Shown here piece after piece: positions 1-60,180 of a DNA stretch of 60,180 nt; position 1 is the stretch's first letter, and each line of letters starts with the position of its first letter. The position numbers were made by a program, and so were the translations under genes. The notes beneath the pieces were generated by a model. That model was not told the DNA's origin. It did no database searches and worked only from the letters and a program-made list of their open reading frames with translations. Source of the DNA: Chlorobiaceae bacterium (GTDB taxonomy: Bacteria > Bacteroidota > Ignavibacteria > UBA10030 > SZUA-254); the NCBI GenBank assembly GCA_013824245.1, contig PNNN01000005.1, forward strand, positions 1-60,180. The letters run 5' to 3'.

Positions 1-50
1 ACAGTATAGCACTTTAATCACAACACCACATCGTCTGGACTGCCTATCCA

Positions 51-76
51 TCACCAGACAGGAGTCTGGTGTTTTA
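51..76 (+). terminator. Intrinsic terminator-like hairpin
   Basis: An 8-bp perfect stem (caccagac at 52-59, gtctggtg at 64-71) closes a 4-nt loop and is followed by TTTT. It would end plus-strand transcription coming from left of the window; no complete gene for it is visible here. Confidence 0.55.
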
Positions 77-114
77 ACGGCTTAATAAAATTTTAGGTTA
101 TTAAGTATATTTGA

Positions 115-231
115 CTGCCTCCCACGCCAGCAAGCGGTGATATAAAGTTCTTCAATAAATGGTTAAAGAAAGAAGCCGATACCAGTGTTCTTGATGTAGT
201 GAACAATTGGTGGAAGCAGATTAGATCATGA
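115..231 (+). pseudogene. Possible 3' remnant of a plus-strand gene (38 codons)
   Basis: Between an in-frame TGA at 112-114 and a TGA at 229-231 lies an open stretch of 38 codons with no ATG. It ends in a protein-like tail rich in Trp, Lys and Asn (residues such as FFNKWLKKEAD and NNWWKQIRS). A strong plus-strand terminator follows directly at 241-293, which is where a gene end would be expected. I read it as the C-terminus of a gene whose 5' part has been lost or frameshifted. The family is not recognised, and it could be a chance open frame. Confidence 0.3.
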
Positions 232-240
232 GTTTTTATT

Positions 241-293
241 GAACTCCGACTTCTGATTAGGTTATTTTACAGTAAAAGTCGGAGTTCTTTTTT
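241..293 (+). terminator. Rho-independent terminator
   Basis: An 11-bp perfect inverted repeat (gaactccgact at 241-251, agtcggagttc at 277-287) is followed by a T-run at 286-293. It is oriented for plus-strand transcription and lies 10 bp after the remnant reading frame ending at 231. It also sits at the 3' end of the converging minus-strand gene. Confidence 0.7.
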
Positions 294-298
294 ATCTC

Positions 299-2563
299 CT
301 ACTTCAGCAACAATAATTTTTTCACAGATATGAAGTTGCCGGCTTGCCCGCCATCTGTTGGGCGGGCTTGTATGCGATAGTAATAGACACCGCCCGGTAA
401 TCCGTTTGCGTTGAATTTTACTGTTTTGTACCCCGGCTCTTCTATGCTATTCACCAGCATCGCAACTTCTCTTCCAAGCAGATCAAAAACTCTAAGTGTT
501 ACGTGGCTTCGCATTGGCAGTTGATAGCTGATAGTTGTGCTGGGGTTGAATGGGTTAGGGTAGTTTTGTTTAAGTGCGTACGTTATCGGAGTTGCCGGCA
601 TTTCTTCTTCTCCACTCAGCACCGGTGGCGATGGTGGCATCTCACCGGTTGATGCAATCTTAATCCGGCTCGCGATATTAAGTGCTGTTGTCGAGGATAG
701 AAATAGAGTGCCGGTTCCTTGAACCTTCACCCAGTATCCTTTGCCAGGCAGAATAGAATCCACCCTGATGTAGGATTGACTGTATCCCCAAAAATCAGAA
801 GTAGTGAGACTTGGTGGATCGGATGTAATCGATGAAACTGCTATAGGAGAAGATACCGACCCTATCATGTTCCATCCTTCTTGTACGCTGATGGACTGAT
901 TCACTATAGTTGTATCCCCTGCAACTAAAATTGCTTGTGCACTCTCAAATTTGAGCCAATAACCTTTATCACTTTCTAAACTATCTTTCGAGATGTATAC
1001 ACCATCCTTGTAATAAAACGCATCGGAGATAGAAGTAGGGAAGAAAGTTGTTTTTGGAGACGATGTTCGGAGAACAGGAACAGAAACAAGGTTCCAACGA
1101 TCATCGACTGAGATCAGCATGGAATTCCGTATAACCGAGTTTTCCGGAATCCAAGAGAAGTAAACATCCTGTTCGCCATTGAACGTGGCTGCCCACGCTA
1201 AGTTTGCTCCGGTACTGTCGGACACCATGTGAAAGTAATCCCCCATCTTATTCTGCTGGGGCCATCCAAGATGAGGATCGAACGAATCAGAGAGACGTTT
1301 GTTCGGTGACCATGTAAGTCCACCATCTATAGAGCAAGAATAGTATAATGATGAGAGAACTGTACCCGGATTGTCGCGTGTATCTAACCAAACGACATCG
1401 ATCCGTCCGTTCGGCGCAACCGACATTGTACCGAACCACTGCCATGCGGTAGAGCTTGTATCGTCGTTGATGCGCACTGGCGCGCTCCAATTCAAACCTC
1501 CATCGGTGCTACGTGAAAACATTACATCCAACGGATCAGAAGTTGACTCTCGCTGAACGGAACAAAGAACATAAACATTGCCGCTTGTGGAGTTCGTGGT
1601 TTTATCCACTGCCAACCACGTTTGACCTGCTAAGCCGCCGGGATTCGGATCAGTACCATAGGTAATGTAGCCATCGAGGTTGACCGCAACCACCGTATCC
1701 CATGTGATTGAAGTGTAGATATCTCGTGCAGTTGTAGACTTTGCCACTGCAAAATCACCACTTCCCCATCCGCCAACGTATAATACTCCATTCCTGTCTA
1801 CGTCTAACGTTCCCCAATATGGATTGTCTGGAATTTCTATACAATTTTCATAAAGGAGTCCTCCAAAGATTCCACGGGTGAAGAAACCAGGTTTGCAGCT
1901 TGAATATGCATACGTCCAAAAAGAATAAAAATTATCTCTACCGATGCTCTCGGTTTTATCCGCGATCATCCATTGCTTGTCGCCACCACGGGCATCAGTT
2001 TTCGTGCCCCAATTTACCCCTCCGTCTACCGACTTGAACACGGCACAGGAGAAATTGTTGTACGCGTCTGCAGTGAGACTGTTATAGAAGAAATTACCGT
2101 TCGCATCAGCATCAAGGACGGGGTCGGACCGGAATATTCCCGGCTCTATAATGCCGGGGAATGTCCATGCATGGCCAGCATCGGTCGTATAACCGTAACC
2201 CGCTTGCCGGAAATTGTCGGTGATAGTATTAAATTGCCGCCAGCCAATTGCCATCCTATTCGGATTGGTGGGATCGACGGCGAGCGATGGTTCATTTGCT
2301 GCATCGTCCACAATGTTTTCCCCCGTACCCGAAACGTTCACCTGTGCAATGAAAAATCCGTCAGCAGATGACCGATGGTAGGCGGGTGAGAACTTCTGAT
2401 TCTCGGGTCGAACAGCAGTATGCTTTCCCTCGAACTTTTCATGCTGCTCTAGTTGGATCGGGGTGGGTCGCACTTCTTTGGTACTCTGACCGAAGAGTAG
2501 CGGGGAAATAAAAACAAAAACTATTGCCACAAAGGCAGCGATACGTCTATGATCAACACCCAT
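299..2563 (-). CDS. T9SS-exported Asp-box (BNR/sialidase-like) protein with type A sorting domain
   Basis: A 754-residue secreted protein. A hydrophobic N-terminal signal peptide (about residues 8-25) is followed by a beta-propeller-like region with several Asp-boxes of the form S-x-D-G-G-x-x-W (for example STDGGLNWS and SIDGGLTWS). A middle module with repeated GWNMIG and KGYWVKV motifs follows. The C-terminal domain of about 85 residues contains NYPNPFNPSTT, GREV and a final KKLLLLK, the signature of a type A T9SS sorting domain. It is therefore expected to cross the outer membrane by T9SS and be released or anchored at the surface. Asp-boxes alone do not prove sialidase activity, and no catalytic set was identified. 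An in-frame palindromic insert interrupts the sorting domain at 341-370. Confidence 0.85.
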   Translation of the reverse strand: MGVDHRRIAAFVAIVFVFISPLLFGQSTKEVRPTPIQLEQHEKFEGKHTAVRPENQKFSPAYHRSSADGFFIAQVNVSGTGENIVDDAANEPSLAVDPTNPNRMAIGWRQFNTITDNFRQAGYGYTTDAGHAWTFPGIIEPGIFRSDPVLDADANGNFFYNSLTADAYNNFSCAVFKSVDGGVNWGTKTDARGGDKQWMIADKTESIGRDNFYSFWTYAYSSCKPGFFTRGIFGGLLYENCIEIPDNPYWGTLDVDRNGVLYVGGWGSGDFAVAKSTTARDIYTSITWDTVVAVNLDGYITYGTDPNPGGLAGQTWLAVDKTTNSTSGNVYVLCSVQRESTSDPLDVMFSRSTDGGLNWSAPVRINDDTSSTAWQWFGTMSVAPNGRIDVVWLDTRDNPGTVLSSLYYSCSIDGGLTWSPNKRLSDSFDPHLGWPQQNKMGDYFHMVSDSTGANLAWAATFNGEQDVYFSWIPENSVIRNSMLISVDDRWNLVSVPVLRTSSPKTTFFPTSISDAFYYKDGVYISKDSLESDKGYWLKFESAQAILVAGDTTIVNQSISVQEGWNMIGSVSSPIAVSSITSDPPSLTTSDFWGYSQSYIRVDSILPGKGYWVKVQGTGTLFLSSTTALNIASRIKIASTGEMPPSPPVLSGEEEMPATPITYALKQNYPNPFNPSTTISYQLPMRSHVTLRVFDLLGREVAMLVNSIEEPGYKTVKFNANGLPGGVYYYRIQARPTDGGQAGNFISVKKLLLLK
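341..370 (-). repeat. Palindromic mini-insert inside a coding sequence, with 6-bp direct repeat
   Basis: In the coding strand CAAGCC occurs twice, flanking an 18-bp core whose ends form a stem (GCCCGCC and GGCGGGC). It adds eight codons (RPTDGGQA) to a sorting-domain strand that otherwise would read YYYRIQA-GNF. The flanking duplication looks like a target-site duplication. The core resembles the GC-rich palindrome in the intergenic region at 2795-2830. Confidence 0.6.
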
Positions 2564-2794
2564 TTATTTGTCTCCTTGTGTATGTGTGTGATTCAGATGA
2601 ACTATGTGGAACGCTGTAATCTAAAAATTGTCAAGCTAAAAATCAAGAGTGAACGACTTGGCTCTTTATCTTATCCGATCTGGTCTCCACAGGAAAAAAT
2701 CGAAAATACTGAAATTTTGAATTGTTGAGATATAGTGGCTGCCTTGAAAGTAGGTTTTCTCGTTACATTCTGTCACGCATGCGACGGAACACTC

Positions 2795-2830
2795 GCCTGC
2801 CCGCCGTGCCTGCGGCAGGCAGCAAGCGGG
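2795..2830. repeat. GC-rich interspersed palindrome in the intergenic region 2564-2974
   Basis: A locally GC-rich block in AT-rich surroundings, containing gcctgcccgcc and the near-palindrome tgcctg-cgg-caggca followed by gcaagcggg. It looks like a short interspersed repeat of the same style as the insert at 341-370. The rest of 2564-2974 holds no supportable gene, only the upstream region of the T9SS protein and the terminator at 2917-2953. Confidence 0.5.
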
Positions 2831-2916
2831 AAAACCGACAACAGATTCTGGTTCTCGAGTTTATAGTTTCAATTTGGGGTATCGAGAGAACCTTTTGAGA
2901 TGGCTAATTTACCGGA

Positions 2917-2953
2917 ATAAAAAAAGTGTAGTCCGCTTCTGAACTACACTTTT
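2917..2953 (-). terminator. Terminator of the M16 protease operon
   Basis: Read on the minus strand, aaaagtgtagt pairs with actacactttt (arms at 2943-2953 and 2922-2932) and runs into at least seven U residues. It lies about 22 bp after the stop codon of the inactive M16 subunit at 2975. Confidence 0.75.
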
Positions 2954-2974
2954 ATAAATTTACATAAATTTTAT

Positions 2975-4453
2975 TTATTCAACCTTCGGCGGTTTTCCCA
3001 ACACATCTTGAATAGTCAAGTTCACAATCTTTCCTAACTTTAATGCCTCAAGAGGTTTTTCGATTGTTTTTCTATCACCAACAATAACAATCGCGACCTT
3101 TTCCGGATTGATATATTTTTTCGCTACACGCTGAACATCTTCCTTTGTAATGGATAGAATATTCTTTGTGTAATTGTTGAAGTAATCGTCGGGTAAACCA
3201 TAGCTGATAATTTCGGCAAGCTGGTTTGCAATCTGTCCAACAGTTTGGAAATTTTCAGGATACCTTAGTGCGATATAATTCTTCGCGCGATTCAATTCTT
3301 CATCTGGAATTAGTTCAGCAATCCGTTTTAATTCTTTGAAGAATTCAATCACTGCACTATCGGTTTTTTGTGTATGAACCGCAGAACCGGCAAGGAACGG
3401 ACCCGGATAAACACGCATGTCGAAATTTGAGCTTGCGCCGTAAGTGTATCCGTGCTGTTCACGCAAATTATTGTTGAGACGCGATGTGAACGAGCCGCCA
3501 AGAATCGTGTTCATAACCCGCAACGCGTAAAAATCTTCGGTCATTCGTTCAGCGCCAATTCTACCGATACGAATCTCGGATTGCGGCGCGCCCGGCTTAT
3601 CAATAAGATATATTTTCCGTTCGTTTACCTGTTCGGCTTTGGGAAAAGTAATTTGTTCAACATTACCGCTTTCCCATTTTCCGAATATCGCTTCAAGTTT
3701 CGGGACAATTTCGGAGGCAGTTACATCACCTGTTACAATCAACTGTGCATTATTGGAACGAAAATATGTTTGATGATATTTTTTAAGATCTTCGACTTTG
3801 AAAGATCGGATCGATTTCTCATTTCCCATATTACCGCGACCGTACGGATGATCGCCGCCGAATATCGTCCTGCCGAATTGCACAGATGCAATAGCTCTTG
3901 GCTCATCGTGCCACTGCATTAATGTTGTGAGACGTTCTTTTCTGTTTCGCTCCAACTCTTCAGCCGGGAATGTCGGCTTTAAAGCAACATCGCCGAATAA
4001 AGGCAACGCTTCATCCAATTTTGATAACGGAGTAAACATTGTTACACCAGCCGTGTGCCAGCTTGAGAATGCTGAAATACTTACGCCAAGGAAATCTATA
4101 GCATCGGCAAGCTCAAGCGAATTACGACTGCCTGCACCCTCTTCCATCATCGCTGTAGCTAAACTCGCAAGTCCGATTTTGCCTTTTGGATCGTTCACCG
4201 AGCCGGCTTTCACAAGCAATTCAATTTGTACAAGCGGAACCTGACGCTTTTCCATTAAGGTTACAGGAATCCCATTTGAAAGTTTCAGATGTTGAATGGG
4301 CGGAAGTTTTAACGAAGGGGGCGGACCTAATTCGGGCGGCTTGCTTCGATCCGGGATTTGTGCTAAAACGAAACTCCCGAATAAAATAACTAATGTAAAT
4401 CCGACAATTAAACTCAGATTTATTTTTTTACTTTTTACTTTTAACTTTTTCAT
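2975..4453 (-). CDS. M16 family peptidase, non-catalytic partner subunit
   Basis: A 492-residue exported protein with an N-terminal signal or anchor sequence (about residues 12-32). It carries the two M16 half-domains: an N-terminal domain where HxxEH is expected and a C-terminal domain containing the conserved R/Y segment REQHGYTYGASS. The zinc motif is missing: the equivalent helix reads LASLATAMMEEG. It is therefore probably the substrate-binding, non-catalytic half of a two-gene M16B protease, as in other bacterial and mitochondrial alpha/beta pairs. It begins 2 bp after the catalytic partner ends and shares its terminator, so the two should be co-transcribed and work as a heterodimer, probably in the periplasm. 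Confidence 0.88.
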   Translation of the reverse strand: MKKLKVKSKKINLSLIVGFTLVILFGSFVLAQIPDRSKPPELGPPPSLKLPPIQHLKLSNGIPVTLMEKRQVPLVQIELLVKAGSVNDPKGKIGLASLATAMMEEGAGSRNSLELADAIDFLGVSISAFSSWHTAGVTMFTPLSKLDEALPLFGDVALKPTFPAEELERNRKERLTTLMQWHDEPRAIASVQFGRTIFGGDHPYGRGNMGNEKSIRSFKVEDLKKYHQTYFRSNNAQLIVTGDVTASEIVPKLEAIFGKWESGNVEQITFPKAEQVNERKIYLIDKPGAPQSEIRIGRIGAERMTEDFYALRVMNTILGGSFTSRLNNNLREQHGYTYGASSNFDMRVYPGPFLAGSAVHTQKTDSAVIEFFKELKRIAELIPDEELNRAKNYIALRYPENFQTVGQIANQLAEIISYGLPDDYFNNYTKNILSITKEDVQRVAKKYINPEKVAIVIVGDRKTIEKPLEALKLGKIVNLTIQDVLGKPPKVE

Positions 4454-4455
4454 CG

Positions 4456-5823
4456 TTACTTCGCTCCTTTCTCGCCTGCGGCTAATTCTTTTTTACCCTG
4501 AGGCACAACGCTTAATAAAACATATCCGTCATTCCGCAAGAAAGTGGAACAGACAGAGCTGACATCGCCCGGTGTGAGCGCTTTATACCTCGATAAGTCT
4601 TCGTTGAAGTAATCGGGGTTTCCTGTTTCCACGAAGTAAGCATTAAGTAAATCTGCCTTGCCGCCGAAACCGCCGACGCGTTCCATTCTCATCAGAAAAC
4701 TTGCTTCGTATTGATTCACTGCACGTTGAAGTTCACGCAGTGCAGGCGATTCATTTTTCACTTTATCAATTTCTTCCCAGATAACTTTTTCAATCTGAGA
4801 TAAAGTTATACCGCTTCTCGCCGTAACAATTATCGAAAAAGTTGAATTTAAAAAGCTCGCATCCTGATAAGCCGTTACATCCTGAGCTATTTGCATATCA
4901 TACACAAGACGTTTGTACAGGCGTGAATTTTTTCCACCGGCGAGAACCTGAGCAAGAATATCAAGCTCGGCATCGCCCGGCGCGAAATGTTTTGGTGTTA
5001 TCCAGTTTAGATATAATCTCGGCAGTTGAACTTTATCTTCTATAACCAATCTTTTCGGTTCAGGGAGATAAGATACAGGTGTACCGAGCGGCATAACAGG
5101 TTTTCCCATCGGGACATCGCTGAACCACTTGGTTACTTGCTCTTTGGTTTTCGCCGGATCGATATCACCGGCAATCACCAAGCTCGCGTTGTTGGGCACA
5201 TAATATTTTTTAAAGAAATCTACAACATCCTGAAAACTTGCCGCAGATAAATCTTCCTGCGAACCTATCGTGGGCCAATGATACGGGTGATCGGCAGGGA
5301 AAAGATTTTCGCCAATTAAAATGGATGCCATACCGTACGGACGATTTTCGTACGATTGCCTTCGTTCGTTTTTTACAACATCGCGCTGAGCGTTAACTTT
5401 TTCGGGTGACATAGCATCAACCAAATATCCCATTCTATCCGACTCAAGAAACAACGCGAGATCGAGTGCGCTGTTCGGGAAGTTCTCCCAGTAATTTGTT
5501 CTATCTGAAGTCGTTGATCCGTTATTGTCGCCCCCTGCGGCTTCAAGCCACTCATCGAATTTGCCGACTGGGACATTCTTCGATCCCATAAACATCAGAT
5601 GCTCAAAAAGATGAGCAAAGCCGGTTCGTCCGGGTTTTTCATTCCCCGACCCAACATGATACCAGATATTCGCAGTTGCAACCGGTATAGTATGGTCTTC
5701 GTGAAGGATTACCGTTAATCCGTTCGGAAGGGTAAACTTCTCGTACTGTACGCTGATCTGACCTTGTCCGATTTGAACTAAAATCAAAATCAGAATCAGC
5801 ATATAAAAAATTTTAAATCTCAT
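4456..5823 (-). CDS. M16 family zinc metallopeptidase, catalytic subunit
   Basis: A 455-residue pitrilysin/insulinase-family protease with an N-terminal signal peptide (residues 1-21). The inverted zinc motif H71-L-F-E74-H75 is intact, and the distal glutamate is expected at about E153 in the KNERRQS segment. The C-terminal M16 domain contains GGKNSRLYKRLV. It is the first gene of a two-gene operon with the inactive M16 protein immediately downstream. The likely role is degradation or processing of peptides in the periplasm; the substrate cannot be told from sequence. Confidence 0.9.
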   Translation of the reverse strand: MRFKIFYMLILILILVQIGQGQISVQYEKFTLPNGLTVILHEDHTIPVATANIWYHVGSGNEKPGRTGFAHLFEHLMFMGSKNVPVGKFDEWLEAAGGDNNGSTTSDRTNYWENFPNSALDLALFLESDRMGYLVDAMSPEKVNAQRDVVKNERRQSYENRPYGMASILIGENLFPADHPYHWPTIGSQEDLSAASFQDVVDFFKKYYVPNNASLVIAGDIDPAKTKEQVTKWFSDVPMGKPVMPLGTPVSYLPEPKRLVIEDKVQLPRLYLNWITPKHFAPGDAELDILAQVLAGGKNSRLYKRLVYDMQIAQDVTAYQDASFLNSTFSIIVTARSGITLSQIEKVIWEEIDKVKNESPALRELQRAVNQYEASFLMRMERVGGFGGKADLLNAYFVETGNPDYFNEDLSRYKALTPGDVSSVCSTFLRNDGYVLLSVVPQGKKELAAGEKGAK

Positions 5824-5915
5824 TTTTGCTCCAATATTATTGAATATTTTGAGGGATTTTTAAATCAGGTAAGTAACTTAAGATATTCCAAAATATTAAG
5901 CAAGTTATACGATGC

Positions 5916-5964
5916 AAAACTCCGAGTTGTACTTTGGATTAAACAAGTCACAACTCGGAGTTTT
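5916..5964. repeat. Strong intergenic hairpin (15-bp perfect stem)
   Basis: The arm aaaactccgagttgt (5916-5930) is an exact inverted repeat of acaactcggagtttt (5950-5964) with a 19-nt loop. It is flanked by A-rich and T-rich ends, so it could terminate transcription in either direction. It shares the actccga core with the terminator at 241-293. It belongs to a run of hairpins that fills the 321-bp intergenic space 5824-6144. Confidence 0.65.
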
Positions 5965-5972
5965 AACCTGTA

Positions 5973-6079
5973 AACCTTCGACGAGATGCCATTTCGACCA
6001 ATATATACCGATAAAGGGGCAGCACAAGAAAACTTTTCGAAGGTTACTATTGCATAATCAGGTCAACCTTCGAAAGGTT
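5973..6079. repeat. AACCTTCG inverted-repeat cluster
   Basis: aaccttcg occurs at 5973-5980, its complement cgaaggtt at 6038-6045, and the near-palindrome aaccttcgaaaggtt at 6065-6079. The copies could pair in alternative ways to form different stems. No gene is visible here. A related palindrome with a GC insertion occurs at 57161-57193. Confidence 0.5.
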
Positions 6080-6087
6080 ATTAAATT

Positions 6088-6135
6088 AAACCTCCGGTAT
6101 CTTCTGCGTTATTCATACGAAGATGCCGGAGGTTT
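6088..6135. repeat. Intergenic hairpin near the end of the lipoprotein gene
   Basis: aaacctccggtatctt (6088-6103) pairs with aagatgccggaggttt (6120-6135), 15 of 16 positions complementary, with a 16-nt loop. It sits just downstream of the stop codon of the minus-strand lipoprotein gene at 6145 and may act as its terminator, though the following U-run is poor. Confidence 0.55.
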
Positions 6136-6144
6136 GACTATTTA

Positions 6145-6912
6145 CTACTTCATCATTGAAAGCGAAAAGGAAAGCTTGATATCATTTTCAAAACCTTTTA
6201 CAACGAGATACATCTTTTTTGAACCGTTTAAAAAATGATGGTCACCTTCACGGAAATGAAACATGGCGAAAATAGTTTCGGGCTGAGATAGAATATTCTT
6301 CCTGATGCCCCAGATAAATTGGGGCTTTATGAATTTATTCTTGTCATTGACTAAAAATATTCTATCTTCTAAATTTTTTATGCTCGGCATATAACAGGGC
6401 CAATCTGCCAAACCTGCGATCGGAGCAGAAGTATAAGAGTAAGAGCCACCGTAAGATTTGAGCGTTGTCATTATTGGAATGTTACAGGGCCAGCTTCGAT
6501 TTTCGAATGTAATAAGGAATTGCATCGAATCGATTTGCGTTATATCGCGGAGATAATTTCCGCGGGCATCCATAAATTTGTAATTCTCCCAATCCATATA
6601 TAAACCGACAGCGTCCCTTAAAAGTTTATCTGCATTCTGCCGATATTCATCATCCTGCCAATGCTTTATTCTTTGCTCGGCACGCTCGATCGCAAGTACA
6701 ACAGAAGGATAATACGGTGTGGCAAATACTTTAATGTTCGGACTGTTTTGATCAAATAAATTATGAGCTATCGGAGAGATCATAACTATTTGCTCATCCC
6801 TAATCGACCAATCAGTCGATTGCTTCTGGATTATATCTTCGTATCTATCTTTTCCAATATAAAAACAACTTTGGAGGAAAAAGATAAATGATAAAACTAT
6901 GTATCCCTTCAT
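6145..6912 (-). CDS. Hypothetical lipoprotein
   Basis: A 255-residue protein with a short signal peptide ending in a lipobox-like FLQSC (Cys at about residue 16), so it is predicted to be a lipidated envelope protein. The mature part is rich in aromatic residues, with Trp, Tyr and Pro-Cys segments, and no domain is recognised. I place the start at the ATG at 6912, which is preceded by GGGGAA at a suitable distance and gives a tighter signal peptide than the in-frame ATG five codons upstream (6927). It is a single-gene unit with its own promoter (6980-7008) and a hairpin after the stop. Confidence 0.65.
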   Translation of the reverse strand: MKGYIVLSFIFFLQSCFYIGKDRYEDIIQKQSTDWSIRDEQIVMISPIAHNLFDQNSPNIKVFATPYYPSVVLAIERAEQRIKHWQDDEYRQNADKLLRDAVGLYMDWENYKFMDARGNYLRDITQIDSMQFLITFENRSWPCNIPIMTTLKSYGGSYSYTSAPIAGLADWPCYMPSIKNLEDRIFLVNDKNKFIKPQFIWGIRKNILSQPETIFAMFHFREGDHHFLNGSKKMYLVVKGFENDIKLSFSLSMMK

Positions 6913-6979
6913 AATTTTATTCCCCATCGAACATATCTCTATATTCTGCTTACCAAAAATCGTAATTACGAACTGTGGA

Positions 6980-7008
6980 AAGATAAAAAATTAATAATCC
7001 TTTGTCAA
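6980..7008 (-). promoter_or_regulatory. Sigma-70-type promoter for the lipoprotein gene
   Basis: On the minus strand TTGACA (7008-7003) is followed after exactly 17 nt by TATCTT (6985-6980). It would start transcription near 6973, about 60 nt before the lipoprotein start. Its place downstream of nuoI suggests that the lipoprotein is not part of the nuo unit. Confidence 0.55.
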
Positions 7009-7051
7009 GAATATTCAAACAAACAGAATGGACTCTTCTTACCGGTCCAGT

Positions 7052-7552
7052 TTATCTATTCTTCCTCAAATATTCCAACCTGTCTTTTAATTTATCTGCG
7101 GATATTAAAAGTTTATCTTTACCGAAAATGGCATCTTCCTGAAAACGGAAAACAAGCTCGAATTCTTTACTCATCACAATTGCCTCCTCGGGGCACACCT
7201 CTTCACAGAAACCGCAAAAAATACACCGCAGCATATTGATTTCGAATCTGACGGGATAGCGTTCTTTAAGAAGCTCAGTCTCGGATGCTTGAACATCAAT
7301 AGCCAATGCCGGACAAACGCGAGAGCAAAGTCCGCAAGCAACACACCGTTCAACACCGTTTTGTTCTACAAGCACGGGTCTGCCCCGGAATGATGCGGGC
7401 GGGTTCCATTTTTCTTCAGGGTACTGGCGCGTAAACTTCGGGCGAAAGACCTGAGAAAGAGTAATTCTCATCCCGTTTATGATTTGAGGAATATAAAACT
7501 GTTCCCACCAGTGAAGGTCTTTGCGATGTACTATTGGTTTTTGATTTTCCAT
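7052..7552 (-). CDS. nuoI: NADH-quinone oxidoreductase subunit I
   Basis: A 166-residue subunit of the complex I peripheral arm that carries electrons through two [4Fe-4S] clusters toward the quinone site. Both clusters are intact: C70-x2-C73-x2-C76-x3-C80-P and C110-x2-C113-x2-C116-x3-C120-P, in a standard NuoI spacing. The N-terminus contains the amphipathic segment before the ferredoxin fold. It is the last gene of a nuoG-nuoH-nuoI run; nuoJ, which normally follows, is absent. A short inverted-repeat spacer separates it from nuoH. Confidence 0.93.
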   Translation of the reverse strand: MENQKPIVHRKDLHWWEQFYIPQIINGMRITLSQVFRPKFTRQYPEEKWNPPASFRGRPVLVEQNGVERCVACGLCSRVCPALAIDVQASETELLKERYPVRFEINMLRCIFCGFCEEVCPEEAIVMSKEFELVFRFQEDAIFGKDKLLISADKLKDRLEYLRKNR

Positions 7553-7572
7553 AAATTCGTCAATGGTTATTT

Positions 7573-7626
7573 GTCAGTTGTCATTAGCCAATCAATACAA
7601 ATAACTAATGACCGATGACTGATGAC
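7573..7626. repeat. Imperfect inverted repeat between nuoH and nuoI
   Basis: gtcagttgtcattag (7573-7587) is imperfectly complementary to the region 7605-7626, which itself repeats the short unit atgac (ctaatgac, gatgac, gatgac). It reaches the stop codon of nuoH. It is a small spacer repeat of unknown function that may form a stem in the nuo mRNA. Confidence 0.45.
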
Positions 7627-8642
7627 TATGATAATAATAAAATAACTAATCCGGTTATAAGTAAATTCAAAATAGAAACAGGAAGCATAAACTTCCATCC
7701 TAAATTCATGAGTTGATCGTAACGGAAGCGCGGTATCGTCCAGCGGATTATGATGAAGAACGAAACAAACAGTATAACCTTTGTGAGAAAACCGAATACC
7801 TGAATAATGCCTATCCAAAAATCAGAGAAACCGAAGGAATGCACAAACGGAACCTGCCATCCGCCAAGATACAAAGTTGTGATGATAGCACTTGAAACAA
7901 ACATGTTCGCATATTCAGAAAGATAATATGCAGCGAATTTCATACCGCTATATTCCGTATGGTATCCGGCAACCAATTCCGGTTCTGCTTCGGGCAAATC
8001 GAACGGAAGTCGGTTCGTCTCTGCAAACGCGGCTGTTACAAATGTGATGAAACCTATCGGTTGCAGAATAATATTCCACTTCCATCCTGCCTGTGCTTCA
8101 ACAATAGTATCGAGTTGTAAACTTCCTGCAATCATAACAACACCGAGGACTGCTAATCCCATCGAGAGTTCATAACTGATCATCTGAGCCGATGAACGAA
8201 CACCACCAAGCAATGCGTATTTACTGTTGGAAGACCATCCGCTCAATGTCAATCCATAAACACCAAGAGAGGTCAACGCGAGAATGAAAAGTATACCGAT
8301 ATTTACATCTGCTATCTGTAACTTGATATCATAACCGAACAAATTTATCTTATCGCCAAAAGGCACAACCGCGAAAGTTGTAAGCGCGACAGCAAGTGAA
8401 ATAATAGGTGCGAGATCGTGTATAAAACGATTGGACTTTAACGGTACGATATCTTCTTTGAAAACAAGCTTGACAACATCGGCAATTGGCTGTAAAAGCC
8501 CTTGCCACCCGACACGATTGGGACCGATCCGGTTTTGTATTGCTGCCGATAAACGTCGCTCTAATAAAACCACGTACGCCACAATACCCAACATCACTCC
8601 CATTACAACTACAATTTTAATAACTGAGATAAGTAATTCCAT
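7626..8642 (-). CDS. nuoH: NADH-quinone oxidoreductase subunit H
   Basis: A 338-residue integral membrane subunit of complex I with about eight transmembrane segments; it forms part of the quinone-binding chamber at the junction with the peripheral arm. Recognisable motifs are ERRLSAAIQNRIGPNRVG near residue 30, GWSSNSKYALLGGVRS in the middle, and the ETNRLPFDLPEAEPELVAG loop with its conserved acidic residues. The start is 1 nt after the nuoG stop, so the two are co-translated. Confidence 0.95.
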   Translation of the reverse strand: MELLISVIKIVVVMGVMLGIVAYVVLLERRLSAAIQNRIGPNRVGWQGLLQPIADVVKLVFKEDIVPLKSNRFIHDLAPIISLAVALTTFAVVPFGDKINLFGYDIKLQIADVNIGILFILALTSLGVYGLTLSGWSSNSKYALLGGVRSSAQMISYELSMGLAVLGVVMIAGSLQLDTIVEAQAGWKWNIILQPIGFITFVTAAFAETNRLPFDLPEAEPELVAGYHTEYSGMKFAAYYLSEYANMFVSSAIITTLYLGGWQVPFVHSFGFSDFWIGIIQVFGFLTKVILFVSFFIIIRWTIPRFRYDQLMNLGWKFMLPVSILNLLITGLVILLLS

Positions 8643-8643
8643 A

Positions 8644-10323
8644 TTATGATCTCACCGTTACTTGCTCTTGAGATTTTTGTATCATCGCTCCGGTAACACC
8701 GATATTTTCGTAAGTCAGTCCATAGAACGAAGAATTTGTAGAAGCTATTTCGTTAAAAACATCTTCACATTTATTGTATTTCCATTTTGCGCCTAAGATT
8801 GCCGCAATACTGTTGATGATGCGCCACGAAGCGCGTGTATCGCGCTTAATCCCTTTTGTCCAACGATCATTATGCGCGCCAAACCTATCTAAACGGCTTA
8901 AAGGCATTCCATCCAACACGCGATCATGTTCAAGCGTTGACACTGCAGGTTTGTTCTTCTGCACCCTTCCTTCAAAATTAGTAAACGTTCCGTGCTTCTC
9001 AGCATAAGTGGAACTGGCGAATACAACATCGGCATATTTCATAGTCTGGTTTTCATTCGAGGCATGAATGACGAGAAATTCCAACTTTGGCAGCACCTCC
9101 GCTATTTCAGGAACAACGGCAATATCGTCATCGAGTACATATAAAGCTTTTATTTTACCATTACGAATATCATCGATTATTGCGCGGTAAGAATATTCAT
9201 CAGTGTCAGATTTTATTCCCACGAGTCGGGCACCTGTGGAATTAGGAGTTTTATCTGCTTTAATTAAAAGTGAATCCTGTTTCGCATCTTCTATATGGGG
9301 TACAAAATCTATACGATGCACACCCATGTGATTCATCAACTTCGCGAGAAGATAATTATCTTCATTTGTGGAATGAGCCGAACCGAATGCAGCAATTTCA
9401 TTTTTCTTAAACGATTTGAGTTCGGATGTTGCTCGTGCCATTGCCTCATCCCAACCAACATCTATCAACATTCCATCTTTTCTAAACATTGGCGCGTTAA
9501 CCCGATTCGCCGCATTTACATTTTTAAAACTATTCAATCTTCCATGATCGCACATCCAATATTGATTGACAGATGAATTGAAGCGCGGTGTGAGCCGTAA
9601 TATTTCATTGTTCCTAACCCACATCTTCGTATTGCAACCGCGCGAACATCCCACACAAACAGAATCGGTCGCCGACATATCCCAAACGCGCGCCTTAAAT
9701 CTAAAATCTTTGCTCGTGAGTGCCCCAACAGGACAAAGATCGATTACATTCATTGAATAATCGTTATCAAGTTTTTGTCCCTGGAAGGTTGTCAACTCAA
9801 CATGATCTCCGCGCTGTGTAAATACCAACTGCGGTTTATTCACTATCTCATCGCAAAAGCGTATACATCGGGAACACATAATGCAGCGTTCAGTATCGAG
9901 CATAACGTTAGGTCCGAGTTCAACTCGCTTCGGTTTTCTAACTTTATCGAATTCGAAACGACTTTCGCCAACACTATATTTATAAGCGTAATCTTGAAGT
10001 TTGCATTCACCTGCTTCGTCGCAAATCGGACAATCAAGCGGATGATTGATCAAAATGAATTCGAGAACCGCATTGCGGGCTTTTACAACACGTCCGGAAT
10101 TGGTCTGGATAATCATCCCATCGGTTACCTGCGTTGCACATGCAATCACAAGTTTCGGCATCTTTTCAACTTCAACCAAACAAACCCTGCAATTACCCGA
10201 AACGCTTAACTTCGGATGCCAGCAGAAATGTGGAATGTGAATACCATTTTGCCGTGCCGCCTGGATTATGGTAAGATTGTTCTCAACCTCGAACTGTTTT
10301 TCGTCTATCGTGATTTTTACCAT
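8644..10323 (-). CDS. nuoG: NADH-quinone oxidoreductase subunit G (short form)
   Basis: A 559-residue peripheral-arm subunit of complex I. Motifs in order: the [2Fe-2S] ligands C34, C45, C48 and C62; the His-Cys cluster HPLDCPICDEAGEC; a ferredoxin-type CIMCSRCIRFC with a distant CP; and a molybdopterin-oxidoreductase-type [4Fe-4S] domain with CVGCSRGC and a distant WMCDHGR, the N7-type cluster. The molybdopterin-like region that follows is much shorter than in the E. coli protein (about 900 residues), so this is a compact form. It is first in nuoG-nuoH-nuoI. NADH-input subunits NuoE and NuoF are not next to it. Confidence 0.93.
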   Translation of the reverse strand: MVKITIDEKQFEVENNLTIIQAARQNGIHIPHFCWHPKLSVSGNCRVCLVEVEKMPKLVIACATQVTDGMIIQTNSGRVVKARNAVLEFILINHPLDCPICDEAGECKLQDYAYKYSVGESRFEFDKVRKPKRVELGPNVMLDTERCIMCSRCIRFCDEIVNKPQLVFTQRGDHVELTTFQGQKLDNDYSMNVIDLCPVGALTSKDFRFKARVWDMSATDSVCVGCSRGCNTKMWVRNNEILRLTPRFNSSVNQYWMCDHGRLNSFKNVNAANRVNAPMFRKDGMLIDVGWDEAMARATSELKSFKKNEIAAFGSAHSTNEDNYLLAKLMNHMGVHRIDFVPHIEDAKQDSLLIKADKTPNSTGARLVGIKSDTDEYSYRAIIDDIRNGKIKALYVLDDDIAVVPEIAEVLPKLEFLVIHASNENQTMKYADVVFASSTYAEKHGTFTNFEGRVQKNKPAVSTLEHDRVLDGMPLSRLDRFGAHNDRWTKGIKRDTRASWRIINSIAAILGAKWKYNKCEDVFNEIASTNSSFYGLTYENIGVTGAMIQKSQEQVTVRS

Positions 10324-10363
10324 GAAATATTATGATCTTTATAGATTTCGATTAATCAAAAAG

Positions 10364-11800
10364 TTATTTATAAGAATCAGCCAAACGATTACTGTATGTA
10401 ATATGAAAATTCTTTAGCTTTTCCACAAATTCTTGAATTTCATCCTTCGGAGGTAAAAATGTTGTTCTGAAATGAAGTGTCCCGGGGATTTGTCCGAAGC
10501 CGGAGCCGGGAACGACACAAATTCCTGTTTCTTCCAACAACGCCATGCAGTAATCCGAATCACGCTTTCCTTCATAAGCGATTCTTTCTTCTTCACTCAT
10601 TTTGTCAATAGCAATTTTCCGATCGTGTGGAAGCTCAAACTTCACAAAAGCGTACATCGCACCTTGCGGCGTTTCAAGCGACATACCGGGAATTTTATTG
10701 ACATCTCTTCCTAAGATACCTGCTTTGGTTTTTAATTCACTTAAAATGGAATCTCTTTCTTTAACGTACAAATCGTAACTATCATCACCGGGCTGGGGTG
10801 GAGCAACCATAAGAAAAGTTGCAAGCTGCCCAACCACATTCGCGCAAAGACTTATAGATTGGAGCTTTACTAATTCAGCCATAACATCCGGTGGTATATT
10901 TCTGAATTCGGTATACCCGCCGCGGTGTCCACATTCTCCAAGAAATCCTTTCGATACCGAGTGAAAACTGAATAAAGAAACATCCTTTTCATCTACCTCG
11001 TGCATCACTTTCGCAAGAGAATGAAATTTTACATTGTTATCGTATACATTCTCCTGATAAACCTCGTCTGCAAGGATTGAGAGAGAATATTTTTTCGCAA
11101 ACTCGATTATCATTTTGATATTTTCCAATGAGAGAATTGCGCCTGTTGGATTTCCGGGATTGATAACGGCAATCGCCACAGGATTTATTCCCTCGGCTTT
11201 TGCTTTCGCGATACTCTTTTCTAAAATATTTTTATTTAACTGCCAATGCCCGGTCTCATCGATATAATATCCGATTTGCGTTCCACCGTAGAGCGATATG
11301 GTTGCGCTGTAAAGAGGATATTGAGGAATCGGAATCATAAATCCGTCGTTAGGTGTTTTTAGAAGCGCCATCAATGCCGCCTGAACGCCTTTGCTTGCGC
11401 CATCGGTCAAGATGATGTAGTCCTTATTTGTGGGAATGCCATCGCGCTTCTTGATAAAATCTGCAACTGCTTGTTTGATGAACGGGATACCTGCGCTTTG
11501 CGTATATGCACCGGTTCCGTGCGGATGTTTTTTTAGAAACTCTTTCGCCAGCGTAATTATATCTTGCGGATAGCTTTTTAGTATTTCCTGCTTATCCATC
11601 AATTCAGGATATTCAACCAAGCTGAGCATCTGCCGGATATAAGTTAAAGGTTTCTGCTTTAAAGCTTGCGGGTTTCCGATATTGCAGTAAATTATTCTCT
11701 TTCCCAGTTCTTCAAGTTGCTGCGCCCTGATTACTATCGGTCCTCTCACAGCATATTCAGCAATCAGTAAATTGGGATTTAGTGACGATTTATTTATCAT
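10364..11800 (-). CDS. Alanine-aminotransferase-like PLP enzyme (class I/II, eukaryotic ALT type)
   Basis: A 478-residue fold-type I aminotransferase. The PLP lysine is K284 in FHSVSKGFLGECGHRGGY. The PLP ring aspartate and Tyr are in ADEVYQ (D245, Y248), and NPGNPTG (around 214-220) is the conserved Asn segment. The GECGHRGGY stretch, the length and the N-terminal NIGNPQALKQKPLTYIRQ segment match the GPT/ALT subgroup known from eukaryotes and some bacteria. It probably interconverts alanine and 2-oxoglutarate with pyruvate and glutamate; exact substrate is inferred. It lies 40 bp before nuoG on the same strand and could be co-transcribed. Confidence 0.87.
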   Translation of the reverse strand: MINKSSLNPNLLIAEYAVRGPIVIRAQQLEELGKRIIYCNIGNPQALKQKPLTYIRQMLSLVEYPELMDKQEILKSYPQDIITLAKEFLKKHPHGTGAYTQSAGIPFIKQAVADFIKKRDGIPTNKDYIILTDGASKGVQAALMALLKTPNDGFMIPIPQYPLYSATISLYGGTQIGYYIDETGHWQLNKNILEKSIAKAKAEGINPVAIAVINPGNPTGAILSLENIKMIIEFAKKYSLSILADEVYQENVYDNNVKFHSLAKVMHEVDEKDVSLFSFHSVSKGFLGECGHRGGYTEFRNIPPDVMAELVKLQSISLCANVVGQLATFLMVAPPQPGDDSYDLYVKERDSILSELKTKAGILGRDVNKIPGMSLETPQGAMYAFVKFELPHDRKIAIDKMSEEERIAYEGKRDSDYCMALLEETGICVVPGSGFGQIPGTLHFRTTFLPPKDEIQEFVEKLKNFHITYSNRLADSYK

Positions 11801-11900
11801 AAATTACCTTGCGCTCATCATCTTAATATCATTGAGATATTTTTAGAATCGATATTAAGAAATAATTGAGCGATATTGATTCAATTAAATATAATCGATG

Positions 11901-13187
11901 TTATTTTTCTTTTTTGGGTTTGAATATTACCGTGGAGAATCTTTCTTTGTGCAACAACCGATTCGCAACATCGAGCACATCATTCGCATCTATCGCGTCG
12001 ATATTGCCAATCACCTCATCAAGAGAAATATACCGGTTGAAGTATAACTCACCGCTGCCAAGTCGCATCATCCGATTCGACATGTTTTCCAAGCCGAGCA
12101 TCAAACTGCCTTTCATTTGCGCTTTCGTTCTGGACAGCTCAGATCTACTGATCTCTTTTTTCTTTAATTTTTCCAACTCTCGGTATATCAAATCGAGAGA
12201 GCGCTCAATGTTATCGTTATCCGTTCCAACATAAACGCCGAATATACCGGTGTCGCTCAACAGACTAACGAATGAGAAAATCGAATAAGCAAAACCGTAC
12301 TTTTCTCTGATGTTCTGAAATAAGCGCGAACTCATTCCTTCTCCTAAAACCGTATTCATCAACAGCAAAGGATATCTCAAATTACTATGTATGCTGTAGC
12401 TGCGAGTGCCGATGCAGACATATGCCTGATTTATTGGTCGCTCAATAGTTTCTGTCTCCAAAAAACTCTTCCTCGGGTGCTCACCTCGGCTTGATGGAAT
12501 TTTATTTTTAGTTTCTATCACAAAGTATTTAGCTACTAACTCTGCAAATTTCTGATGATTCAAATTACCCGCTGCCGATATCACTATCCTATCAGGTGTA
12601 AAATGGTTTTGAATATATTTCAACATTTGCGGTCGAGTGAACTTCTTAATATTTTCCGCAACCCCGATGACAGGATAACCGAGAGAATGTTTTCTGTAAA
12701 CGTTTTTATCCAGGAGATCATGAATCAAATCGTCGGGATCATCTTCTATGTTTTTTAACTCTTCTAAAACCACCAACTTTTCTTTTTCAATCTCTTTTAT
12801 ATTGAGTATCGGATTTTGAATCAAATCGGATATCACGTCTAATGCTCGTTCGGTATGTTCATCCAAAATGCGTGCATAAAAACAGGTGTGCTCTTTGGTT
12901 GTGAAAGCGTTCAAATATCCGCCAACCGATTCCAGACTCCGCGCAATCTGCTGATTATTGAATCGTTTCGTCCCTTTAAACACCATATGTTCGATGAAAT
13001 GCGTGATTCCGTTTGTCGATTCAATCTCATCACGTGAGCCGACATCAATCCACACGCCAACCGAAACGGACCTGACATAAGGAATTTCTTCGGTAACAAT
13101 ACGGAGACCGTTAGGAAGTGTTGTCTTGTTATAATTTGTGCGCAGCGTTGAGTTATGCAAACTGCCGTTAGATAATGATTTTGTCAT
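11901..13187 (-). CDS. M16B zinc peptidase, processing-peptidase-like, cytosolic
   Basis: A 428-residue peptidase with no signal peptide, unlike the other two M16 proteins in the window. The zinc motif is H63-F-I-E66-H67, and the further acidic ligand is in the VVLEELKNIEDDPDD segment near 142. This pattern and the N-terminal YNKTTLPNGLRIVTEE are typical of the bacterial relatives of mitochondrial processing peptidase beta, usually a single gene near pnp or dut. The C-terminal R/Y segment is REKYGFAYSIFSF. A promoter is predicted upstream. Role: intracellular peptide degradation or processing. Confidence 0.9.
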   Translation of the reverse strand: MTKSLSNGSLHNSTLRTNYNKTTLPNGLRIVTEEIPYVRSVSVGVWIDVGSRDEIESTNGITHFIEHMVFKGTKRFNNQQIARSLESVGGYLNAFTTKEHTCFYARILDEHTERALDVISDLIQNPILNIKEIEKEKLVVLEELKNIEDDPDDLIHDLLDKNVYRKHSLGYPVIGVAENIKKFTRPQMLKYIQNHFTPDRIVISAAGNLNHQKFAELVAKYFVIETKNKIPSSRGEHPRKSFLETETIERPINQAYVCIGTRSYSIHSNLRYPLLLMNTVLGEGMSSRLFQNIREKYGFAYSIFSFVSLLSDTGIFGVYVGTDNDNIERSLDLIYRELEKLKKKEISRSELSRTKAQMKGSLMLGLENMSNRMMRLGSGELYFNRYISLDEVIGNIDAIDANDVLDVANRLLHKERFSTVIFKPKKEK

Positions 13188-13220
13188 TTATTTGAATGAA
13201 AATGATATAAATTTGAAAAA

Positions 13221-13249
13221 AATATACCAAATTTGAAGGTGGGAATCAA
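13221..13249 (-). promoter_or_regulatory. Predicted sigma-70 promoter of the M16B gene
   Basis: On the minus strand TTGATT (13249-13244) and TATATT (13226-13221) are separated by 17 nt. Transcription would start near 13214, about 27 nt upstream of the ATG at 13187. Confidence 0.45.
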
Positions 13250-13294
13250 ATAACTTCTTTTAGATCGATTTTGAAAATTTATAGGAAAAAGATT

Positions 13295-13924
13295 TTATTT
13301 TGCATCGCGAGTTAACATCTCGCGTATCTTGACTACAACCATATCTATTGCAACTTCGTTCTCACCACCTTCGGGTATAATAATGTCTGCCCATCTTTTT
13401 GAGGGTTCAACGAATTCAAGATGCATTGGTTTAACAGTTGAGATATATTGTTCCATCACCGACTCGATCGACCGACCCCGTTCCAATAAATCTCGCTTCA
13501 ATCGTCGGAGTAACCGTTCATCGGCATCTGTATCAACAAAAATTTTAATATCCATTAATTTGCGTAATGCCTTTTCGGCGAATATTAAAATGCCTTCAAC
13601 AATAATTACCCCCGTCGGCTCGATTGAAGTTACGGTACCTAACCGTTTGTAAGTTGTGTAATCGTAATTAGGTTGCTTGATCGGTCTACTTGCGCGCAAG
13701 TCCCGAAGATGTTCGATCAGCAGCGAGGTTTCGAGCGCATCGGGATGATCGAAGTTTATCATCTGGGGTGAAAGTACACCGAAGGAAGAAATATCTTTGT
13801 AGTAATAATCGTGCCGAAGCACAACTACTTTCGCAGGATCAAGGGAATCCAGGATTTTTTTCGTTACTGTAGTTTTACCTGATCCTGTTCCACCGGCAAT
13901 ACCGATTACAAGAGGCGTTTTCAT
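13295..13924 (-). CDS. udk: Uridine kinase
   Basis: A 209-residue nucleoside kinase that phosphorylates uridine and cytidine in pyrimidine salvage. The P-loop GGTGSGKT lies near residues 10-17, followed by RHDYYYKD, the nucleoside-binding NFDHPDALE and PNYDYTT segments, and IVEGILIF. I chose the ATG at 13924 because it yields the normal family length with a start directly before the first beta strand. The in-frame ATG at 14011 adds 29 residues without family support. A TATATT box lies only about 7 nt upstream, so the message may be almost leaderless; this is weak evidence. It diverges from the GT2 gene at 14025. Confidence 0.92.
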   Translation of the reverse strand: MKTPLVIGIAGGTGSGKTTVTKKILDSLDPAKVVVLRHDYYYKDISSFGVLSPQMINFDHPDALETSLLIEHLRDLRASRPIKQPNYDYTTYKRLGTVTSIEPTGVIIVEGILIFAEKALRKLMDIKIFVDTDADERLLRRLKRDLLERGRSIESVMEQYISTVKPMHLEFVEPSKRWADIIIPEGGENEVAIDMVVVKIREMLTRDAK

Positions 13925-14024
13925 AACGATAAATATAATGGAATCTGAGTGTAATTCCAACTGAAAATTGTTTTGATGGAAATGTTTTTTTACATTTATC
14001 ATCGAATTCATAATATCATTTTTA

Positions 14025-15125
14025 ATGCTGTCGATAATACTATTTACCGCCGTCGGAATCTATCTTATTGAGTTGATAATCCTGCGAATAGGGATTTGGA
14101 AAGCCGATCATATTCCAAAAAATCTTAGGTATGAACCTTTTGTAACAGTAATGGTTGCTGCCCGCGATGAGGAAGATTTCATCGGTGACTGCATTTCATC
14201 AATTCTTAATATCGATTATCCGCAAAATAAAATTGAGATAATCATCGTCAACGATTCATCAACCGATAAAACGCCTCAAATAGTTCAATCATTTATTAAT
14301 GCCGGACATAATCTTATAATGCTCACAACAGCGGCGGGAAACGGTAATCTGCGCGGAAAAACAAATGCGATTGCACAAGGTATGAAGATAGCAAAAGGTG
14401 AATTAGTATTATTCACAGATGCCGATTGCAGGGTTCCACCGACCTGGGTAAAAGAAACCGTCAAATATTTTAGTGCTGATACGGGGATAGTAGGAGGATT
14501 CACGCTATTGAGTGCAAATAATCCATTTGAAGGAATTCAAGCGCTTGATTGGCTATTTCTTTTTAGTCTTGCATCGGCAACATCGGGTTTAAAAATTCCT
14601 TTAACTGCGATTGGAAATAATCTTGCAGTGAGAATGCAAGCTTATAAAGAAGTTGGCGGTTACGAGAATATTCCATTTAGTGTAACAGAAGATTACGCGC
14701 TCGTTCAGGCAATTATACAACGAACAAAATACAAACTTCAATTTCCCATCGAATCAAATTGTCTGGTTCATAGCAGTGCGTGTAAAAATTGGGGACAATT
14801 ATATCGTCAAAAAAAACGGTGGGGTGTTGGCGGTATCGATATGGTATTAAGAGGATATCTGATAATGTTCATCGGTTGGATGGCTAAGTTTCTTCTGCTG
14901 ATATCATTTTTTTTATTGAACGCTCAAACTGCAGTGGCTGCATTTGTATTGACAGGTATCGGAGAAATGCTTTTTCTCGAAAAAATATTGCGGCGATTTA
15001 AGGTGAGAAAGTACACTTTGTTTGCCGTTCCATTCTTACTTTATTTCTTGATTTATGTTTTAGTTATTCCATTTATCGCTTTCTTGAGTCGCAGTGTGGT
15101 TTGGAAAAAAAGGAATCTTAAGTAA
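14025..15125 (+). CDS. Membrane-bound family 2 glycosyltransferase
   Basis: A 366-residue processive-type GT2. One N-terminal transmembrane helix (about 3-22) is followed by the GT-A domain: VAARDEED, VNDSSTDKT, the metal-binding D132-A-D134, the catalytic TED (221-223) and Q262-x-x-R265-W266. The C-terminus has three or so membrane segments. The D,D,D,QxxRW set marks a synthase-like transferase that extrudes or extends a lipid-linked or polymeric glycan. The acceptor is unknown. It is a single gene converging with the regulator at 15179. Confidence 0.88.
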   Translation: MLSIILFTAVGIYLIELIILRIGIWKADHIPKNLRYEPFVTVMVAARDEEDFIGDCISSILNIDYPQNKIEIIIVNDSSTDKTPQIVQSFINAGHNLIMLTTAAGNGNLRGKTNAIAQGMKIAKGELVLFTDADCRVPPTWVKETVKYFSADTGIVGGFTLLSANNPFEGIQALDWLFLFSLASATSGLKIPLTAIGNNLAVRMQAYKEVGGYENIPFSVTEDYALVQAIIQRTKYKLQFPIESNCLVHSSACKNWGQLYRQKKRWGVGGIDMVLRGYLIMFIGWMAKFLLLISFFLLNAQTAVAAFVLTGIGEMLFLEKILRRFKVRKYTLFAVPFLLYFLIYVLVIPFIAFLSRSVVWKKRNLK

Positions 15126-15153
15126 AAAAAATGCCCTCCGAGATTGAAGGGCA
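15124..15153 (-). terminator. Terminator of the AAA+ regulator transcript
   Basis: On the minus strand tgccct and agggca (15153-15148 and 15137-15132) form a stem with about a 10-nt loop, followed by a run of eight U residues. It lies some 25 bp after the regulator's stop and between two converging genes. Confidence 0.65.
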
Positions 15154-15178
15154 ATACAAAATAAATATTTATGAAGTG

Positions 15179-16207
15179 TTAGACGCGTGTTCTTGCGCTG
15201 GCTATATTAAGACGTTTAAGTTTATAGCGCAAAGTTTGCTCGGTCATGCCTAAAAACGATGCAGCACGCGATTGATTGAACCCGAATTTCTGTAACGCCC
15301 TTTCAATAATTCCTTTTTCTATAGCATCGAGAGAGCGGTCGAGAATAAAATCTTGCCCATTGGCGATATTATTTATCATTTTCACCACTTCGGTCTTTTC
15401 ATCAACAAGCTCCGGAGGTAACATGAAACGGCCACTGTTCGAAAAGAGAACCGATTTATCTACTACAGCTTTAAGTTCACGTATATTCTCGCGCCATGTC
15501 TGCCGAACTAAAACATCAATAGCGTTGATATCGATGACCAACTCACCGATGCCGAGTTCATGACACAATTCATTTGAGAAATGTTTAATGAGAAGAGGAA
15601 TATCTTCAGGTCTTTCTCTGAGTGGCGGGATCACAATACGCTCAAAATCATTCATTTTTATAACTAAATCATCCATCAATTTTCGTTTTTCCACAAGAAT
15701 TTTTGGATCCTCTTTCACTGTTACCATTAGACGAATATCTATTGGTTCTGCTTTCACACTGCCAATTCGTCGTGTTGCTCTTTCGTTCATGAATGAAAGA
15801 ATTTTCATCTGATTTCTGAAGCTTGCTTCTTCGATTTCTTCGATAAGAACGGTTCCGCCGTTAGCCAATTCGAAAAGACCACGCTTCGTGGAGTATGGCA
15901 ATCCATCGCCACCGCGTTCATAACCAAACAGAACAGCTTCTAATTCTTTATCATCGAGAACAGATAGGTTAATCGACATAAAGGGTTTGTGTTCGCCTTC
16001 CGGATTACCAGTTGAATGGATATTTTTTGCAACAGCACCTTTCCCAATTCCCGCCTCACCGATCACCAAAACATCGCGACGGTTTTTTGCGAGTGAATTA
16101 ATTTGTTTGATGAGCTGTTCTATCGACCGACTTTTACCAATGATTGGATATTCCATACCGGTTGCTTTTTTTTCTTCAGTAGTTTTTGTTTTATTTTCCT
16201 TTTCCAT
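15179..16207 (-). CDS. NtrC-family AAA+/Fis regulator with degenerate GAFTGA, probably not a sigma-54 activator
   Basis: A 342-residue protein with only an AAA+ domain (about 20-250) and a C-terminal Fis-type helix-turn-helix (about 305-337, IIERALQKFGFNQSRAAS); no receiver or sensor domain. Walker A is GEAGIGKG (50-57). Walker B is TVLIEEIEE instead of the usual LFLDEIGE. Where GAFTGA should contact sigma-54, the sequence is G99-G-D-G-L-P104. The arginine-finger segment, normally REDLYYRLN, is MDDLVIKMN. PPLRERPEDIP is preserved. DNA binding seems intact, but sigma-54 remodelling is not expected. It lies 32 bp after an upstream membrane-protein gene, in the same transcript. Confidence 0.85.
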   Translation of the reverse strand: MEKENKTKTTEEKKATGMEYPIIGKSRSIEQLIKQINSLAKNRRDVLVIGEAGIGKGAVAKNIHSTGNPEGEHKPFMSINLSVLDDKELEAVLFGYERGGDGLPYSTKRGLFELANGGTVLIEEIEEASFRNQMKILSFMNERATRRIGSVKAEPIDIRLMVTVKEDPKILVEKRKLMDDLVIKMNDFERIVIPPLRERPEDIPLLIKHFSNELCHELGIGELVIDINAIDVLVRQTWRENIRELKAVVDKSVLFSNSGRFMLPPELVDEKTEVVKMINNIANGQDFILDRSLDAIEKGIIERALQKFGFNQSRAASFLGMTEQTLRYKLKRLNIASARTRV

Positions 16208-16239
16208 TTGAACCTCTCAATAATAAAATTTCAATCAAT

Positions 16240-17370
16240 TTATTTTCCAGAAGGATCCTGAAATAATCTACCATTAAATAATTTATAATTAAAAAATTGG
16301 GCAAGAACAAGATTATCTACCCAATCTCGCCATCTACTAACTTTTTCCGGATGCACGGCAATTTCGGTCTCATAGAATTCACCATGAACAGAGCTAATGA
16401 ATTTTAATCGTAATGCAAAAAATAGAACCATCATAAGCTCAGCAAATACGGTTATATACTGACCGACTGTAAACAACTCGGTCATAGACTCCCATTCGAC
16501 ACTTTTTATAAAACCCCAGTTATGAATTATATTCATCGAACTTAATAGCAAAATAAGGAACATAATTTTATCGATATATGCGCCTTGAGGTGGATCTTTT
16601 TTATACTGGTAACCGAAAAAGAGAAGTATAAAACCGATAATTAATACTTCGATATAAATAGTTTGCCTGTAAAGTGGAGCCCATAGTAGTATTCTCCAAT
16701 TATCCTTCTCCAGATAAGGCATTAAACTTTGAATTCTTTTCAAATTCTCCTCAGGTAACAATTCAGCAACTTCATGTCCATCAGACCATGATTTCAATGT
16801 CACCTGTAAAGCGATATCAAGCCCACTCGATCCTATATCTGAACGATGACTTTGAACGAAATCATCGAGCGTTTTATATTGTTTAATATCGTTAGTTTCA
16901 TATAAATGTTTTGGGTTGCTGAAATAGGGATAAAATACTAACAAGGTAGCTGCACCTATGATCAATGCTGTGCATAGATATTTTTGATACACTTTAAATT
17001 CTCGAAAAAGTAAATCTATAACTAAATAAACCACCGCGAAAGAATTCAGTGATATATAAGCAATTGACACATATTGCAAATATATATGCCGAGAATATTT
17101 TTGAATAAAAAAATCACGATGAATAAAATCATATCCTAATGAAACTAATGATAAACTAAAAAATATTGCAAAATTTAAAAAGATGAATCGATTTCTACGA
17201 TTCGGTTCTTTTAGAAGAATAAAAATAGATATTATAAAGAGTAACGATTGAACCAGTTGGTTGATATGAGCGGAGAATGGGGACGTTGATGTAGAAAAAA
17301 GAGAGAGTGATACAAAATAAATAAATAGTATCATTCCCCAAATTAATATAATTTTAAAACTTTGACGCAT
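16240..17370 (-). CDS. Polytopic membrane protein of unknown function
   Basis: A 376-residue protein with about eight hydrophobic segments: four to five in the first 160 residues, a soluble, probably extracytoplasmic stretch of about 80 residues (roughly 165-240, with DDFVQSHRSDIG and the ELLPEENLKRI segment), then three more. The C-terminal tail is basic and cytoplasmic-looking. No family is recognised. It leads a two-gene transcript with the AAA+/Fis regulator, so it may sense an envelope signal for it; this is inference from context. A good promoter lies at 17407-17435. Confidence 0.75.
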   Translation of the reverse strand: MRQSFKIILIWGMILFIYFVSLSLFSTSTSPFSAHINQLVQSLLFIISIFILLKEPNRRNRFIFLNFAIFFSLSLVSLGYDFIHRDFFIQKYSRHIYLQYVSIAYISLNSFAVVYLVIDLLFREFKVYQKYLCTALIIGAATLLVFYPYFSNPKHLYETNDIKQYKTLDDFVQSHRSDIGSSGLDIALQVTLKSWSDGHEVAELLPEENLKRIQSLMPYLEKDNWRILLWAPLYRQTIYIEVLIIGFILLFFGYQYKKDPPQGAYIDKIMFLILLLSSMNIIHNWGFIKSVEWESMTELFTVGQYITVFAELMMVLFFALRLKFISSVHGEFYETEIAVHPEKVSRWRDWVDNLVLAQFFNYKLFNGRLFQDPSGK

Positions 17371-17406
17371 TATTCTCGCTAATATTCGTTGATATTTTAA
17401 TAATAG

Positions 17407-17435
17407 AATATATGCAAATGCGATTGATATGTCAA
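17407..17435 (-). promoter_or_regulatory. Sigma-70-type promoter for the membrane protein/regulator operon
   Basis: On the minus strand a perfect TTGACA (17435-17430) is spaced by 17 nt from TATATT (17412-17407). The start point would be near 17400, leaving a 5' leader of about 30 nt before the ATG at 17370. Confidence 0.65.
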
Positions 17436-17530
17436 GGTTAATCGCAAATATTTTTATATATAAATAAAAAGGTGATATATCTCACAAACGAATATTCGTA
17501 ATAATTTTTAGCGGAATTTCAATGTTTTTA

Positions 17531-17559
17531 TTGATACCAAAGTCCATTACTTTTATATT
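17531..17559 (+). promoter_or_regulatory. Sigma-70-type promoter for the repeat-peptide gene
   Basis: TTGATA (17531-17536) and TATATT (17554-17559) are 17 nt apart. The start point would be near 17566, with a leader of about 70 nt ending in AAGGAG (17626-17631), 7 nt before the ATG at 17639. Confidence 0.55.
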
Positions 17560-17638
17560 TCATTAGTAAATTTTCCTTCAACCCCTCTCATTTGAATAAA
17601 AATAAACTTATTCACAATAAATTATAAGGAGATATTTT

Positions 17639-17830
17639 ATGTTAAAAAAATTTCGAGCCATTTTTATTACGATTTTGCTGGTTCTGGTAGCAAATATTCT
17701 TATTTCATTTGCTTCGACTGTCCCACTGCTTCCGGATTCACCGAAACCGAAGAGTACTGTTCCATTATTACCAGATTCACCAAAACCGAAGAGTACTGTT
17801 CCATTATTACCAGATTCACCAAAACCGTAA
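17639..17830 (+). CDS. Small secreted or anchored protein with three 13-residue Pro-rich repeats
   Basis: A 63-residue protein. Residues 2-6 are basic (LKKFR) and residues 8-25 form one hydrophobic helix, either a signal peptide or a membrane anchor. The remainder is three copies of STVPLLPDSPKPK (the last lacking its final Lys), at residues 26-38, 39-51 and 52-63. The strong Shine-Dalgarno AAGGAG, a promoter and an intrinsic terminator on both sides show that this is a real, independent gene despite its size. The family is not recognised. The repeats are nearly identical at the DNA level, so copy number may vary between strains. Confidence 0.75.
   Translation: MLKKFRAIFITILLVLVANILISFASTVPLLPDSPKPKSTVPLLPDSPKPKSTVPLLPDSPKP
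17714..17827 (+). repeat. 39-bp in-frame tandem repeat, three copies
   Basis: Units at 17714-17752, 17753-17791 and 17792-17827 (last truncated by the stop codon). Units two and three are essentially identical; unit one differs at several third-codon positions while keeping the same amino acids, which suggests selection on the peptide and a recent duplication of the second and third units. Confidence 0.9.
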
Positions 17831-17848
17831 CTAAGAATTTTATCAATT

Positions 17849-17882
17849 AAGCCCTGGATTCTATAATTCAGGGCTTTTTTTA
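17849..17882 (+). terminator. Intrinsic terminator of the repeat-peptide gene
   Basis: aagccctggatt (17849-17860) pairs with aattcagggctt (17866-17877), 11 of 12 positions, followed by a run of T to 17881. It isolates the small gene from the M50 protease gene downstream. Confidence 0.85.
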
Positions 17883-17904
17883 TTCCCCATCGAGAATATC
17901 CCTC

Positions 17905-18849
17905 ATGATTCATAAAAAAACAAAAATTTATCAATCAATTCTCTATGGTTCTCTTTTTTTAGCTACATTTTTTACTACAACTTTAGCAGGCGTTCAATGG
18001 TTAAACCGCGATCCTTTAGAACTCTCTAACTTACCATTCGGTTTTCAATATTCATTTTTAATTTTAATTTTTCTTCTCAGCCATGAATTCGGGCATTTTT
18101 TCGCCGCAAAATATCATCGTGTAGAGACGACTCTCCCTTATTTCATCCCTGCGCCACCGTTCCTAATAAATCCTTTTGGGACAATGGGAGCTTTGATTAG
18201 GATGAAATCTACACCACGCACAACTTCAGCCCTTTTTGATATCGGTATCGCCGGTCCAATCGCAGGATTTTGTGTTAGTCTCATTTTTCTACTTGTAGGT
18301 TTTCTCACCCTTCCAACAAAAGATTATATTTTTACTATCCATCCCGAATATCGTGAACTTAGCATGATACCATCCAACGGCTTGTATTTTGGTGATTCGC
18401 TATTATTTTGGATGGTTAAAAATTTAGTTCCAACTTCCGATTTCATTCCTCCAATGAATGAAATTTATCATTATCCATATTTATGTGTTGGTTGGTTTGG
18501 ATTGTTTGTAACCGGTCTTAATCTTATGCCGGTAGGTCAGTTGGATGGTGGACATATTGTTTTCGCAATGTTCGGAAAGAAAATTCATCGAATTGTAGCT
18601 CGCATCTTCTTTTTCACTCTAATCTTAACCGGATTAATCAGCATTATCCCAGCGATCACCTCTCAGATTTATCCAGCATCAATCGGATGGTTGGTTTGGG
18701 GGATAATATTGTATTTTGTTGTAAAATTAGACCATCCTGAAACCGCGGTTATTGAATCATTGTCAACAAACAGAAAATTATTAGGGCTATTCTCAATCAT
18801 TATCTTTATTATCTCATTTCCACCAATACCGTTTATTGATATACCATAA
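17905..18849 (+). CDS. Site-2-protease family (M50) membrane zinc metalloprotease
   Basis: A 314-residue polytopic protease that cleaves substrates within or next to the membrane. Zinc ligands are in H60-E-F-G-H64 in the second membrane segment and D214-G-G-H in NLMPVGQLDGGH, the third ligand. About seven hydrophobic segments are visible, with no PDZ or CBS domain. The conserved FGTMGALIRMKS and IAGPIAGF stretches match the S2P core. It starts 23 bp after the previous terminator, so its promoter may overlap it or it may depend on readthrough. Confidence 0.9.
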   Translation: MIHKKTKIYQSILYGSLFLATFFTTTLAGVQWLNRDPLELSNLPFGFQYSFLILIFLLSHEFGHFFAAKYHRVETTLPYFIPAPPFLINPFGTMGALIRMKSTPRTTSALFDIGIAGPIAGFCVSLIFLLVGFLTLPTKDYIFTIHPEYRELSMIPSNGLYFGDSLLFWMVKNLVPTSDFIPPMNEIYHYPYLCVGWFGLFVTGLNLMPVGQLDGGHIVFAMFGKKIHRIVARIFFFTLILTGLISIIPAITSQIYPASIGWLVWGIILYFVVKLDHPETAVIESLSTNRKLLGLFSIIIFIISFPPIPFIDIP

Positions 18850-18859
18850 TGAAGAATTC

Positions 18860-18888
18860 TTGACTTTCGTTAACTAATTTCTTAGTTT
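18860..18888 (+). promoter_or_regulatory. Weak promoter candidate for the envelope operon, with leader hairpin
   Basis: TTGACT (18860-18865) and TAGTTT (18883-18888) are 17 nt apart; the -10 box is poor. It would give a leader of about 150 nt, in which tgttattatt (18928-18937) and aataataaca (18958-18967) make a 10-bp perfect hairpin. The leader could have a regulatory role, but no known riboswitch is recognised. Confidence 0.3.
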
Positions 18889-19041
18889 ATTTCAGTACAA
18901 GTATTTGAAAGACACCAACTGACTCCTTGTTATTATTTTTTAGCATATAATTATTCCAATAATAACAGCCGGAGTGTTTCTCACCTGCTTTTTTACTTCT
19001 AAGTGAGGAGTACTCAAAATTTTATCTGAGACAAAATTAGA

Positions 19042-19857
19042 ATGAAACAATTCTTCCCCATATTATTATCATTATTACTGATTTCATGTCAGTATGAAAA
19101 AACCAGTATAATTGATCCCGTTATAAAAGCGCCATATTTATCAACCGTATTTTTCGATCAAAATATTATTGATCTGGATAACGATACTACAAGCAGCGTT
19201 GACAACCTCGGAGATAATCGATATAAAATTAAAATCAACTTTCGGGGAATCGGATCGTCAGAAGTGATGAATCAACCGATCTCGGGCACTCTACAAATCT
19301 ATAAGCCATCATCTCCTTCTCCGTTTTCCACACAATCATTTCAGGTTGAGTCAGTTGGAACCGACTCAATCACTTTTTCATCATCTGTAACAATGACAAT
19401 AAACAGAGGAGATGCAGGAGCATACCGACTAACATTTTCGTTGAAATTTGGGAATTCATCATCGAGTAACTCAATCGAAAAGCGTCTATTTATCACACGC
19501 AACAATAGTAGACCACAGTTGTTAAAATATACCGCACCTGATACACTGATACGTCCGACCACTGGAATTGAATTGTTATTTTTTAATGTTACCGTGAATG
19601 ATTCAGATGGCTACAACGATTTGGATAACGTTTATATCAAAAGAATTTATCCAACTGAAACCAGTCCAATTTATCTCTTTGACGATGGTGATAAAAATCG
19701 GAATGGAGACAATATTGCCCTCGATGGAATTTTCTCACGGATCCTGAGCATCGATTCTACGGCGCGTCTCGGCAATCAAATCTTTTTGTTCCGCGCAATC
19801 GATAAATCAGGCGCGTTTTCTGATTCGCTACTGCATACCATTACTGTTTTACAATGA
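19042..19857 (+). CDS. Lipoprotein of unknown function with beta-rich domains
   Basis: A 271-residue protein with a signal peptide ending in a lipobox-like LLISC (Cys16). The mature part looks like two beta-sandwich modules. The second contains DSDGYNDLDNVYIK and LFDDGDKNRNGDN, an acidic loop style found in Ca-binding and anchor-type domains of secreted proteins. It leads a run of five plus-strand genes (to 23884), with only 23 bp before the next gene, which encodes an exported Asp-box protein, so a joint role in envelope or secretion is likely. Confidence 0.7.
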   Translation: MKQFFPILLSLLLISCQYEKTSIIDPVIKAPYLSTVFFDQNIIDLDNDTTSSVDNLGDNRYKIKINFRGIGSSEVMNQPISGTLQIYKPSSPSPFSTQSFQVESVGTDSITFSSSVTMTINRGDAGAYRLTFSLKFGNSSSSNSIEKRLFITRNNSRPQLLKYTAPDTLIRPTTGIELLFFNVTVNDSDGYNDLDNVYIKRIYPTETSPIYLFDDGDKNRNGDNIALDGIFSRILSIDSTARLGNQIFLFRAIDKSGAFSDSLLHTITVLQ

Positions 19858-19880
19858 GTATTTCATTTTCAAATTAAACT

Positions 19881-21506
19881 ATGAAAAGAATTCATATAAT
19901 TTCAATTATTTTGTTTTTATTCCCCCCAATCTCATTGGGACAATCAATATTTTTGAAAAATTTTTCTCTTAATAAAGTAGATACCGCCACTTTCCCGCCA
20001 AGCAATAGCGTATCTCATACTTCTGTTAACGGTTCATCAATCTACATCGGGACAGGTAATGGACTTGCCAAGAGTATAGATGGAGGTAGAAACTGGTTTT
20101 CGTTTAAAACCGAAGCCGCCTTTGCATACTCAGGGATCTTCGCCATTGCTACTTACGGAGATACCGTTTGGACAGCAATGGGGTACGAGAAAGATGTGAA
20201 CGGCAGCAGTGTTCAGACCGGTGGGGGTTATTCGATTTCTTTCGATGCAGGAAGTACATGGCAGCATATCGAACAAGCAATGGATCAGAGAGCAGACAGC
20301 GTCATATCATACTGTCCGCCAGGATACCCATGTGTAAATGATTCAATTAGCATCCTCCCTGTAATCGTTCCTGAACAGAATGTAACCTTCGACATTTCAC
20401 TAACATCAGGGAGCGTTTGGATTGCAAGCTGGGCAAGTAGTTTAAGAAAATCAACAGACAACGGTCAAACTTGGCAGCGAATCTTGTTGCCTCTCGACAA
20501 CATGAATAGCATCTCTCCAATAGATACACTTTACTCATTTGCTCCTAATGACACGAATAGACAAAAAAGAATTTTTTACAAATTCGATCCGCGGCTAAAT
20601 AATAATTTGCTTGCGTTCTCAGTATATGCCGTAAGCCCCGATACTATTTGGTGCGGAACTGCAGACGGCGTAAACCGCTCCACCGATGGCGGCACAAGTT
20701 GGATAAAAATGAACCATCAGAATCAGGTGGCGCCGATCCTTGGCAATTGGGTGATCTCGATAAAAGAACAGCGTTTCTCGGGCATCAACCGTCTTTGGAC
20801 GACCAACTGGAGAGCACAGGACAATCGTGAAGAGTTTGGTGTAAGTTATTCTGATGATTTTGGTCAATCATGGATTAACTGCCTGCACGGTGTTCGCGCT
20901 TATGGTTTCGCATTCAAAGATTCAATAGCATACATTGCAACTGAAGATGGAATATATCGAACAAATGATGGAGGTAAAAATTTCATCAGAATCTCAGATT
21001 TAGCAGATCATTCATCGCATCAATATATTTATTCTGCAAAAGTTTACTCTGTCGATGTAATTGGTGATTCTGTTTATATCGGAACAAATGAAGGATTTGC
21101 AAGAACCATCGATAATAGTGAAAATCAATTCGGGCAAAATTGGATAATCTATCGTACATTTGAAACAGTCGGTACTTCAACTGAAACGTATGCATACCCA
21201 AATCCATTTGCTCCATCAACCACACTTCCTTCTGCCGATGCATATGTCCGCATCCACTACGGAAAAAAATCGGATAATTCGAATTCTACCGGAAGTCGAA
21301 ATGTAACAATAGAAATTTTTGATTTTGGTATGAATAGAGTTCGAACTCTGCTTAACAATGCGACTCGTCCCGATAATCTGGAATTGGATGAACTTTGGGA
21401 TGGCAGAGACGAGAAAGGCAATGTAGTTGCTAACGGTGTCTATTTTTACATGGTGAAAATCGACAACGATGAACCCGCATATGGAAAAATTTTGGTGTTA
21501 CAATAA
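19881..21506 (+). CDS. Exported Asp-box repeat protein with FlgD/T9SS-type C-terminal domain
   Basis: A 541-residue protein with a signal peptide (about residues 1-20, ending SLGQ). Asp-box motifs such as SIDGGRNW, STDNGQTWQ, STDGGTSWI and TNDGGKNF indicate a beta-propeller. The C-terminal 105 residues start with YPNPFAPST and end NGVYFYMVKIDN..KILVLQ, a FlgD-like Ig fold that serves as a T9SS sorting signal in this lineage. It is followed, 1 bp after its stop, by two PorV-like genes, so its export by T9SS is plausible. Enzymatic activity is not evident. Confidence 0.8.
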   Translation: MKRIHIISIILFLFPPISLGQSIFLKNFSLNKVDTATFPPSNSVSHTSVNGSSIYIGTGNGLAKSIDGGRNWFSFKTEAAFAYSGIFAIATYGDTVWTAMGYEKDVNGSSVQTGGGYSISFDAGSTWQHIEQAMDQRADSVISYCPPGYPCVNDSISILPVIVPEQNVTFDISLTSGSVWIASWASSLRKSTDNGQTWQRILLPLDNMNSISPIDTLYSFAPNDTNRQKRIFYKFDPRLNNNLLAFSVYAVSPDTIWCGTADGVNRSTDGGTSWIKMNHQNQVAPILGNWVISIKEQRFSGINRLWTTNWRAQDNREEFGVSYSDDFGQSWINCLHGVRAYGFAFKDSIAYIATEDGIYRTNDGGKNFIRISDLADHSSHQYIYSAKVYSVDVIGDSVYIGTNEGFARTIDNSENQFGQNWIIYRTFETVGTSTETYAYPNPFAPSTTLPSADAYVRIHYGKKSDNSNSTGSRNVTIEIFDFGMNRVRTLLNNATRPDNLELDELWDGRDEKGNVVANGVYFYMVKIDNDEPAYGKILVLQ

Positions 21507-21507
21507 T

Positions 21508-22452
21508 ATGAAACGTTTAATTTTATTTTTATTGCTCATATCCTTTCAACAAAGTTTTTCTCAGAATGCCGGTAAGGCGGGTGCTTTCGCAAGAATGGGA
21601 TTCGGATCTCGCGGTATGGCGATGGGAAACGCCCTTACTGCCGTCAATTCAGGAGAGATATCTGCATATTACAATCCGGCGCTCTCACCATTTTCAAAAT
21701 CCCGTATAGTAAATACTTCATTTGGATTTCTATCACTCGACAGATCGCTTACATCTTTAAGTTACACACAGTCGATTCCACCAACTGCCGGAATATCGGC
21801 TTCCATCCTTAAAGCAGGGGTAAGCAACATAGACGGAAGAAACAGTAATGGTGTACACACAGAAGATTACTCAACATATGATTATCAATTCGCACTCGCC
21901 TTTTCAAATCAGGTCAGCGAGGGAGTATCACTTGGCGTAGCGGTAAAACTTTATCACAACAAATTATTTGAAGAAGTAACTTCGACCACAGTGGGATTCG
22001 ATATCGGAGTTCACATTCATATTATTGATCGGTTGTATACAGGGGTTGCGTTACAAGATATCGGCTCGAAATATATTTGGGACACAAAACCGATTTACGC
22101 AGAACCGCTTGGTAAACCGACAACAGATAAGTTCCCTACATTACGGCGTGTTGGTCTTGCTTATTTCTTTGAAGAACCTGAAATTACCATCGCAATCGAT
22201 TTTGAGAATTCAAACCAAAACACGAATATTCTAAGATTCGGTGCTGAATATTCCATTATTAAATATTTTCAAATCCGCGGAGGCGTTGACAGGATCGAAT
22301 TTGGAAACGACCGAACCGGCGCAAAACCTTCTTTTGGTTTTACTATCGAAAAGCCGGTAGCAGGATTTATACCTGCCTTATCGTACGCATTCATCTATGA
22401 TTCATTCGCTCCACGCGGAATTCATTTTATCACACTCTCTGCAAAAATATAA
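21508..22452 (+). CDS. PorV/PorQ-family outer-membrane protein
   Basis: A 314-residue beta-barrel protein. A signal peptide (residues 1-19, ending SFSQ) is followed by AGAFARMGFGSRGMAMGNA and YYNPAL, the N-terminal signature of the PorV/UPF0164 group. PorV proteins are outer-membrane partners that pass T9SS cargo to surface-attachment machinery. I use the ATG at 21508, one base after the preceding stop (TAATATG). An earlier in-frame ATG at 21469 lies inside the upstream gene and would place 13 residues before the signal peptide. The barrel continues to an aromatic end. Confidence 0.85.
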   Translation: MKRLILFLLLISFQQSFSQNAGKAGAFARMGFGSRGMAMGNALTAVNSGEISAYYNPALSPFSKSRIVNTSFGFLSLDRSLTSLSYTQSIPPTAGISASILKAGVSNIDGRNSNGVHTEDYSTYDYQFALAFSNQVSEGVSLGVAVKLYHNKLFEEVTSTTVGFDIGVHIHIIDRLYTGVALQDIGSKYIWDTKPIYAEPLGKPTTDKFPTLRRVGLAYFFEEPEITIAIDFENSNQNTNILRFGAEYSIIKYFQIRGGVDRIEFGNDRTGAKPSFGFTIEKPVAGFIPALSYAFIYDSFAPRGIHFITLSAKI

Positions 22453-22457
22453 ATTTT

Positions 22458-23363
22458 ATGAAAAGAATCTTCTTTATTATCGCTGCATCATATGGAATAA
22501 TGATTTCAACCAGCATATCTCAAACAGGAAATACCGGGCTTAGCTTCTTAAAGTTCGGTGTTGGCGCTCGCAGTTTAGCTATGGGTGAAGCGTTTGTTGC
22601 ATTAGCGGGTGATCCGGCAGGAACTTATTACAATCCTGCAACCATCACAACTGATGCCACTGCGCATCTTCTATTCATGCACAACGAAGGGGTACAGGAT
22701 ACAAAGACCGATTATCTTGCATCGATAACAGGTTGGAAAGATTTTTCTTTCGGTTTGAGTGTAAATAAAACAAGCATAAACAATATTCCGCTGCGATCAA
22801 CTCCGGGCGAACCATTGGGCATGTTTGAAGCCCAGAATGCATCAATAGGTTTGTCATCCGCTTATAAAGTAAATCCTTCTTTTAGCGTTGGGGTTACAGG
22901 TAAATTTTTATACGAAAAGATTTATGTCGATGATGCATCAGGTTACGCTATAGATTTTGGTGCATTATACAAATCACCATGGAAAGCCCGGTTTGGCTTA
23001 TCAGTCAGCAATATCGGCTCAATGAACAAGTTACTCAACGAGTCAACAAAACTTCCATTAATCATAAGAGCCGGAACATCTTATGATTATCTCTTCGATA
23101 TGGTTCCTCTGGACGTACGAATGAATGGCGAGATTGTGTCGCTTCCGAGAGAAAGCAAAACTCATTTACATATCGGCACAGAAACGGAATTCAAAAATAT
23201 GCTTGCATTACGTTTTGGATATCAAACCGGTTATGAAAATAAAAATTTTTCGGCAGGCATTGGGATACGTTCCTCTATATTCCGATTTGATTACGCATAT
23301 GTTCCTTACAAATATAATTTTGGTTCAGGTCATATATTTTCATTAGAAATTCAATTTCAATAA
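22458..23363 (+). CDS. PorV/PorQ-family outer-membrane protein, second paralogue
   Basis: A 301-residue beta-barrel with a signal peptide (about 1-21), then LSFLKFGVGARSLAMGEA and GTYYNPAT, the same signature as the preceding gene. It starts 6 bp after that gene's stop. Overall length and repeated alternating beta strands fit a 14-strand FadL-like fold. Two PorV-like proteins in tandem behind a sorting-domain protein suggest a dedicated export or anchoring module; the partition of labour between them is unknown. Confidence 0.87.
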   Translation: MKRIFFIIAASYGIMISTSISQTGNTGLSFLKFGVGARSLAMGEAFVALAGDPAGTYYNPATITTDATAHLLFMHNEGVQDTKTDYLASITGWKDFSFGLSVNKTSINNIPLRSTPGEPLGMFEAQNASIGLSSAYKVNPSFSVGVTGKFLYEKIYVDDASGYAIDFGALYKSPWKARFGLSVSNIGSMNKLLNESTKLPLIIRAGTSYDYLFDMVPLDVRMNGEIVSLPRESKTHLHIGTETEFKNMLALRFGYQTGYENKNFSAGIGIRSSIFRFDYAYVPYKYNFGSGHIFSLEIQFQ

Positions 23364-23377
23364 TAGAATAAAATGTC

Positions 23378-23884
23378 ATGAAAAAAATTATTTCAATCAT
23401 CAGCATCATATTCATCATTTCTGCTTACGGCATGGCAGGTAACAAGGTTGAGCTAAAATGGTACAAGTACAACGCCGGAATAGCCGAAGCTAAAAAGAGT
23501 AATAAGAAAATTTTACTCGACGTTTATACCGATTGGTGCAAGTGGTGTAAAAAACTCGATGTAGAAGTATACGAAAATGATAAAGTAGCTGCTTACCTTA
23601 AAAAGTATTATGTGTTGATTAAAGTTAATGGCGAGGGCTCTGAGAAACTAAAATACAAAGATAATGAGATATCAGAGACCCAGTTCACCGGTGCGATGGG
23701 CGTAACTGGATATCCTACTATGTTTTTTTTGGATTCAAAAGGTGAGCCAATTGAAAAATTAGCATCATTCGTTCCAGCAGACAAATTTCTGCCGATCATA
23801 AAGTTTTTCGGTGAAGATTATTATAAGAAAGATAAATGGGAAACTTTTTATAAAAACTATTCCCAAAAAGAATCTACTAAATAG
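23378..23884 (+). CDS. Secreted thioredoxin-fold protein
   Basis: A 168-residue protein with a signal peptide (about 1-20) and a thioredoxin-like domain. The redox centre is C54-K-W-C57 in DWCKWCKK, and the cis-Pro loop is GYPTMFF. This matches the Thioredoxin_7/DUF255-like group that acts in the periplasm on envelope proteins. It is the last of the five-gene run, 15 bp after the second PorV-like gene. It converges with the GT4 gene with 3 bp between the stops and no visible terminator. Confidence 0.87.
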   Translation: MKKIISIISIIFIISAYGMAGNKVELKWYKYNAGIAEAKKSNKKILLDVYTDWCKWCKKLDVEVYENDKVAAYLKKYYVLIKVNGEGSEKLKYKDNEISETQFTGAMGVTGYPTMFFLDSKGEPIEKLASFVPADKFLPIIKFFGEDYYKKDKWETFYKNYSQKESTK

Positions 23885-23887
23885 AAG

Positions 23888-25012
23888 TCAGGTGAGAAGC
23901 GAATAATATTCATCTTCGTATTTCTGCAATATTTCAGATTCTGAAAAATTATCATCCACCTTTTTCTTTCCCCTCGCTCCAAAACTTTTTCTGAGTTGAT
24001 GATCGCTCAGTAGTTTTATCAACACATCCCTCAATGACTCAACATTTTTGGGTGGAATAAGAAAACCGGTTTCACCATCCGAGATGATATCAGGAGCGCC
24101 ACCCGAGTTAGTTGCAATAACCGGCAAACCCGCCGCCATCGCTTCAATATAAACGTACCCGAATGCTTCTTCATAAGATGGTAAAGCAAATATGTCGAAC
24201 ATTGAGAACAATCTTGGAATATCCGAACGAAAACCTGCGAAGATAACCAGATCGGTCAGGCCAAGAGAACGAACAAGTTCATGAAGCTCACTGCTGTAAT
24301 TTTCCTCACCGAAAGTCGGCTCACCGACGATTACTAATCGTGTTTCTCCCATCGATTCTGGAAGTCCGGCAAATGCAGTCACCAATTCAGTGAATCCCTT
24401 AGCACGATCAATTCGAGCGATTGCGCCGATAACCAGCGAATTTTGGGGGATACCAAGTTCTGCGCGGAGCTTTATCGTCTCGGACTGATCTACGCTATAC
24501 AAATCTGTATTAATGCCGCCGGGGATTACGATTATTTTTTTTTCATCCACCGGACAAGTATTTAAAATATTCTCGCATAAAAAATTAGACAAGACGAATA
24601 TCTTATCCACACGTGAATAAATCAACCGATGGAATAAATCCTTTTTTGAAACTTTTGAAGATACTTGTTTCTGAAGAATAATAATCGGACGCTTTTTCAT
24701 CATTGAAGATGCGAAATACGCATGAACTAAATCGCGCGACATGTGAACATGGAGAACGTCAATATCATTTTTTCTGATTACCGATCTTAACTTCATTGAA
24801 GAAAACGGATCAAAATTACGAAGCAGACGCACCGAGATTGTTTTTATACCAAGTAAATTTAACTCACTAAAAATTCTTCCCTCCGGATGAGCGGCAAAAT
24901 ATATTTCATGCCCGCGATCTCTGAATGAGCCGGCTAATTTCACTGCCGACATCTCACCTCCGCCCCAAGCGCGCGACGAACAGATGTGTAATATTTTAAG
25001 TTTATTCTTCAG
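23888..25012 (-). CDS. Family 4 glycosyltransferase, likely CTG start
   Basis: A GT-B retaining transferase of about 375 residues in the surface-polysaccharide cluster. The C-terminal half has the donor-binding motif EEAFGYVYIEAMAAGLPV. The first ATG, at 24952, would remove the first beta strand and the acceptor-side GGGE loop. The frame is open upstream and encodes KILHICSSRAWGGGEMSA, exactly the family's N-terminus. The only plausible initiator is CTG at 25012-25010, which overlaps the upstream gene's stop as CTGA, like an ATGA coupling. Upstream are the ligase and other glycosyltransferase genes. Confidence 0.85.
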   Translation of the reverse strand: MKNKLKILHICSSRAWGGGEMSAVKLAGSFRDRGHEIYFAAHPEGRIFSELNLLGIKTISVRLLRNFDPFSSMKLRSVIRKNDIDVLHVHMSRDLVHAYFASSMMKKRPIIILQKQVSSKVSKKDLFHRLIYSRVDKIFVLSNFLCENILNTCPVDEKKIIVIPGGINTDLYSVDQSETIKLRAELGIPQNSLVIGAIARIDRAKGFTELVTAFAGLPESMGETRLVIVGEPTFGEENYSSELHELVRSLGLTDLVIFAGFRSDIPRLFSMFDIFALPSYEEAFGYVYIEAMAAGLPVIATNSGGAPDIISDGETGFLIPPKNVESLRDVLIKLLSDHQLRKSFGARGKKKVDDNFSESEILQKYEDEYYSLLT

Positions 25013-26190
25013 TCTGCTTTAACTTTCTTAATCGTTTTTATGCTAGTTAGCGCGAGAATGCCAAGCAGAAATCGGAAAAGCAGCGATGTAATTGGATCAA
25101 TTATGAAACCGCCAACAAATCCTGTAAGGAAAAATGCCGACATTCCCAGCAAGATGGCAACTGTTATTTCTTTGTAGAATAAATCGATTTCCTTAAGTCG
25201 AACAATCTTAAATCCATAATAATATATCGCTGCTATAATCCAAAGGAACGCAAACAAGGCAAAGAGACCACTCTCCATATAAACCTGTAGAAAATCGTTA
25301 TGCCAGCTTGCAATCAGTTTATCTTCCAATTGATTACGCAGCGGAAATATTTGCTCGAATGTCCTTGGTCCGAAACCAAAAATCGGGCGTTCAGTAAACT
25401 TCATCAGCGCCCCTTGCCAAATGACATTCCGCCCGGAAGTATATTCCATAAAATGTATCATCTGGTAAAATCTGTTCGATATTGATGGAATAAAACCTAT
25501 TGCAAGTCCGCTGAACCCGAGCGTAACAAGCAGTGCAATTCTCTCCCTTAACAATCCTATAACCAAAAGTATTATGCCTACAACTCCCCAATGTGTTCGA
25601 TTCAGGGTTAAGAGTAGCCCGCCACCCATAATTAATAAACTCAAACTCCACAACCAACGCGATGGAAATAATTCTTTATTTTTACCGAGCCACAACGTAA
25701 ACGAAATCACCACCGCCAAAAACATTCCAAGTGTACTGTAGCCGGAGGTGCTAGAACTGGCACGTTCTTCAAAACCAAGAATGACTTTAGCGCTTCCGTA
25801 TATACTTGCAACACACGCCGCAACTATCATTATCCCAATTATTTTTTTTATTTGATCTATATTATCGATCGATAGATTATTAGTGATGATAAAATAAATA
25901 ATATAGAAGGGAATTTCTTTATAAAGCGTAAGAACGCTTGCAGTATAATCTACCGAAAACAATACCGAAAAGATACGCACTATAACAAATGCAATGAATG
26001 GATAATCGAGCGGAGTGCGAACAAATTTATAATCTGGTGTTAATGCAATCTTTGCTATCCAAAGGAAAGCGAGAAGTCCGACTATTAGTTGAACTATGGC
26101 AATCGAAAATATTAACACGGTAACGAATGAAATTATCCCCCACCAAATCCATTTATCCAACCGAAGTCTTAAGAAATTCAGATTCATCAT
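25009..26190 (-). CDS. O-antigen ligase/polymerase family membrane protein
   Basis: A 393-residue protein with 10-12 hydrophobic segments and the Wzy_C domain. The large loop carries GRNVIWQGALMKFTERPIFG and the catalytic-type histidine segment WHNDFLQVYMESG. Members of this fold either polymerise O-units or ligate polymer to lipid A core (WaaL); sequence cannot separate these. It abuts the GT4 gene upstream (start 26190, previous stop 26191) and overlaps the GT4 downstream. Confidence 0.85.
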   Translation of the reverse strand: MMNLNFLRLRLDKWIWWGIISFVTVLIFSIAIVQLIVGLLAFLWIAKIALTPDYKFVRTPLDYPFIAFVIVRIFSVLFSVDYTASVLTLYKEIPFYIIYFIITNNLSIDNIDQIKKIIGIMIVAACVASIYGSAKVILGFEERASSSTSGYSTLGMFLAVVISFTLWLGKNKELFPSRWLWSLSLLIMGGGLLLTLNRTHWGVVGIILLVIGLLRERIALLVTLGFSGLAIGFIPSISNRFYQMIHFMEYTSGRNVIWQGALMKFTERPIFGFGPRTFEQIFPLRNQLEDKLIASWHNDFLQVYMESGLFALFAFLWIIAAIYYYGFKIVRLKEIDLFYKEITVAILLGMSAFFLTGFVGGFIIDPITSLLFRFLLGILALTSIKTIKKVKAD

Positions 26191-27258
26191 CTAACCTTTA
26201 TAGATATCGAGCATTGCTTGTGCGGTTTTCTTCCATGTGAATAATTCGGATCGAGATTTTCCAGCTTTCACAAGATCGGTTCTTAATTGCACATCAGATA
26301 GAAGCAAAGAAAATTTTTGTGCAAAACTTTCTACATCGGATGGCGGAACAAATATTGCGGCATCACCGCCAATCTCTCGATGAGTTGGAATATCAGATGC
26401 AATTACAGGTACCCCGCATTTCATCGCCTCGAGCAGCGGAAAACCGAAACCCTCGTACCACGACGGATAGACAAATAAATCTGCATTTGAATAAAGAACG
26501 GAAATATCGTCACTGCTTGTCCACCCTACAAAATGAATTCGATCTCGGCAAGCCGAATCATTTACATGTTTCATGATTCGTTCATAACCCCAACCCGGTT
26601 TACCGACTAAAACAAGTTGATGAGAGGTTTTTTCTTTTTGGAGAAAACTTTGAAATGCTTTCAATAACGTAACGATATTTTTTCGTGTTTCAATATTCCC
26701 GACAAAAAGGATATATGGAGTTGTAACTTTATATTTCTTCAGTTTATCAAATTCTAAACTAGGCTCGGTCGATTGCCGGATTTCTTCTCCAATACCGTGA
26801 TAAACAACTCTGATCTTTCCACGCACACTTGGATAATATTCTTCAAGCTGATGTTTGATTGTCTTGCTCACTGTTACGATAACATCTGCTTTGTCAATTG
26901 ATTTTTCAATTTTGCTACGAGTGAGAGTGCGGAATTCCTCCGACATAAAATCGCCATCCACCCTGCTTGCTAAATCGTGAATGGTTACAATCTTCTTATC
27001 AGCCCTCACTGGAATCAGTTTAAAATCGGGACCATGGAATGAATCGAACCGTTTTATGAATCGGATGGGATTTTTCTTGCCTGTAAATCTGAAATTCCTG
27101 CTTATCTCTTTTAACGACTTATTTATTGACGGTACAAGAAGACTGTATTCATTTTCCTCATCCATCCGAGACAGTGCATAAACCAGATTGAAAATATATG
27201 TTCCGATCCCTGATCGTTCAGCGGGAACAGCCGCTTGATAATCTATTCCGAATATCAT
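26191..27258 (-). CDS. Family 4 glycosyltransferase
   Basis: A 355-residue GT-B enzyme. Its N-terminal domain begins IFGIDYQAAVPAERSGIGTYIFNL, the acceptor loop typical of mannosyltransferases. The C-terminal domain carries YILFVGNIETRKN, VLVGKPGWG and the donor-binding PSWYEGFGFPLLEAMKCGVPV with the E-x7-E pair. No membrane segment. It adds a hexose to the growing glycan on the cytoplasmic side. It runs directly into the ligase gene with no gap, and follows the CgeB-like gene by 8 bp. Confidence 0.9.
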   Translation of the reverse strand: MIFGIDYQAAVPAERSGIGTYIFNLVYALSRMDEENEYSLLVPSINKSLKEISRNFRFTGKKNPIRFIKRFDSFHGPDFKLIPVRADKKIVTIHDLASRVDGDFMSEEFRTLTRSKIEKSIDKADVIVTVSKTIKHQLEEYYPSVRGKIRVVYHGIGEEIRQSTEPSLEFDKLKKYKVTTPYILFVGNIETRKNIVTLLKAFQSFLQKEKTSHQLVLVGKPGWGYERIMKHVNDSACRDRIHFVGWTSSDDISVLYSNADLFVYPSWYEGFGFPLLEAMKCGVPVIASDIPTHREIGGDAAIFVPPSDVESFAQKFSLLLSDVQLRTDLVKAGKSRSELFTWKKTAQAMLDIYKG

Positions 27259-27266
27259 TGATTCAT

Positions 27267-28361
27267 CTAAAAATTTTTCTTAAATATTTTATCGATTCTT
27301 TCAATCAATCTAAACAACGAAAAGCGGAGCACATAAAATAATGTTAGAACTGCATTCCGGCTTATCGCCTCGTGGAATAATTGCCTTGCCTCGTTCTGCA
27401 ATTTGAATGAACGGTGCCTGTAAACTAAACTTTCTTGTATATATATTTTGTATGAATCATATTTTTGTTTTCTCGTTTCAGCATATCCACTAAACTCTTT
27501 GACTTTCGCAAGTATTGTTTCCACTCGTTTAGTATATGAATTCTCCCTGATGACTATTTCTTTTCCCGCGCCTGCAATTCGCTCACGTTCTTTAGGATGA
27601 TCGAGATAATATCTGAGTATATCACCTGCATTTTTTATATCATGGAAAACAAAGTGCCGACCTTCTGCAAATAAATCGTGGATGCCCGCATCTATTCTTT
27701 GCGTAACCAGTAAAGCACCTGCACACATCACTTCGAACGCACGCATATTTAAATCTTCGCGGGCGCTGATATTCAGTACAATTTTAGATTGACTGTACAC
27801 TTTCGACATTTCATCCAAATAAACTCCCGAAACAAGATTCACCGGTACATCAAGTGTGTTGAAAAATGCTTTGCGGTTTGGAGTCAGATTTCCCACAAAA
27901 CTTACATCATAAATTCTTTCTAAATTCCTGTCGCGATGAATATCTTCATCGCAACCGAGAGGAAGCCAAAATGAATTTTTTGTTCCGTACTTTTGCGCCT
28001 TGAGAAGGTACTCTTTTTGCGCAAAAAAAGCAATATCGAATACATTCGCGTATTCTTTATGCCACCGATAATTTAAATGATTGTCTATTCCCCACCATGC
28101 AGTTGGAACTGGAACCCGATCCAAACCTTTTGGGAAAAATTTTGTTCCCGTGCTCGCTTCCACACAAAGGACGAGATCAATCGGTACCGAAATATTTTTT
28201 ACAATCTCATTTACATCGACATCCTTTGAACATCTCGTCCATCCATTCGAATCATAGTCAGGGCTGAAAGAGTAAACATTATGCCCGAGTTTCTCAAGCG
28301 CACGTTTAACATAAAACGGCACACAACCGATTGAATAATTTGAGAGTAAAATAATATTCAT
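27267..28361 (-). CDS. CgeB-like glycosyltransferase
   Basis: A 364-residue protein of the CgeB/Glyco_trans_1_2 group. An N-terminal domain (SNYSIGCVPFYVKRALEKLGH) lacks an early catalytic signature, while the C-terminal domain has the conserved YDVSFVGNLTPNRKAFF, NISAREDLNMRAFEVMCAG and FHDIKNAGDILRYYL segments. It is a predicted GT-B transferase; donor and acceptor are unknown. It is transcribed with the LtaS-like gene upstream (6 bp gap) and the GT4 downstream. Confidence 0.85.
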   Translation of the reverse strand: MNIILLSNYSIGCVPFYVKRALEKLGHNVYSFSPDYDSNGWTRCSKDVDVNEIVKNISVPIDLVLCVEASTGTKFFPKGLDRVPVPTAWWGIDNHLNYRWHKEYANVFDIAFFAQKEYLLKAQKYGTKNSFWLPLGCDEDIHRDRNLERIYDVSFVGNLTPNRKAFFNTLDVPVNLVSGVYLDEMSKVYSQSKIVLNISAREDLNMRAFEVMCAGALLVTQRIDAGIHDLFAEGRHFVFHDIKNAGDILRYYLDHPKERERIAGAGKEIVIRENSYTKRVETILAKVKEFSGYAETRKQKYDSYKIYIQESLVYRHRSFKLQNEARQLFHEAISRNAVLTLFYVLRFSLFRLIERIDKIFKKNF

Positions 28362-28367
28362 GTTTAT

Positions 28368-30311
28368 TCAATGCTTGGTGATATTTTGGTAAGAATCGAT
28401 TGTCAACCTATCATAAATCATCGCATTCCGATAAATCTGTAGAACCGCCCTCAACTTATCAAGCATCTGCTTTTCTAATACCGGGTCGGTGTCTAAATTG
28501 TTTTGTGAAATATTTTTCCCTTTCGAGAACTTTTGGAAACTCATTACCTTCTCACCGTCCGATAGAAGCGCATAATTATTTTGCAGCAGTTGATAACTTT
28601 CGTTTACGATATTGAAATTTAAACTGTTATATGAATGATCGAAAATGCTGCTTCCGAAAGAGATGTAATCTCCTCCGTAAGAAATGTAATCGAGAACCGA
28701 CGGCATTATATCCACATGCGATGTTACTTTTTCGTTGATACCTTTAAGTGAGTTATTGGGCGTGAAAAACATAATCGGGACTTCGAACATCCCAACCTGA
28801 GATTGATACCAGGGCTGAGCGGTATTGCCGGGAGTATGATCGCCAGTGATGACAAATATTGTATTCCGATACCAATCCATTTTCGAAGCAGTATGAAAAA
28901 AATTTCCCAATGCAAAATCGACATATTCTATACCCCGTTCAATAGGGAGCTTGCCTCTTGTAAATCTTCCCTTATATTTTGAGGGAATGCTGATTGGTTC
29001 ATGAGATGAAAGTGTGAAAATAGTTGTGCAAAATGGTTTTTTCATTGTTTCTAAAGTTTTAGCCGTGAACTGGAGAAATTCTTCATCATAAATTCCCCAC
29101 AAACCGTCGAAATCTTTTTCATTAGCGTATTCGCTTCTGCCGAAATATTTTTTTATTCCCGCCATTTTTACAAAACTATCGAAACCCATCGTTCCGTTAG
29201 TTCCACCGTGAAAAAAAGCAGTCTCATATCCTTTTTCATCAAGTAAACTTCCTATGCTGTTAATCCGATTTCCTTGATACGCGGAATAAATATATGAATC
29301 GGTCATCAAATGCGGGATGCTCGCAAACACGGCGGGAATAGCTTCCATCGACCGAGTACCGTTGGCAAATGAATTTCTGCAAACAAGCGATCGACTTGCC
29401 AACGAGTCTAGAAATGGCGTGTAACTGTTCTCTGCGCCATAGCACGACATAAACTCGCGCGACAAACTCTCAACAATTATGATTACCACATTCATCTTTT
29501 TCATCTGATATTCAGATTTCGACCGATGATAAATTGAAAATTGTTTTTCAGCAACCTCATTCGGCATATATTTCGTTTCGGCTAAACGTTTCTTACCATA
29601 CGACTGAATAAATGTAAAAGGCGTGTTTAAAATCAGAGGAACTGTTCTAGGAGTTCCGTATAAAGATGCATCTAACACTTTCAACGGCTTTAGCTGAAAT
29701 CCGCCACGCGCGCCGACTAGAAAGAAACCCACAGAAAATATTAAAATTATAAACTGTATGAAATAATTTATTTTCGGCGGAGTTGTTTTTGATATTATTT
29801 TTTTTGAAATGTACCAACTCAAGACCAAGGATGCGATTAATATCAACGCGAGGTACCAATAATCTTTTAGATATTCCGGCACCAGCGAGATCAGATCACT
29901 CTTCATTGATACCAGATCAAAAGTCATCCTCTTTTTTGTGAATTTAAAATATTCAAAATCAATTATGTTCAAGAGGAAAGCAATCCCGTTCAACAAATAA
30001 AACAAAGACATTGTTGTAAATCGATAACTTCTTTTTTCCTTATATGGATGAGGTATTAGAAACATTAGAATAATGATCGCATTAAAATATAGAATTGCTG
30101 ATATATCGAATCGAATACCGTACAAAAATCCATAAAGAAGATCGAGGGTTACGCAATCAACAAATGATTGGCGATTGAATATATAAAATAAGAAACGGCT
30201 GACGGAAAAAAGAAAAAGGACAATTGTCAATCGTTTGATCAATTGGAAAAAATAAAATCCCTGAGACCATTTCGAGGTTTTACCGGTTTTAACGGGTTTC
30301 TGTTTCATCAA
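28368..30311 (-). CDS. LtaS/MdoB-type membrane phosphoglycerol or phosphoethanolamine transferase
   Basis: A 647-residue protein with about five transmembrane segments in the first 200 residues and an extracytoplasmic sulfatase-fold domain (about 270-600). The metal site is visible: E281 in IVESLS, the nucleophile T319 in NGTRSME, and GDHTPG later. This is the alkaline-phosphatase superfamily LTA-synthase group, which transfers phosphoglycerol (or a related group) to a surface glycan. Its place in the glycosyltransferase cluster suggests decoration of the polysaccharide. It diverges from the GT22/GT39-like gene at 30420. Confidence 0.88.
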   Translation of the reverse strand: MMKQKPVKTGKTSKWSQGFYFFQLIKRLTIVLFLFSVSRFLFYIFNRQSFVDCVTLDLLYGFLYGIRFDISAILYFNAIIILMFLIPHPYKEKRSYRFTTMSLFYLLNGIAFLLNIIDFEYFKFTKKRMTFDLVSMKSDLISLVPEYLKDYWYLALILIASLVLSWYISKKIISKTTPPKINYFIQFIILIFSVGFFLVGARGGFQLKPLKVLDASLYGTPRTVPLILNTPFTFIQSYGKKRLAETKYMPNEVAEKQFSIYHRSKSEYQMKKMNVVIIIVESLSREFMSCYGAENSYTPFLDSLASRSLVCRNSFANGTRSMEAIPAVFASIPHLMTDSYIYSAYQGNRINSIGSLLDEKGYETAFFHGGTNGTMGFDSFVKMAGIKKYFGRSEYANEKDFDGLWGIYDEEFLQFTAKTLETMKKPFCTTIFTLSSHEPISIPSKYKGRFTRGKLPIERGIEYVDFALGNFFHTASKMDWYRNTIFVITGDHTPGNTAQPWYQSQVGMFEVPIMFFTPNNSLKGINEKVTSHVDIMPSVLDYISYGGDYISFGSSIFDHSYNSLNFNIVNESYQLLQNNYALLSDGEKVMSFQKFSKGKNISQNNLDTDPVLEKQMLDKLRAVLQIYRNAMIYDRLTIDSYQNITKH

Positions 30312-30419
30312 TATTATGGATGATTAGTCATTTTAATTTCAAAAATTATTTCAATATATTCGTTCTGCGTTTAATTAGCAATATTCAACCGATGTTTTCT
30401 ATTCAGAAGGAAGATTTTA

Positions 30420-31916
30420 TTGAAAGAAAATATAATCGATAGATTTAATCGAAACCCGCTTCTATTTTTATTATTGATCGGGTTATTGATCAGGATTATT
30501 GCCGCACTCTTCAGCAAAGGATTTCTCACACTCGACGATCATTTCAATTTCGTGGTTGATGCCGATATGATTGCACGGGGGTTCCCCTTACCTCACGATT
30601 ATAAAGATTCTCCATTATATCCCTATTTTGGAGCAATGATTATGACAATAGGAAGAGCGTTGGGAAACAGCTCACCTGATATTGAGATGCTAACCATTCG
30701 ACTTGTTCAAGGGATGCTTTCTTTGTTCGTAATATACTTCGTCTATAAAATCTTAGAATCGAAGACAGATAAAAACTTAGCGTCTATCGGCGGTTTAATG
30801 GCAACGACTTTATTCATCATACCTATCATGGCAGTTCACCAATTCGAAGAAGCGCTTTGCCAGATACCGCTTCTCGCATCGATATGGATTTTGCAGAAAC
30901 AAGAAAAACAAAATTTATTCAATCCTGCTTCAATCATCGGTTCAGGAATGTTGATGGGAATTGCTATGATACTCCGCTTCCCAATGATTTCGTTTGTCGG
31001 TATATTCGCGATCGGTTTATTGTTTCAGAAAAGCACACGGCGGTACTTCTTTGCGTTTTCAATAGGAATCCTGCTGGTCGCATCTGCTCAGGCGGTTATG
31101 AACATTTTCATCAATGGAGAATTTGGTTATTCGTTCTACGGAAATTTTGGTTGGATATTTCAAAATCCAGACGATCTATTTCATACTTCAGGATATCCTG
31201 CCGGTCCACCGTGGCGTTATTTACTTACTCTGATTGCCATTTTTATCCCGCCATTTTCCATCCTTTTTCTTTATTCGACATTCAGAGGAGGAAGAACATT
31301 TTCTTTGATCGGTATATCAACATTATCATTTTTTATCGCGCATAGTATTATCGCGAACAAGCAAGAACGCTTTCTTCTTCCCATCATTCCAGTTTTGATC
31401 ATTCTCGGTGTAGCCGGTTTGTCAAAAATTAAAGAATGGTTTATAAAAAAGAATTTACTAAAAGTTTATCGAGGATTATGGATTTATTTCTGGGTGTTGA
31501 ATTCAGGCCTGCTCGCCCTCACTCTATTTCATTACGGGAAAAAAGACCGGATTGAACCGTTCGTATACATTCAATCACAGCATAATGCAACCGGAATTAT
31601 AATCGTTCAGTACGATTATGAATTTCTCGTTCCCTCTTATTATCTTGGCAACCCGACTCTACCGTTATTCTGGTTTTTTGAGCGAAAGAATTTCAATGAA
31701 GAATTTCAGGAAGTCACCGTTTCAAAAGCGACAATTAATTATATCGTATTTTATGGGGATTCAATCGAGCAAGACAGAATTACATTTGAAAAAGCATTCG
31801 GTAAACGGTTGACATTAGAAAAAGAAATATCTCCGAGTTTGGGAGACTGGATTGCACACTACTTCAATCCAAAATATAACAGGATTAAAACTGCATCGGT
31901 GTTTTCTGTTCGGTAA
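30420..31916 (+). CDS. Polytopic GT22/GT39-like lipid-linked-sugar glycosyltransferase (TTG start)
   Basis: A 498-residue membrane protein of the GT-C type. The acidic motif LDDHFNFV near residue 38 is in the first luminal loop, as expected for the catalytic Asp. The NKQERFLLPIIPV segment near 315 resembles the HKExRFxxP motif of Alg9/PIG-B (GT22). About ten hydrophobic segments precede a short soluble tail. Start is TTG at 30420, with a strong AGAAGGAAG upstream and no nearby ATG. It ends 1 bp before the converging GT2 gene. Confidence 0.8.
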   Translation: MKENIIDRFNRNPLLFLLLIGLLIRIIAALFSKGFLTLDDHFNFVVDADMIARGFPLPHDYKDSPLYPYFGAMIMTIGRALGNSSPDIEMLTIRLVQGMLSLFVIYFVYKILESKTDKNLASIGGLMATTLFIIPIMAVHQFEEALCQIPLLASIWILQKQEKQNLFNPASIIGSGMLMGIAMILRFPMISFVGIFAIGLLFQKSTRRYFFAFSIGILLVASAQAVMNIFINGEFGYSFYGNFGWIFQNPDDLFHTSGYPAGPPWRYLLTLIAIFIPPFSILFLYSTFRGGRTFSLIGISTLSFFIAHSIIANKQERFLLPIIPVLIILGVAGLSKIKEWFIKKNLLKVYRGLWIYFWVLNSGLLALTLFHYGKKDRIEPFVYIQSQHNATGIIIVQYDYEFLVPSYYLGNPTLPLFWFFERKNFNEEFQEVTVSKATINYIVFYGDSIEQDRITFEKAFGKRLTLEKEISPSLGDWIAHYFNPKYNRIKTASVFSVR

Positions 31917-31917
31917 C

Positions 31918-32778
31918 TCAGATCAACTTATAATTTTTGTACTCACCGATCCTTGTGTGAAGAATATCTTCCTCAATCAACTTGAGGATTGATTTTCTTT
32001 TCTTTCTTTGATTTAATAATCGTTCAATATTCGGATCAAGCTCGCCAACTCGCGAATTCATTAACATCGGATGAGTTCCATTAAACATTGAGATATTTTC
32101 TATATCACCGAAGATTTTAAATTCTGGACTTAAATATTTCTTTTCGATATCATCATCCCGGTGCCAAAACCTATCGAGATTTTTTTGTTTGGCAGTCATT
32201 TGATCTTGCGGCTTAGCCCATCCATAATGAAATATCTGCGCACCGGAATGTTTAACCTGAAGTTTATTTCCATTTAGACGAAATCCTTGCGCGTCTCTGA
32301 ATGAACGAACACCGATATTGTTCCGCACAACTCTTATTTCTTTTCGATACCACTGTCTTCCTGTTCCAACAGTCCAATAACTCCCGTAAAAATGAACGTA
32401 ATCAAAAAGCAATCCTTGCACACGATGGTCGCCGATGTTTTTTTCCATAGATGAACGTAATGGCTGATAAAATTTTTCATGCAATACTTCATCCGCTTGT
32501 AGATAGAAACACCAATCATAAAGGCAGTTGCTCAGAGCAATGTCGGTTTGTTGGGCAAGTATTTTTCCACCTTCGCGAAGCGATTCATCCCAAATTGTTT
32601 CAATAATTCGAATTTTATCCGAATTGATTCCGTGTATCATTTCCAAAGTATCATCGGAAGAATTTCCAACTACAACAACAACCTCGTCGCAAATTGGAAG
32701 CATAGATTGAATTGATTCAACAACCGGATAGCCATATTTCACTGCGTCCCGTACAAATGTGAAACCGCTTACTTTCAT
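31918..32778 (-). CDS. Soluble family 2 glycosyltransferase
   Basis: A 286-residue GT-A protein with KVSGFTFVRDA at the N-terminus, SSDDTLEMI, and an acidic DxD-like site in YLQADEVLHE (near residue 95). No membrane segment, unlike the GT2 at 14025. WAKPQDQMTAKQKN is typical of a subgroup of bacterial GT2 enzymes in polysaccharide clusters. It lies 14 bp after the ABC exporter gene and is probably co-transcribed with it. Sugar donor unknown. Confidence 0.85.
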   Translation of the reverse strand: MKVSGFTFVRDAVKYGYPVVESIQSMLPICDEVVVVVGNSSDDTLEMIHGINSDKIRIIETIWDESLREGGKILAQQTDIALSNCLYDWCFYLQADEVLHEKFYQPLRSSMEKNIGDHRVQGLLFDYVHFYGSYWTVGTGRQWYRKEIRVVRNNIGVRSFRDAQGFRLNGNKLQVKHSGAQIFHYGWAKPQDQMTAKQKNLDRFWHRDDDIEKKYLSPEFKIFGDIENISMFNGTHPMLMNSRVGELDPNIERLLNQRKKRKSILKLIEEDILHTRIGEYKNYKLI

Positions 32779-32792
32779 CTGAAAATATTCAC

Positions 32793-34616
32793 TTAAATTT
32801 GAAATTGAAGCTCATGCAGTTTTTTGTACAAGCTGTCAGGTTGAGAAAGTAGTTCGGCATGCTTTCCTATTTCAACAATCTTACCATCCTCTAAAACTAT
32901 GATTTTATCGGCACGCTGGACTGTAGATAATCTGTGAGCAATTACGATAGAGGTTCTCCCTTCCATCAAACGTTCAATTGCCTGTTGAACAAGAATCTCA
33001 TTCTCGGTGTCGAGCGCTGAAGTTGCTTCATCTAAAATAAGGACAGGTGGATTTTTCAGAATTGCCCTCGCGAGAGATATGCGCTGACGTTCACCGCCGG
33101 ATATTTTTACGCCTCGGTCTCCAATAACTGTATCGTAACCTTCCGGAAGTGAAGAAATAAAATCGTGAGCGTTTGCCACTTTTGCCGCGGCTGTAATTTT
33201 CTCGAACTCAACCTCTTGATGACCGTATGCGATATTATTCCGAACAGTATCATTAAATAGAATTGTCTCTTGTGTTACGATCCCCATAAGTGATCGCTGC
33301 GAATCCATTGTAATACCTCGAACATCCATTCCATCTATCGTTACGCTTCCTTCAGTAACATCATAAAATCTTGGGATTAAATCGACGAGTGTTGATTTAC
33401 CTGCACCACTTGGACCAACGATGGCAACAGTTTCGCCCGCATTGATTTCACAATTTATATTCTTGAGAACGATATCTCCGGTTTCATATTTAAACGAAAC
33501 GTTTTTAAACTCGATTTTACTTTGAAATTTTCCGAGCGTCGCTGCGTCTTTCATGTCATAAATATTAGGTTTGATATTCAGTATTGTAAGCACCCTGTTT
33601 GCCGCCGCACTGCCTTCTTGTACGCTATTAAAGACAAGCCCGAACGATTTTAGAGAGGGTAACATTTGTACGATTATTCCGACAAACAACAATAAAGCGC
33701 CAGGGGTCATTGGCGTTGTACCTTGAACAACATTCTTACCAATAAACCACAGAATTATTGCAATTGTGATAGCGCCAAGAAATTCGGTTAAGGGACTTGC
33801 AAGATTTTTCCGTCGTTGTATGCCTCTCATCGTCTTAAAATATTTCTGCGTGTGGTTTTTAAATTTATTTATTTCGAATTCCTCCATCCGGAACGCTTTC
33901 ACCACCCGGACATTCGACAATGTTTCTGAGAGAACAGATATAACATCTGCCATTCTCTCTTGAGCCGCTTTGCTCTCGCGTTTCAACATGTCGCCCAAGC
34001 GTGTAATCAGAAATCCTGTTACTGGCAATAGAACACAGATAAATAGCGTCAGTGACCAATCGAAAAAGAATAAAACTAAAACGAACATCAATATTTGGGG
34101 CGGGTCGCGGAATGCGCCGTTCAAACCCACCGAAAGCGATTCCTGCACAACCCTGACATCATTCACGATTGTAGAAATTAAATTCCCTTTTCTTTCATTA
34201 TTGAAGAAGCTCATCGACAACTGATGTAGGTGAGCATAAAGTTTATCACGCAACCGTCGCGTAAATCCTTGTTCGACAGTTGCCATAAAATATCCTTGCA
34301 GATAGAAAAACAAATTCTTCAGCATAAAAGTAATAACTATGGAGATACAAAGTCCCAACAACAAATCAAGTCGATCATAGCTCAACACAAGTTGATTGAG
34401 TTGGTACGAGATATATTCACGAAGTTTAAAAAGATTAAACGCGATTTCCTGTTGGCGGCTTGGTGTCGGGGAGCTGAAAAGAATGTCGATAAAAGGCATA
34501 ACTGAACCGACGGAGAGCGTACTAAATATCACAAAAAGAATATTACTGACCGTGGCGAAGGTAAGCGGTTTCCAAAATTCTTTAAGATACGATAAAATCC
34601 GAAAATATTGTTTCAT
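32793..34616 (-). CDS. MsbA-like ABC exporter (fused permease and ATPase)
   Basis: A 607-residue half-transporter with a six-helix permease domain (about 20-320) and an ATPase domain: Walker A VGPSGAGKST, signature ISGGERQRIS, Walker B ILDEATSALD and the H-loop IVIAHRLST. The family flips lipid A core, lipid-linked oligosaccharides or other amphiphiles across the inner membrane as a homodimer. Next to the glycosyltransferases and ligase-like gene, it is a likely flippase for the polysaccharide made here, or the MsbA housekeeping gene. Confidence 0.92.
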   Translation of the reverse strand: MKQYFRILSYLKEFWKPLTFATVSNILFVIFSTLSVGSVMPFIDILFSSPTPSRQQEIAFNLFKLREYISYQLNQLVLSYDRLDLLLGLCISIVITFMLKNLFFYLQGYFMATVEQGFTRRLRDKLYAHLHQLSMSFFNNERKGNLISTIVNDVRVVQESLSVGLNGAFRDPPQILMFVLVLFFFDWSLTLFICVLLPVTGFLITRLGDMLKRESKAAQERMADVISVLSETLSNVRVVKAFRMEEFEINKFKNHTQKYFKTMRGIQRRKNLASPLTEFLGAITIAIILWFIGKNVVQGTTPMTPGALLLFVGIIVQMLPSLKSFGLVFNSVQEGSAAANRVLTILNIKPNIYDMKDAATLGKFQSKIEFKNVSFKYETGDIVLKNINCEINAGETVAIVGPSGAGKSTLVDLIPRFYDVTEGSVTIDGMDVRGITMDSQRSLMGIVTQETILFNDTVRNNIAYGHQEVEFEKITAAAKVANAHDFISSLPEGYDTVIGDRGVKISGGERQRISLARAILKNPPVLILDEATSALDTENEILVQQAIERLMEGRTSIVIAHRLSTVQRADKIIVLEDGKIVEIGKHAELLSQPDSLYKKLHELQFQI

Positions 34617-34731
34617 AACGATTCAATATAATGATTCCAGAGTTTTCATCCAAGATTGGTAATTGCTCTTCAATCTCATTCTTAGTATATTAAAAGTGTG
34701 AAGTAAGCGATTAATCTTTTTTCTTCAAAAA

Positions 34732-35109
34732 ATGCGAATATTTCTAAAATCAAAAATCCATAACGCTACAGTTACATCTGCGAACTTAAAGTATGTTGGC
34801 TCTATAACTATTGATCCGGCACTGATGGGAAAAGCAGATATTTCGGAATTTGAAAAAGTCCTTGTTGTGGACAACAATAACGGGAATCGCCTTGAAACTT
34901 ACGTTATTAAGGGAAAAAAGGATTCCGGTAAAATTTGTATGAACGGTGCAGCGGCTCATCTTATAAAAAAGGGAGATGAGATTATTATAATGACATTCCA
35001 GATGTCGAAAAAACCGATCAAACCGAAAATCATTATTGTTGATAAAAAGAATAAATTTATACGCTACACGAAAGAAGAATTGAATAAACTAAAAAGCTCA
35101 GGCTGTTAA
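34732..35109 (+). CDS. panD: Aspartate 1-decarboxylase proenzyme
   Basis: A 125-residue pyruvoyl-dependent enzyme making beta-alanine for pantothenate and CoA. The self-cleavage site G23-S24 is in KYVGSITID. K8, the conserved NRLETYVI Arg and Tyr, and the C-terminal NGAAAHLIKKGDEIIIM are present. It is a single gene; panB and panC are not adjacent. The stop codon lies in the loop of a bidirectional terminator hairpin (35086-35126). Confidence 0.95.
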   Translation: MRIFLKSKIHNATVTSANLKYVGSITIDPALMGKADISEFEKVLVVDNNNGNRLETYVIKGKKDSGKICMNGAAAHLIKKGDEIIIMTFQMSKKPIKPKIIIVDKKNKFIRYTKEELNKLKSSGC

Positions 35110-35126
35110 CCTGAGCTTTTTAGTTT
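35086..35126. terminator. panD: Bidirectional terminator enclosing the panD stop codon
   Basis: aaactaaaaagctcagg (35086-35102) and its exact complement (35110-35126) form a 17-bp stem. The 7-nt loop (35103-35109) contains the last Cys codon context and the TAA of panD. U-runs occur on both strands, so it also serves the converging S9 hydrolase gene. Confidence 0.88.
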
Positions 35127-35140
35127 AGAAGAACTTATCA

Positions 35141-36223
35141 TTACCTATATCCCGCTTTTTCCAACTCCTCAACCGATTCGATTTGATTTGGCGGATTCAA
35201 ATATTCACCCATGAATTTATAAATCTTGATACGAGTTTGTTTAGCTAACTTCGTATCGATTCGGTCAAAGCTATGCCCGCCAGGTACCTCTTTAAAAATT
35301 TCGTAACCAAATTTTTTATCTGCGGCTTTTAAAGCACGAATAAGATGTTCAACCTCTAAGACATTTACATCATCGTCGTTTGTGTTGGTGTGAATAAGAA
35401 GAGGTGTTTTTAATTTCTCGGCATAATTAACGGGAGAGCGTTTTCTATACTCTTCAACATTCTCGTTAGCTGTCTTGCCGATATGGTACTCTGCCGAAAA
35501 TTGCTCGCGATAATCTTCTTCGTAATATCCCATCCGCGCCACAAGGTCACTCACGGGTACACCGGCAAACGCAACTTTATAATCATCAGGATTCTGAAAA
35601 ATATCCATCAGCGCAATCAATCCGCCATGACTCCAGCCCATTATTCCAACGCGATCTTTATCAATAAAGCGATAAGTGTCAACCATATAGTCGCGGCAGG
35701 CATTGTTGTCATCCACCTCTAATCCACCATAATCAATTTGTTTATAAAATCCGCTGCCGTAACCGGTGCTTCCACGATATTCCGGTGCGGCAACGACATA
35801 ACCCTGAGCCATCAACTCACGAATGATGTGAGTATGATATGTAGTGAAGTTCGCATGAACTCCGCCGTGCGGAAGAATTATGAGCGGATAGTCTTTTTTT
35901 CGGTCTAATTTTTTCGGAAAGAAGATATATATCCAAAACTTCAATGGATTTTTTGCGCCCATAGCTGTAGGATTTTTAACGTGGGCAGGCGGCGGACCGA
36001 CAATAAAAACCTTATCAATATCGGCAACATCTCCGACTTTATTGTTCCACTGAATATCATCAATCGCTTTCTCAATCTGATCAAGGCGATGATCGAGAGA
36101 TTCGAATTTATTGTTGATAAGTTTTTCAAATGATTTATCTCCGACATCACTTTGAGCACTATTTTGTGTGGGGTACAAGAAAAGACCGAGTAGAAAACAC
36201 GACAACCATTTTATTATTTTCAT
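35141..36223 (-). CDS. Secreted S9-family alpha/beta-hydrolase (prolyl-oligopeptidase-like)
   Basis: A 360-residue enzyme with a signal peptide (about 1-23), then an amphipathic, coiled-coil-like stretch (about 30-58) and an alpha/beta-hydrolase domain. The nucleophile is S198 in GWSHGG, the acid is in the NTNDDDVN loop (around 283-285), and the His is H317 in PGGHSFD. The oxyanion-type loop is PHGGVHAN. It lacks the S9 beta-propeller, so it is the catalytic domain alone; it could be a peptidase or an esterase. It begins 12 bp after the SppA-fusion gene. Confidence 0.83.
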   Translation of the reverse strand: MKIIKWLSCFLLGLFLYPTQNSAQSDVGDKSFEKLINNKFESLDHRLDQIEKAIDDIQWNNKVGDVADIDKVFIVGPPPAHVKNPTAMGAKNPLKFWIYIFFPKKLDRKKDYPLIILPHGGVHANFTTYHTHIIRELMAQGYVVAAPEYRGSTGYGSGFYKQIDYGGLEVDDNNACRDYMVDTYRFIDKDRVGIMGWSHGGLIALMDIFQNPDDYKVAFAGVPVSDLVARMGYYEEDYREQFSAEYHIGKTANENVEEYRKRSPVNYAEKLKTPLLIHTNTNDDDVNVLEVEHLIRALKAADKKFGYEIFKEVPGGHSFDRIDTKLAKQTRIKIYKFMGEYLNPPNQIESVEELEKAGYR

Positions 36224-36235
36224 AAGAATAATCCT

Positions 36236-38665
36236 CTAATATTTATTATCATTTATTTCGATTTCATCGATAGGCATGATTGGCATTGGCTGACCATTAT
36301 GCTTCAATCGGAATTTTAGATGTTGAAGCACAGGATCATCCTCAACACTGAAAGGCAATAACTTTGGCATGAACTGGCTTAGATCGAACAATCCTTTTTC
36401 AGGTAACTCAATAATTTCAACTTCTTGATCAGGACAAATATTCGCTTTTTCTTTTGCAATCTGAACAGCTTTCTGAAGTCCACCTAAAACATCAACTAAG
36501 CCGTTTTCTTTTCCGTCATAACCCGACCAAACTCTGCCCTGAGCAATCGATTCAATATCTTCAAACTTCTTCTTCCGCCCGAATGCAACCTTTGTTACAA
36601 ACTCTTTATAAAAAGTTCTTATCACATTTTCCATCTTACCAAATTCTTCCGAAGTCAGATTACGATCTGGTAAACTAACTCCGATGAAAGGCAATGTGAA
36701 TCCAAAACCAAGATCAGCATGTTTGCCAACTTTAACATGATCAGTCGTCATACCTAGAGTATCTTTTAATCCTTTATTGTATGCCCAACCTCCTATAACT
36801 CCGATAGAACCTGTTATAGTATTTGGCGCGGCAACAATTGTATCAGCGTACATCGATAGCCAGTATCCACCCGATGCGGCAACAAACCCTTGAGAAACTA
36901 TTACAGGTTTTTTTTCTTTGCATTTCCGAAGCGCTTCCGCAACATAATCTGATGCCATCGCATCACCGCCGGGGGAATCAACACGCAAGACAAGAGCTTT
37001 AACTCTTGTATCGTTCGCAACGGCTTCCACTACTTTCGATAATGACCGCGCGTTTATACCTTCATCCATTGCGCACGCGCCGAGAGCATAAATTACGGCA
37101 ATCTGTGGTTTCTCACCCCAGTAATTATCAGCAGGCAACTGGAATTTTGCAAGACTGCCCGCACCCACCATTGACTTTGATTCTCCTTCTATTTTTCTGA
37201 TGACTTCTGATATAGTTTCCCATCTTCCCAATGTATCCACTAAATTTTGTTCAATTGCATCTTGGGGTAAAAACATTACTTTATCATTTACAAGCTGATC
37301 AAAAGTTTCGGGAGATATTTTTCTATTTGCGCATATATCCGATTTTGCCAATCTGTAATAATCATCAACAATCTTTTGCCTCTGCACACTATCGGCATCC
37401 GACATTTTAGTACGACTAAGATTTTCTACCGCTGATTTAAAGATGAAAAATCTCCACTCGCTGTAACCTATTCCAAGTTTATCCAAAGTACCTTTAAGGT
37501 AGGTTCTACCCATAAGATAACCTTCGAGCATTATTGTACCAGTAGGATCAAGAACAATTTTATCGGCAACAGATGCGAAATGATATAAATCGATATTCGG
37601 CCGATCAATAAACATAACCACATGTTTGCCTGTTGATTTAAAATCTTTTAACTCTTCACGGATTTCCCACAGCATTTCGCGATCTGCCGCCATCCCGGAT
37701 GTGTTAATCGCAATTCCACTGACATTTGGATCATCTTTTGCGGCTTTGATAGAAGTAAGTAAACTTGAAAGGGTATTCGATTTATCGAACCACTTAAATC
37801 GCTGATACTTAATTGGTCCATTGAGATTGAACTCCACATATTTTTTTTCAGGCATTACCGTTGTGCCAAAAATTGTGCGGTCGTATGCACCAAGTCGAAC
37901 GCCGTATGTTTGAGAAGAATATTTTTTACTGTTATCGTAGTGTGATTGAGTTATAAAACCGAGATTACCAAAGCTGAGCTGAAATCCGAACGTGAACATC
38001 TTAGTATCGAAATAACGTCCGGTTAAGCGGATACCCGGCAGAGCTTCCACTGCAGCACCGACACTCCAGTTTGCTTGCTTGATATTTTTTTTATGCTGCA
38101 TAGCGGCATCTCCGAAAATTGACAACATCTCGTTACCAAGCGGGCGCACAGCAAGATCAAGTACACCCTCATTCATCTTGCCTCGCGTAGCAATCGAACC
38201 AAACGCACCAACAGAAATATATTTTATCGGTCGAATAAGAGTTCCAATAGTAATCAGATTCGTTCGGTTAAAATAATTATTATCGCCAGTCGACCAACCG
38301 TAACCGAGTCCGAAACTTGCATTTTTATCCCCTTGTGCAAATGATAGGCGATAATCTGTAATTTCTACATCGCCTTGCCTTTCGTGGATAAGCCCAAAAC
38401 CAATGTTGGGTACAGCGGTGAATAATCCCCAGCGGTTGAAGTCGTTCCATTTTTTACCCTCATCATTCCACATAAAAAGGATATCGGGTTGATGAAGATA
38501 AGACAAAAGCGCCGGATTATCATAACCGTACAAACCGAACTTCATCGCACCGGGAGAAGTTAGGGAAAAGTTGGTTTGCGAGTTATAGGTAGGAAATGAG
38601 GTTTGTGAAGAAACAAGAGGATTAAACAATATCACAATCAGTGATAAGTAAATAATAGATTTCAT
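36236..38665 (-). CDS. SppA-type serine protease with an N-terminal outer-membrane barrel-like domain
   Basis: An 809-residue protein. Signal peptide (about 1-21). Residues about 22-270 are barrel-like, beginning SPGAMKFGLYGYDNPALLSY, similar to PorV/UPF0164 proteins. Residues 275-800 form the tandem SppA (S49) fold: the general-base K410 in FKSAVENLSR in the first repeat and the nucleophile S598 in AASGGYWLS in the second, as in the 67-kDa SppA. SPGGDAM and ITGSIGVIGG are present. The SppA part would lie in the periplasm next to the outer membrane. The stop of this gene is 12 bp before the S9 start. Confidence 0.85.
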   Translation of the reverse strand: MKSIIYLSLIVILFNPLVSSQTSFPTYNSQTNFSLTSPGAMKFGLYGYDNPALLSYLHQPDILFMWNDEGKKWNDFNRWGLFTAVPNIGFGLIHERQGDVEITDYRLSFAQGDKNASFGLGYGWSTGDNNYFNRTNLITIGTLIRPIKYISVGAFGSIATRGKMNEGVLDLAVRPLGNEMLSIFGDAAMQHKKNIKQANWSVGAAVEALPGIRLTGRYFDTKMFTFGFQLSFGNLGFITQSHYDNSKKYSSQTYGVRLGAYDRTIFGTTVMPEKKYVEFNLNGPIKYQRFKWFDKSNTLSSLLTSIKAAKDDPNVSGIAINTSGMAADREMLWEIREELKDFKSTGKHVVMFIDRPNIDLYHFASVADKIVLDPTGTIMLEGYLMGRTYLKGTLDKLGIGYSEWRFFIFKSAVENLSRTKMSDADSVQRQKIVDDYYRLAKSDICANRKISPETFDQLVNDKVMFLPQDAIEQNLVDTLGRWETISEVIRKIEGESKSMVGAGSLAKFQLPADNYWGEKPQIAVIYALGACAMDEGINARSLSKVVEAVANDTRVKALVLRVDSPGGDAMASDYVAEALRKCKEKKPVIVSQGFVAASGGYWLSMYADTIVAAPNTITGSIGVIGGWAYNKGLKDTLGMTTDHVKVGKHADLGFGFTLPFIGVSLPDRNLTSEEFGKMENVIRTFYKEFVTKVAFGRKKKFEDIESIAQGRVWSGYDGKENGLVDVLGGLQKAVQIAKEKANICPDQEVEIIELPEKGLFDLSQFMPKLLPFSVEDDPVLQHLKFRLKHNGQPMPIMPIDEIEINDNKY

Positions 38666-38782
38666 ATTATATCCTGCAATTTATGATTTAAAGTGATTTA
38701 CCAAATACACTATCATCTGCCGATTATCTTAACATGCTGTTCTTTTTTCTCTTTTACGTAATGTGAGCTAATAATGTAAAAT

Positions 38783-38814
38783 AAAAAGCCATCCACATTT
38801 CTGTGTAATGGCTT
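38783..38814 (-). terminator. Terminator of the LpoB/YcfL-like operon
   Basis: On the minus strand aagccat (38814-38808) pairs with atggctt (38792-38786), followed by a U-rich tract. It lies about 57 bp after the last stop of the six-gene operon. The remaining 38666-38870 region holds no gene. Confidence 0.6.
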
Positions 38815-38870
38815 AGTAGAATAAGAAATTAATTATCTCAAAAGTAAGATCCTTGCATTTAATTTATAAT

Positions 38871-39287
38871 TTAATCCTCATCTGATGCCAATTTCAAGAT
38901 AATTTTAAAATCGACGGCATTTTTTGACGGAGCAATTTTTTGAAACGATTTTATTTCACCCGACTCAAGAGGGAATGGCTCCCAACCCCAATTTGGATTA
39001 AGTTCGAATCCATCCTTATCGAGGAATTTTATTTTTAACTCTGCATTCACGAGCGATGAGGTTAGATTTTTTAATTTAACTTTTGCCCTTAGAAAACCGT
39101 CTTGATTCTCATCCCATATTTCAAGAACGCCAACCGTTGTTTTTAACCAGAAATTTTTGTAAATGATTTTTTCTGACTGTTCAAGAGGCGTTGAGTCTAC
39201 TTTGGAAGCCCGATATGTGCCACCACAACCAAAAACAATTAACGAAATAAATATAAAAATTATGGATATGTTAATTTTCGTTGTCAT
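38871..39287 (-). CDS. YcfL-family lipoprotein
   Basis: A 138-residue lipoprotein: signal peptide with lipobox ending in FGCGG. The mature domain has the YcfL/DUF1425 pattern: FLRAKVKLKNLTSSLVNAELKIKFLDKDGFEL, a W-x-P-x-x-L segment and the final IAPSKNAVDFKI. In E. coli ycfL is next to lpoB (ycfM), as here within the same operon. Function is unknown; it is inferred to serve LpoB-like envelope lipoproteins. Its start (ATG at 39287, after GAGGT) overlaps the upstream gene by 17 bp. Confidence 0.85.
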   Translation of the reverse strand: MTTKINISIIFIFISLIVFGCGGTYRASKVDSTPLEQSEKIIYKNFWLKTTVGVLEIWDENQDGFLRAKVKLKNLTSSLVNAELKIKFLDKDGFELNPNWGWEPFPLESGEIKSFQKIAPSKNAVDFKIILKLASDED

Positions 39288-39732
39288 GTTCTACCTCATG
39301 CATAGTTAATGATTGAATCCCAGAAATAACCTTTTCATAATTTAGTGTTCCCGGGGTAGGAGTTGCCATACATTTTCCACCAAATACAACATGAGGGCCC
39401 CATTGACATCGATTATTACAACCCCGATGGTCAAGATCTGTCTTTATTCCTTTGGATGTATAGAGTTCCAAAAATTGCGTGTAGATCAGCGTACTATTTA
39501 TCGTACCTTCTTTGAGACAACGATTATAATGGTTTTCTGTTGGTGTACAAGTACACGCACCATTAAGTACAATCGGAGTAGCTCCGGTTTTATGGCCCGT
39601 CGCATCATTACAATATATTAATGGCGGCGATGAACTATTTCGCGCAAGAAATGGCGGTGCGCCGCCGCATGACATCATCAAAAAGGATAAAGTTATTAGT
39701 ATGATAATTGATACCAGATTATTTTTTTGCAT
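39271..39732 (-). CDS. Cys-rich lipoprotein of the LpoB/COG3014 cluster
   Basis: A 153-residue predicted lipoprotein (lipobox around LMMSC). The mature protein carries conserved-looking cysteines and motifs: GACTCTPT, LDHRGCNNRCQWGPH and GGKCMATPTPGT. I use the ATG at 39732 because AGGAG lies just upstream; the ATG at 39753 overlaps the preceding stop. The Cys pairs suggest disulfides or metal binding in the periplasm. I do not recognise a named family. It lies between the COG3014-like and YcfL-like genes, overlapping the latter. Confidence 0.72.
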   Translation of the reverse strand: MQKNNLVSIIILITLSFLMMSCGGAPPFLARNSSSPPLIYCNDATGHKTGATPIVLNGACTCTPTENHYNRCLKEGTINSTLIYTQFLELYTSKGIKTDLDHRGCNNRCQWGPHVVFGGKCMATPTPGTLNYEKVISGIQSLTMHEVEHDNEN

Positions 39733-39749
39733 TTTATTCTCCTCGATAA

Positions 39750-40979
39750 TCATTTTTCTTTTTTCTTTTGATTTTGAAGCTGGAACAAGCTTCTTAATTG
39801 CACTAATGGTGCTTCACCTTCGGTACCAGCAGGAACATAATACCATGATTGTTGATAATCTTTGAGTTCTTTCATTTTAGCATCGAAGAATTTCAGCGTT
39901 ACATCATGAACACCCTGTTCAGTGGGTATCAATGCAATATGTATTTCTCCGGGAAGGAGTAACCACTTCCTGACATCCGCATCCGTAGAACCGGTGAGCA
40001 GACCTCCGAAAGGAATGAATGTTTGAATGGCTTTTTTAACAGCAACAGATGCAACTTTTTTTGAAACATCACCCGTCAAATTAGCTTCATCTTTTGCTTG
40101 CATGTATACATCTTCGACTTTTTTACTGGGAACAATATTTTTATCAATCACAATCGATACATATCTCTCTGGAAATGAAACTTGTTGGTAGCTAGAAAAA
40201 GCACCCGTTATTGCATCGGGTGAGAGTGTTGGGCCCCAACCTATATCGAGCAGCAAAAATATGTAAGATCCCGAACCATCTATTGGTAGATATGGCTCTG
40301 AGCCAAGGGAATCTTTGTATGTTTGATATGCTTTCTGAGCTTCCTCTTTATCACCGATTTTAAAATTTATCGTTGCGAGTTTATACCATCCATATGCATT
40401 ACTCGGCTGAAGTTTAATGACATTCTGAAATGCAACCCTAGCATTATCATATTCTTTTAATCTCAGGAAAGTCTCACCCAGCATGAAGTGTACACTCGCA
40501 AATGCATTTTCCTTCCCCTTTTCTTTATTAATGTCCCTCTCTATTGCTTGAATAAAAGCGATCTTTGCACTATCATAATATCCGCGTGCAAAATATCCTA
40601 GTCCATGATAATATCTCGCTAGCACTCTTTCATGTACGTAACCTCTATAATGGACATTTTCTTCGCTGCCAACCAAATCAAGCGCTACGGTTCCAGATCC
40701 AAGTTCCACCTCTAAATTGTTCGCCGCTCGTCCCATGATGTCACATCCATCATAATGGTCACCGAGAGCATACAATATTGAAGCATCGGTTAACTGGTAA
40801 AGTGGATATGTTTCGCTTTTCACTTTTTTTAACAATTCACCCATACCTTTATGTGCTTCTTCAAATCGACCTGATTGAAATTTGGCAACATTTTGTGCAA
40901 GCGTAAGCTTCGCAGAAGTACAACCGGAATATAAAACCGCAACACTTACGATGATCAAAAATAGTAATAATTTTTTCAT
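39750..40979 (-). CDS. COG3014-like lipoprotein with TPR repeats
   Basis: A 409-residue lipoprotein (lipobox LYSGCTS, Cys20). Residues about 25-200 form TPR-like helices, including AFIQAIERDINKEKG and AFQNVIKLQPSNAYGWYKLAT. The C-terminal half is an unknown mixed domain with GWGPTLSPDAI and GGLLTGSTDADVRKWLLLP. This architecture, next to LpoB and YcfL, matches the COG3014 lipoproteins of other bacteria. Scaffolding of an envelope complex is inferred. It is the fourth gene of the operon, starting 20 bp after the LpoB-like stop. Confidence 0.8.
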   Translation of the reverse strand: MKKLLLFLIIVSVAVLYSGCTSAKLTLAQNVAKFQSGRFEEAHKGMGELLKKVKSETYPLYQLTDASILYALGDHYDGCDIMGRAANNLEVELGSGTVALDLVGSEENVHYRGYVHERVLARYYHGLGYFARGYYDSAKIAFIQAIERDINKEKGKENAFASVHFMLGETFLRLKEYDNARVAFQNVIKLQPSNAYGWYKLATINFKIGDKEEAQKAYQTYKDSLGSEPYLPIDGSGSYIFLLLDIGWGPTLSPDAITGAFSSYQQVSFPERYVSIVIDKNIVPSKKVEDVYMQAKDEANLTGDVSKKVASVAVKKAIQTFIPFGGLLTGSTDADVRKWLLLPGEIHIALIPTEQGVHDVTLKFFDAKMKELKDYQQSWYYVPAGTEGEAPLVQLRSLFQLQNQKKKEK

Positions 40980-40999
40980 AAAAGATATCCTCTCATTCT

Positions 41000-41590
41000 T
41001 TACCAGTCAAAAAGATTTTTATTTTTTTGTTTCTTCACTTCCGATTCGTCTGCCCATATAATTTCATCAGTTTCTGCGTCAATCAATCTCATGGAAAGAC
41101 GATAGTATGTAAGACTTGTACTCCGATCCTGCTTTGCAATTGAAGATAGATCCCCAATTAGGAAGTAATCATTCCCGATCACTTTTCCTGCTTTCTTCAT
41201 TGTTTCGGGATTCATTATTCCCGAAGCTCCAAGATCAAACTGGCTGGTTATATCTTTAATTCTACCTCTATCAACAAAACGTAACGATCCTGCTTTTATT
41301 AATTGTATTTGTAATTTGTCGGCAATTGCATCAGTATCGATATATTCGGATGTTTTGTTTGATATGCGAAGGAAAGCGATCACCGGCGCTTTTTTATTAT
41401 CTCCCCGGATCACCGTAAGTCTATCCATGATGGATTGATACATGTTCTGCGCCATAACTCGAAGGTCGGTATCGCTATACTTATCATCTAATTGAGTTGT
41501 GGAAGTAGTCGGAACATAAACAGAACTTCCGCATCCGCTTATTATGAAAATTAATATTATAACGATTAGATAATTAAACACAATTCTCAT
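41000..41590 (-). CDS. LpoB/YcfM-family lipoprotein (putative PBP activator)
   Basis: A 196-residue lipoprotein (lipobox ISGCGSS). The mature part has the LpoB (CsgG-like) fold: PVIAFLRISNKTSEYID, QLIKAGSLRFVDR, IGNDYFLIGDLSSIAKQ, YYRLSMRLIDAETDEIIWAD. In E. coli LpoB stimulates penicillin-binding protein 1b from the outer membrane. Here the target is unknown, because the LpoB Pro-rich arm is absent. It belongs to a six-gene operon with YcfL- and COG3014-like partners. Confidence 0.85.
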   Translation of the reverse strand: MRIVFNYLIVIILIFIISGCGSSVYVPTTSTTQLDDKYSDTDLRVMAQNMYQSIMDRLTVIRGDNKKAPVIAFLRISNKTSEYIDTDAIADKLQIQLIKAGSLRFVDRGRIKDITSQFDLGASGIMNPETMKKAGKVIGNDYFLIGDLSSIAKQDRSTSLTYYRLSMRLIDAETDEIIWADESEVKKQKNKNLFDW

Positions 41591-41600
41591 ATTTTACCCC

Positions 41601-42281
41601 TTATTTATTTTTAAGTTTTTCAGCAAGTTGAACAGCTAAATATTCTACGGCATCTTTGATTGCGCTCGGTACAACCGCGTTCATCTTTGTTACGTCGTTT
41701 CGATAATTGGTAACTGTTTTCCCATTCTTCGTGTCAATTAACATTGCACTGAGTGATGTATTCACTGAATGTTGCGCGCTATATTGTTCCCGATTAGAAA
41801 GTTTCTTCGTCAGATCTTCAGATTCAACCTCCACAATAAGCAGATATGGTATATCTTCCCTTTTGCAATCTGCTATTGCTTTTTTTCGATCAATTATCCA
41901 ATGAACTGAATTGACTTCTGTTTTAAGTACAACATTTGCCCCCTTATCGGATGTGAATGATAATGAACCATCCGCACCGCTTTCAAGATGAACGTATCCG
42001 GTAAGTGCCGAAAGTTTACCGGTTGTAGATATAACATTGTATTCTACCACTTCCTTGCTTACCAACGGTACATCCGATTGCGCAATGATGTTGAGTTCTG
42101 CTTGCTCAAGCTTATCGGAAATTACCGATTCTGAATAAGGAGAATAATTTATTTTTTTATGACCATCTTCTCTCATTTTTTCAACAAGGCACAATTGGAT
42201 CGCTCTATGTTCCTGTTTTTGAGAATACACAATATTAGGCAATAACAGAAAACAGAAAAATACTAACATATACTTCATCAT
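41601..42281 (-). CDS. Secreted protein of unknown function in the LpoB operon
   Basis: A 226-residue protein with a signal peptide (about 1-20, ending VYSQ) and no lipobox. The mature part alternates strands and helices, ending KDAVEYLAVQLAEKLKNK. The end resembles the C-terminal helix of CsgG/LpoB-like domains, but no family assignment is firm. It lies between the outer-membrane protein gene and the LpoB-like gene with 10-12 bp gaps, so it is part of the same transcript. Confidence 0.68.
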   Translation of the reverse strand: MMKYMLVFFCFLLLPNIVYSQKQEHRAIQLCLVEKMREDGHKKINYSPYSESVISDKLEQAELNIIAQSDVPLVSKEVVEYNVISTTGKLSALTGYVHLESGADGSLSFTSDKGANVVLKTEVNSVHWIIDRKKAIADCKREDIPYLLIVEVESEDLTKKLSNREQYSAQHSVNTSLSAMLIDTKNGKTVTNYRNDVTKMNAVVPSAIKDAVEYLAVQLAEKLKNK

Positions 42282-42293
42282 TGACTCCTTTCT

Positions 42294-42812
42294 TCATTGA
42301 TTAAAAAGATGAAACCCGATACCGCCCGAAATGGAAAAATCTTGCCATGCTATATCTTTGAAATTTCTTTGATATCTCAATTGAAAATCTAAGTAAATAG
42401 ATTTCCATTGCTCTGGTGAAAACAGATAACCAGCACCGGTGGTTAACCCAAAGCTCCAATCCTTTTTTATTTTAATTCCACCAAGCCCCACTAAAAAATA
42501 TCCGGTTGATGATGCTTCGGGGGCAAATGGAAACGAGAATTCTCCAGAGACACCCACAATTGGCTCATAAGCATTGGAAGCGATGAGAGAATATTGGACA
42601 GAAGCTAATACGGTTCCTTCAAGCGGTACGCCGGCACTTGCGATAAAGGAAACACCTGTTTGATATGCATCGGTAAAAGAACCGGCAGGCATACCGACCC
42701 CCCCCTGAAACTCGATAAAGGGTGAAGATTCAAAGCTCTGTGCAAAGGAGAGTGATGATAAAACTGAAAAACAAATGAAATATTTCAAAACATCCAATAT
42801 CGAGGTCTTCAT
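42294..42812 (-). CDS. Small outer-membrane beta-barrel protein
   Basis: A 172-residue protein with a signal peptide (about 1-24, ending SFAQS) and amphipathic strands, for example PFIEFQGGVGMPAGSF and VLASVQYSLI, ending SISGGIGFHLFNQ. It fits an eight-strand, OmpA- or OmpW-like barrel. It is the first gene of the six-gene operon. A run of eight G residues lies early in the coding sequence (codons about 36-39; plus-strand C8 at 42698-42705), so slippage could switch it off. Confidence 0.75.
   Translation of the reverse strand: MKTSILDVLKYFICFSVLSSLSFAQSFESSPFIEFQGGVGMPAGSFTDAYQTGVSFIASAGVPLEGTVLASVQYSLIASNAYEPIVGVSGEFSFPFAPEASSTGYFLVGLGGIKIKKDWSFGLTTGAGYLFSPEQWKSIYLDFQLRYQRNFKDIAWQDFSISGGIGFHLFNQ
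42698..42705 (-). repeat. Poly-G8 tract inside the barrel gene
   Basis: Eight consecutive G residues in the coding strand within FQGGVGMP. A gain or loss of one base would frameshift the protein close to its N-terminus. Such long G runs are conspicuous in this AT-rich sequence. Confidence 0.75.
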
Positions 42813-42995
42813 TTTGACTCCATTGAATTATTATTGAGTATCTTATTAATCTTTATTTTCAGATGATTATTATTCAGGATAGGATAAAACGATAATATGA
42901 TCATGCCCTAAATAAAACCATACTTGTCAAATTTTGTTAATTAATTACAAACAAATTCTATCGGGAAGAAGATAAGAAATGAACAAGTAAATGTC

Positions 42996-43107
42996 AAATT
43001 ATGAGGCAACTGGAACTGGACTGGACTGGACTGGAACTGGAACTGTGAGTTGCCCTAAAAGAAGGTAACCGAAGGGGATTGAAAAAGAAGTCGTTGCCTC
43101 ATAATTT
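42996..43107. repeat. 15-bp inverted repeat enclosing an actgg-type minisatellite
   Basis: aaattatgaggcaac (42996-43010) and its exact complement gttgcctcataattt (43093-43107) bracket about 82 bp. The left part of that interval is a run of short units alternating actgg and actggaactgg (43010-43045). The bounds of the region 42813-43247 (435 bp) contain no supportable gene. The structure could be a small non-coding element, a transcript hairpin or a non-autonomous insertion. Confidence 0.6.
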
Positions 43108-43247
43108 AGATAACCCAAGAAAAATACCGATTATGAGGAGTAACAGATCAAGCTACACAAATAGAAATTGGTTCTAACATACCTGGTTCGTATATTTTCG
43201 AACCACATTAGCAACAAACATCACGTTTTATTAATTTTTGAGATTCT

Positions 43248-43754
43248 ATGAAATCAAAAGTAATCCGCAAGCAGCACAACTCCAAACTCTGTTTTATCTG
43301 CGGAGTCAAAAATCAATTCGGTCTGGATGCCCGTTTTTATGAAACGGGAGATAAAAGTTTAATCGCAATCTTCCAGCCAAAAGAAGAACATCAGAGTTAT
43401 CCCGGTCGACTTCACGGCGGAGTAGCTTCCGCAATTTTGGATGAAACGATAGGTAGAGCTATCAGAGTGTTTTATGAAGAAGAAGTTTGGGGCGTAACTC
43501 TTGAACTAAAAACCAAGTATTTAAAACCAATCCCATTGAATTCACCCTTGAAAATTGTTGCTCGCATAACAAACGATACCAGTCGGTTTTTTGAAGGAAC
43601 CGGAGAATTAAAACTTGCCACGGGCGAAGTTGCTGTAACCGCCGAAGGAAAATATCTTAAACTGCCGATAGAAAAAATCTCAGACTTTAACGCGGAGGAG
43701 GCAGAGTGGAAAATTTTAAAAGAGAATAACGATCCCCTTGAAATTGAGTTATGA
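43248..43754 (+). CDS. Hotdog-fold thioesterase (PaaI/YiiD-like)
   Basis: A 168-residue protein of the hotdog superfamily that hydrolyses acyl-CoA thioesters. The CFICGVKNQFGL start is the Cys-containing N-terminus of this subgroup, followed by the catalytic segment GRLHGGVASAILDETIG (His-Gly-Gly and Asp/Glu on the central helix). Substrate unknown. It lies 68 bp before the chalcone-isomerase-like gene on the same strand. Confidence 0.88.
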   Translation: MKSKVIRKQHNSKLCFICGVKNQFGLDARFYETGDKSLIAIFQPKEEHQSYPGRLHGGVASAILDETIGRAIRVFYEEEVWGVTLELKTKYLKPIPLNSPLKIVARITNDTSRFFEGTGELKLATGEVAVTAEGKYLKLPIEKISDFNAEEAEWKILKENNDPLEIEL

Positions 43755-43822
43755 TTTGATTCTCGCTTCTATTGTGTTTATATTCTTTTAGAAATATTTT
43801 GTCACATTCATCAAGGAATAAC

Positions 43823-44434
43823 ATGTATAAACTTATTCTTCTCTCTCTTGTATTTCTATTTATCCCTTCCGGTATATTTGCACAGCAAACGGTTAAAGAA
43901 TCTTCCACAGGAAAATATTTTCCTTCAGAGATTAAAATTAAAAATGCCGAAAAAGAAGTCACACTTCAGCTTACAGGATTAACTGTAAGAAAAAAAATAA
44001 TCTTTAAAGTTTACGGCATTGCTCATTACATGCAGGATCCACCGACGGTAAAAGATGAAGAAGCTGCTTTTATTGCTATTCTACAGGAGGGTAAAGCAAA
44101 ACAAATCACGATGGATTTTTCGCGTGACGTTGAAGCGATAAAAATTAAGGAAGCATATCTTGATGGCTTCAATTCGCATACCTCGAAAGAAGAGTTACAA
44201 AAACTTCAACCGTTAATAAATCAATTCACCGGATATTTCACAAAAGATGTTAAGGAGAATCAGCAATTTATTCTCCAGTGGCTGCCCGGCGGAACAATTC
44301 TTGCAGTACTCAACGGTGAGACCAAACAAGCAATTACAGATCCAATATTCGCACGTGTACTTTGGACAATCTGGTTTGGTGAAGATTCAATAGTAGATAG
44401 AGATGATTTGGTGAGTCGAATGATCGGTAAATAA
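43823..44434 (+). CDS. Chalcone-isomerase-like secreted protein
   Basis: A 203-residue protein with a signal peptide (about 1-18, ending IFAQQ) and the chalcone_isomerase-like domain (Chalcone_3): LTGLTVRKKIIFKVYGIAHYM, a central strand-helix region, then FTKDVKENQQFILQWLPGGTILAVLNG and a terminal FARVLWTIWFGEDS. Bacterial members are not known to isomerise flavonoids and may bind fatty acids. The ATG at 43823 is preceded by AAGGA; an upstream in-frame ATG at 43772 would spoil the signal peptide. Confidence 0.87.
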   Translation: MYKLILLSLVFLFIPSGIFAQQTVKESSTGKYFPSEIKIKNAEKEVTLQLTGLTVRKKIIFKVYGIAHYMQDPPTVKDEEAAFIAILQEGKAKQITMDFSRDVEAIKIKEAYLDGFNSHTSKEELQKLQPLINQFTGYFTKDVKENQQFILQWLPGGTILAVLNGETKQAITDPIFARVLWTIWFGEDSIVDRDDLVSRMIGK

Positions 44435-44458
44435 ACAGTTAGAGCATATCGAAAATAA

Positions 44459-45157
44459 TTATACATTATCGAGAAGCATAAAATTAGAATCTCTATCGGA
44501 GTATTTCGGTGGAGATTTCTTTTTGTAAAATTGTTTCTTGTTAAATTTACATTCCTGAAACAAAGGGCAATTGCCACACAACGGGTTCGTTGCTTTGCAT
44601 CTCTTTCTACCGAATCGAATCAAGTTTGTATGCAGAGAATATGCTTTCCCCACCGGTATAATTTTTCCTACAGCATGAAATGTATCCTTCGGAGTTTTGC
44701 AATCTGAGGTTATCCCTAGTCGACCAAGAATCCGATGTACATGTGTATCCACAGGAAACACTTCCCTATGCAAAGAGAAAAGAAGCACACAAGCCGCGGT
44801 CTTCACACCTACACCATCGAAAGAAAGCAATATTTCCATAATTTCTTCATTAGATTTCGATTGTAAAAAACCAAGAGAGTAATCGCCGAATTGATTATAA
44901 ATATTTTGCAAAATTGTCTTTATGCGTTTACTTTTTTGATTTGCCATTCCACCGGTTTTGATTGCGGAAACGATCAAGCGTGTTGGGGCATTTGCCAGAT
45001 CTCCCCATATAGGAAAGTTTTTCCTTAATTCAGTATAAGCGCGATGACTATTTTTATCATTTGTGTTTTGCGAAAGAATTGTCGCTATAAGCATGTCTAA
45101 TGGTTTGGCACGTTTTGCGGATTGGGAAGGCAGTCCGAGAAATTTTTCTAGTATCAA
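44459..45157 (-). CDS. nth: Endonuclease III
   Basis: A DNA glycosylase/AP lyase for oxidised pyrimidines in base excision repair. The helix-hairpin-helix LLSFDGVGVKTAACVLL carries the catalytic K119 and FPVDTHV the catalytic D137 (numbering from the TTG at 45157). The [4Fe-4S] cluster is C-x6-C-x2-C-x5-C in RCKATNPLCGNCPLFQEC. The TTG start is uncertain. The frame is open upstream to 45229 and encodes KNKVKRIALILEKF, which matches the first helix of the family, so translation may start at a non-ATG codon near 45220 (CTG, with AAGGTGAG upstream). Confidence 0.9.
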   Translation of the reverse strand: MILEKFLGLPSQSAKRAKPLDMLIATILSQNTNDKNSHRAYTELRKNFPIWGDLANAPTRLIVSAIKTGGMANQKSKRIKTILQNIYNQFGDYSLGFLQSKSNEEIMEILLSFDGVGVKTAACVLLFSLHREVFPVDTHVHRILGRLGITSDCKTPKDTFHAVGKIIPVGKAYSLHTNLIRFGRKRCKATNPLCGNCPLFQECKFNKKQFYKKKSPPKYSDRDSNFMLLDNV

Positions 45158-45295
45158 TGCAATCCGTTTTACTTTATTCTTATAATTAGATCGAGAATTA
45201 ATTTCGGGATTTCCTTTCAGTTTGATAACTCACCTTTCATACATTTCAGTAAGCAAGAAACAGAGAATTCTATGATGAATAAAACTTAGCTCAGA

Positions 45296-46699
45296 TCATT
45301 TTTTCTTTTGCTGATCTAGAACTTCGAAGATATCGTCAGTGAACACTTCACCAAACAATTCAGAATGGATTTCGCGGACCGCTTCCAACGCATCACCGTC
45401 TTCCAACACAATATTAATACTGAACTGCGACGCCCCAAAGGAAATCATGTTGATATTAAAATCGGATATTGAACCAAAAATCCTGTTTAGCACACCCGGA
45501 TTCTGTGTAATACTGGAACCAAGTACCGAAATAATACATTTCTTTTCATTAATTGAAACAATACCGACATCATTCAGGTCTTGCAGTAACGCCTGAGTTG
45601 TCTGTTTTTCCTCTGCCGCGATTGAATAACCGTACTCTGCCGTTACACTGGCTAAAATTGTGATCCCATGTTTAGTAAAAACATTTTGTATGTGTTCCCA
45701 AAATATATACTGACCAATTCGCTTTTGTGGTGATATTGAGATAAGGGTGATGTTTCTTTTATAAGCGATTGATTTTAACACCCCACTGGTTGATGGAAGT
45801 GCAGCCGTTACAAGCGTGCCTGTAGACTGCGGACGACGCGAGTTATATATATGAATTGGAATACTTTTTTCTATGGCAGGAAGCATTGTATTCGGGTGAA
45901 GAACTTTAGCGCCAAAATACGACAGCTCATAGGCTTCTTTGAATGAGAGGGTTTTAACTTTTTTTGCGTCGGGAACTACTGCGGGATCGGCAGTAAGTAC
46001 CCCGTCAACATCCGTCCAGATTTGAATATCATCCACATCAAGTGCCGCTCCTATTATTGCCGCAGAGTAATCTGAACTCTCCCGCCCCATAGTTGTGCGA
46101 CGACCAGACAATGTTATGCCTATAAAACCTTGCGTAACCGGCACGACACCGTTATTCACAAGGTGAAGGAGATTTGACTTTAATTTCTCTTCAATGATAT
46201 CGAGATATGGAGTTGCACGATTGAAATTTTCATCAGTGAACATAAAATCTTTAGTGTCGATCCATTCCGATTGAATGCCATGATCTTGAAGCGCGACTGA
46301 AACGATCCGCGATGACAATAATTCGCCGTAACTGTAGAGAGTATCAAGCGTGCGTGGAGTTAACTCGCGCAGAATAGTTACACCTTTGATTATTGTCTCA
46401 ATCTCTTCGCGCATAGCATCGAGCACTGAGCGGAGATTGCGGTTCCTCGTTATATGGCGGATCAATTGATCGATAATTGTGAAATGCCGACTGAATAATT
46501 GGGTGAGAGTTTCTCGAGCTTCGCGATCGTTTTTATCCGCCGCAAATTTTCCAATTTTTTCAAGCATATTAGTTGCTTGAGCAATTGCCGATACTACAAC
46601 GATCGGTTTTTGGTGCAGATGCGCCTTGATAATTTCAACAACGTTTGCTATTGCTGGTGCATCCTGAGTTGATGTTCCGCCAAATTTCATAACGATCAT
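45296..46699 (-). CDS. lysC: Aspartate kinase
   Basis: A 467-residue enzyme catalysing the first step of lysine, threonine and methionine synthesis. N-terminal MKFGGTSTQD and the SSDYSAAIIGAALD and IWTDVDGVLTADP segments of the catalytic domain are present, followed by two ACT domains (about 310-460, with VLGSSITQNPGVLNRIFG). Full length and similar to the lysine-sensitive AK III group. No lysine riboswitch is seen upstream. It is a single-gene unit. Confidence 0.93.
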   Translation of the reverse strand: MIVMKFGGTSTQDAPAIANVVEIIKAHLHQKPIVVVSAIAQATNMLEKIGKFAADKNDREARETLTQLFSRHFTIIDQLIRHITRNRNLRSVLDAMREEIETIIKGVTILRELTPRTLDTLYSYGELLSSRIVSVALQDHGIQSEWIDTKDFMFTDENFNRATPYLDIIEEKLKSNLLHLVNNGVVPVTQGFIGITLSGRRTTMGRESSDYSAAIIGAALDVDDIQIWTDVDGVLTADPAVVPDAKKVKTLSFKEAYELSYFGAKVLHPNTMLPAIEKSIPIHIYNSRRPQSTGTLVTAALPSTSGVLKSIAYKRNITLISISPQKRIGQYIFWEHIQNVFTKHGITILASVTAEYGYSIAAEEKQTTQALLQDLNDVGIVSINEKKCIISVLGSSITQNPGVLNRIFGSISDFNINMISFGASQFSINIVLEDGDALEAVREIHSELFGEVFTDDIFEVLDQQKKK

Positions 46700-46773
46700 G
46701 TTAGCATTACTCCTTCGATTTCAAATAATATTTGATTTCAATATAACACCTCTAACCTTGAGTTTCAAGAAAA

Positions 46774-46801
46774 TAAAAAACCCTTAGTTTTGGCTAAGGG
46801 T
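46774..46801 (-). terminator. Terminator following the 46-residue membrane protein gene
   Basis: On the minus strand acccttag (46801-46794) pairs with ctaagggt (46787-46780), followed by a U-rich tail (U6 and more). It lies 25 bp after the small gene's stop at 46826 and before the aspartate kinase gene. Confidence 0.78.
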
Positions 46802-46825
46802 CTGCGAAAATTGATGATTTTTGAG

Positions 46826-46966
46826 TTATTTTGGGTTATTCGATTTTTCTTCATCCTGATGAAGAAATTTTGAACGCCGCCGCCGGTTTATCAAGAATAT
46901 CAGATAAAGAAATACGAATAGTATCACTGACCCAATAACGAGTATGTTTAAGCCAAGAAAATTCAT
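46826..46966 (-). CDS. Single-pass membrane micro-protein (46 residues)
   Basis: Starts at ATG 46966 with NFLGLNILVIG. Residues 3-26 form one strongly hydrophobic helix, followed by a positive anchor NRRRRSKF (27-34) and an acidic/Asn tail with QDEEKSNN. This gives an N-out/C-in orientation by the positive-inside rule. The coding frame ends in TAA, 25 bp before an intrinsic terminator, which argues for a real gene. Function unknown; small proteins of this type can regulate membrane complexes. A clear Shine-Dalgarno is lacking. Confidence 0.55.
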   Translation of the reverse strand: MNFLGLNILVIGSVILFVFLYLIFLINRRRRSKFLHQDEEKSNNPK

Positions 46967-47092
46967 TGTATCTATATTTTAAGTTTTGATATCATACCTT
47001 ATAACACATTCCGTATACGAATCATCGGAAGAAATGTTATATATCACAAGCGAATTAGAATCTAATTATTTTATCAAAGATACAAATTCTTA

Positions 47093-47467
47093 TTATATAT
47101 TTTTACCTTGATCTTTATTTTTCTTTGTCTCATTAAATTCATCTAAAAAGGCGACCGCCCGCCGTAGATGCGGTATTACAATCGACCCTCCAACTGTGAG
47201 AGCAACGCTGAAGATTTCGAAGATCTCTTCATCAGAAACCCCGGCTTCTTTACATTGCATTATATGGTACGATACACAATCGTCGCACCGTAATACCATG
47301 GAAGCAACCAATCCGAGCATTTCTTTTGTTTTAACATCGAGTTTCCCCGGCTCGTATGTTAAAGTGTCTACACTGAAAAACCTTTTTATCGCCCGGTTAT
47401 CTGCATTAAGAATTCGGTCGTTCATTTTCTTTCGAAAAGATTGAAAATCATCTAAACGGTTTGACAT
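47093..47467 (-). CDS. Carboxymuconolactone decarboxylase/AhpD-like protein
   Basis: A 124-residue alpha-helical protein of the CMD/AhpD superfamily. The active-site motif is C-D-D-C-V-S-Y-H, i.e. CxxCxxxH, as in AhpD-type disulfide reductases; this favours a peroxide-defence or thiol-redox role over lactone decarboxylation. The remainder, GVSDEEIFEIFSVALTVGGSIVIPHLRRAVAF, is the second helix pair. It lies 120 bp from tRNA-Ala on the same strand. Confidence 0.85.
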   Translation of the reverse strand: MSNRLDDFQSFRKKMNDRILNADNRAIKRFFSVDTLTYEPGKLDVKTKEMLGLVASMVLRCDDCVSYHIMQCKEAGVSDEEIFEIFSVALTVGGSIVIPHLRRAVAFLDEFNETKKNKDQGKNI

Positions 47468-47588
47468 AAATTAATGATCAGTAAATTTTAATAATTGACG
47501 ATTGGGTTTAAAAAATAAAATATAAAGTGTGGAATAATACATCTGCGGAGATTTTTGTGAGCAACAATAGTACGATGTAAATTTAGAT

Positions 47589-47664
47589 TGGTGGAGCTGG
47601 TCGGGATCGAACCGGCGACCTCCTGAATGCCATTCAGGCGCTCTCCCAACTGAGCTACAGCCCC
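47589..47664 (-). tRNA. tRNA-Ala (anticodon GGC)
   Basis: A 76-nt cloverleaf on the minus strand with encoded CCA. The acceptor GGGGCTG pairs with CAGCTCC (one G-U). D arm TAGCTCAGTTGGGAGAGC; anticodon arm CCTGA-ATGGCAT-TCAGG with anticodon GGC; variable loop AGGTC; T-arm GCCGG-TTCGATC-CCGAC, in which the second pair appears as a C-A mismatch. Discriminator A fits alanine with G3-U70-type recognition region to be checked. It is otherwise canonical. Confidence 0.95.
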
Positions 47665-47795
47665 AATTTAATTGTTAATCATCAATGATTAATTATTTAT
47701 TGACAATAACGATTAAAATATAAGAAGAATCGAGGAATGAAACAACTTTCAGATTTTATTTAATTTATAGTGCAATGGGGGTAGGTTTTTAATAA

Positions 47796-47838
47796 AGCGC
47801 AGCAATATCGAATCAAATGATTTGTGTTTTGCTGCGCT
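47796..47838 (-). terminator. Terminator of the DUF2202 gene
   Basis: On the minus strand agcgcagcaa (47838-47829) pairs with ttgctgcgct (47805-47796) and is followed by a U-rich tract. It lies about 19 bp after the stop at 47857. The region between 47665 and 47795 holds no gene. Confidence 0.7.
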
Positions 47839-47856
47839 CATGATATCTCTTATGGA

Positions 47857-48450
47857 TTACAGATTTCTTAGAAATGCGCTAAGATGGTGTTCAGAACCAC
47901 GACGTAGATTTTCATAAACAAATTTTATGTCTGAATCGGATTGTAATTTTGCGAGGCGCTCATCTAAATCTTTTATGTCAGTTTCTTCGATAAGCTTTCC
48001 AACCAGCATAGCATCAGTAACCGATTTTGATCCTTCGACCAACAATGTATTGTATAATGCCTGTAGTGTTGTATCTACAAATACTCCGGTAGGATTTGTG
48101 CCGACCGGGTCAACAATTCCATACCTGTCGAGCAACAATTTCATTGCGTTCATATGTTTCTGTTCACTTTGTGAAATATTACTAAATATTCGGAGATTGT
48201 ATTTATTAGCCATTGCAATATAAATGTCGCGGGCAAGTTTTTCTTCCTCACGCATAAAGATCAATCCGCTGATAATTTCCGGAGTTATTTCTTCTTGAAC
48301 TTTTGTTATAAGTGTTTTATTTAGTGCATCCAGATCTAATTCAGTGCTATTATCCATTTGAGAAGTGAGGGGTTCCGATGAATTTGTCTCAGAACATCCC
48401 ATTAGTGCAGAGATAAGAACAATGGTTATAAGGACAATGAAATATTTCAT
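47857..48450 (-). CDS. DUF2202 ferritin-like lipoprotein
   Basis: A 197-residue predicted lipoprotein (lipobox ALMGCSE). The mature part is the four-helix DUF2202 domain, ferritin-like: EEEKLARDIYIAMANKYN with the first E-x-x-x-x-x-H-type helix, QSEQKHMNAMKLLLDRYG, and DIKFVYENLRRGSEHHLSAFLRNL. Glu and His residues (EEE, EQKH, SEHH) could form a diiron site. Substrate and role are unknown, possibly metal handling or oxidative stress. Own terminator. Confidence 0.87.
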   Translation of the reverse strand: MKYFIVLITIVLISALMGCSETNSSEPLTSQMDNSTELDLDALNKTLITKVQEEITPEIISGLIFMREEEKLARDIYIAMANKYNLRIFSNISQSEQKHMNAMKLLLDRYGIVDPVGTNPTGVFVDTTLQALYNTLLVEGSKSVTDAMLVGKLIEETDIKDLDERLAKLQSDSDIKFVYENLRRGSEHHLSAFLRNL

Positions 48451-49050
48451 AATGATAACCTTTCAATTGTGTTTTAATTGTAAATAGTGATTGTTGTTTC
48501 ATTTCGTACAATGTGTGTGCCAAACCTCCAACCACATATTTTTTAATCCAATCGAATGATGATCAGTTCGTTTTCCAATTCTTTCGACAAAGTTGCCGAC
48601 TTGAATCGACAATATTGTCTACTAATGGATAATATAGTTTTGAATGTAATGCTCGATGAAAATTCAGAGAGCGATTATAATTTCGTTTTATCCTATTTCT
48701 AAAAAATATTTTGTCTACTGGGGAAGAACTCTTGTCAAACTTTCGCAATATCCCTACTGAATGCGGTCAATCCACTCATACTCGATGAAGAAGAGAAGAG
48801 CTTGAGCTAATTGTGGTTCAACATCTTTATCTCGATACGGCAACAGGCGATCTTTATTATGTTGTGATTTTAACCAACTTTGCATAACCCCCAAAAAATT
48901 GTTAATATTAAGTAGCTTTGATTGATTTGTCACCCTCATTCCCGATTTGATGGTGATTGGACCCGATAAACAGTTATCATCAAATAGTCTGTTTCTCTTT
49001 TTAAAAGAATAATCTAATAACGAAATAATATCATTAACAAAGAGGTTTTT
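48451..49050. other. 600-bp gene-poor region upstream of the catabolic operon
   Basis: No supportable gene. Two adjacent minus-strand open frames of about 61 codons (48563-48748 and 48754-48939) have no recognised similarity, weak starts and no terminator; they could be a decayed gene. The last 100 bp is AT-rich and presumably holds the promoter and any operator of the plus-strand operon starting at 49051 (Shine-Dalgarno AAAGAGG), but no convincing -35/-10 pair was found. Confidence 0.4.
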
Positions 49051-49797
49051 ATGTCAATAGATTTGGAAAAAATCTTACGCCCGGTTGATATGGTATTGCC
49101 AGAATTTCCAGCAAAATATATGACGCTTTCAAACGGTCAGGAGATGGTAGTACGGCAGGTCAACCGCGATGAGATTCCAGATATCCTCCCCCATGTGGAA
49201 AAACTTATGCACGTTGAGCGGGATTATTATCATATTGTTGCGGCAAGAGTATATGCCGAATTGCTTGCCTACTATACGTATCGTGTGCAGGATGAATATG
49301 TACTTGCCGCGCAAGTAGACGGTGAGATCGTTGCCGTTGTAAACGGAAGAATAGTCAATCCCGATATCGGCATGTCGTTTCATACTTTATCTATGCGTCG
49401 CGGACTTCGAGTTGGCGCGCACGCATTTGCCGCCAAGATGGAATATCATATGGATATTCTAAAACAGAAAGAAGTTTTAATCGTTGCCGAATCGCCCATC
49501 GGCTTTAGACGCTGGATGATCGAATACAAACTTGAAAAGCGTTTTCATATCCCGCATGAATTGGGCGGTTGTCCGTCATGGTCGTTGACGAGAAATTTGT
49601 TTGATAATGCTCGCAACACTCTCGTTGTAGGCAGACGTCCTGTCCCCGAAAAATTACTCGCAAAAGCACACGATGCAATACTTCCACCAACTGATCCTCC
49701 AAAGCCACCCGAAGATTTATTAGCCGCAACACGCTCGATGCTCGATAACACAGGCACATCTCTCATCGACATGAGAAGAAAGTTAGGAGGAATGTAA
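49051..49797 (+). CDS. Unrecognised protein, possibly GNAT-like, first gene of the catabolic operon
   Basis: A 248-residue soluble protein with no signal peptide. The segment KYMTLSNGQEMVVRQVNRDEIPDILP and the downstream EYVLAAQVDGEIVAVVNGRI, then RRGLRVGAHAFAAKMEYH, resemble a GNAT acetyltransferase fold, but no clear acetyl-CoA Q/RxxGxG/A loop is seen. The C-terminus is Pro-rich (PPTDPPKPPEDLL). It starts a tightly packed run with the thiolase-like gene 1 bp after its stop, so it is expected to serve the same CoA-related pathway. Function not identified. Confidence 0.65.
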   Translation: MSIDLEKILRPVDMVLPEFPAKYMTLSNGQEMVVRQVNRDEIPDILPHVEKLMHVERDYYHIVAARVYAELLAYYTYRVQDEYVLAAQVDGEIVAVVNGRIVNPDIGMSFHTLSMRRGLRVGAHAFAAKMEYHMDILKQKEVLIVAESPIGFRRWMIEYKLEKRFHIPHELGGCPSWSLTRNLFDNARNTLVVGRRPVPEKLLAKAHDAILPPTDPPKPPEDLLAATRSMLDNTGTSLIDMRRKLGGM

Positions 49798-49798
49798 T

Positions 49799-50974
49799 AT
49801 GAGAGAAGTTTATGTTGCCGGAATTGGAATTACAAGTTTCACCCGGCTCGAATATCCGCTCGTTGAAATTGCGGCGTATCCCGGATTGATGGCTCTCCGC
49901 GATAGCGGACTAAAGAAAATCGATCAACTATATGTTGCCAATATGGGGAGCGGTAGAGTGAACGGACAAACCGGATTGGCAAGTGCCGTTGTCGATCATT
50001 TGAGTCTTACGCCCGCAGGTGCAGTTACAATTGAAAACGGTCCTGCATCAGGAGCTTCGGCAATCAAAGAAGGATTCATGGCTGTTGCTTCCGGTATGCA
50101 CGATGTTGTTATGGTCATCGGCGCTGAGCGAATGAGAGAAGTCAATCAGCTCGAAGCGACAGATTTTGTTGCAACACTCACTCATCCACTTGCAGAATAT
50201 ATTTACGGCGTAACACTTCCGTCTCTGGCTGGAATGTTTGCGCGTTTGTATATGGAGAAGTATGGAGTAACCTCACGCCACCTTGCAATGGTTGCGGTTA
50301 AAAATCATCATAACGCGATGGATAATTTCTATGCGCATCTGCACGAAGAAATTACACTCGAAGGTATTCTTGATTCTCCCGAAGCATCTACGAATAATCC
50401 GTACGTTGCGGATCCGCTGAGATTTTACGATATGTGTCCTGTCTCGGACGGCGGCGCCTGTTTAATTCTTGTCAGCGCAGATGTGATGAAGAAATTGAAT
50501 AAACCGATGATTCGACTGGCAGGGATCGGACAAGCGACCGACACACACGCGGTTCACGAAAGAAAAGATCCAACTTATCTTTTTGCAGTGCGCGAAGCGG
50601 CGAAAAAATCGTTCGCGATGGCAGGAGTGAAACCGGAAGATGTTGATGTTGCAGAATTGCACGATGCATTCACAATTCTTGAAATTGCGGAAAGCGAAGA
50701 AGTCGGTTTCTTCAAAAAAGGTGAAGGACATATCGCGCTTGAAAAAGGCGAAACTAAAATTGGCGGTAAAATCCCGATCAATCCATCCGGCGGTTTAAAA
50801 GCAAAAGGACATCCAGTTGGAGCAACCGGCGTCGGACAGGCGCATGAGATTGTTCTTCAGTTAAGAGGAGAAGCCAAAAAGCGTCAGGTTAAAAATGCCA
50901 AAATCGGATTTACATGTAACTTCGGCGGCTTCGGAAATAATGTTGTCTGTCTTACTTTTATAAAGGAGAAATGA
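49799..50974 (+). CDS. Thiolase-fold protein lacking the nucleophilic cysteine
   Basis: A 391-residue member of the SCP-x/lipid-transfer thiolase group. Where thiolases have E-N-x-C-A-S-G, this protein has E79-N-G-P82-A-S-G (codon CCT at 50042). The His of AELHDAFT and the His of KGHPVGATG are present, and a second Cys is in FTCNFGG. Such Cys-less thiolase folds with a DUF35 partner include the retro-aldolases of sterol side-chain breakdown (Ltp2-like), so C-C lyase or condensing activity, not acetyl transfer, is likely. AGGAGG precedes the ATG. It overlaps the DUF35 gene by ATGA. Confidence 0.88.
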   Translation: MREVYVAGIGITSFTRLEYPLVEIAAYPGLMALRDSGLKKIDQLYVANMGSGRVNGQTGLASAVVDHLSLTPAGAVTIENGPASGASAIKEGFMAVASGMHDVVMVIGAERMREVNQLEATDFVATLTHPLAEYIYGVTLPSLAGMFARLYMEKYGVTSRHLAMVAVKNHHNAMDNFYAHLHEEITLEGILDSPEASTNNPYVADPLRFYDMCPVSDGGACLILVSADVMKKLNKPMIRLAGIGQATDTHAVHERKDPTYLFAVREAAKKSFAMAGVKPEDVDVAELHDAFTILEIAESEEVGFFKKGEGHIALEKGETKIGGKIPINPSGGLKAKGHPVGATGVGQAHEIVLQLRGEAKKRQVKNAKIGFTCNFGGFGNNVVCLTFIKEK

Positions 50975-51324
50975 AAATGGAATTAAACATATACGCATAC
51001 AAATGCAAACGCTGCGGACATATTCATTATCCTTATAAAACAATTTGCAAGAATTGCGGAGAGAACGACCATAACGAATTCGATATCGTTCCGTTGCCGA
51101 AAAAAGGTAAGTTGCTCACTTATACAACACTTTACAATCCCCCATCCGATTACGAAGTTCCCACATTAGCGCTTGGCATCGTTGAATTAGAAGGTGGTCA
51201 TCGAATCACAGGACAATTGAACATTAAAAATCCAAAGATAGGAATGAATGTCGAGGGAAAAGTGGAAGTAGTTCGCAAAGAGGCATACAATAAACATTTA
51301 GGAATGGTTTTCTATCAGGCATGA
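50971..51324 (+). CDS. DUF35 zinc-ribbon/OB-fold protein
   Basis: A 117-residue protein: an N-terminal rubredoxin-like zinc ribbon (YKCKRCGHIHYP.. ICKNCGEN, four Cys) followed by an OB fold (GKLLTYTTLYNPPSDYEVPTLALGIVELEGG). In thiolase-like aldolases and archaeal thiolase/HMG-CoA synthase complexes a DUF35 subunit bridges or channels acyl-CoA, so it is most likely the obligate partner of the upstream thiolase-fold protein. Starts overlap the thiolase stop (ATGA) and its own stop overlaps the DUF2877 start the same way. Confidence 0.9.
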   Translation: MKMELNIYAYKCKRCGHIHYPYKTICKNCGENDHNEFDIVPLPKKGKLLTYTTLYNPPSDYEVPTLALGIVELEGGHRITGQLNIKNPKIGMNVEGKVEVVRKEAYNKHLGMVFYQA

Positions 51325-52145
51325 TAGAAATCGTCAGTCACGGAAACCAAATCCGCCGGGGTAAATATTATTTACATTCGAAATTTACTTTGGCGGTGAA
51401 TTTTTGTTCCGATGATTCTTTTGTTTTCGTTGTCAATAAAGAAGTCGGATCGGGACCGCTTAACATTGTTGTGCAAGGAGTTGCGGTCGATTCCATCTCG
51501 TCTCTGGAAGTCGGCAGTGATGGTTTCTATCTCAATGGAGATAAGTTTTATTTTGATGAGTTGAAGATATACGATTCTAAATTGCAGATATCTGACTTCA
51601 TCGAGGAAAAGTTTAATCGTAATCTAAGTTTCTTTGAATCAACTCTTATTGAATTCTCTCCACCGAAAAGTTTAGCGTTCCTTCTTGATGAAAGTAGAAG
51701 GAATGAATTCACATCATCATTCGAGATTGAATACATCAAGCGGTTTGAGAATGCCGTTCAATTATTTCTATCGGATGATTTTCTTCATGGGATTAAAATA
51801 CTCAAGGGCTTAGGTCCCGGGCTTACACCGAGCGGTGACGATTTTATTTCGGGAGTTCTGATTGCATTGAATTTACAAAGCATGATAAATTCGTCCGACA
51901 ATTCAAATGTCATCGAACAGATATATAAAACGGCTGAAAGCGGAAATCATTTTACAACCGCATTTTTGAGATGCGCAGCAAATGGATTTTTGTTTGAGAA
52001 GTTTAAACGATTGATTGATTCCCTTCTGTATGCCGGTGAAGATGAGATTATTCAAAACACGAGATCGTTATTTACAATAGGAGCAACATCCGGCGCAGAT
52101 CAAGCAGTCGGTTTTCTCATCGGTATTAAAAGGTTTATACTATGA
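51321..52145 (+). CDS. DUF2877 protein (YlbF/AllH-like)
   Basis: A 274-residue protein with the hallmark LGPGLTPSGDDFISGVLIAL (about 155-175). DUF2877 is fused or adjacent to fdrA and ylbE in the E. coli allantoin locus, where the trio has been linked to oxamate carbamoyltransferase (allFGH naming in recent annotations; I rely on memory for this). Here it overlaps both neighbours by ATGA: the DUF35 gene before and fdrA after, so the subunits are probably made in a fixed ratio. Confidence 0.85.
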   Translation: MIEIVSHGNQIRRGKYYLHSKFTLAVNFCSDDSFVFVVNKEVGSGPLNIVVQGVAVDSISSLEVGSDGFYLNGDKFYFDELKIYDSKLQISDFIEEKFNRNLSFFESTLIEFSPPKSLAFLLDESRRNEFTSSFEIEYIKRFENAVQLFLSDDFLHGIKILKGLGPGLTPSGDDFISGVLIALNLQSMINSSDNSNVIEQIYKTAESGNHFTTAFLRCAANGFLFEKFKRLIDSLLYAGEDEIIQNTRSLFTIGATSGADQAVGFLIGIKRFIL

Positions 52146-53701
52146 ATATTATTGGAATTATAAAAAAAGGCGAATACTACGATTCAATCTCGATCATGCT
52201 GATTGCGAAAAAGGTTGCAGAGTATGATGGTGTGCTTGATTCTGCCGTCGTGATGGGAACAAAAGAAAACAAATCCGTACTCACTTCTTCCGGTTTGATG
52301 ACACCCGATATTCAACCGGCTGGAGAGATGGATCTCATCGTTGCACTAAAACTTAAAGAGGGTATCGATTCAAAGAATGTTCTTTCAAAGATCGATGAAA
52401 TTTTCAAGGCGACAAATAAATCGGATGACGGTGAGAATTTTACACCACAAAGCATCGACAGCGCGTTGAATGTTTTGCCGGATGCGAATATGGCAATGAT
52501 TTCTGTTGCCGGAAGATACGCGGGTGACGTAGCAATGCAGTCGCTTCGGCGCGGGCTTCATGTGATGCTTTTTTCCGACAACGTTCCGATTGAAAAAGAA
52601 ATCGAATTGAAAAAATTCGCTCGTGAGAAAAATCTGTTTGTCATGGGTCCCGATTGCGGAACGGCAATTATCAACGGTGTGCCGCTCGCGTTTGCTAATG
52701 TTGTAAACCGCGGAAACATTGGTATTGTTGCCGCTTCGGGGACAGGTTTGCAGGAAGTGAGTTGCTTGATTTCGAATGCGGGTTGTGGAATTTCTCAGGC
52801 AATCGGCACAGGCGGTCGCGATGTGAAGAAGGAGGTCGGTGGCATCATGTTCATCGAGGGGATAAAAGCTCTGGCAGCAGATCCAAACACGGACGTTATC
52901 CTCCTTGTCTCGAAACCGCCGGCAACTGAAGTTGTGGAGAAAATTATTTCTGTCGTGCGCGGAATTCAGAAACCGGTCATCGGTGTTTTCCTCGGCGCAT
53001 CACCAGAACTTCTAAGAGGAAGCAATATTCATCAGGCATTAACACTTGAAGAAGCGGCTTCGCTTTCAGTTGCTTACTCGAAAAAAGAAAATGCTTCTGC
53101 CGTTGCCGATGTGCTGAAGAAACGCGAAGCTGAAATCATAAAGATGGCAAAGGAAGAAGTGGTGAAACTCTCTCCCGCTCAAAAATATCTTCGCGCACTG
53201 TACAGCGGCGGAACATTCTGCGACGAGGCACAATTGCTTTGTCAAAATGTTTTGGGCGAAGTGTATTCCAATATTCCATTCGGCAGCAGCAAGAAATTAA
53301 AAGATTCATGGAAAAGCGAGAAGCATACGATTTTAGATTTAGGCGATGATGAATTTACAGTCGGCAAGCCGCACCCGATGATTGACTACTCCACACGCAA
53401 CAAGCGCATCCTCGCCGAAGCCGAAAACCCCGAAACCGCAGTTATTTTATTAGATATTGTTCTCGGCTACGGCTCGAACATGAATCCGCTGGCGGAAATA
53501 ATTCCTATAATAAAAGAGGTGAAGGAAATTACCACTCAACAAAAACGATATTTACCAATTGTTTGCTCTGTTACCGGCACCGATAAAGACCCTCAGAATC
53601 GAACCGCACTTGTTACTGCACTCGAAGCGGAAGGCATGAAGGTGATGGAATCGAATGCGGCGGCAAGCAGGTTGGCGGTTTCTATAATTAATCACTTATG
53701 A
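52142..53701 (+). CDS. fdrA: FdrA-family protein (acyl-CoA-synthetase-like, AllF homologue)
   Basis: A 519-residue protein related to the alpha subunit of succinyl-CoA synthetase. A CoA-binding-like N-terminal region is followed by GRYAGDVAMQSLRRG, KNLFVMGPDCGTAIINGVPLAF, GNIGIVAASGTGLQE and GCGISQAIGTGGRDVKKEVGG, then a C-terminal half with ALEAEGMKVMESNAAASRLA. E. coli FdrA is encoded with ylbE and ylbF in the allantoin operon and is linked to oxamate carbamoyl transfer. The phosphohistidine region of true synthetases is not obvious. It overlaps DUF2877 and is separated from DUF1116 by an 82-bp spacer that holds a palindrome. Confidence 0.88.
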   Translation: MNIIGIIKKGEYYDSISIMLIAKKVAEYDGVLDSAVVMGTKENKSVLTSSGLMTPDIQPAGEMDLIVALKLKEGIDSKNVLSKIDEIFKATNKSDDGENFTPQSIDSALNVLPDANMAMISVAGRYAGDVAMQSLRRGLHVMLFSDNVPIEKEIELKKFAREKNLFVMGPDCGTAIINGVPLAFANVVNRGNIGIVAASGTGLQEVSCLISNAGCGISQAIGTGGRDVKKEVGGIMFIEGIKALAADPNTDVILLVSKPPATEVVEKIISVVRGIQKPVIGVFLGASPELLRGSNIHQALTLEEAASLSVAYSKKENASAVADVLKKREAEIIKMAKEEVVKLSPAQKYLRALYSGGTFCDEAQLLCQNVLGEVYSNIPFGSSKKLKDSWKSEKHTILDLGDDEFTVGKPHPMIDYSTRNKRILAEAENPETAVILLDIVLGYGSNMNPLAEIIPIIKEVKEITTQQKRYLPIVCSVTGTDKDPQNRTALVTALEAEGMKVMESNAAASRLAVSIINHL

Positions 53702-53757
53702 TCTTTGCGAACCTTAGCGTTCTTAGCGGTTAAATAAAACCGCCAAGGACGCAAAGA
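53702..53757. repeat. Interspersed palindrome between fdrA and the DUF1116 gene
   Basis: The segment ctttgcgaaccttagcg..cggtt is partly complementary to aaccgccaaggacgcaaag further right, giving an imperfect hairpin. It is a shorter relative of the repeat at 55228-55339. It lies between two genes of the operon and may process or stabilise the message. Confidence 0.55.
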
Positions 53758-53783
53758 AAAAGATAAGAAAACGGAAATCTTTT

Positions 53784-55190
53784 ATGAACAAACTATTCGA
53801 ACAGGAACTCAAAGTCGTCAACATCGGACTCAAGTTGTTCAAAGAAACACTCGACAAACAAAATGTGAAATCGGTGCACGTCGATTGGCGACCGCCGCTG
53901 TTCACGGATGACAAAGCGATGTCGATCATCAAATCGAATGCCGATAAAATTGAAGCGGCAAATAAGCAGGCGCTTCAAAAAATCCTGAACAGCAAACCAT
54001 TCATCGTCGGGATGGGAAAAGCACTCGACGTAATTCCTGGCATGAAGAAAAATCTTCTCCTCCATGCAGGTCCGCCGGTTACGTGGGACAAAATGTGTGG
54101 TCCGATGCGCGGCGCCGTCATCGGTGCGCTGATCTACGAAGGCATTGCCGACACTCCCGAAAAAGCCGAGCAGGTTGCCGCATCGGGTCAAATCGAATTC
54201 TCTCCGTGTCATGAACATTCGGCAGTCGGACCAATGGCGGGAATTGTTTCTCCGTCGATGCCAGTGTTTATTTTGCAGAACGAAGAATATAGCAACAAGG
54301 CATACTGCACGATGAACGAGGGTCTCGGCAAGGTTCTCAGATATGGCGCATTCAGCGGTGATGTTATTGAGAGGTTAAAGTGGATGGAGAATATTCTTTA
54401 TCCTTCGCTTAAGAGGGCAATTGAGAAAATAGGAAAGATCGATTTGAAAAATATCATCGCGCAAGCGCTTCAGATGGGCGATGAAGTTCATAATCGGAAC
54501 AGAGCCGCAACGTCGCTTTTATATAGAACGCTCGCCCCATCAGTTATCCAAACGACGGACGATAAAGAAATTGCAGCGAATGTTCTCGAGTTCATCAACC
54601 GTAACGATCATTTCTTCCTCAATCTTTCGATGGGCGCTTCGAAAATCTCGCTGGATGCCGCACGTAACATCGGGCATTCAAGTATTGTCGTCGTGATGGC
54701 AAGGAATGGGACGGAGTTCGGCGTTCAACTTTCCGGAACGGGCGATCAGTGGTTTACCGGTCCATCACCGGTTCCTGACGCGCTCTTCTTCACGGGCTTC
54801 ACGAAAGAAGACGCGAATCCCGATATTGGCGACAGTTCAATAACCGAGACAAATGGTTTGGGCGGATTCGCAATTGCAGCGTCGCCGGCAATTGTGCAGT
54901 TTGTCGGTGGCACAACAAAAGATGCGATCAATTACACACTGAAAATGTACGAGATCACTGCGGCTGAAAATAATATTTATAAAATCCCGTATCTCAACTT
55001 TCGCGGTACACCGACAGGAATCGATGTTATAAAAGTTGTGGAAAAGAATATTCTTCCGTTTATTGATACAGGGGTCGCGCATAAAAATGCAGGCATCGGG
55101 CAAATCGGTGCGGGCGTTTTGAGCGCGCCTTCGGAACCGTTTGTGAAAGCGATTATTGGTTTGTCAGAACGAATTAGAAAACAAGAATAA
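53784..55190 (+). CDS. DUF1116 protein (YlbE/AllG homologue)
   Basis: A 468-residue protein of the YlbE/YahG group. Conserved-looking blocks include PFIVGMGKALDVIPGM, LLHAGPPVTWDKMCGPMRGAVIGALIYEG, FSPCHEHSAVGPMAGIVSPSMPVF, and FFLNLSMGASK followed by NIGHSSIVVVMARNGTEFGVQLSG. The YlbE family works with FdrA and DUF2877 in the E. coli allantoin locus (oxamate carbamoyltransferase). The His-rich EHSAVGP loop may bind phosphate or carbamoyl phosphate; this is inference. The Shine-Dalgarno is weak. Confidence 0.87.
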   Translation: MNKLFEQELKVVNIGLKLFKETLDKQNVKSVHVDWRPPLFTDDKAMSIIKSNADKIEAANKQALQKILNSKPFIVGMGKALDVIPGMKKNLLLHAGPPVTWDKMCGPMRGAVIGALIYEGIADTPEKAEQVAASGQIEFSPCHEHSAVGPMAGIVSPSMPVFILQNEEYSNKAYCTMNEGLGKVLRYGAFSGDVIERLKWMENILYPSLKRAIEKIGKIDLKNIIAQALQMGDEVHNRNRAATSLLYRTLAPSVIQTTDDKEIAANVLEFINRNDHFFLNLSMGASKISLDAARNIGHSSIVVVMARNGTEFGVQLSGTGDQWFTGPSPVPDALFFTGFTKEDANPDIGDSSITETNGLGGFAIAASPAIVQFVGGTTKDAINYTLKMYEITAAENNIYKIPYLNFRGTPTGIDVIKVVEKNILPFIDTGVAHKNAGIGQIGAGVLSAPSEPFVKAIIGLSERIRKQE

Positions 55191-55227
55191 TTTCTATACC
55201 CTCACCACTACGATCGTGTAGAAAGAA

Positions 55228-55339
55228 TCTGCGTGAACCTTAGTGTTCTTAGTGGCTTAGTGGTGTTGGATTTATATTTAATTCATAATCAAAACATATT
55301 TACCACTAAGTCACTAAGCTCACGAAGGAACACTAAGAA
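55228..55339. repeat. Large interspersed hairpin repeat in the operon
   Basis: The arm with cttagtgttcttagtggc (within 55230-55263) is inverted to accactaagtcactaagc and aggaacactaag (within 55302-55337), about 30 bp of imperfect stem with a 38-nt loop. The same theme occurs at 53702-53757. It occupies most of the 229-bp gap between DUF1116 and the cyclase gene and could end or attenuate transcription. Confidence 0.65.
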
Positions 55340-55419
55340 ATATTTACTTTTTGGGTAACCTCGAATGAGGAAAGGGTCTTGAAAATCTTAATAAACATTA
55401 CTAAAAAAGGAACAATAAA

Positions 55420-56247
55420 ATGAAAACTCAAGAATTTTTAAATTTCATGGATAGACTAAAAGTCTACGATCTCACACAACGGCTCAGCATCCACACACCA
55501 CCGTGGCCCAGCTACATGCCGCTTGGGATTCAATACTTCAAACGGATTGCCGGCGCGCACATGGGGCAAGGCGCAAACGGACAAATCATCACAACGAGCA
55601 ATCACGTCGGCACACATATGGATGGCGAGATTCATTTTCATGCATCCGGACGATCAATCGGAAATGTTCCGATGAACGAATGGATTGGCCAGGGTGTTGT
55701 AGTTGATATATCGAAAGAAGTCGGTGACTATGATCTTTACACACCAGAAATGTTGATGAAGAAAGTTGAAATAAAAAAAGGCGACATCCTCATCATCAAC
55801 ACCGGCTACAACCGTTACGCGTGGGATCAGAAAGGTTCTGATGAGATTCGATATTTCGTAAAGCACCCCGGACCGGGACCCGGCTTTCACAAGTGGGCGC
55901 TTGAGATGAAAATAAAATGGATCGGTGTCGATTGCGGAAGCGCAGATCATCCGATGAACACCATCATTCGTCAATGGCATCCTGCCCGATTTACAGAAGC
56001 CGAAGCGAAGCTGAAGCGGAAGTACGGAGTGAATTCGTGGGACGAAATGTTTCCGCAGGATGAATATTATCAGGTTATGCACCTGAAACTGTTCCCCAAA
56101 AAATTGGTGCATGCTGAAAACCTTGGCGGCGATATTAACAAGCTCAGCAACAAACGTTGTTGGATAGGATGCTTCCCGTTGAGAGGCATCGAGTTAGAAT
56201 CAGCGATGTGTCGTATTGTTGCATTTCTACCACCGAATGGAAAATAA
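55420..56247 (+). CDS. Cyclase/amidohydrolase family protein (COG1878, kynurenine-formamidase-like)
   Basis: A 275-residue metal-dependent hydrolase. The metal site is HVGTHMDGEIHFH (around residues 62-74; HxGTHxDxxxH). Further motifs are KKGDILIINTGYNRY and GVDCGSADHPMNT. Relatives are isatin hydrolase, kynurenine formamidase and lactone or amide ring-opening enzymes. The likely step here is hydrolysis of a cyclic amide or lactone made after molybdenum hydroxylation. It has AAAGGAA as Shine-Dalgarno and is 20 bp from the next gene. Confidence 0.85.
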   Translation: MKTQEFLNFMDRLKVYDLTQRLSIHTPPWPSYMPLGIQYFKRIAGAHMGQGANGQIITTSNHVGTHMDGEIHFHASGRSIGNVPMNEWIGQGVVVDISKEVGDYDLYTPEMLMKKVEIKKGDILIINTGYNRYAWDQKGSDEIRYFVKHPGPGPGFHKWALEMKIKWIGVDCGSADHPMNTIIRQWHPARFTEAEAKLKRKYGVNSWDEMFPQDEYYQVMHLKLFPKKLVHAENLGGDINKLSNKRCWIGCFPLRGIELESAMCRIVAFLPPNGK

Positions 56248-56266
56248 TTTTTTTGGAGAATACAAA

Positions 56267-57154
56267 GTGCCAATAATTCATAAATTTGATTACCTAAAAC
56301 CAAAAAGCATAGACGAGGCATTAACGGTTCTTGCACAATCAAAGAACCCGGCAATACTTGCAGGTGGCACCGATCTCGTTGATATGATAAAAGAAAATGT
56401 TGTTCAGCCCGATGTGGTTGTTGACATCAAGGGACTCGATGCGCTCAATCAGATTAAGTTTGAAAATGATACACTTTTCATCGGGGCAGGTGTTACGTTT
56501 TCAGATTTGATCGAATCGAAAATCATTAAAGAAAAATACCCCGTAATCTTTGAGATAGCCAAAACAGTTGCGTCAGTCGGAATTCGAAACAGAGCAACGG
56601 TTGTCGGCAACATCTGCTCGGCTCTACCGTGCATGGATAGCGGTCCATTGTTATCGGCATACGACGCAAGCGTGACGATTGCGGGACAGAAAGGCACGCG
56701 AAATATTCCCGCCGCCGAATGGTTCATTGCTCCGCGCAAGACCGCTCTCCAAAAAGGCGAACTGGTTACCGGCGTTTCGTTACCGTATCCGAAAGTGAAG
56801 CACGCCGGATGCTGGATTAAGCTTGGTCGCTATACCGGTGAAGATCTTGCACAGGTGAATTTACTCATTCTCGCGATGGCTGATGGAACGTTCAGGATTT
56901 CGTTCGGGGCGGTTGCACCGGTTCCCGTTCGTGCAAAGAAAATCGAGAAACTTATAAACGGGCAAGCAATTACTCCCTCACTGATTGAAAAAGCGAAACA
57001 ATTAATCGAGGAAGAAATCAAACCGATAACCGATGTACGCGCGACCAAAGAGTATCGGATGCATATGGCAAAAGTAATGTTTGAAAGAGGAATGAACGCA
57101 GCAATCAGTAGATTGAACGGTTGTGGTCCCGAATATGGAACAAGTGTGATATAG
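56267..57154 (+). CDS. Xanthine-dehydrogenase family FAD-binding subunit (GTG start)
   Basis: A 295-residue CoxM/XdhB-type subunit passing electrons from the Fe-S subunit to FAD. FAD-binding motifs are AILAGGTDLVDMIKENV (around 30-45) and GIRNRATVVGNICSALPCMDSGPLLSAY. I prefer the GTG at 56267 (VPIIHKFDYLKPKS), with GGAG 8 bp upstream, over an ATG at 56216 in the preceding gene, because the former gives the family's standard N-terminus. It is the middle-size subunit of a three-subunit molybdenum hydroxylase. Confidence 0.9.
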   Translation: MPIIHKFDYLKPKSIDEALTVLAQSKNPAILAGGTDLVDMIKENVVQPDVVVDIKGLDALNQIKFENDTLFIGAGVTFSDLIESKIIKEKYPVIFEIAKTVASVGIRNRATVVGNICSALPCMDSGPLLSAYDASVTIAGQKGTRNIPAAEWFIAPRKTALQKGELVTGVSLPYPKVKHAGCWIKLGRYTGEDLAQVNLLILAMADGTFRISFGAVAPVPVRAKKIEKLINGQAITPSLIEKAKQLIEEEIKPITDVRATKEYRMHMAKVMFERGMNAAISRLNGCGPEYGTSVI

Positions 57155-57160
57155 AAAATT

Positions 57161-57193
57161 AACCTTGCGAAGGTTTTGAGCCTTCGCAAGGTT
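57161..57193. repeat. Perfect 13-bp hairpin between the hydroxylase subunit genes
   Basis: aaccttgcgaagg (57161-57173) and ccttcgcaaggtt (57181-57193) form a 13-bp stem with a 7-nt loop. It has the aaccttcg theme also seen at 5973-6079. It may act as an mRNA stabiliser or attenuator in the operon. Confidence 0.75.
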
Positions 57194-57216
57194 CAGCTTA
57201 GAATGGAGAAAGCTTT

Positions 57217-57672
57217 ATGAAAAAAGAAATCAAATTTAATTTAAATGGTGAAGCGATTACGTTGGAAGTCAATCCTAACGAAGTATTGCTCGAAGTATTA
57301 CGGGATCGGCTCGGAGCGAAAAGTCCGAAGTGCGGCTGTGACAAAGGCGATTGCGGCACATGCACAGTGATGATCAACGGAAAAACAGTCCGCAGTTGCC
57401 TTGTTCTTGCCATCGAAATTGATGGTCAGGAAGTTGTTACTCTTGAAGGACTTATGGATAGCGGTTTGACTCCCTTACAAAAATCGTTCATCGAGCATAA
57501 TTCGTTTCAATGCGGATTTTGTGCGCCCGGAATGATTCTATCTGCAACAGAGCTTCTCGCGAAGAATCAAAAACCAAAAAGAGAAGAAATTCAGGAAGCG
57601 CTTTCGGGCAATTTATGCAGGTGCACCGGATATACTCCCATTATTGATGCAATTACAAATTTGACAAAATGA
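57217..57672 (+). CDS. Xanthine-dehydrogenase family [2Fe-2S] subunit
   Basis: A 151-residue CoxS/XdhC-type protein with two [2Fe-2S] clusters: the plant-type ferredoxin C-x4-C-x2-C (CGCDKGDCGTC) and a distal Cys in RSC, then the helical domain CGFC and CRCTGY. It transfers electrons from the molybdenum centre to FAD. It has GGAG before the ATG and follows the FAD subunit after the hairpin at 57161. The order FAD, FeS, Mo subunit is typical. Confidence 0.93.
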   Translation: MKKEIKFNLNGEAITLEVNPNEVLLEVLRDRLGAKSPKCGCDKGDCGTCTVMINGKTVRSCLVLAIEIDGQEVVTLEGLMDSGLTPLQKSFIEHNSFQCGFCAPGMILSATELLAKNQKPKREEIQEALSGNLCRCTGYTPIIDAITNLTK

Positions 57673-57673
57673 A

Positions 57674-57822
57674 GTCCCATCGGGACGAAATGTATATAGC
57701 ACGATATCGGAGACCGTTTTTAAAACTCCGTAGGAGTGACATCTTATTTAATATTTCGCTCCGATGGAGCTTATATAGTTTTATGGTTATGTTTTCTATA
57801 AATATACCGTCCCTAACGGGAC
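57674..57822. repeat. Mosaic of four short palindromes before the Mo subunit gene
   Basis: gtcccatcgggac (57674-57686), actccgtaggagt (57725-57737), gctccgatggagc (57758-57770) and gtccctaacgggac (57809-57822) are each self-complementary, with AT-rich spacers such as aaatgtatatagc. They fill the intergenic space 57673-57861 and look like related REP-type units. No gene is visible between them. Confidence 0.75.
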
Positions 57823-57861
57823 TTGGATTATGAAATTAACATTGATAAGCACGAGAGTTTT

Positions 57862-60180
57862 ATGACAGAAAATAAATACATCGGAAAGTCAACAATCAGG
57901 ATTGACGGAAAAGCTAAAGTATCCGGTGCGGCAGAATTCATCGACGATCTTGATTTCGGTCCCGATCTCCTCCACGCCGCAATAGTCGAGAGCAAATTCG
58001 CGCACGCCATCATCAACAAAATCGATACAAGCGAAGCGGAGAATATTGCCGGCGTTGTAAAGATTGTTACAGGGAAAGATTTCCCCTTCCGGTTCGGACT
58101 TTATATGCACGATCGATTCATCTTTGCTCAAGATAGAGTAAGATTTGTTGGAGAACAGATCGGCGCTGTAATAGCGAGAGATGCGGCAACTGCATTGAAA
58201 GCGGCAAAGCTTGTGAAAGTAGATTACACTGAACTTCCGGCAATTCTCAACGTCGAGCAGGCGCTCGCAAAAGATGCAAACCTCATTCACCCTGAACTTC
58301 GACATTATAAACACGTTCCATGGTTCTTTCCAAAAAGCGACACAAACATTGCTCATCTTAGAAAAGTTAGAAAAGGTGATGTTGCTAAAGCTTTCAAAGA
58401 AGCAGATTTTATTTTCGAAGACACATACACGGTTCCCCGTTACGCGCACTGTGCAATCGAAGTTCACGGCGCGGTTGGTTTGTACGACAATTCAGATCGG
58501 CTGACAGTTTGGACGGCATCTCAATCTCCATATACACAAAGAAACCTGTTTGCAGAAGCGCTAGCCCCTCTCGGATTATCGCATAAAGATATTCGGGTTA
58601 TAACGCCGTTTATTGGCGGCGGTTTCGGCGGTAAAGCTGGAGTTTCTATGGAAATTCTTGGCGCTGCGTTAGCAACTGCCGTTAAAGGAAGACCGGTGAA
58701 AGTTCTCTGGTCACGTGCTCAGGAGTTTTATAACACATACCAGCGTCAAGGTTTGACTGCCCGCATCAAAGTCGGCTTGAAAAAAGACGGCACGATTATC
58801 GCGATGGATAATATTTTGAATTGGGACGCAGGCGCGTACGTCGAATATGGCGCCAATGTCGTCAATGCGGCAGGTCTTTCCGCTTCAGGTCCGTACAATA
58901 TTCCAAACGTCAGTATTGATTCGGTTTGCGTCTATACAAATCTTCCGCCTGGCGGACCATACCGCGGATTTGGGTATTCTGAATTTTTATTCGGACTAGA
59001 ATCTCATCTGAATGAGATTGCAAAGAAAATGAATATCGATCCGATACAACTTCGTCGCAAGAACGCAATTCGTGAAGGAGATATTTTAAATTACGGCGGC
59101 AAGATGAATGCCAACGGTCTGATTGAGGCGATAGATAAAGTTGAAAAAGAAATTGAATGGAATAAGAAAGAAATATCGAGCGATCCGAACAAGGCAATCG
59201 GTAAAGGAATTGCATTATTTTGGAAAGCGCCCGCTATGCCGCCGAACGCTTCCTCCTCTGCGTTTTTAAAATTCAATGAAGACGGAAGTATCAACATTCT
59301 CATCTCGGGAATGGAGATAGGTCAGGGACTTTTGACAGTCATGGCACAAATCGCGGCTGAAGTTCTAACTGTTCCGCCGGAAAAGATACGGGTTGAAACA
59401 CCGGACACAGATAGAAATCCTTATGAATGGCAAACGGTCGGCTCGCATGTTACGTGGGGATGCGGCAGAGCGGTTGAGAGCGCGGCTATAGATGCGCGTG
59501 AACAAATTTTCGATCTTGTTGAGCGGGCACTCGACAAAGATAGAAATTCACTTTATCTTGAAAATGAATCAGTGAGATCGAAGACAGATACTAATTTCTC
59601 TTTGAAGCTTCGTGATTTTATTATTGCAGGGATTCAGAAACCGGACGGATCGTACCGAGGTGGACCGATTCTCGGACGAGGAATGTTCATGCCGGAATTT
59701 ACATCTGCATTGAGCGACCCCGAAACAAGTCAAGGCGGACATCCAAATGTTCACTACACAGTCGGTGCAAGCGCAGTCAAAATTGAAGTTGATAAACAGA
59801 CAGGCAAAGTAAAAATTCCAAAAGTTGTTCTCGCTGTCGATGTTGGCAAAGCTCTCAACCCCGATTTAATCAACGGTCAAATCACCGGCGGATTATTGCA
59901 GGGAATCGCTACTGTCCTTTATGAGGATATGCGGTTCAATGAGAAAGGTAAACTTGTAAACGCTAATTTTACCGATTATAAAATTCCAACATCGATGGAT
60001 ATCCCTGATGAGATAGTCCCGATTATCATAGAAGTACCTCAACCTGATGGACCTTTCGGCGCACGAGGAGTTGGCGAGCACACGATGATACCATGCGCTC
60101 CGATGATTGCTAACGCTGTTGATGATGCGCTTGGGATCAGAATCAAATCGATGCCGATCACGGCGGAGAAGATAGCGCTG
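57862..60180 (+). CDS. Xanthine-dehydrogenase family molybdopterin-binding subunit (partial, runs off window)
   Basis: An open reading frame of 773 codons with no stop before the window edge; the family is about 750-800 residues, so little is missing. Motifs: N-terminal RIDGKAKVSGAAEF; PFIGGGFGGKAG (molybdopterin contact); GGPYRGFGYSEF; GMEIGQG; and near the end FGARGVGEHTMIP, whose Glu is the catalytic base equivalent to that of xanthine oxidase. Start ATG at 57862 has GAGAG upstream. It would hydroxylate an N-heterocyclic or aldehyde substrate with water as oxygen source. Confidence 0.92.
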   Translation, partial: MTENKYIGKSTIRIDGKAKVSGAAEFIDDLDFGPDLLHAAIVESKFAHAIINKIDTSEAENIAGVVKIVTGKDFPFRFGLYMHDRFIFAQDRVRFVGEQIGAVIARDAATALKAAKLVKVDYTELPAILNVEQALAKDANLIHPELRHYKHVPWFFPKSDTNIAHLRKVRKGDVAKAFKEADFIFEDTYTVPRYAHCAIEVHGAVGLYDNSDRLTVWTASQSPYTQRNLFAEALAPLGLSHKDIRVITPFIGGGFGGKAGVSMEILGAALATAVKGRPVKVLWSRAQEFYNTYQRQGLTARIKVGLKKDGTIIAMDNILNWDAGAYVEYGANVVNAAGLSASGPYNIPNVSIDSVCVYTNLPPGGPYRGFGYSEFLFGLESHLNEIAKKMNIDPIQLRRKNAIREGDILNYGGKMNANGLIEAIDKVEKEIEWNKKEISSDPNKAIGKGIALFWKAPAMPPNASSSAFLKFNEDGSINILISGMEIGQGLLTVMAQIAAEVLTVPPEKIRVETPDTDRNPYEWQTVGSHVTWGCGRAVESAAIDAREQIFDLVERALDKDRNSLYLENESVRSKTDTNFSLKLRDFIIAGIQKPDGSYRGGPILGRGMFMPEFTSALSDPETSQGGHPNVHYTVGASAVKIEVDKQTGKVKIPKVVLAVDVGKALNPDLINGQITGGLLQGIATVLYEDMRFNEKGKLVNANFTDYKIPTSMDIPDEIVPIIIEVPQPDGPFGARGVGEHTMIPCAPMIANAVDDALGIRIKSMPITAEKIAL

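Follow-up and report, generated by a model that had tools for sequence, protein, structure and literature searches.

What do the ten genes at the end of a contig from a Chlorobiaceae bacterium do, and why is a thiolase-fold protein encoded there together with homologues of AllFGH and a molybdenum hydroxylase? The DNA analyzed, referred to as the window, is the whole of that contig (60,180 nucleotides; assembly GCA_013824245.1, contig PNNN01000005.1). Its ten-gene operon probably specifies an energy-conserving variant of oxidative pyrimidine (uracil) degradation, all of whose substrates and reactions we infer from sequence.

The operon and its gene products

The ORF list of the window places ten ORFs at 49051-60180, all on the same strand (Table 1), with 4-base ATGA overlaps at 50971, 51321 and 52142, exactly as claimed when the locus was first noted. 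The original prediction spoke of nine genes and the start of a tenth: the same-strand run stands, but g10 is more than a start, since 786 of its codons are present; judged against the complete gene in locus L005, it lacks no more than the final ~5 residues and the stop codon. The operon stops where the contig ends; in a sister genome the ORF that follows it is convergent.

Table 1. Genes of the operon, with predicted products and the evidence for each
Gene	Product	Coordinates	Strand	Evidence
g1	GNAT-fold protein with CoA-loop-like motif RRGLRVGA; first gene of the GNAT-thiolase-DUF35 module	49051..49797	+	AlphaFold2 model, fold searches
g2	Thiolase-fold protein of the SCP2 type; Pro replaces the nucleophilic Cys (ENGPASG); motifs HDAF and GHPVGATG retained	49799..50974	+	Pfam/NCBIfam, alignment
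g3	DUF35/ChsH2 OB-fold partner, CxxC...CxxC zinc ribbon	50971..51324	+	Pfam
g4	AllH (DUF2877) subunit	51321..52145	+	PF11392, 4e-24
g5	AllF/FdrA subunit	52142..53701	+	NF004760, 524 bits vs cut-off 433
g6	AllG (DUF1116) subunit	53784..55190	+	PF06545, 8e-99
g7	Metal hydrolase of the Cyclase family (PF04199), presumed to open the barbiturate ring	55420..56247	+	Pfam, HxGTHxDG motif, model
g8	FAD subunit of Mo hydroxylase, start uncertain	56216..57154	+	PF00941, PF03450
g9	2Fe-2S subunit of Mo hydroxylase	57217..57672	+	PF01799, PF00111
g10	Mo-binding subunit, presumed uracil hydroxylase; start 57823 TTG or 57862 ATG	57862..60180	+	PF02738, PF20256, PF01315

Pfam and NCBIfam agree with the thiolase/DUF35 pair, the FdrA-DUF1116-DUF2877 trio and the molybdenum hydroxylase of the original prediction: all three AllF, AllG and AllH subunits are present, and g8-g10 make up a three-subunit hydroxylase of the xanthine dehydrogenase type. 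What had been labelled a COG1878 hydrolase matches the Pfam Cyclase family PF04199 (117 bits against a cut-off of 23). The trio g4-g6 is a presumed ureidomalonate transcarbamylase.

The product of g1 has no match in Pfam or NCBIfam at E<=0.001, and its predicted fold is that of a GNAT: the solved folds nearest to its AlphaFold2 model (pLDDT 84.5) are those of N-acetyltransferases (Foldseek E 5e-8; for 8gxk_B, VIA-align Z 13.3 and rmsd 3.0 with 166 aligned). No malonyl-CoA-decarboxylase-like GNAT is among the 50 structure matches listed. A PDB sequence search with the g1 profile returned two matches, both at chance level, and a g1 search of plasmids returned none. The RRGLRVGA loop, which we take to be a CoA-loop-like motif, is present in 55 of 55 g1 homologues.

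The g2 protein belongs to the thiolase fold family and keeps the HDAF and GHP motifs. Where the catalytic cysteine would align, the window has proline, as do 57 of 59 translated homologues (a count that includes two second fetches of the same gene), bearing out the predicted Cys-less thiolase. The zinc-ribbon pattern of g3 is found in 47 of 47 homologues. To our knowledge, no close relative of g1-g3 has had its activity measured.

Co-conservation of the ten genes

The comparison covers 59 related loci and a set of 51 carrier genomes, the latter gathered by way of g2. The full ten-gene set is found on nine of the 59 (L009, L011, L018, L022, L023, L027, L029, L030 and L040); L005 also has all ten genes. 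These loci keep the gene order of the window (with extra ORFs interspersed in L011, L022, L030 and L040), and their carriers belong to several phyla. The grouping is not due to chance. The order g1-g2-g3 is retained on 52 of the 59 loci, and AllG is found in 45 of the 51 genomes bearing this GNAT-thiolase-DUF35 module. The run had originally been read as one functional set, with a lack of co-conservation named as the sign against it; the FdrA trio is conserved together with the thiolase module (often on separate contigs), and the notion of two independent operons lying side by side is therefore rejected.

The same association is seen in phylum-wide samples. Among 240 Verrucomicrobia genomes, nine have window-type AllG (defined by a score >290 bits) and the same nine have the cyclase; g1 is found in eight of these and in 0 of the 231 others. 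(The ninth, G608, has cyclase and AllG without a g1 match.) With the five genomes that the module had first brought to light excluded, the comparison is 3/4 against 0/231 for g1 (p 1.9e-6) and 4/4 against 0/231 for the cyclase (p 8e-9). In the window's own phylum, g1 is present in two of 198 genomes and AllG in two of 196, these being the same two genomes; the genome of the window has a single AllG match.

Carbamate kinase is less informative. A strong match is found in 46 of the 51 carrier genomes. As the original prediction had it, none lies beside the trio: the one match in the window's genome is on another contig, C19. The proposed search for an adjacent kinase came out two ways, in that no homologue turned up on any module locus, but the gene is present in actinobacterial barbiturase regions. 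A background search of 196 genomes from the window's phylum finds carbamate kinase in 30, of which 28 lack AllG, so the kinase is not specific evidence; within the window's order, six of seven other genomes have it and lack AllG.

A candidate route from uracil and its competitors

Gene content, co-conservation, loss of the thiolase cysteine, folds and (across the 51 genomes searched) the mutual exclusivity of g7 and barbiturase have been shown by computation. On the reading that we favor, g8-g10 would hydroxylate uracil to barbiturate, which g7, as an isatin hydrolase-like metal enzyme, would open to ureidomalonate, replacing the unrelated AtzD/Bar-type enzyme and thus constituting a non-homologous barbiturase. 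Ureidomalonate is the homologue, one carbon longer, of oxalurate, the known substrate of AllFGH, and g4-g6 would convert it with phosphate to carbamoyl phosphate and malonamate; a carbamate kinase encoded elsewhere would then yield ATP. The least certain step is the last, in which g1-g3 might, as a CoA-dependent complex, act on the C3 product; we put this forward tentatively, and with more doubt than confidence. Because g2 has lost the acyl-accepting cysteine and kept HDAF and GHP, thiolysis is less likely than decarboxylation or hydrolytic cleavage of malonyl- or malonamoyl-CoA, which would give acetyl-CoA, CO2 and ammonia.

The earlier interpretation is thus partly supported. Hydroxylation and opening of an N-heterocycle remain in it, with the substrate narrowed to probably uracil and the intermediate to barbiturate, as does a carbamoyl phosphate step, for which the AllFGH homology, the frequency of carbamate kinase among carriers and its location between barbiturase and the trio in actinobacterial regions such as locus L130 all argue. 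The further step proposed there, C-C cleavage of a CoA ester, stays a prediction.

It is related genomes that point to the substrate. AtzD/Bar-type barbiturase (PF09663) is found in six of the 51 carrier genomes and a g7 homologue (E<=1e-20) in 40, that is, in 40 of the 45 that lack barbiturase; the two never occur together (p 2.6e-5, a value confounded by ancestry, since four of the six barbiturase genomes on which it rests are titled Actinomycetes/Acidimicrobiia). PF09663 has no match in the window's genome or its sister (G172). In one barbiturase carrier (L043) the genes form a single run, barbiturase-AllH-FdrA-AllG-FAD-FeS-Mo-GNAT-thiolase-DUF35-NCS2 permease, and g7 has no match there. 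The Mo subunit of L043 shares 68% identity with g10, and Mo subunits of four loci of barbiturase-bearing carriers are 68-70% identical to that of the window; for eight Mo subunits from barbiturase regions without the module the corresponding figure is only 27-29%, which tells against the uracil reading. Seventeen further actinobacterial barbiturase regions, from other genomes, include FdrA and AllG in seven cases and a carbamate kinase homologue in nine; the order in L130 is barbiturase-permease-carbamate kinase-AllH-FdrA-AllG.

Some of these neighborhoods also speak for a hydantoin or purine route, which has perhaps a minor chance of being correct. On this route parabanate, made by the Mo enzyme through oxidation of hydantoin or of a piece of a purine, would be opened by g7 to oxalurate, and g4-g6 would produce oxamate and carbamoyl phosphate, in keeping with published proof of AllFGH action for oxalurate/oxamate only (in the account of PMC11326118). 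The highest scores of g10, though they do not reach the cut-off, are with the types of xanthine dehydrogenase or of 4-hydroxybenzoyl-CoA reductase, and the L130 permease scores highest as a xanthine rather than a uracil permease. A D-hydantoinase-like gene adjoins the L129 barbiturase and HyuA/HyuB hydantoinase/oxoprolinase genes lie near actinobacterial barbiturases (HyuA in five of seven extended regions), so hydantoins may be involved in those regions. The folds nearest to g7 are those of isatin hydrolases, which open a five-membered 2,3-dione ring. Against this route stand the absence of g7 from the six barbiturase genomes, where the Mo subunit, on four loci, is so closely related to that of the window, and the pyrimidine-type neighbors of the cyclase in two carriers: uridine phosphorylase-like and cytosine deaminase-like genes in L060 and a uracil permease-like gene in L111, all three below their own NCBIfam cut-offs.

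The GNAT-thiolase-DUF35 module might, on the other hand, have a separate function and only travel with the pathway. It sits apart from the other operon genes in many genomes, and in three of the 51 carriers (G232, G239 and G243) no AllG, g7 or barbiturase was found. Its adjacency is nevertheless kept across several different gene orders, and among the 240 genomes sampled g1 goes together with AllG and cyclase, which makes mere companionship unlikely.

A role for g7 later in the same pyrimidine pathway, as a ureidomalonase or malonamate amidase acting after an unseen enzyme has opened barbiturate, is quite unlikely. Cyclase-family enzymes also hydrolyze linear amides, and the best sequence match of g7 is kynurenine formamidase. 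Against this, none of the 51 genomes has g7 alongside barbiturase, and g7 has no match on L043, where barbiturase adjoins AllH-FdrA-AllG. An AllFGH step would, moreover, make a ureidomalonase redundant, and the isatin hydrolases nearest to g7 in structure are ring openers. (The structural likeness is distant, at 15-18% identity, TM ~0.6 and rmsd ~13 A, and the model has low confidence around the metal loop, residues 58-69.) The HxGTHxDG metal motif is present in 28 of 28 g7 homologues. For g7, too, we are aware of no close relative whose activity has been measured.

That the actinobacterial relatives use cyanuric acid or another s-triazine, the link to uracil being misleading, is very improbable: the L117 and L130 barbiturase-like proteins do exceed the NCBIfam cut-off for cyanuric acid amidohydrolase (CAH; 461 and 460 against 360), but among solved chains the L117 protein is closest to the 'Barbiturase' 5HWE (529 bits, against 305 for the next), the position of CAH Arg188 (read by a Lys-Arg spacing of 32) is Asn in L043, L117 and L118 as it is in 5HWE, and cyanuric acid does not require a Mo hydroxylase. 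As a separate matter, this reading of 5HWE disagrees with the glutamine reported for barbiturases at that position in PMC4051656.

The most inclusive form of the uracil proposal extends over many uncultured phyla and combines a second, PF04199-type barbiturase, an ATP-yielding ureidomalonate transcarbamylase and a GNAT/Cys-less thiolase/DUF35 CoA enzyme turning malonamate or malonate into acetyl-CoA (possibly freeing the second nitrogen via C-C cleavage beside the amide). It is speculative, and we would sooner expect one of its parts to fail than all of them to hold. Should g7 prove to be a second barbiturase, most carriers escape surveys that rely on Bar (40 with g7 against six with Bar, in a set gathered through g2); descriptions of the oxidative route call it rare, homologues of AtzD/Bar being cited in PMC3758960 for ~3% of 6423 genomes. 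If the proposal is true, AllFGH gains a second physiological substrate, a microbial ATP gain from pyrimidines is explained, and the GNAT-thiolase-DUF35 module becomes testable with few candidate substrates. Such a ring opener and three-protein CoA module were not previously known in uracil breakdown. The description of the operon as uncharacterized holds within the literature searched: among the matches listed for open PMC papers, none links barbiturase with AllFGH, or the module with either.

Relation to known systems

AllFGH was assigned its reaction, the conversion of oxalurate into carbamoyl phosphate and oxamate, in 2024 (PMC11326118). The E. coli system resembles the window in having all three subunits encoded in one operon; it differs in including the carbamate kinase gene allK, in the length of AllF (555 aa in PMC11326118 against 519 here) and in the carbamoyl substrate, which is predicted to be a different one for g4-g6. 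Floodplain nitrifiers with allFGHK have been interpreted as oxalurate users (PMC12625717). Two known purine routes were considered and set aside, the reductive uric acid pathway (as described in PMC12507026) and the Rubrobacter allantoate carbamoyltransferase route (as described in PMC4016543), both of which use different enzymes.

With the thiolase-DUF35 complexes (BbsAB, archaeal acetoacetyl-CoA thiolase, Ltp2-ChsH2), g2-g3 share an SCP2-type thiolase fold and an adjacent DUF35 partner, and they depart from them in the replacement of the catalytic Cys by Pro and in the adjoining GNAT-fold gene; relative to thiolases of EC 2.3.1.9/16, g2 likewise keeps fold, HDAF and GHP but not the nucleophile. 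Isatin hydrolase and kynurenine formamidase have in common with g7 the family PF04199, the HxGTHxD motif and the fold. What sets g7 apart from them is DGEIH at the place of DxPxH, the usual Cyclase-family form, and its unusual degree of conservation among carriers.

The closest parallel is oxidative pyrimidine degradation by Mo uracil/thymine dehydrogenase, Bar and ureidomalonase, the last two of which yield malonate and urea (PMC3758960). The predicted logic, uracil to barbiturate to ureidomalonate, is the same, and six carriers do have a Bar-like barbiturase, in L043 within the same gene run. The window's genome departs from the classical pathway in having a PF04199 protein as its candidate ring opener in place of PF09663, in the predicted cleavage of ureidomalonate by phosphate with a gain of ATP instead of hydrolysis to urea, and in the additional GNAT-thiolase-DUF35 module that it shares with the other carriers.

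Composition and extent of the operon

Ten same-strand genes, g1-g10 (table), bear out the catabolic operon of the original prediction. The genome holding the window comprises 3.2 Mb in 76 contigs, of which the window is one entire contig, and a sister genome of the same genus (G172; L, G and C numbers denote fetched loci, genomes and contigs) carries the entire operon on a 1.38-Mb contig (locus L005). The g10 gene of L005 stops five residues past the window end and the next ORF is convergent, so that the comparison beyond 60180 proposed in the original prediction leaves an operon of ten genes with nothing notable lost; g10, taken there for just the start of a gene, is short of only those five residues.

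Operon genes and associated features in related genomes
Feature	Position	Assignment or observation
Operon g1-g10	49051-60180, + strand	ten ORFs
g1	first gene	no family match (Pfam, NCBIfam)
g2, g3	2nd, 3rd genes	thiolase; DUF35/ChsH2 (Pfam/NCBIfam)
g4, g5, g6	4th-6th genes	AllH; FdrA/AllF; AllG (Pfam/NCBIfam)
g7	7th gene	Cyclase PF04199 (Pfam/NCBIfam)
g8, g9, g10	8th-10th genes	FAD, 2Fe-2S and Mo subunits, xanthine-dehydrogenase-type hydroxylase (Pfam/NCBIfam)
Insert ORFs, relatives of window	L007:10.8-12.4 kb; L007:15.5-17.2 kb; L022:13908-14675	
Tandem cyclase frame	G222:C99:40936-42597	557 aa, two g7-like cyclases (55% and 48%)
Second AllG copy	G222:C99:42948-43595	beside tandem cyclase frame
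Cyclase match with one in-frame TGA	G202:C79:26657-27469; G224:C13:5136-5948	

In close relatives of the window, inserts carrying additional ORFs separate some operon genes, for example FdrA from AllG; the one such ORF examined has no Pfam match. The g7 protein is a Pfam cyclase with an intact metal motif. Its top sequence match is kynurenine formamidase, and its top structural matches are isatin hydrolases (15-18% identity, TM ~0.6, rmsd near 13 A). The single G222 frame is, by its sequence, a putative fusion of two cyclases within a second but related gene set. The in-frame TGA through which the cyclase match runs in G202 and G224 may be an assembly error, a pseudogene or recoding.

Co-conservation and distribution of the g1-g3 module

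One scan of genome contigs with g2 yielded 59 loci; it requires exact g2 peptide patterns and therefore undercounts distant carriers. The block g1-g2-g3 is in order in 52 loci, FdrA and AllG are also on the fetched stretch in 25, and all ten genes are on the locus in 9, many of the underlying contigs being short. The records behind the loci are almost all metagenome-assembled by label; the carrier set used below has 51 genomes (those of 49 of the 59 loci, plus the window's genome and G172). The loci are labelled Ignavibacteria/Bacteroidota, KSB1, Neomarinimicrobiota, Zixiibacteriota, Terriglobia, Verrucomicrobia, Kiritimatiellae, Lentisphaerae, Bdellovibrionales, Elusimicrobia, Riflebacteria/Ozemobacter, Planctomycetota, Eisenbacteria, Deltaproteobacteria, Hydrogenedentes, Methylomirabilis, Actinomycetes/Acidimicrobiia, Bipolaricaulota and Clostridiaceae. 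Identity of g2 to that of the window (best segment) is 74-97% in 49 of 59 loci, which tentatively suggests horizontal transfer.

The predicted link between the thiolase pair and the FdrA trio holds up when co-conservation is tested. AllG is present in 45 of 51 carriers and g7 (E<=1e-20) in 40; at least one of AllG, g7 and barbiturase is found in 48, the exceptions being G232, G239 and G243 (though L058, of G243, has an incomplete cyclase match at its edge). Where the g1-g3 block is isolated, FdrA, AllG, cyclase and Mo hydroxylase are often grouped elsewhere in the genome: on a separate contig for L109, L110, L114 and L115, likewise but in different gene order for L104, and within the same contig at a distance of ~15 kb for L103.

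A less biased sample is provided by 240 genomes that share a phylum with G212 (locus L023, labelled Verrucomicrobia), queried with g1, cyclase and AllG. It contains g1 (E<=1e-20) in 8 genomes, cyclase (E<=1e-50) in 9 and AllG in 17. Nine AllG genomes score >290 bits, and these are exactly the nine cyclase genomes; g1 is in 8 of the 9 vs 0 of 231 others (Fisher p 4e-14). Leaving out the five genomes originally reached by way of the module gives 3 of 4 vs 0 of 231 (p 2e-6), or, for AllG of any type, 3 of 12 vs 0 of 223 (p 1e-4). AllG of the other eight genomes (136-217 bits) is of a different type. The 17-18 kb stretches fetched from five of these yielded no cyclase, Mo or module genes; FdrA is found in one (L154, 34% identity), and L155-L158 have no FdrA, cyclase or Mo matches. 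A dehydratase-like gene, judged by eye, lies beside AllG in L155, L156 and L158. In the window's own phylum, g1 (2 of 198 genomes) and AllG (2 of 196) occur in the same two genomes. An archaeal genome (G246, labelled Nitrososphaerales archaeon) has a thiolase-DUF35 pair (L061; 51% and 37%) and an AllG-FdrA plus AllH-like stretch (L120), with no g1 match in either locus.

Barbiturase loci and the substrate

The original prediction's outline of the pathway stands; its substrate, there left as some N-heterocycle, can now be narrowed with moderate confidence to uracil via barbiturate. The clue comes from carriers in which PF09663 (barbiturase/AtzD) occurs without g7. There are six (G230, G231, G233-G236), four labelled Actinomycetes or Acidimicrobiia and two (L045, L048) just 'bacterium'. 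L043 (labelled Actinomycetes) reads barbiturase-AllH-FdrA-AllG-FAD-FeS-Mo-GNAT-thiolase-DUF35-NCS2 permease. A g7 match is found in none of the six vs 40 of 45 other carriers (p 2.6e-5, inflated by shared ancestry), and in the four loci where it is readable (L043, L047, L048, L050) the Mo subunit shares 68-70% identity with that of the window. Cyanuric acid or another s-triazine is very improbable as the substrate in the actinobacterial relatives: the L117 and L130 barbiturase-like proteins also exceed the cut-off of the NCBIfam cyanuric acid amidohydrolase model, but the top solved match of L117 is 5HWE 'Barbiturase' (529 bits vs <=305 for cyanuric acid hydrolases), and L043, L117 and L118 share with 5HWE an Asn where the cyanuric acid hydrolases shown carry Arg. 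Since no AtzD/Bar-type barbiturase feature was found in the window's genome, we do not assign the operon to the classical Bar/ureidomalonase pathway.

Pyrimidine-type neighbours score under their specific cut-offs and so are family-level hints. In L060 cyclase, uridine-phosphorylase-like (277.8 bits vs cut-off 280.3) and cytosine-deaminase-like (276 vs 438) genes adjoin the module; in L111 an NCS2 permease (above the family cut-off; uracil permease model 332 bits vs 477) lies upstream of FdrA-AllG-cyclase, with two ORFs in between.

Among 296 genomes from the actinobacterial phylum of G230, PF09663 occurs in 18; regions were taken from the 17 besides G230, some on short contigs. FdrA and AllG are in seven regions (L129-L132, L134, L137, L138) and, in an eighth genome (G321, L148), ~15 kb from barbiturase. 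Nine of the 17 regions hold a carbamate-kinase homologue, as does L148. The order in L130 is barbiturase-permease-carbamate kinase-AllH-FdrA-AllG, with a divergent PucR-like regulator; its kinase, at 338 bits, falls slightly below the TIGR00746 cut-off and exceeds that of NF009007 (carbamate kinase), and its permease scores best as a xanthine permease. In L126 and L127 a carbamate-kinase homologue sits directly upstream of barbiturase, but the stretch fetched shows no match to FdrA or AllG; a different carbamoyltransferase may operate in these loci.

In all seven extended regions Mo hydroxylase and a CoxG homologue are consecutive, followed in six by an amidase; HyuA is in five. Pfam confirms five amidases, one CoxG, one HyuA and one HyuB. 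Homologues of these four were not found on the module loci searched (tblastn E<=1e-12), so the module seems to occupy the position held elsewhere by the amidase and may accordingly process malonamate. A CN-hydrolase gene adjoins the module in L041 and L151 and lies ~3 kb from it in L021 (by clustering).

Structure prediction and comparison give g1 a GNAT fold. In 57 of 59 translated g2 homologues Pro replaces the aligned Cys; the two that differ are the most distant ones (38% and 36%). HDAF or HDCF is kept by 58 homologues, and 57 keep the GHP motif. Cys-less ketosynthase-type enzymes are able to decarboxylate malonyl thioesters, malonyl decarboxylases include some GNAT-fold enzymes, and Ltp2, Cys-less and thiolase-like, is an aldolase with DUF35. 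A guess from these analogies and from gene position is that g1-g3 may act on malonyl- or malonamoyl-CoA, by decarboxylation or hydrolytic cleavage.

Proposed chemistry and the textbook route

A strong carbamate kinase match is present in 46 of 51 carriers; the hits of four others, near 1e-50, probably represent different amino-acid kinases, and the remaining carrier lacks a hit. The background is 30 of 196 genomes in the window's phylum, and 6 of the 7 other genomes of the window's order have a kinase without AllG, so the kinase supports feasibility only.

AllFGH converts oxalurate + Pi to oxamate + carbamoyl phosphate, according to PMC11326118. Ureidomalonate is oxalurate plus one CH2, and the same chemistry acting on ureidomalonate + Pi would yield malonamate + carbamoyl phosphate. 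We regard the pathway as a candidate new variant of oxidative pyrimidine degradation. In the textbook route, as outlined in PMC3758960, Bar and ureidomalonase hydrolyse barbiturate to malonate and urea without an ATP-yielding step, whereas the proposed route would form carbamoyl phosphate.
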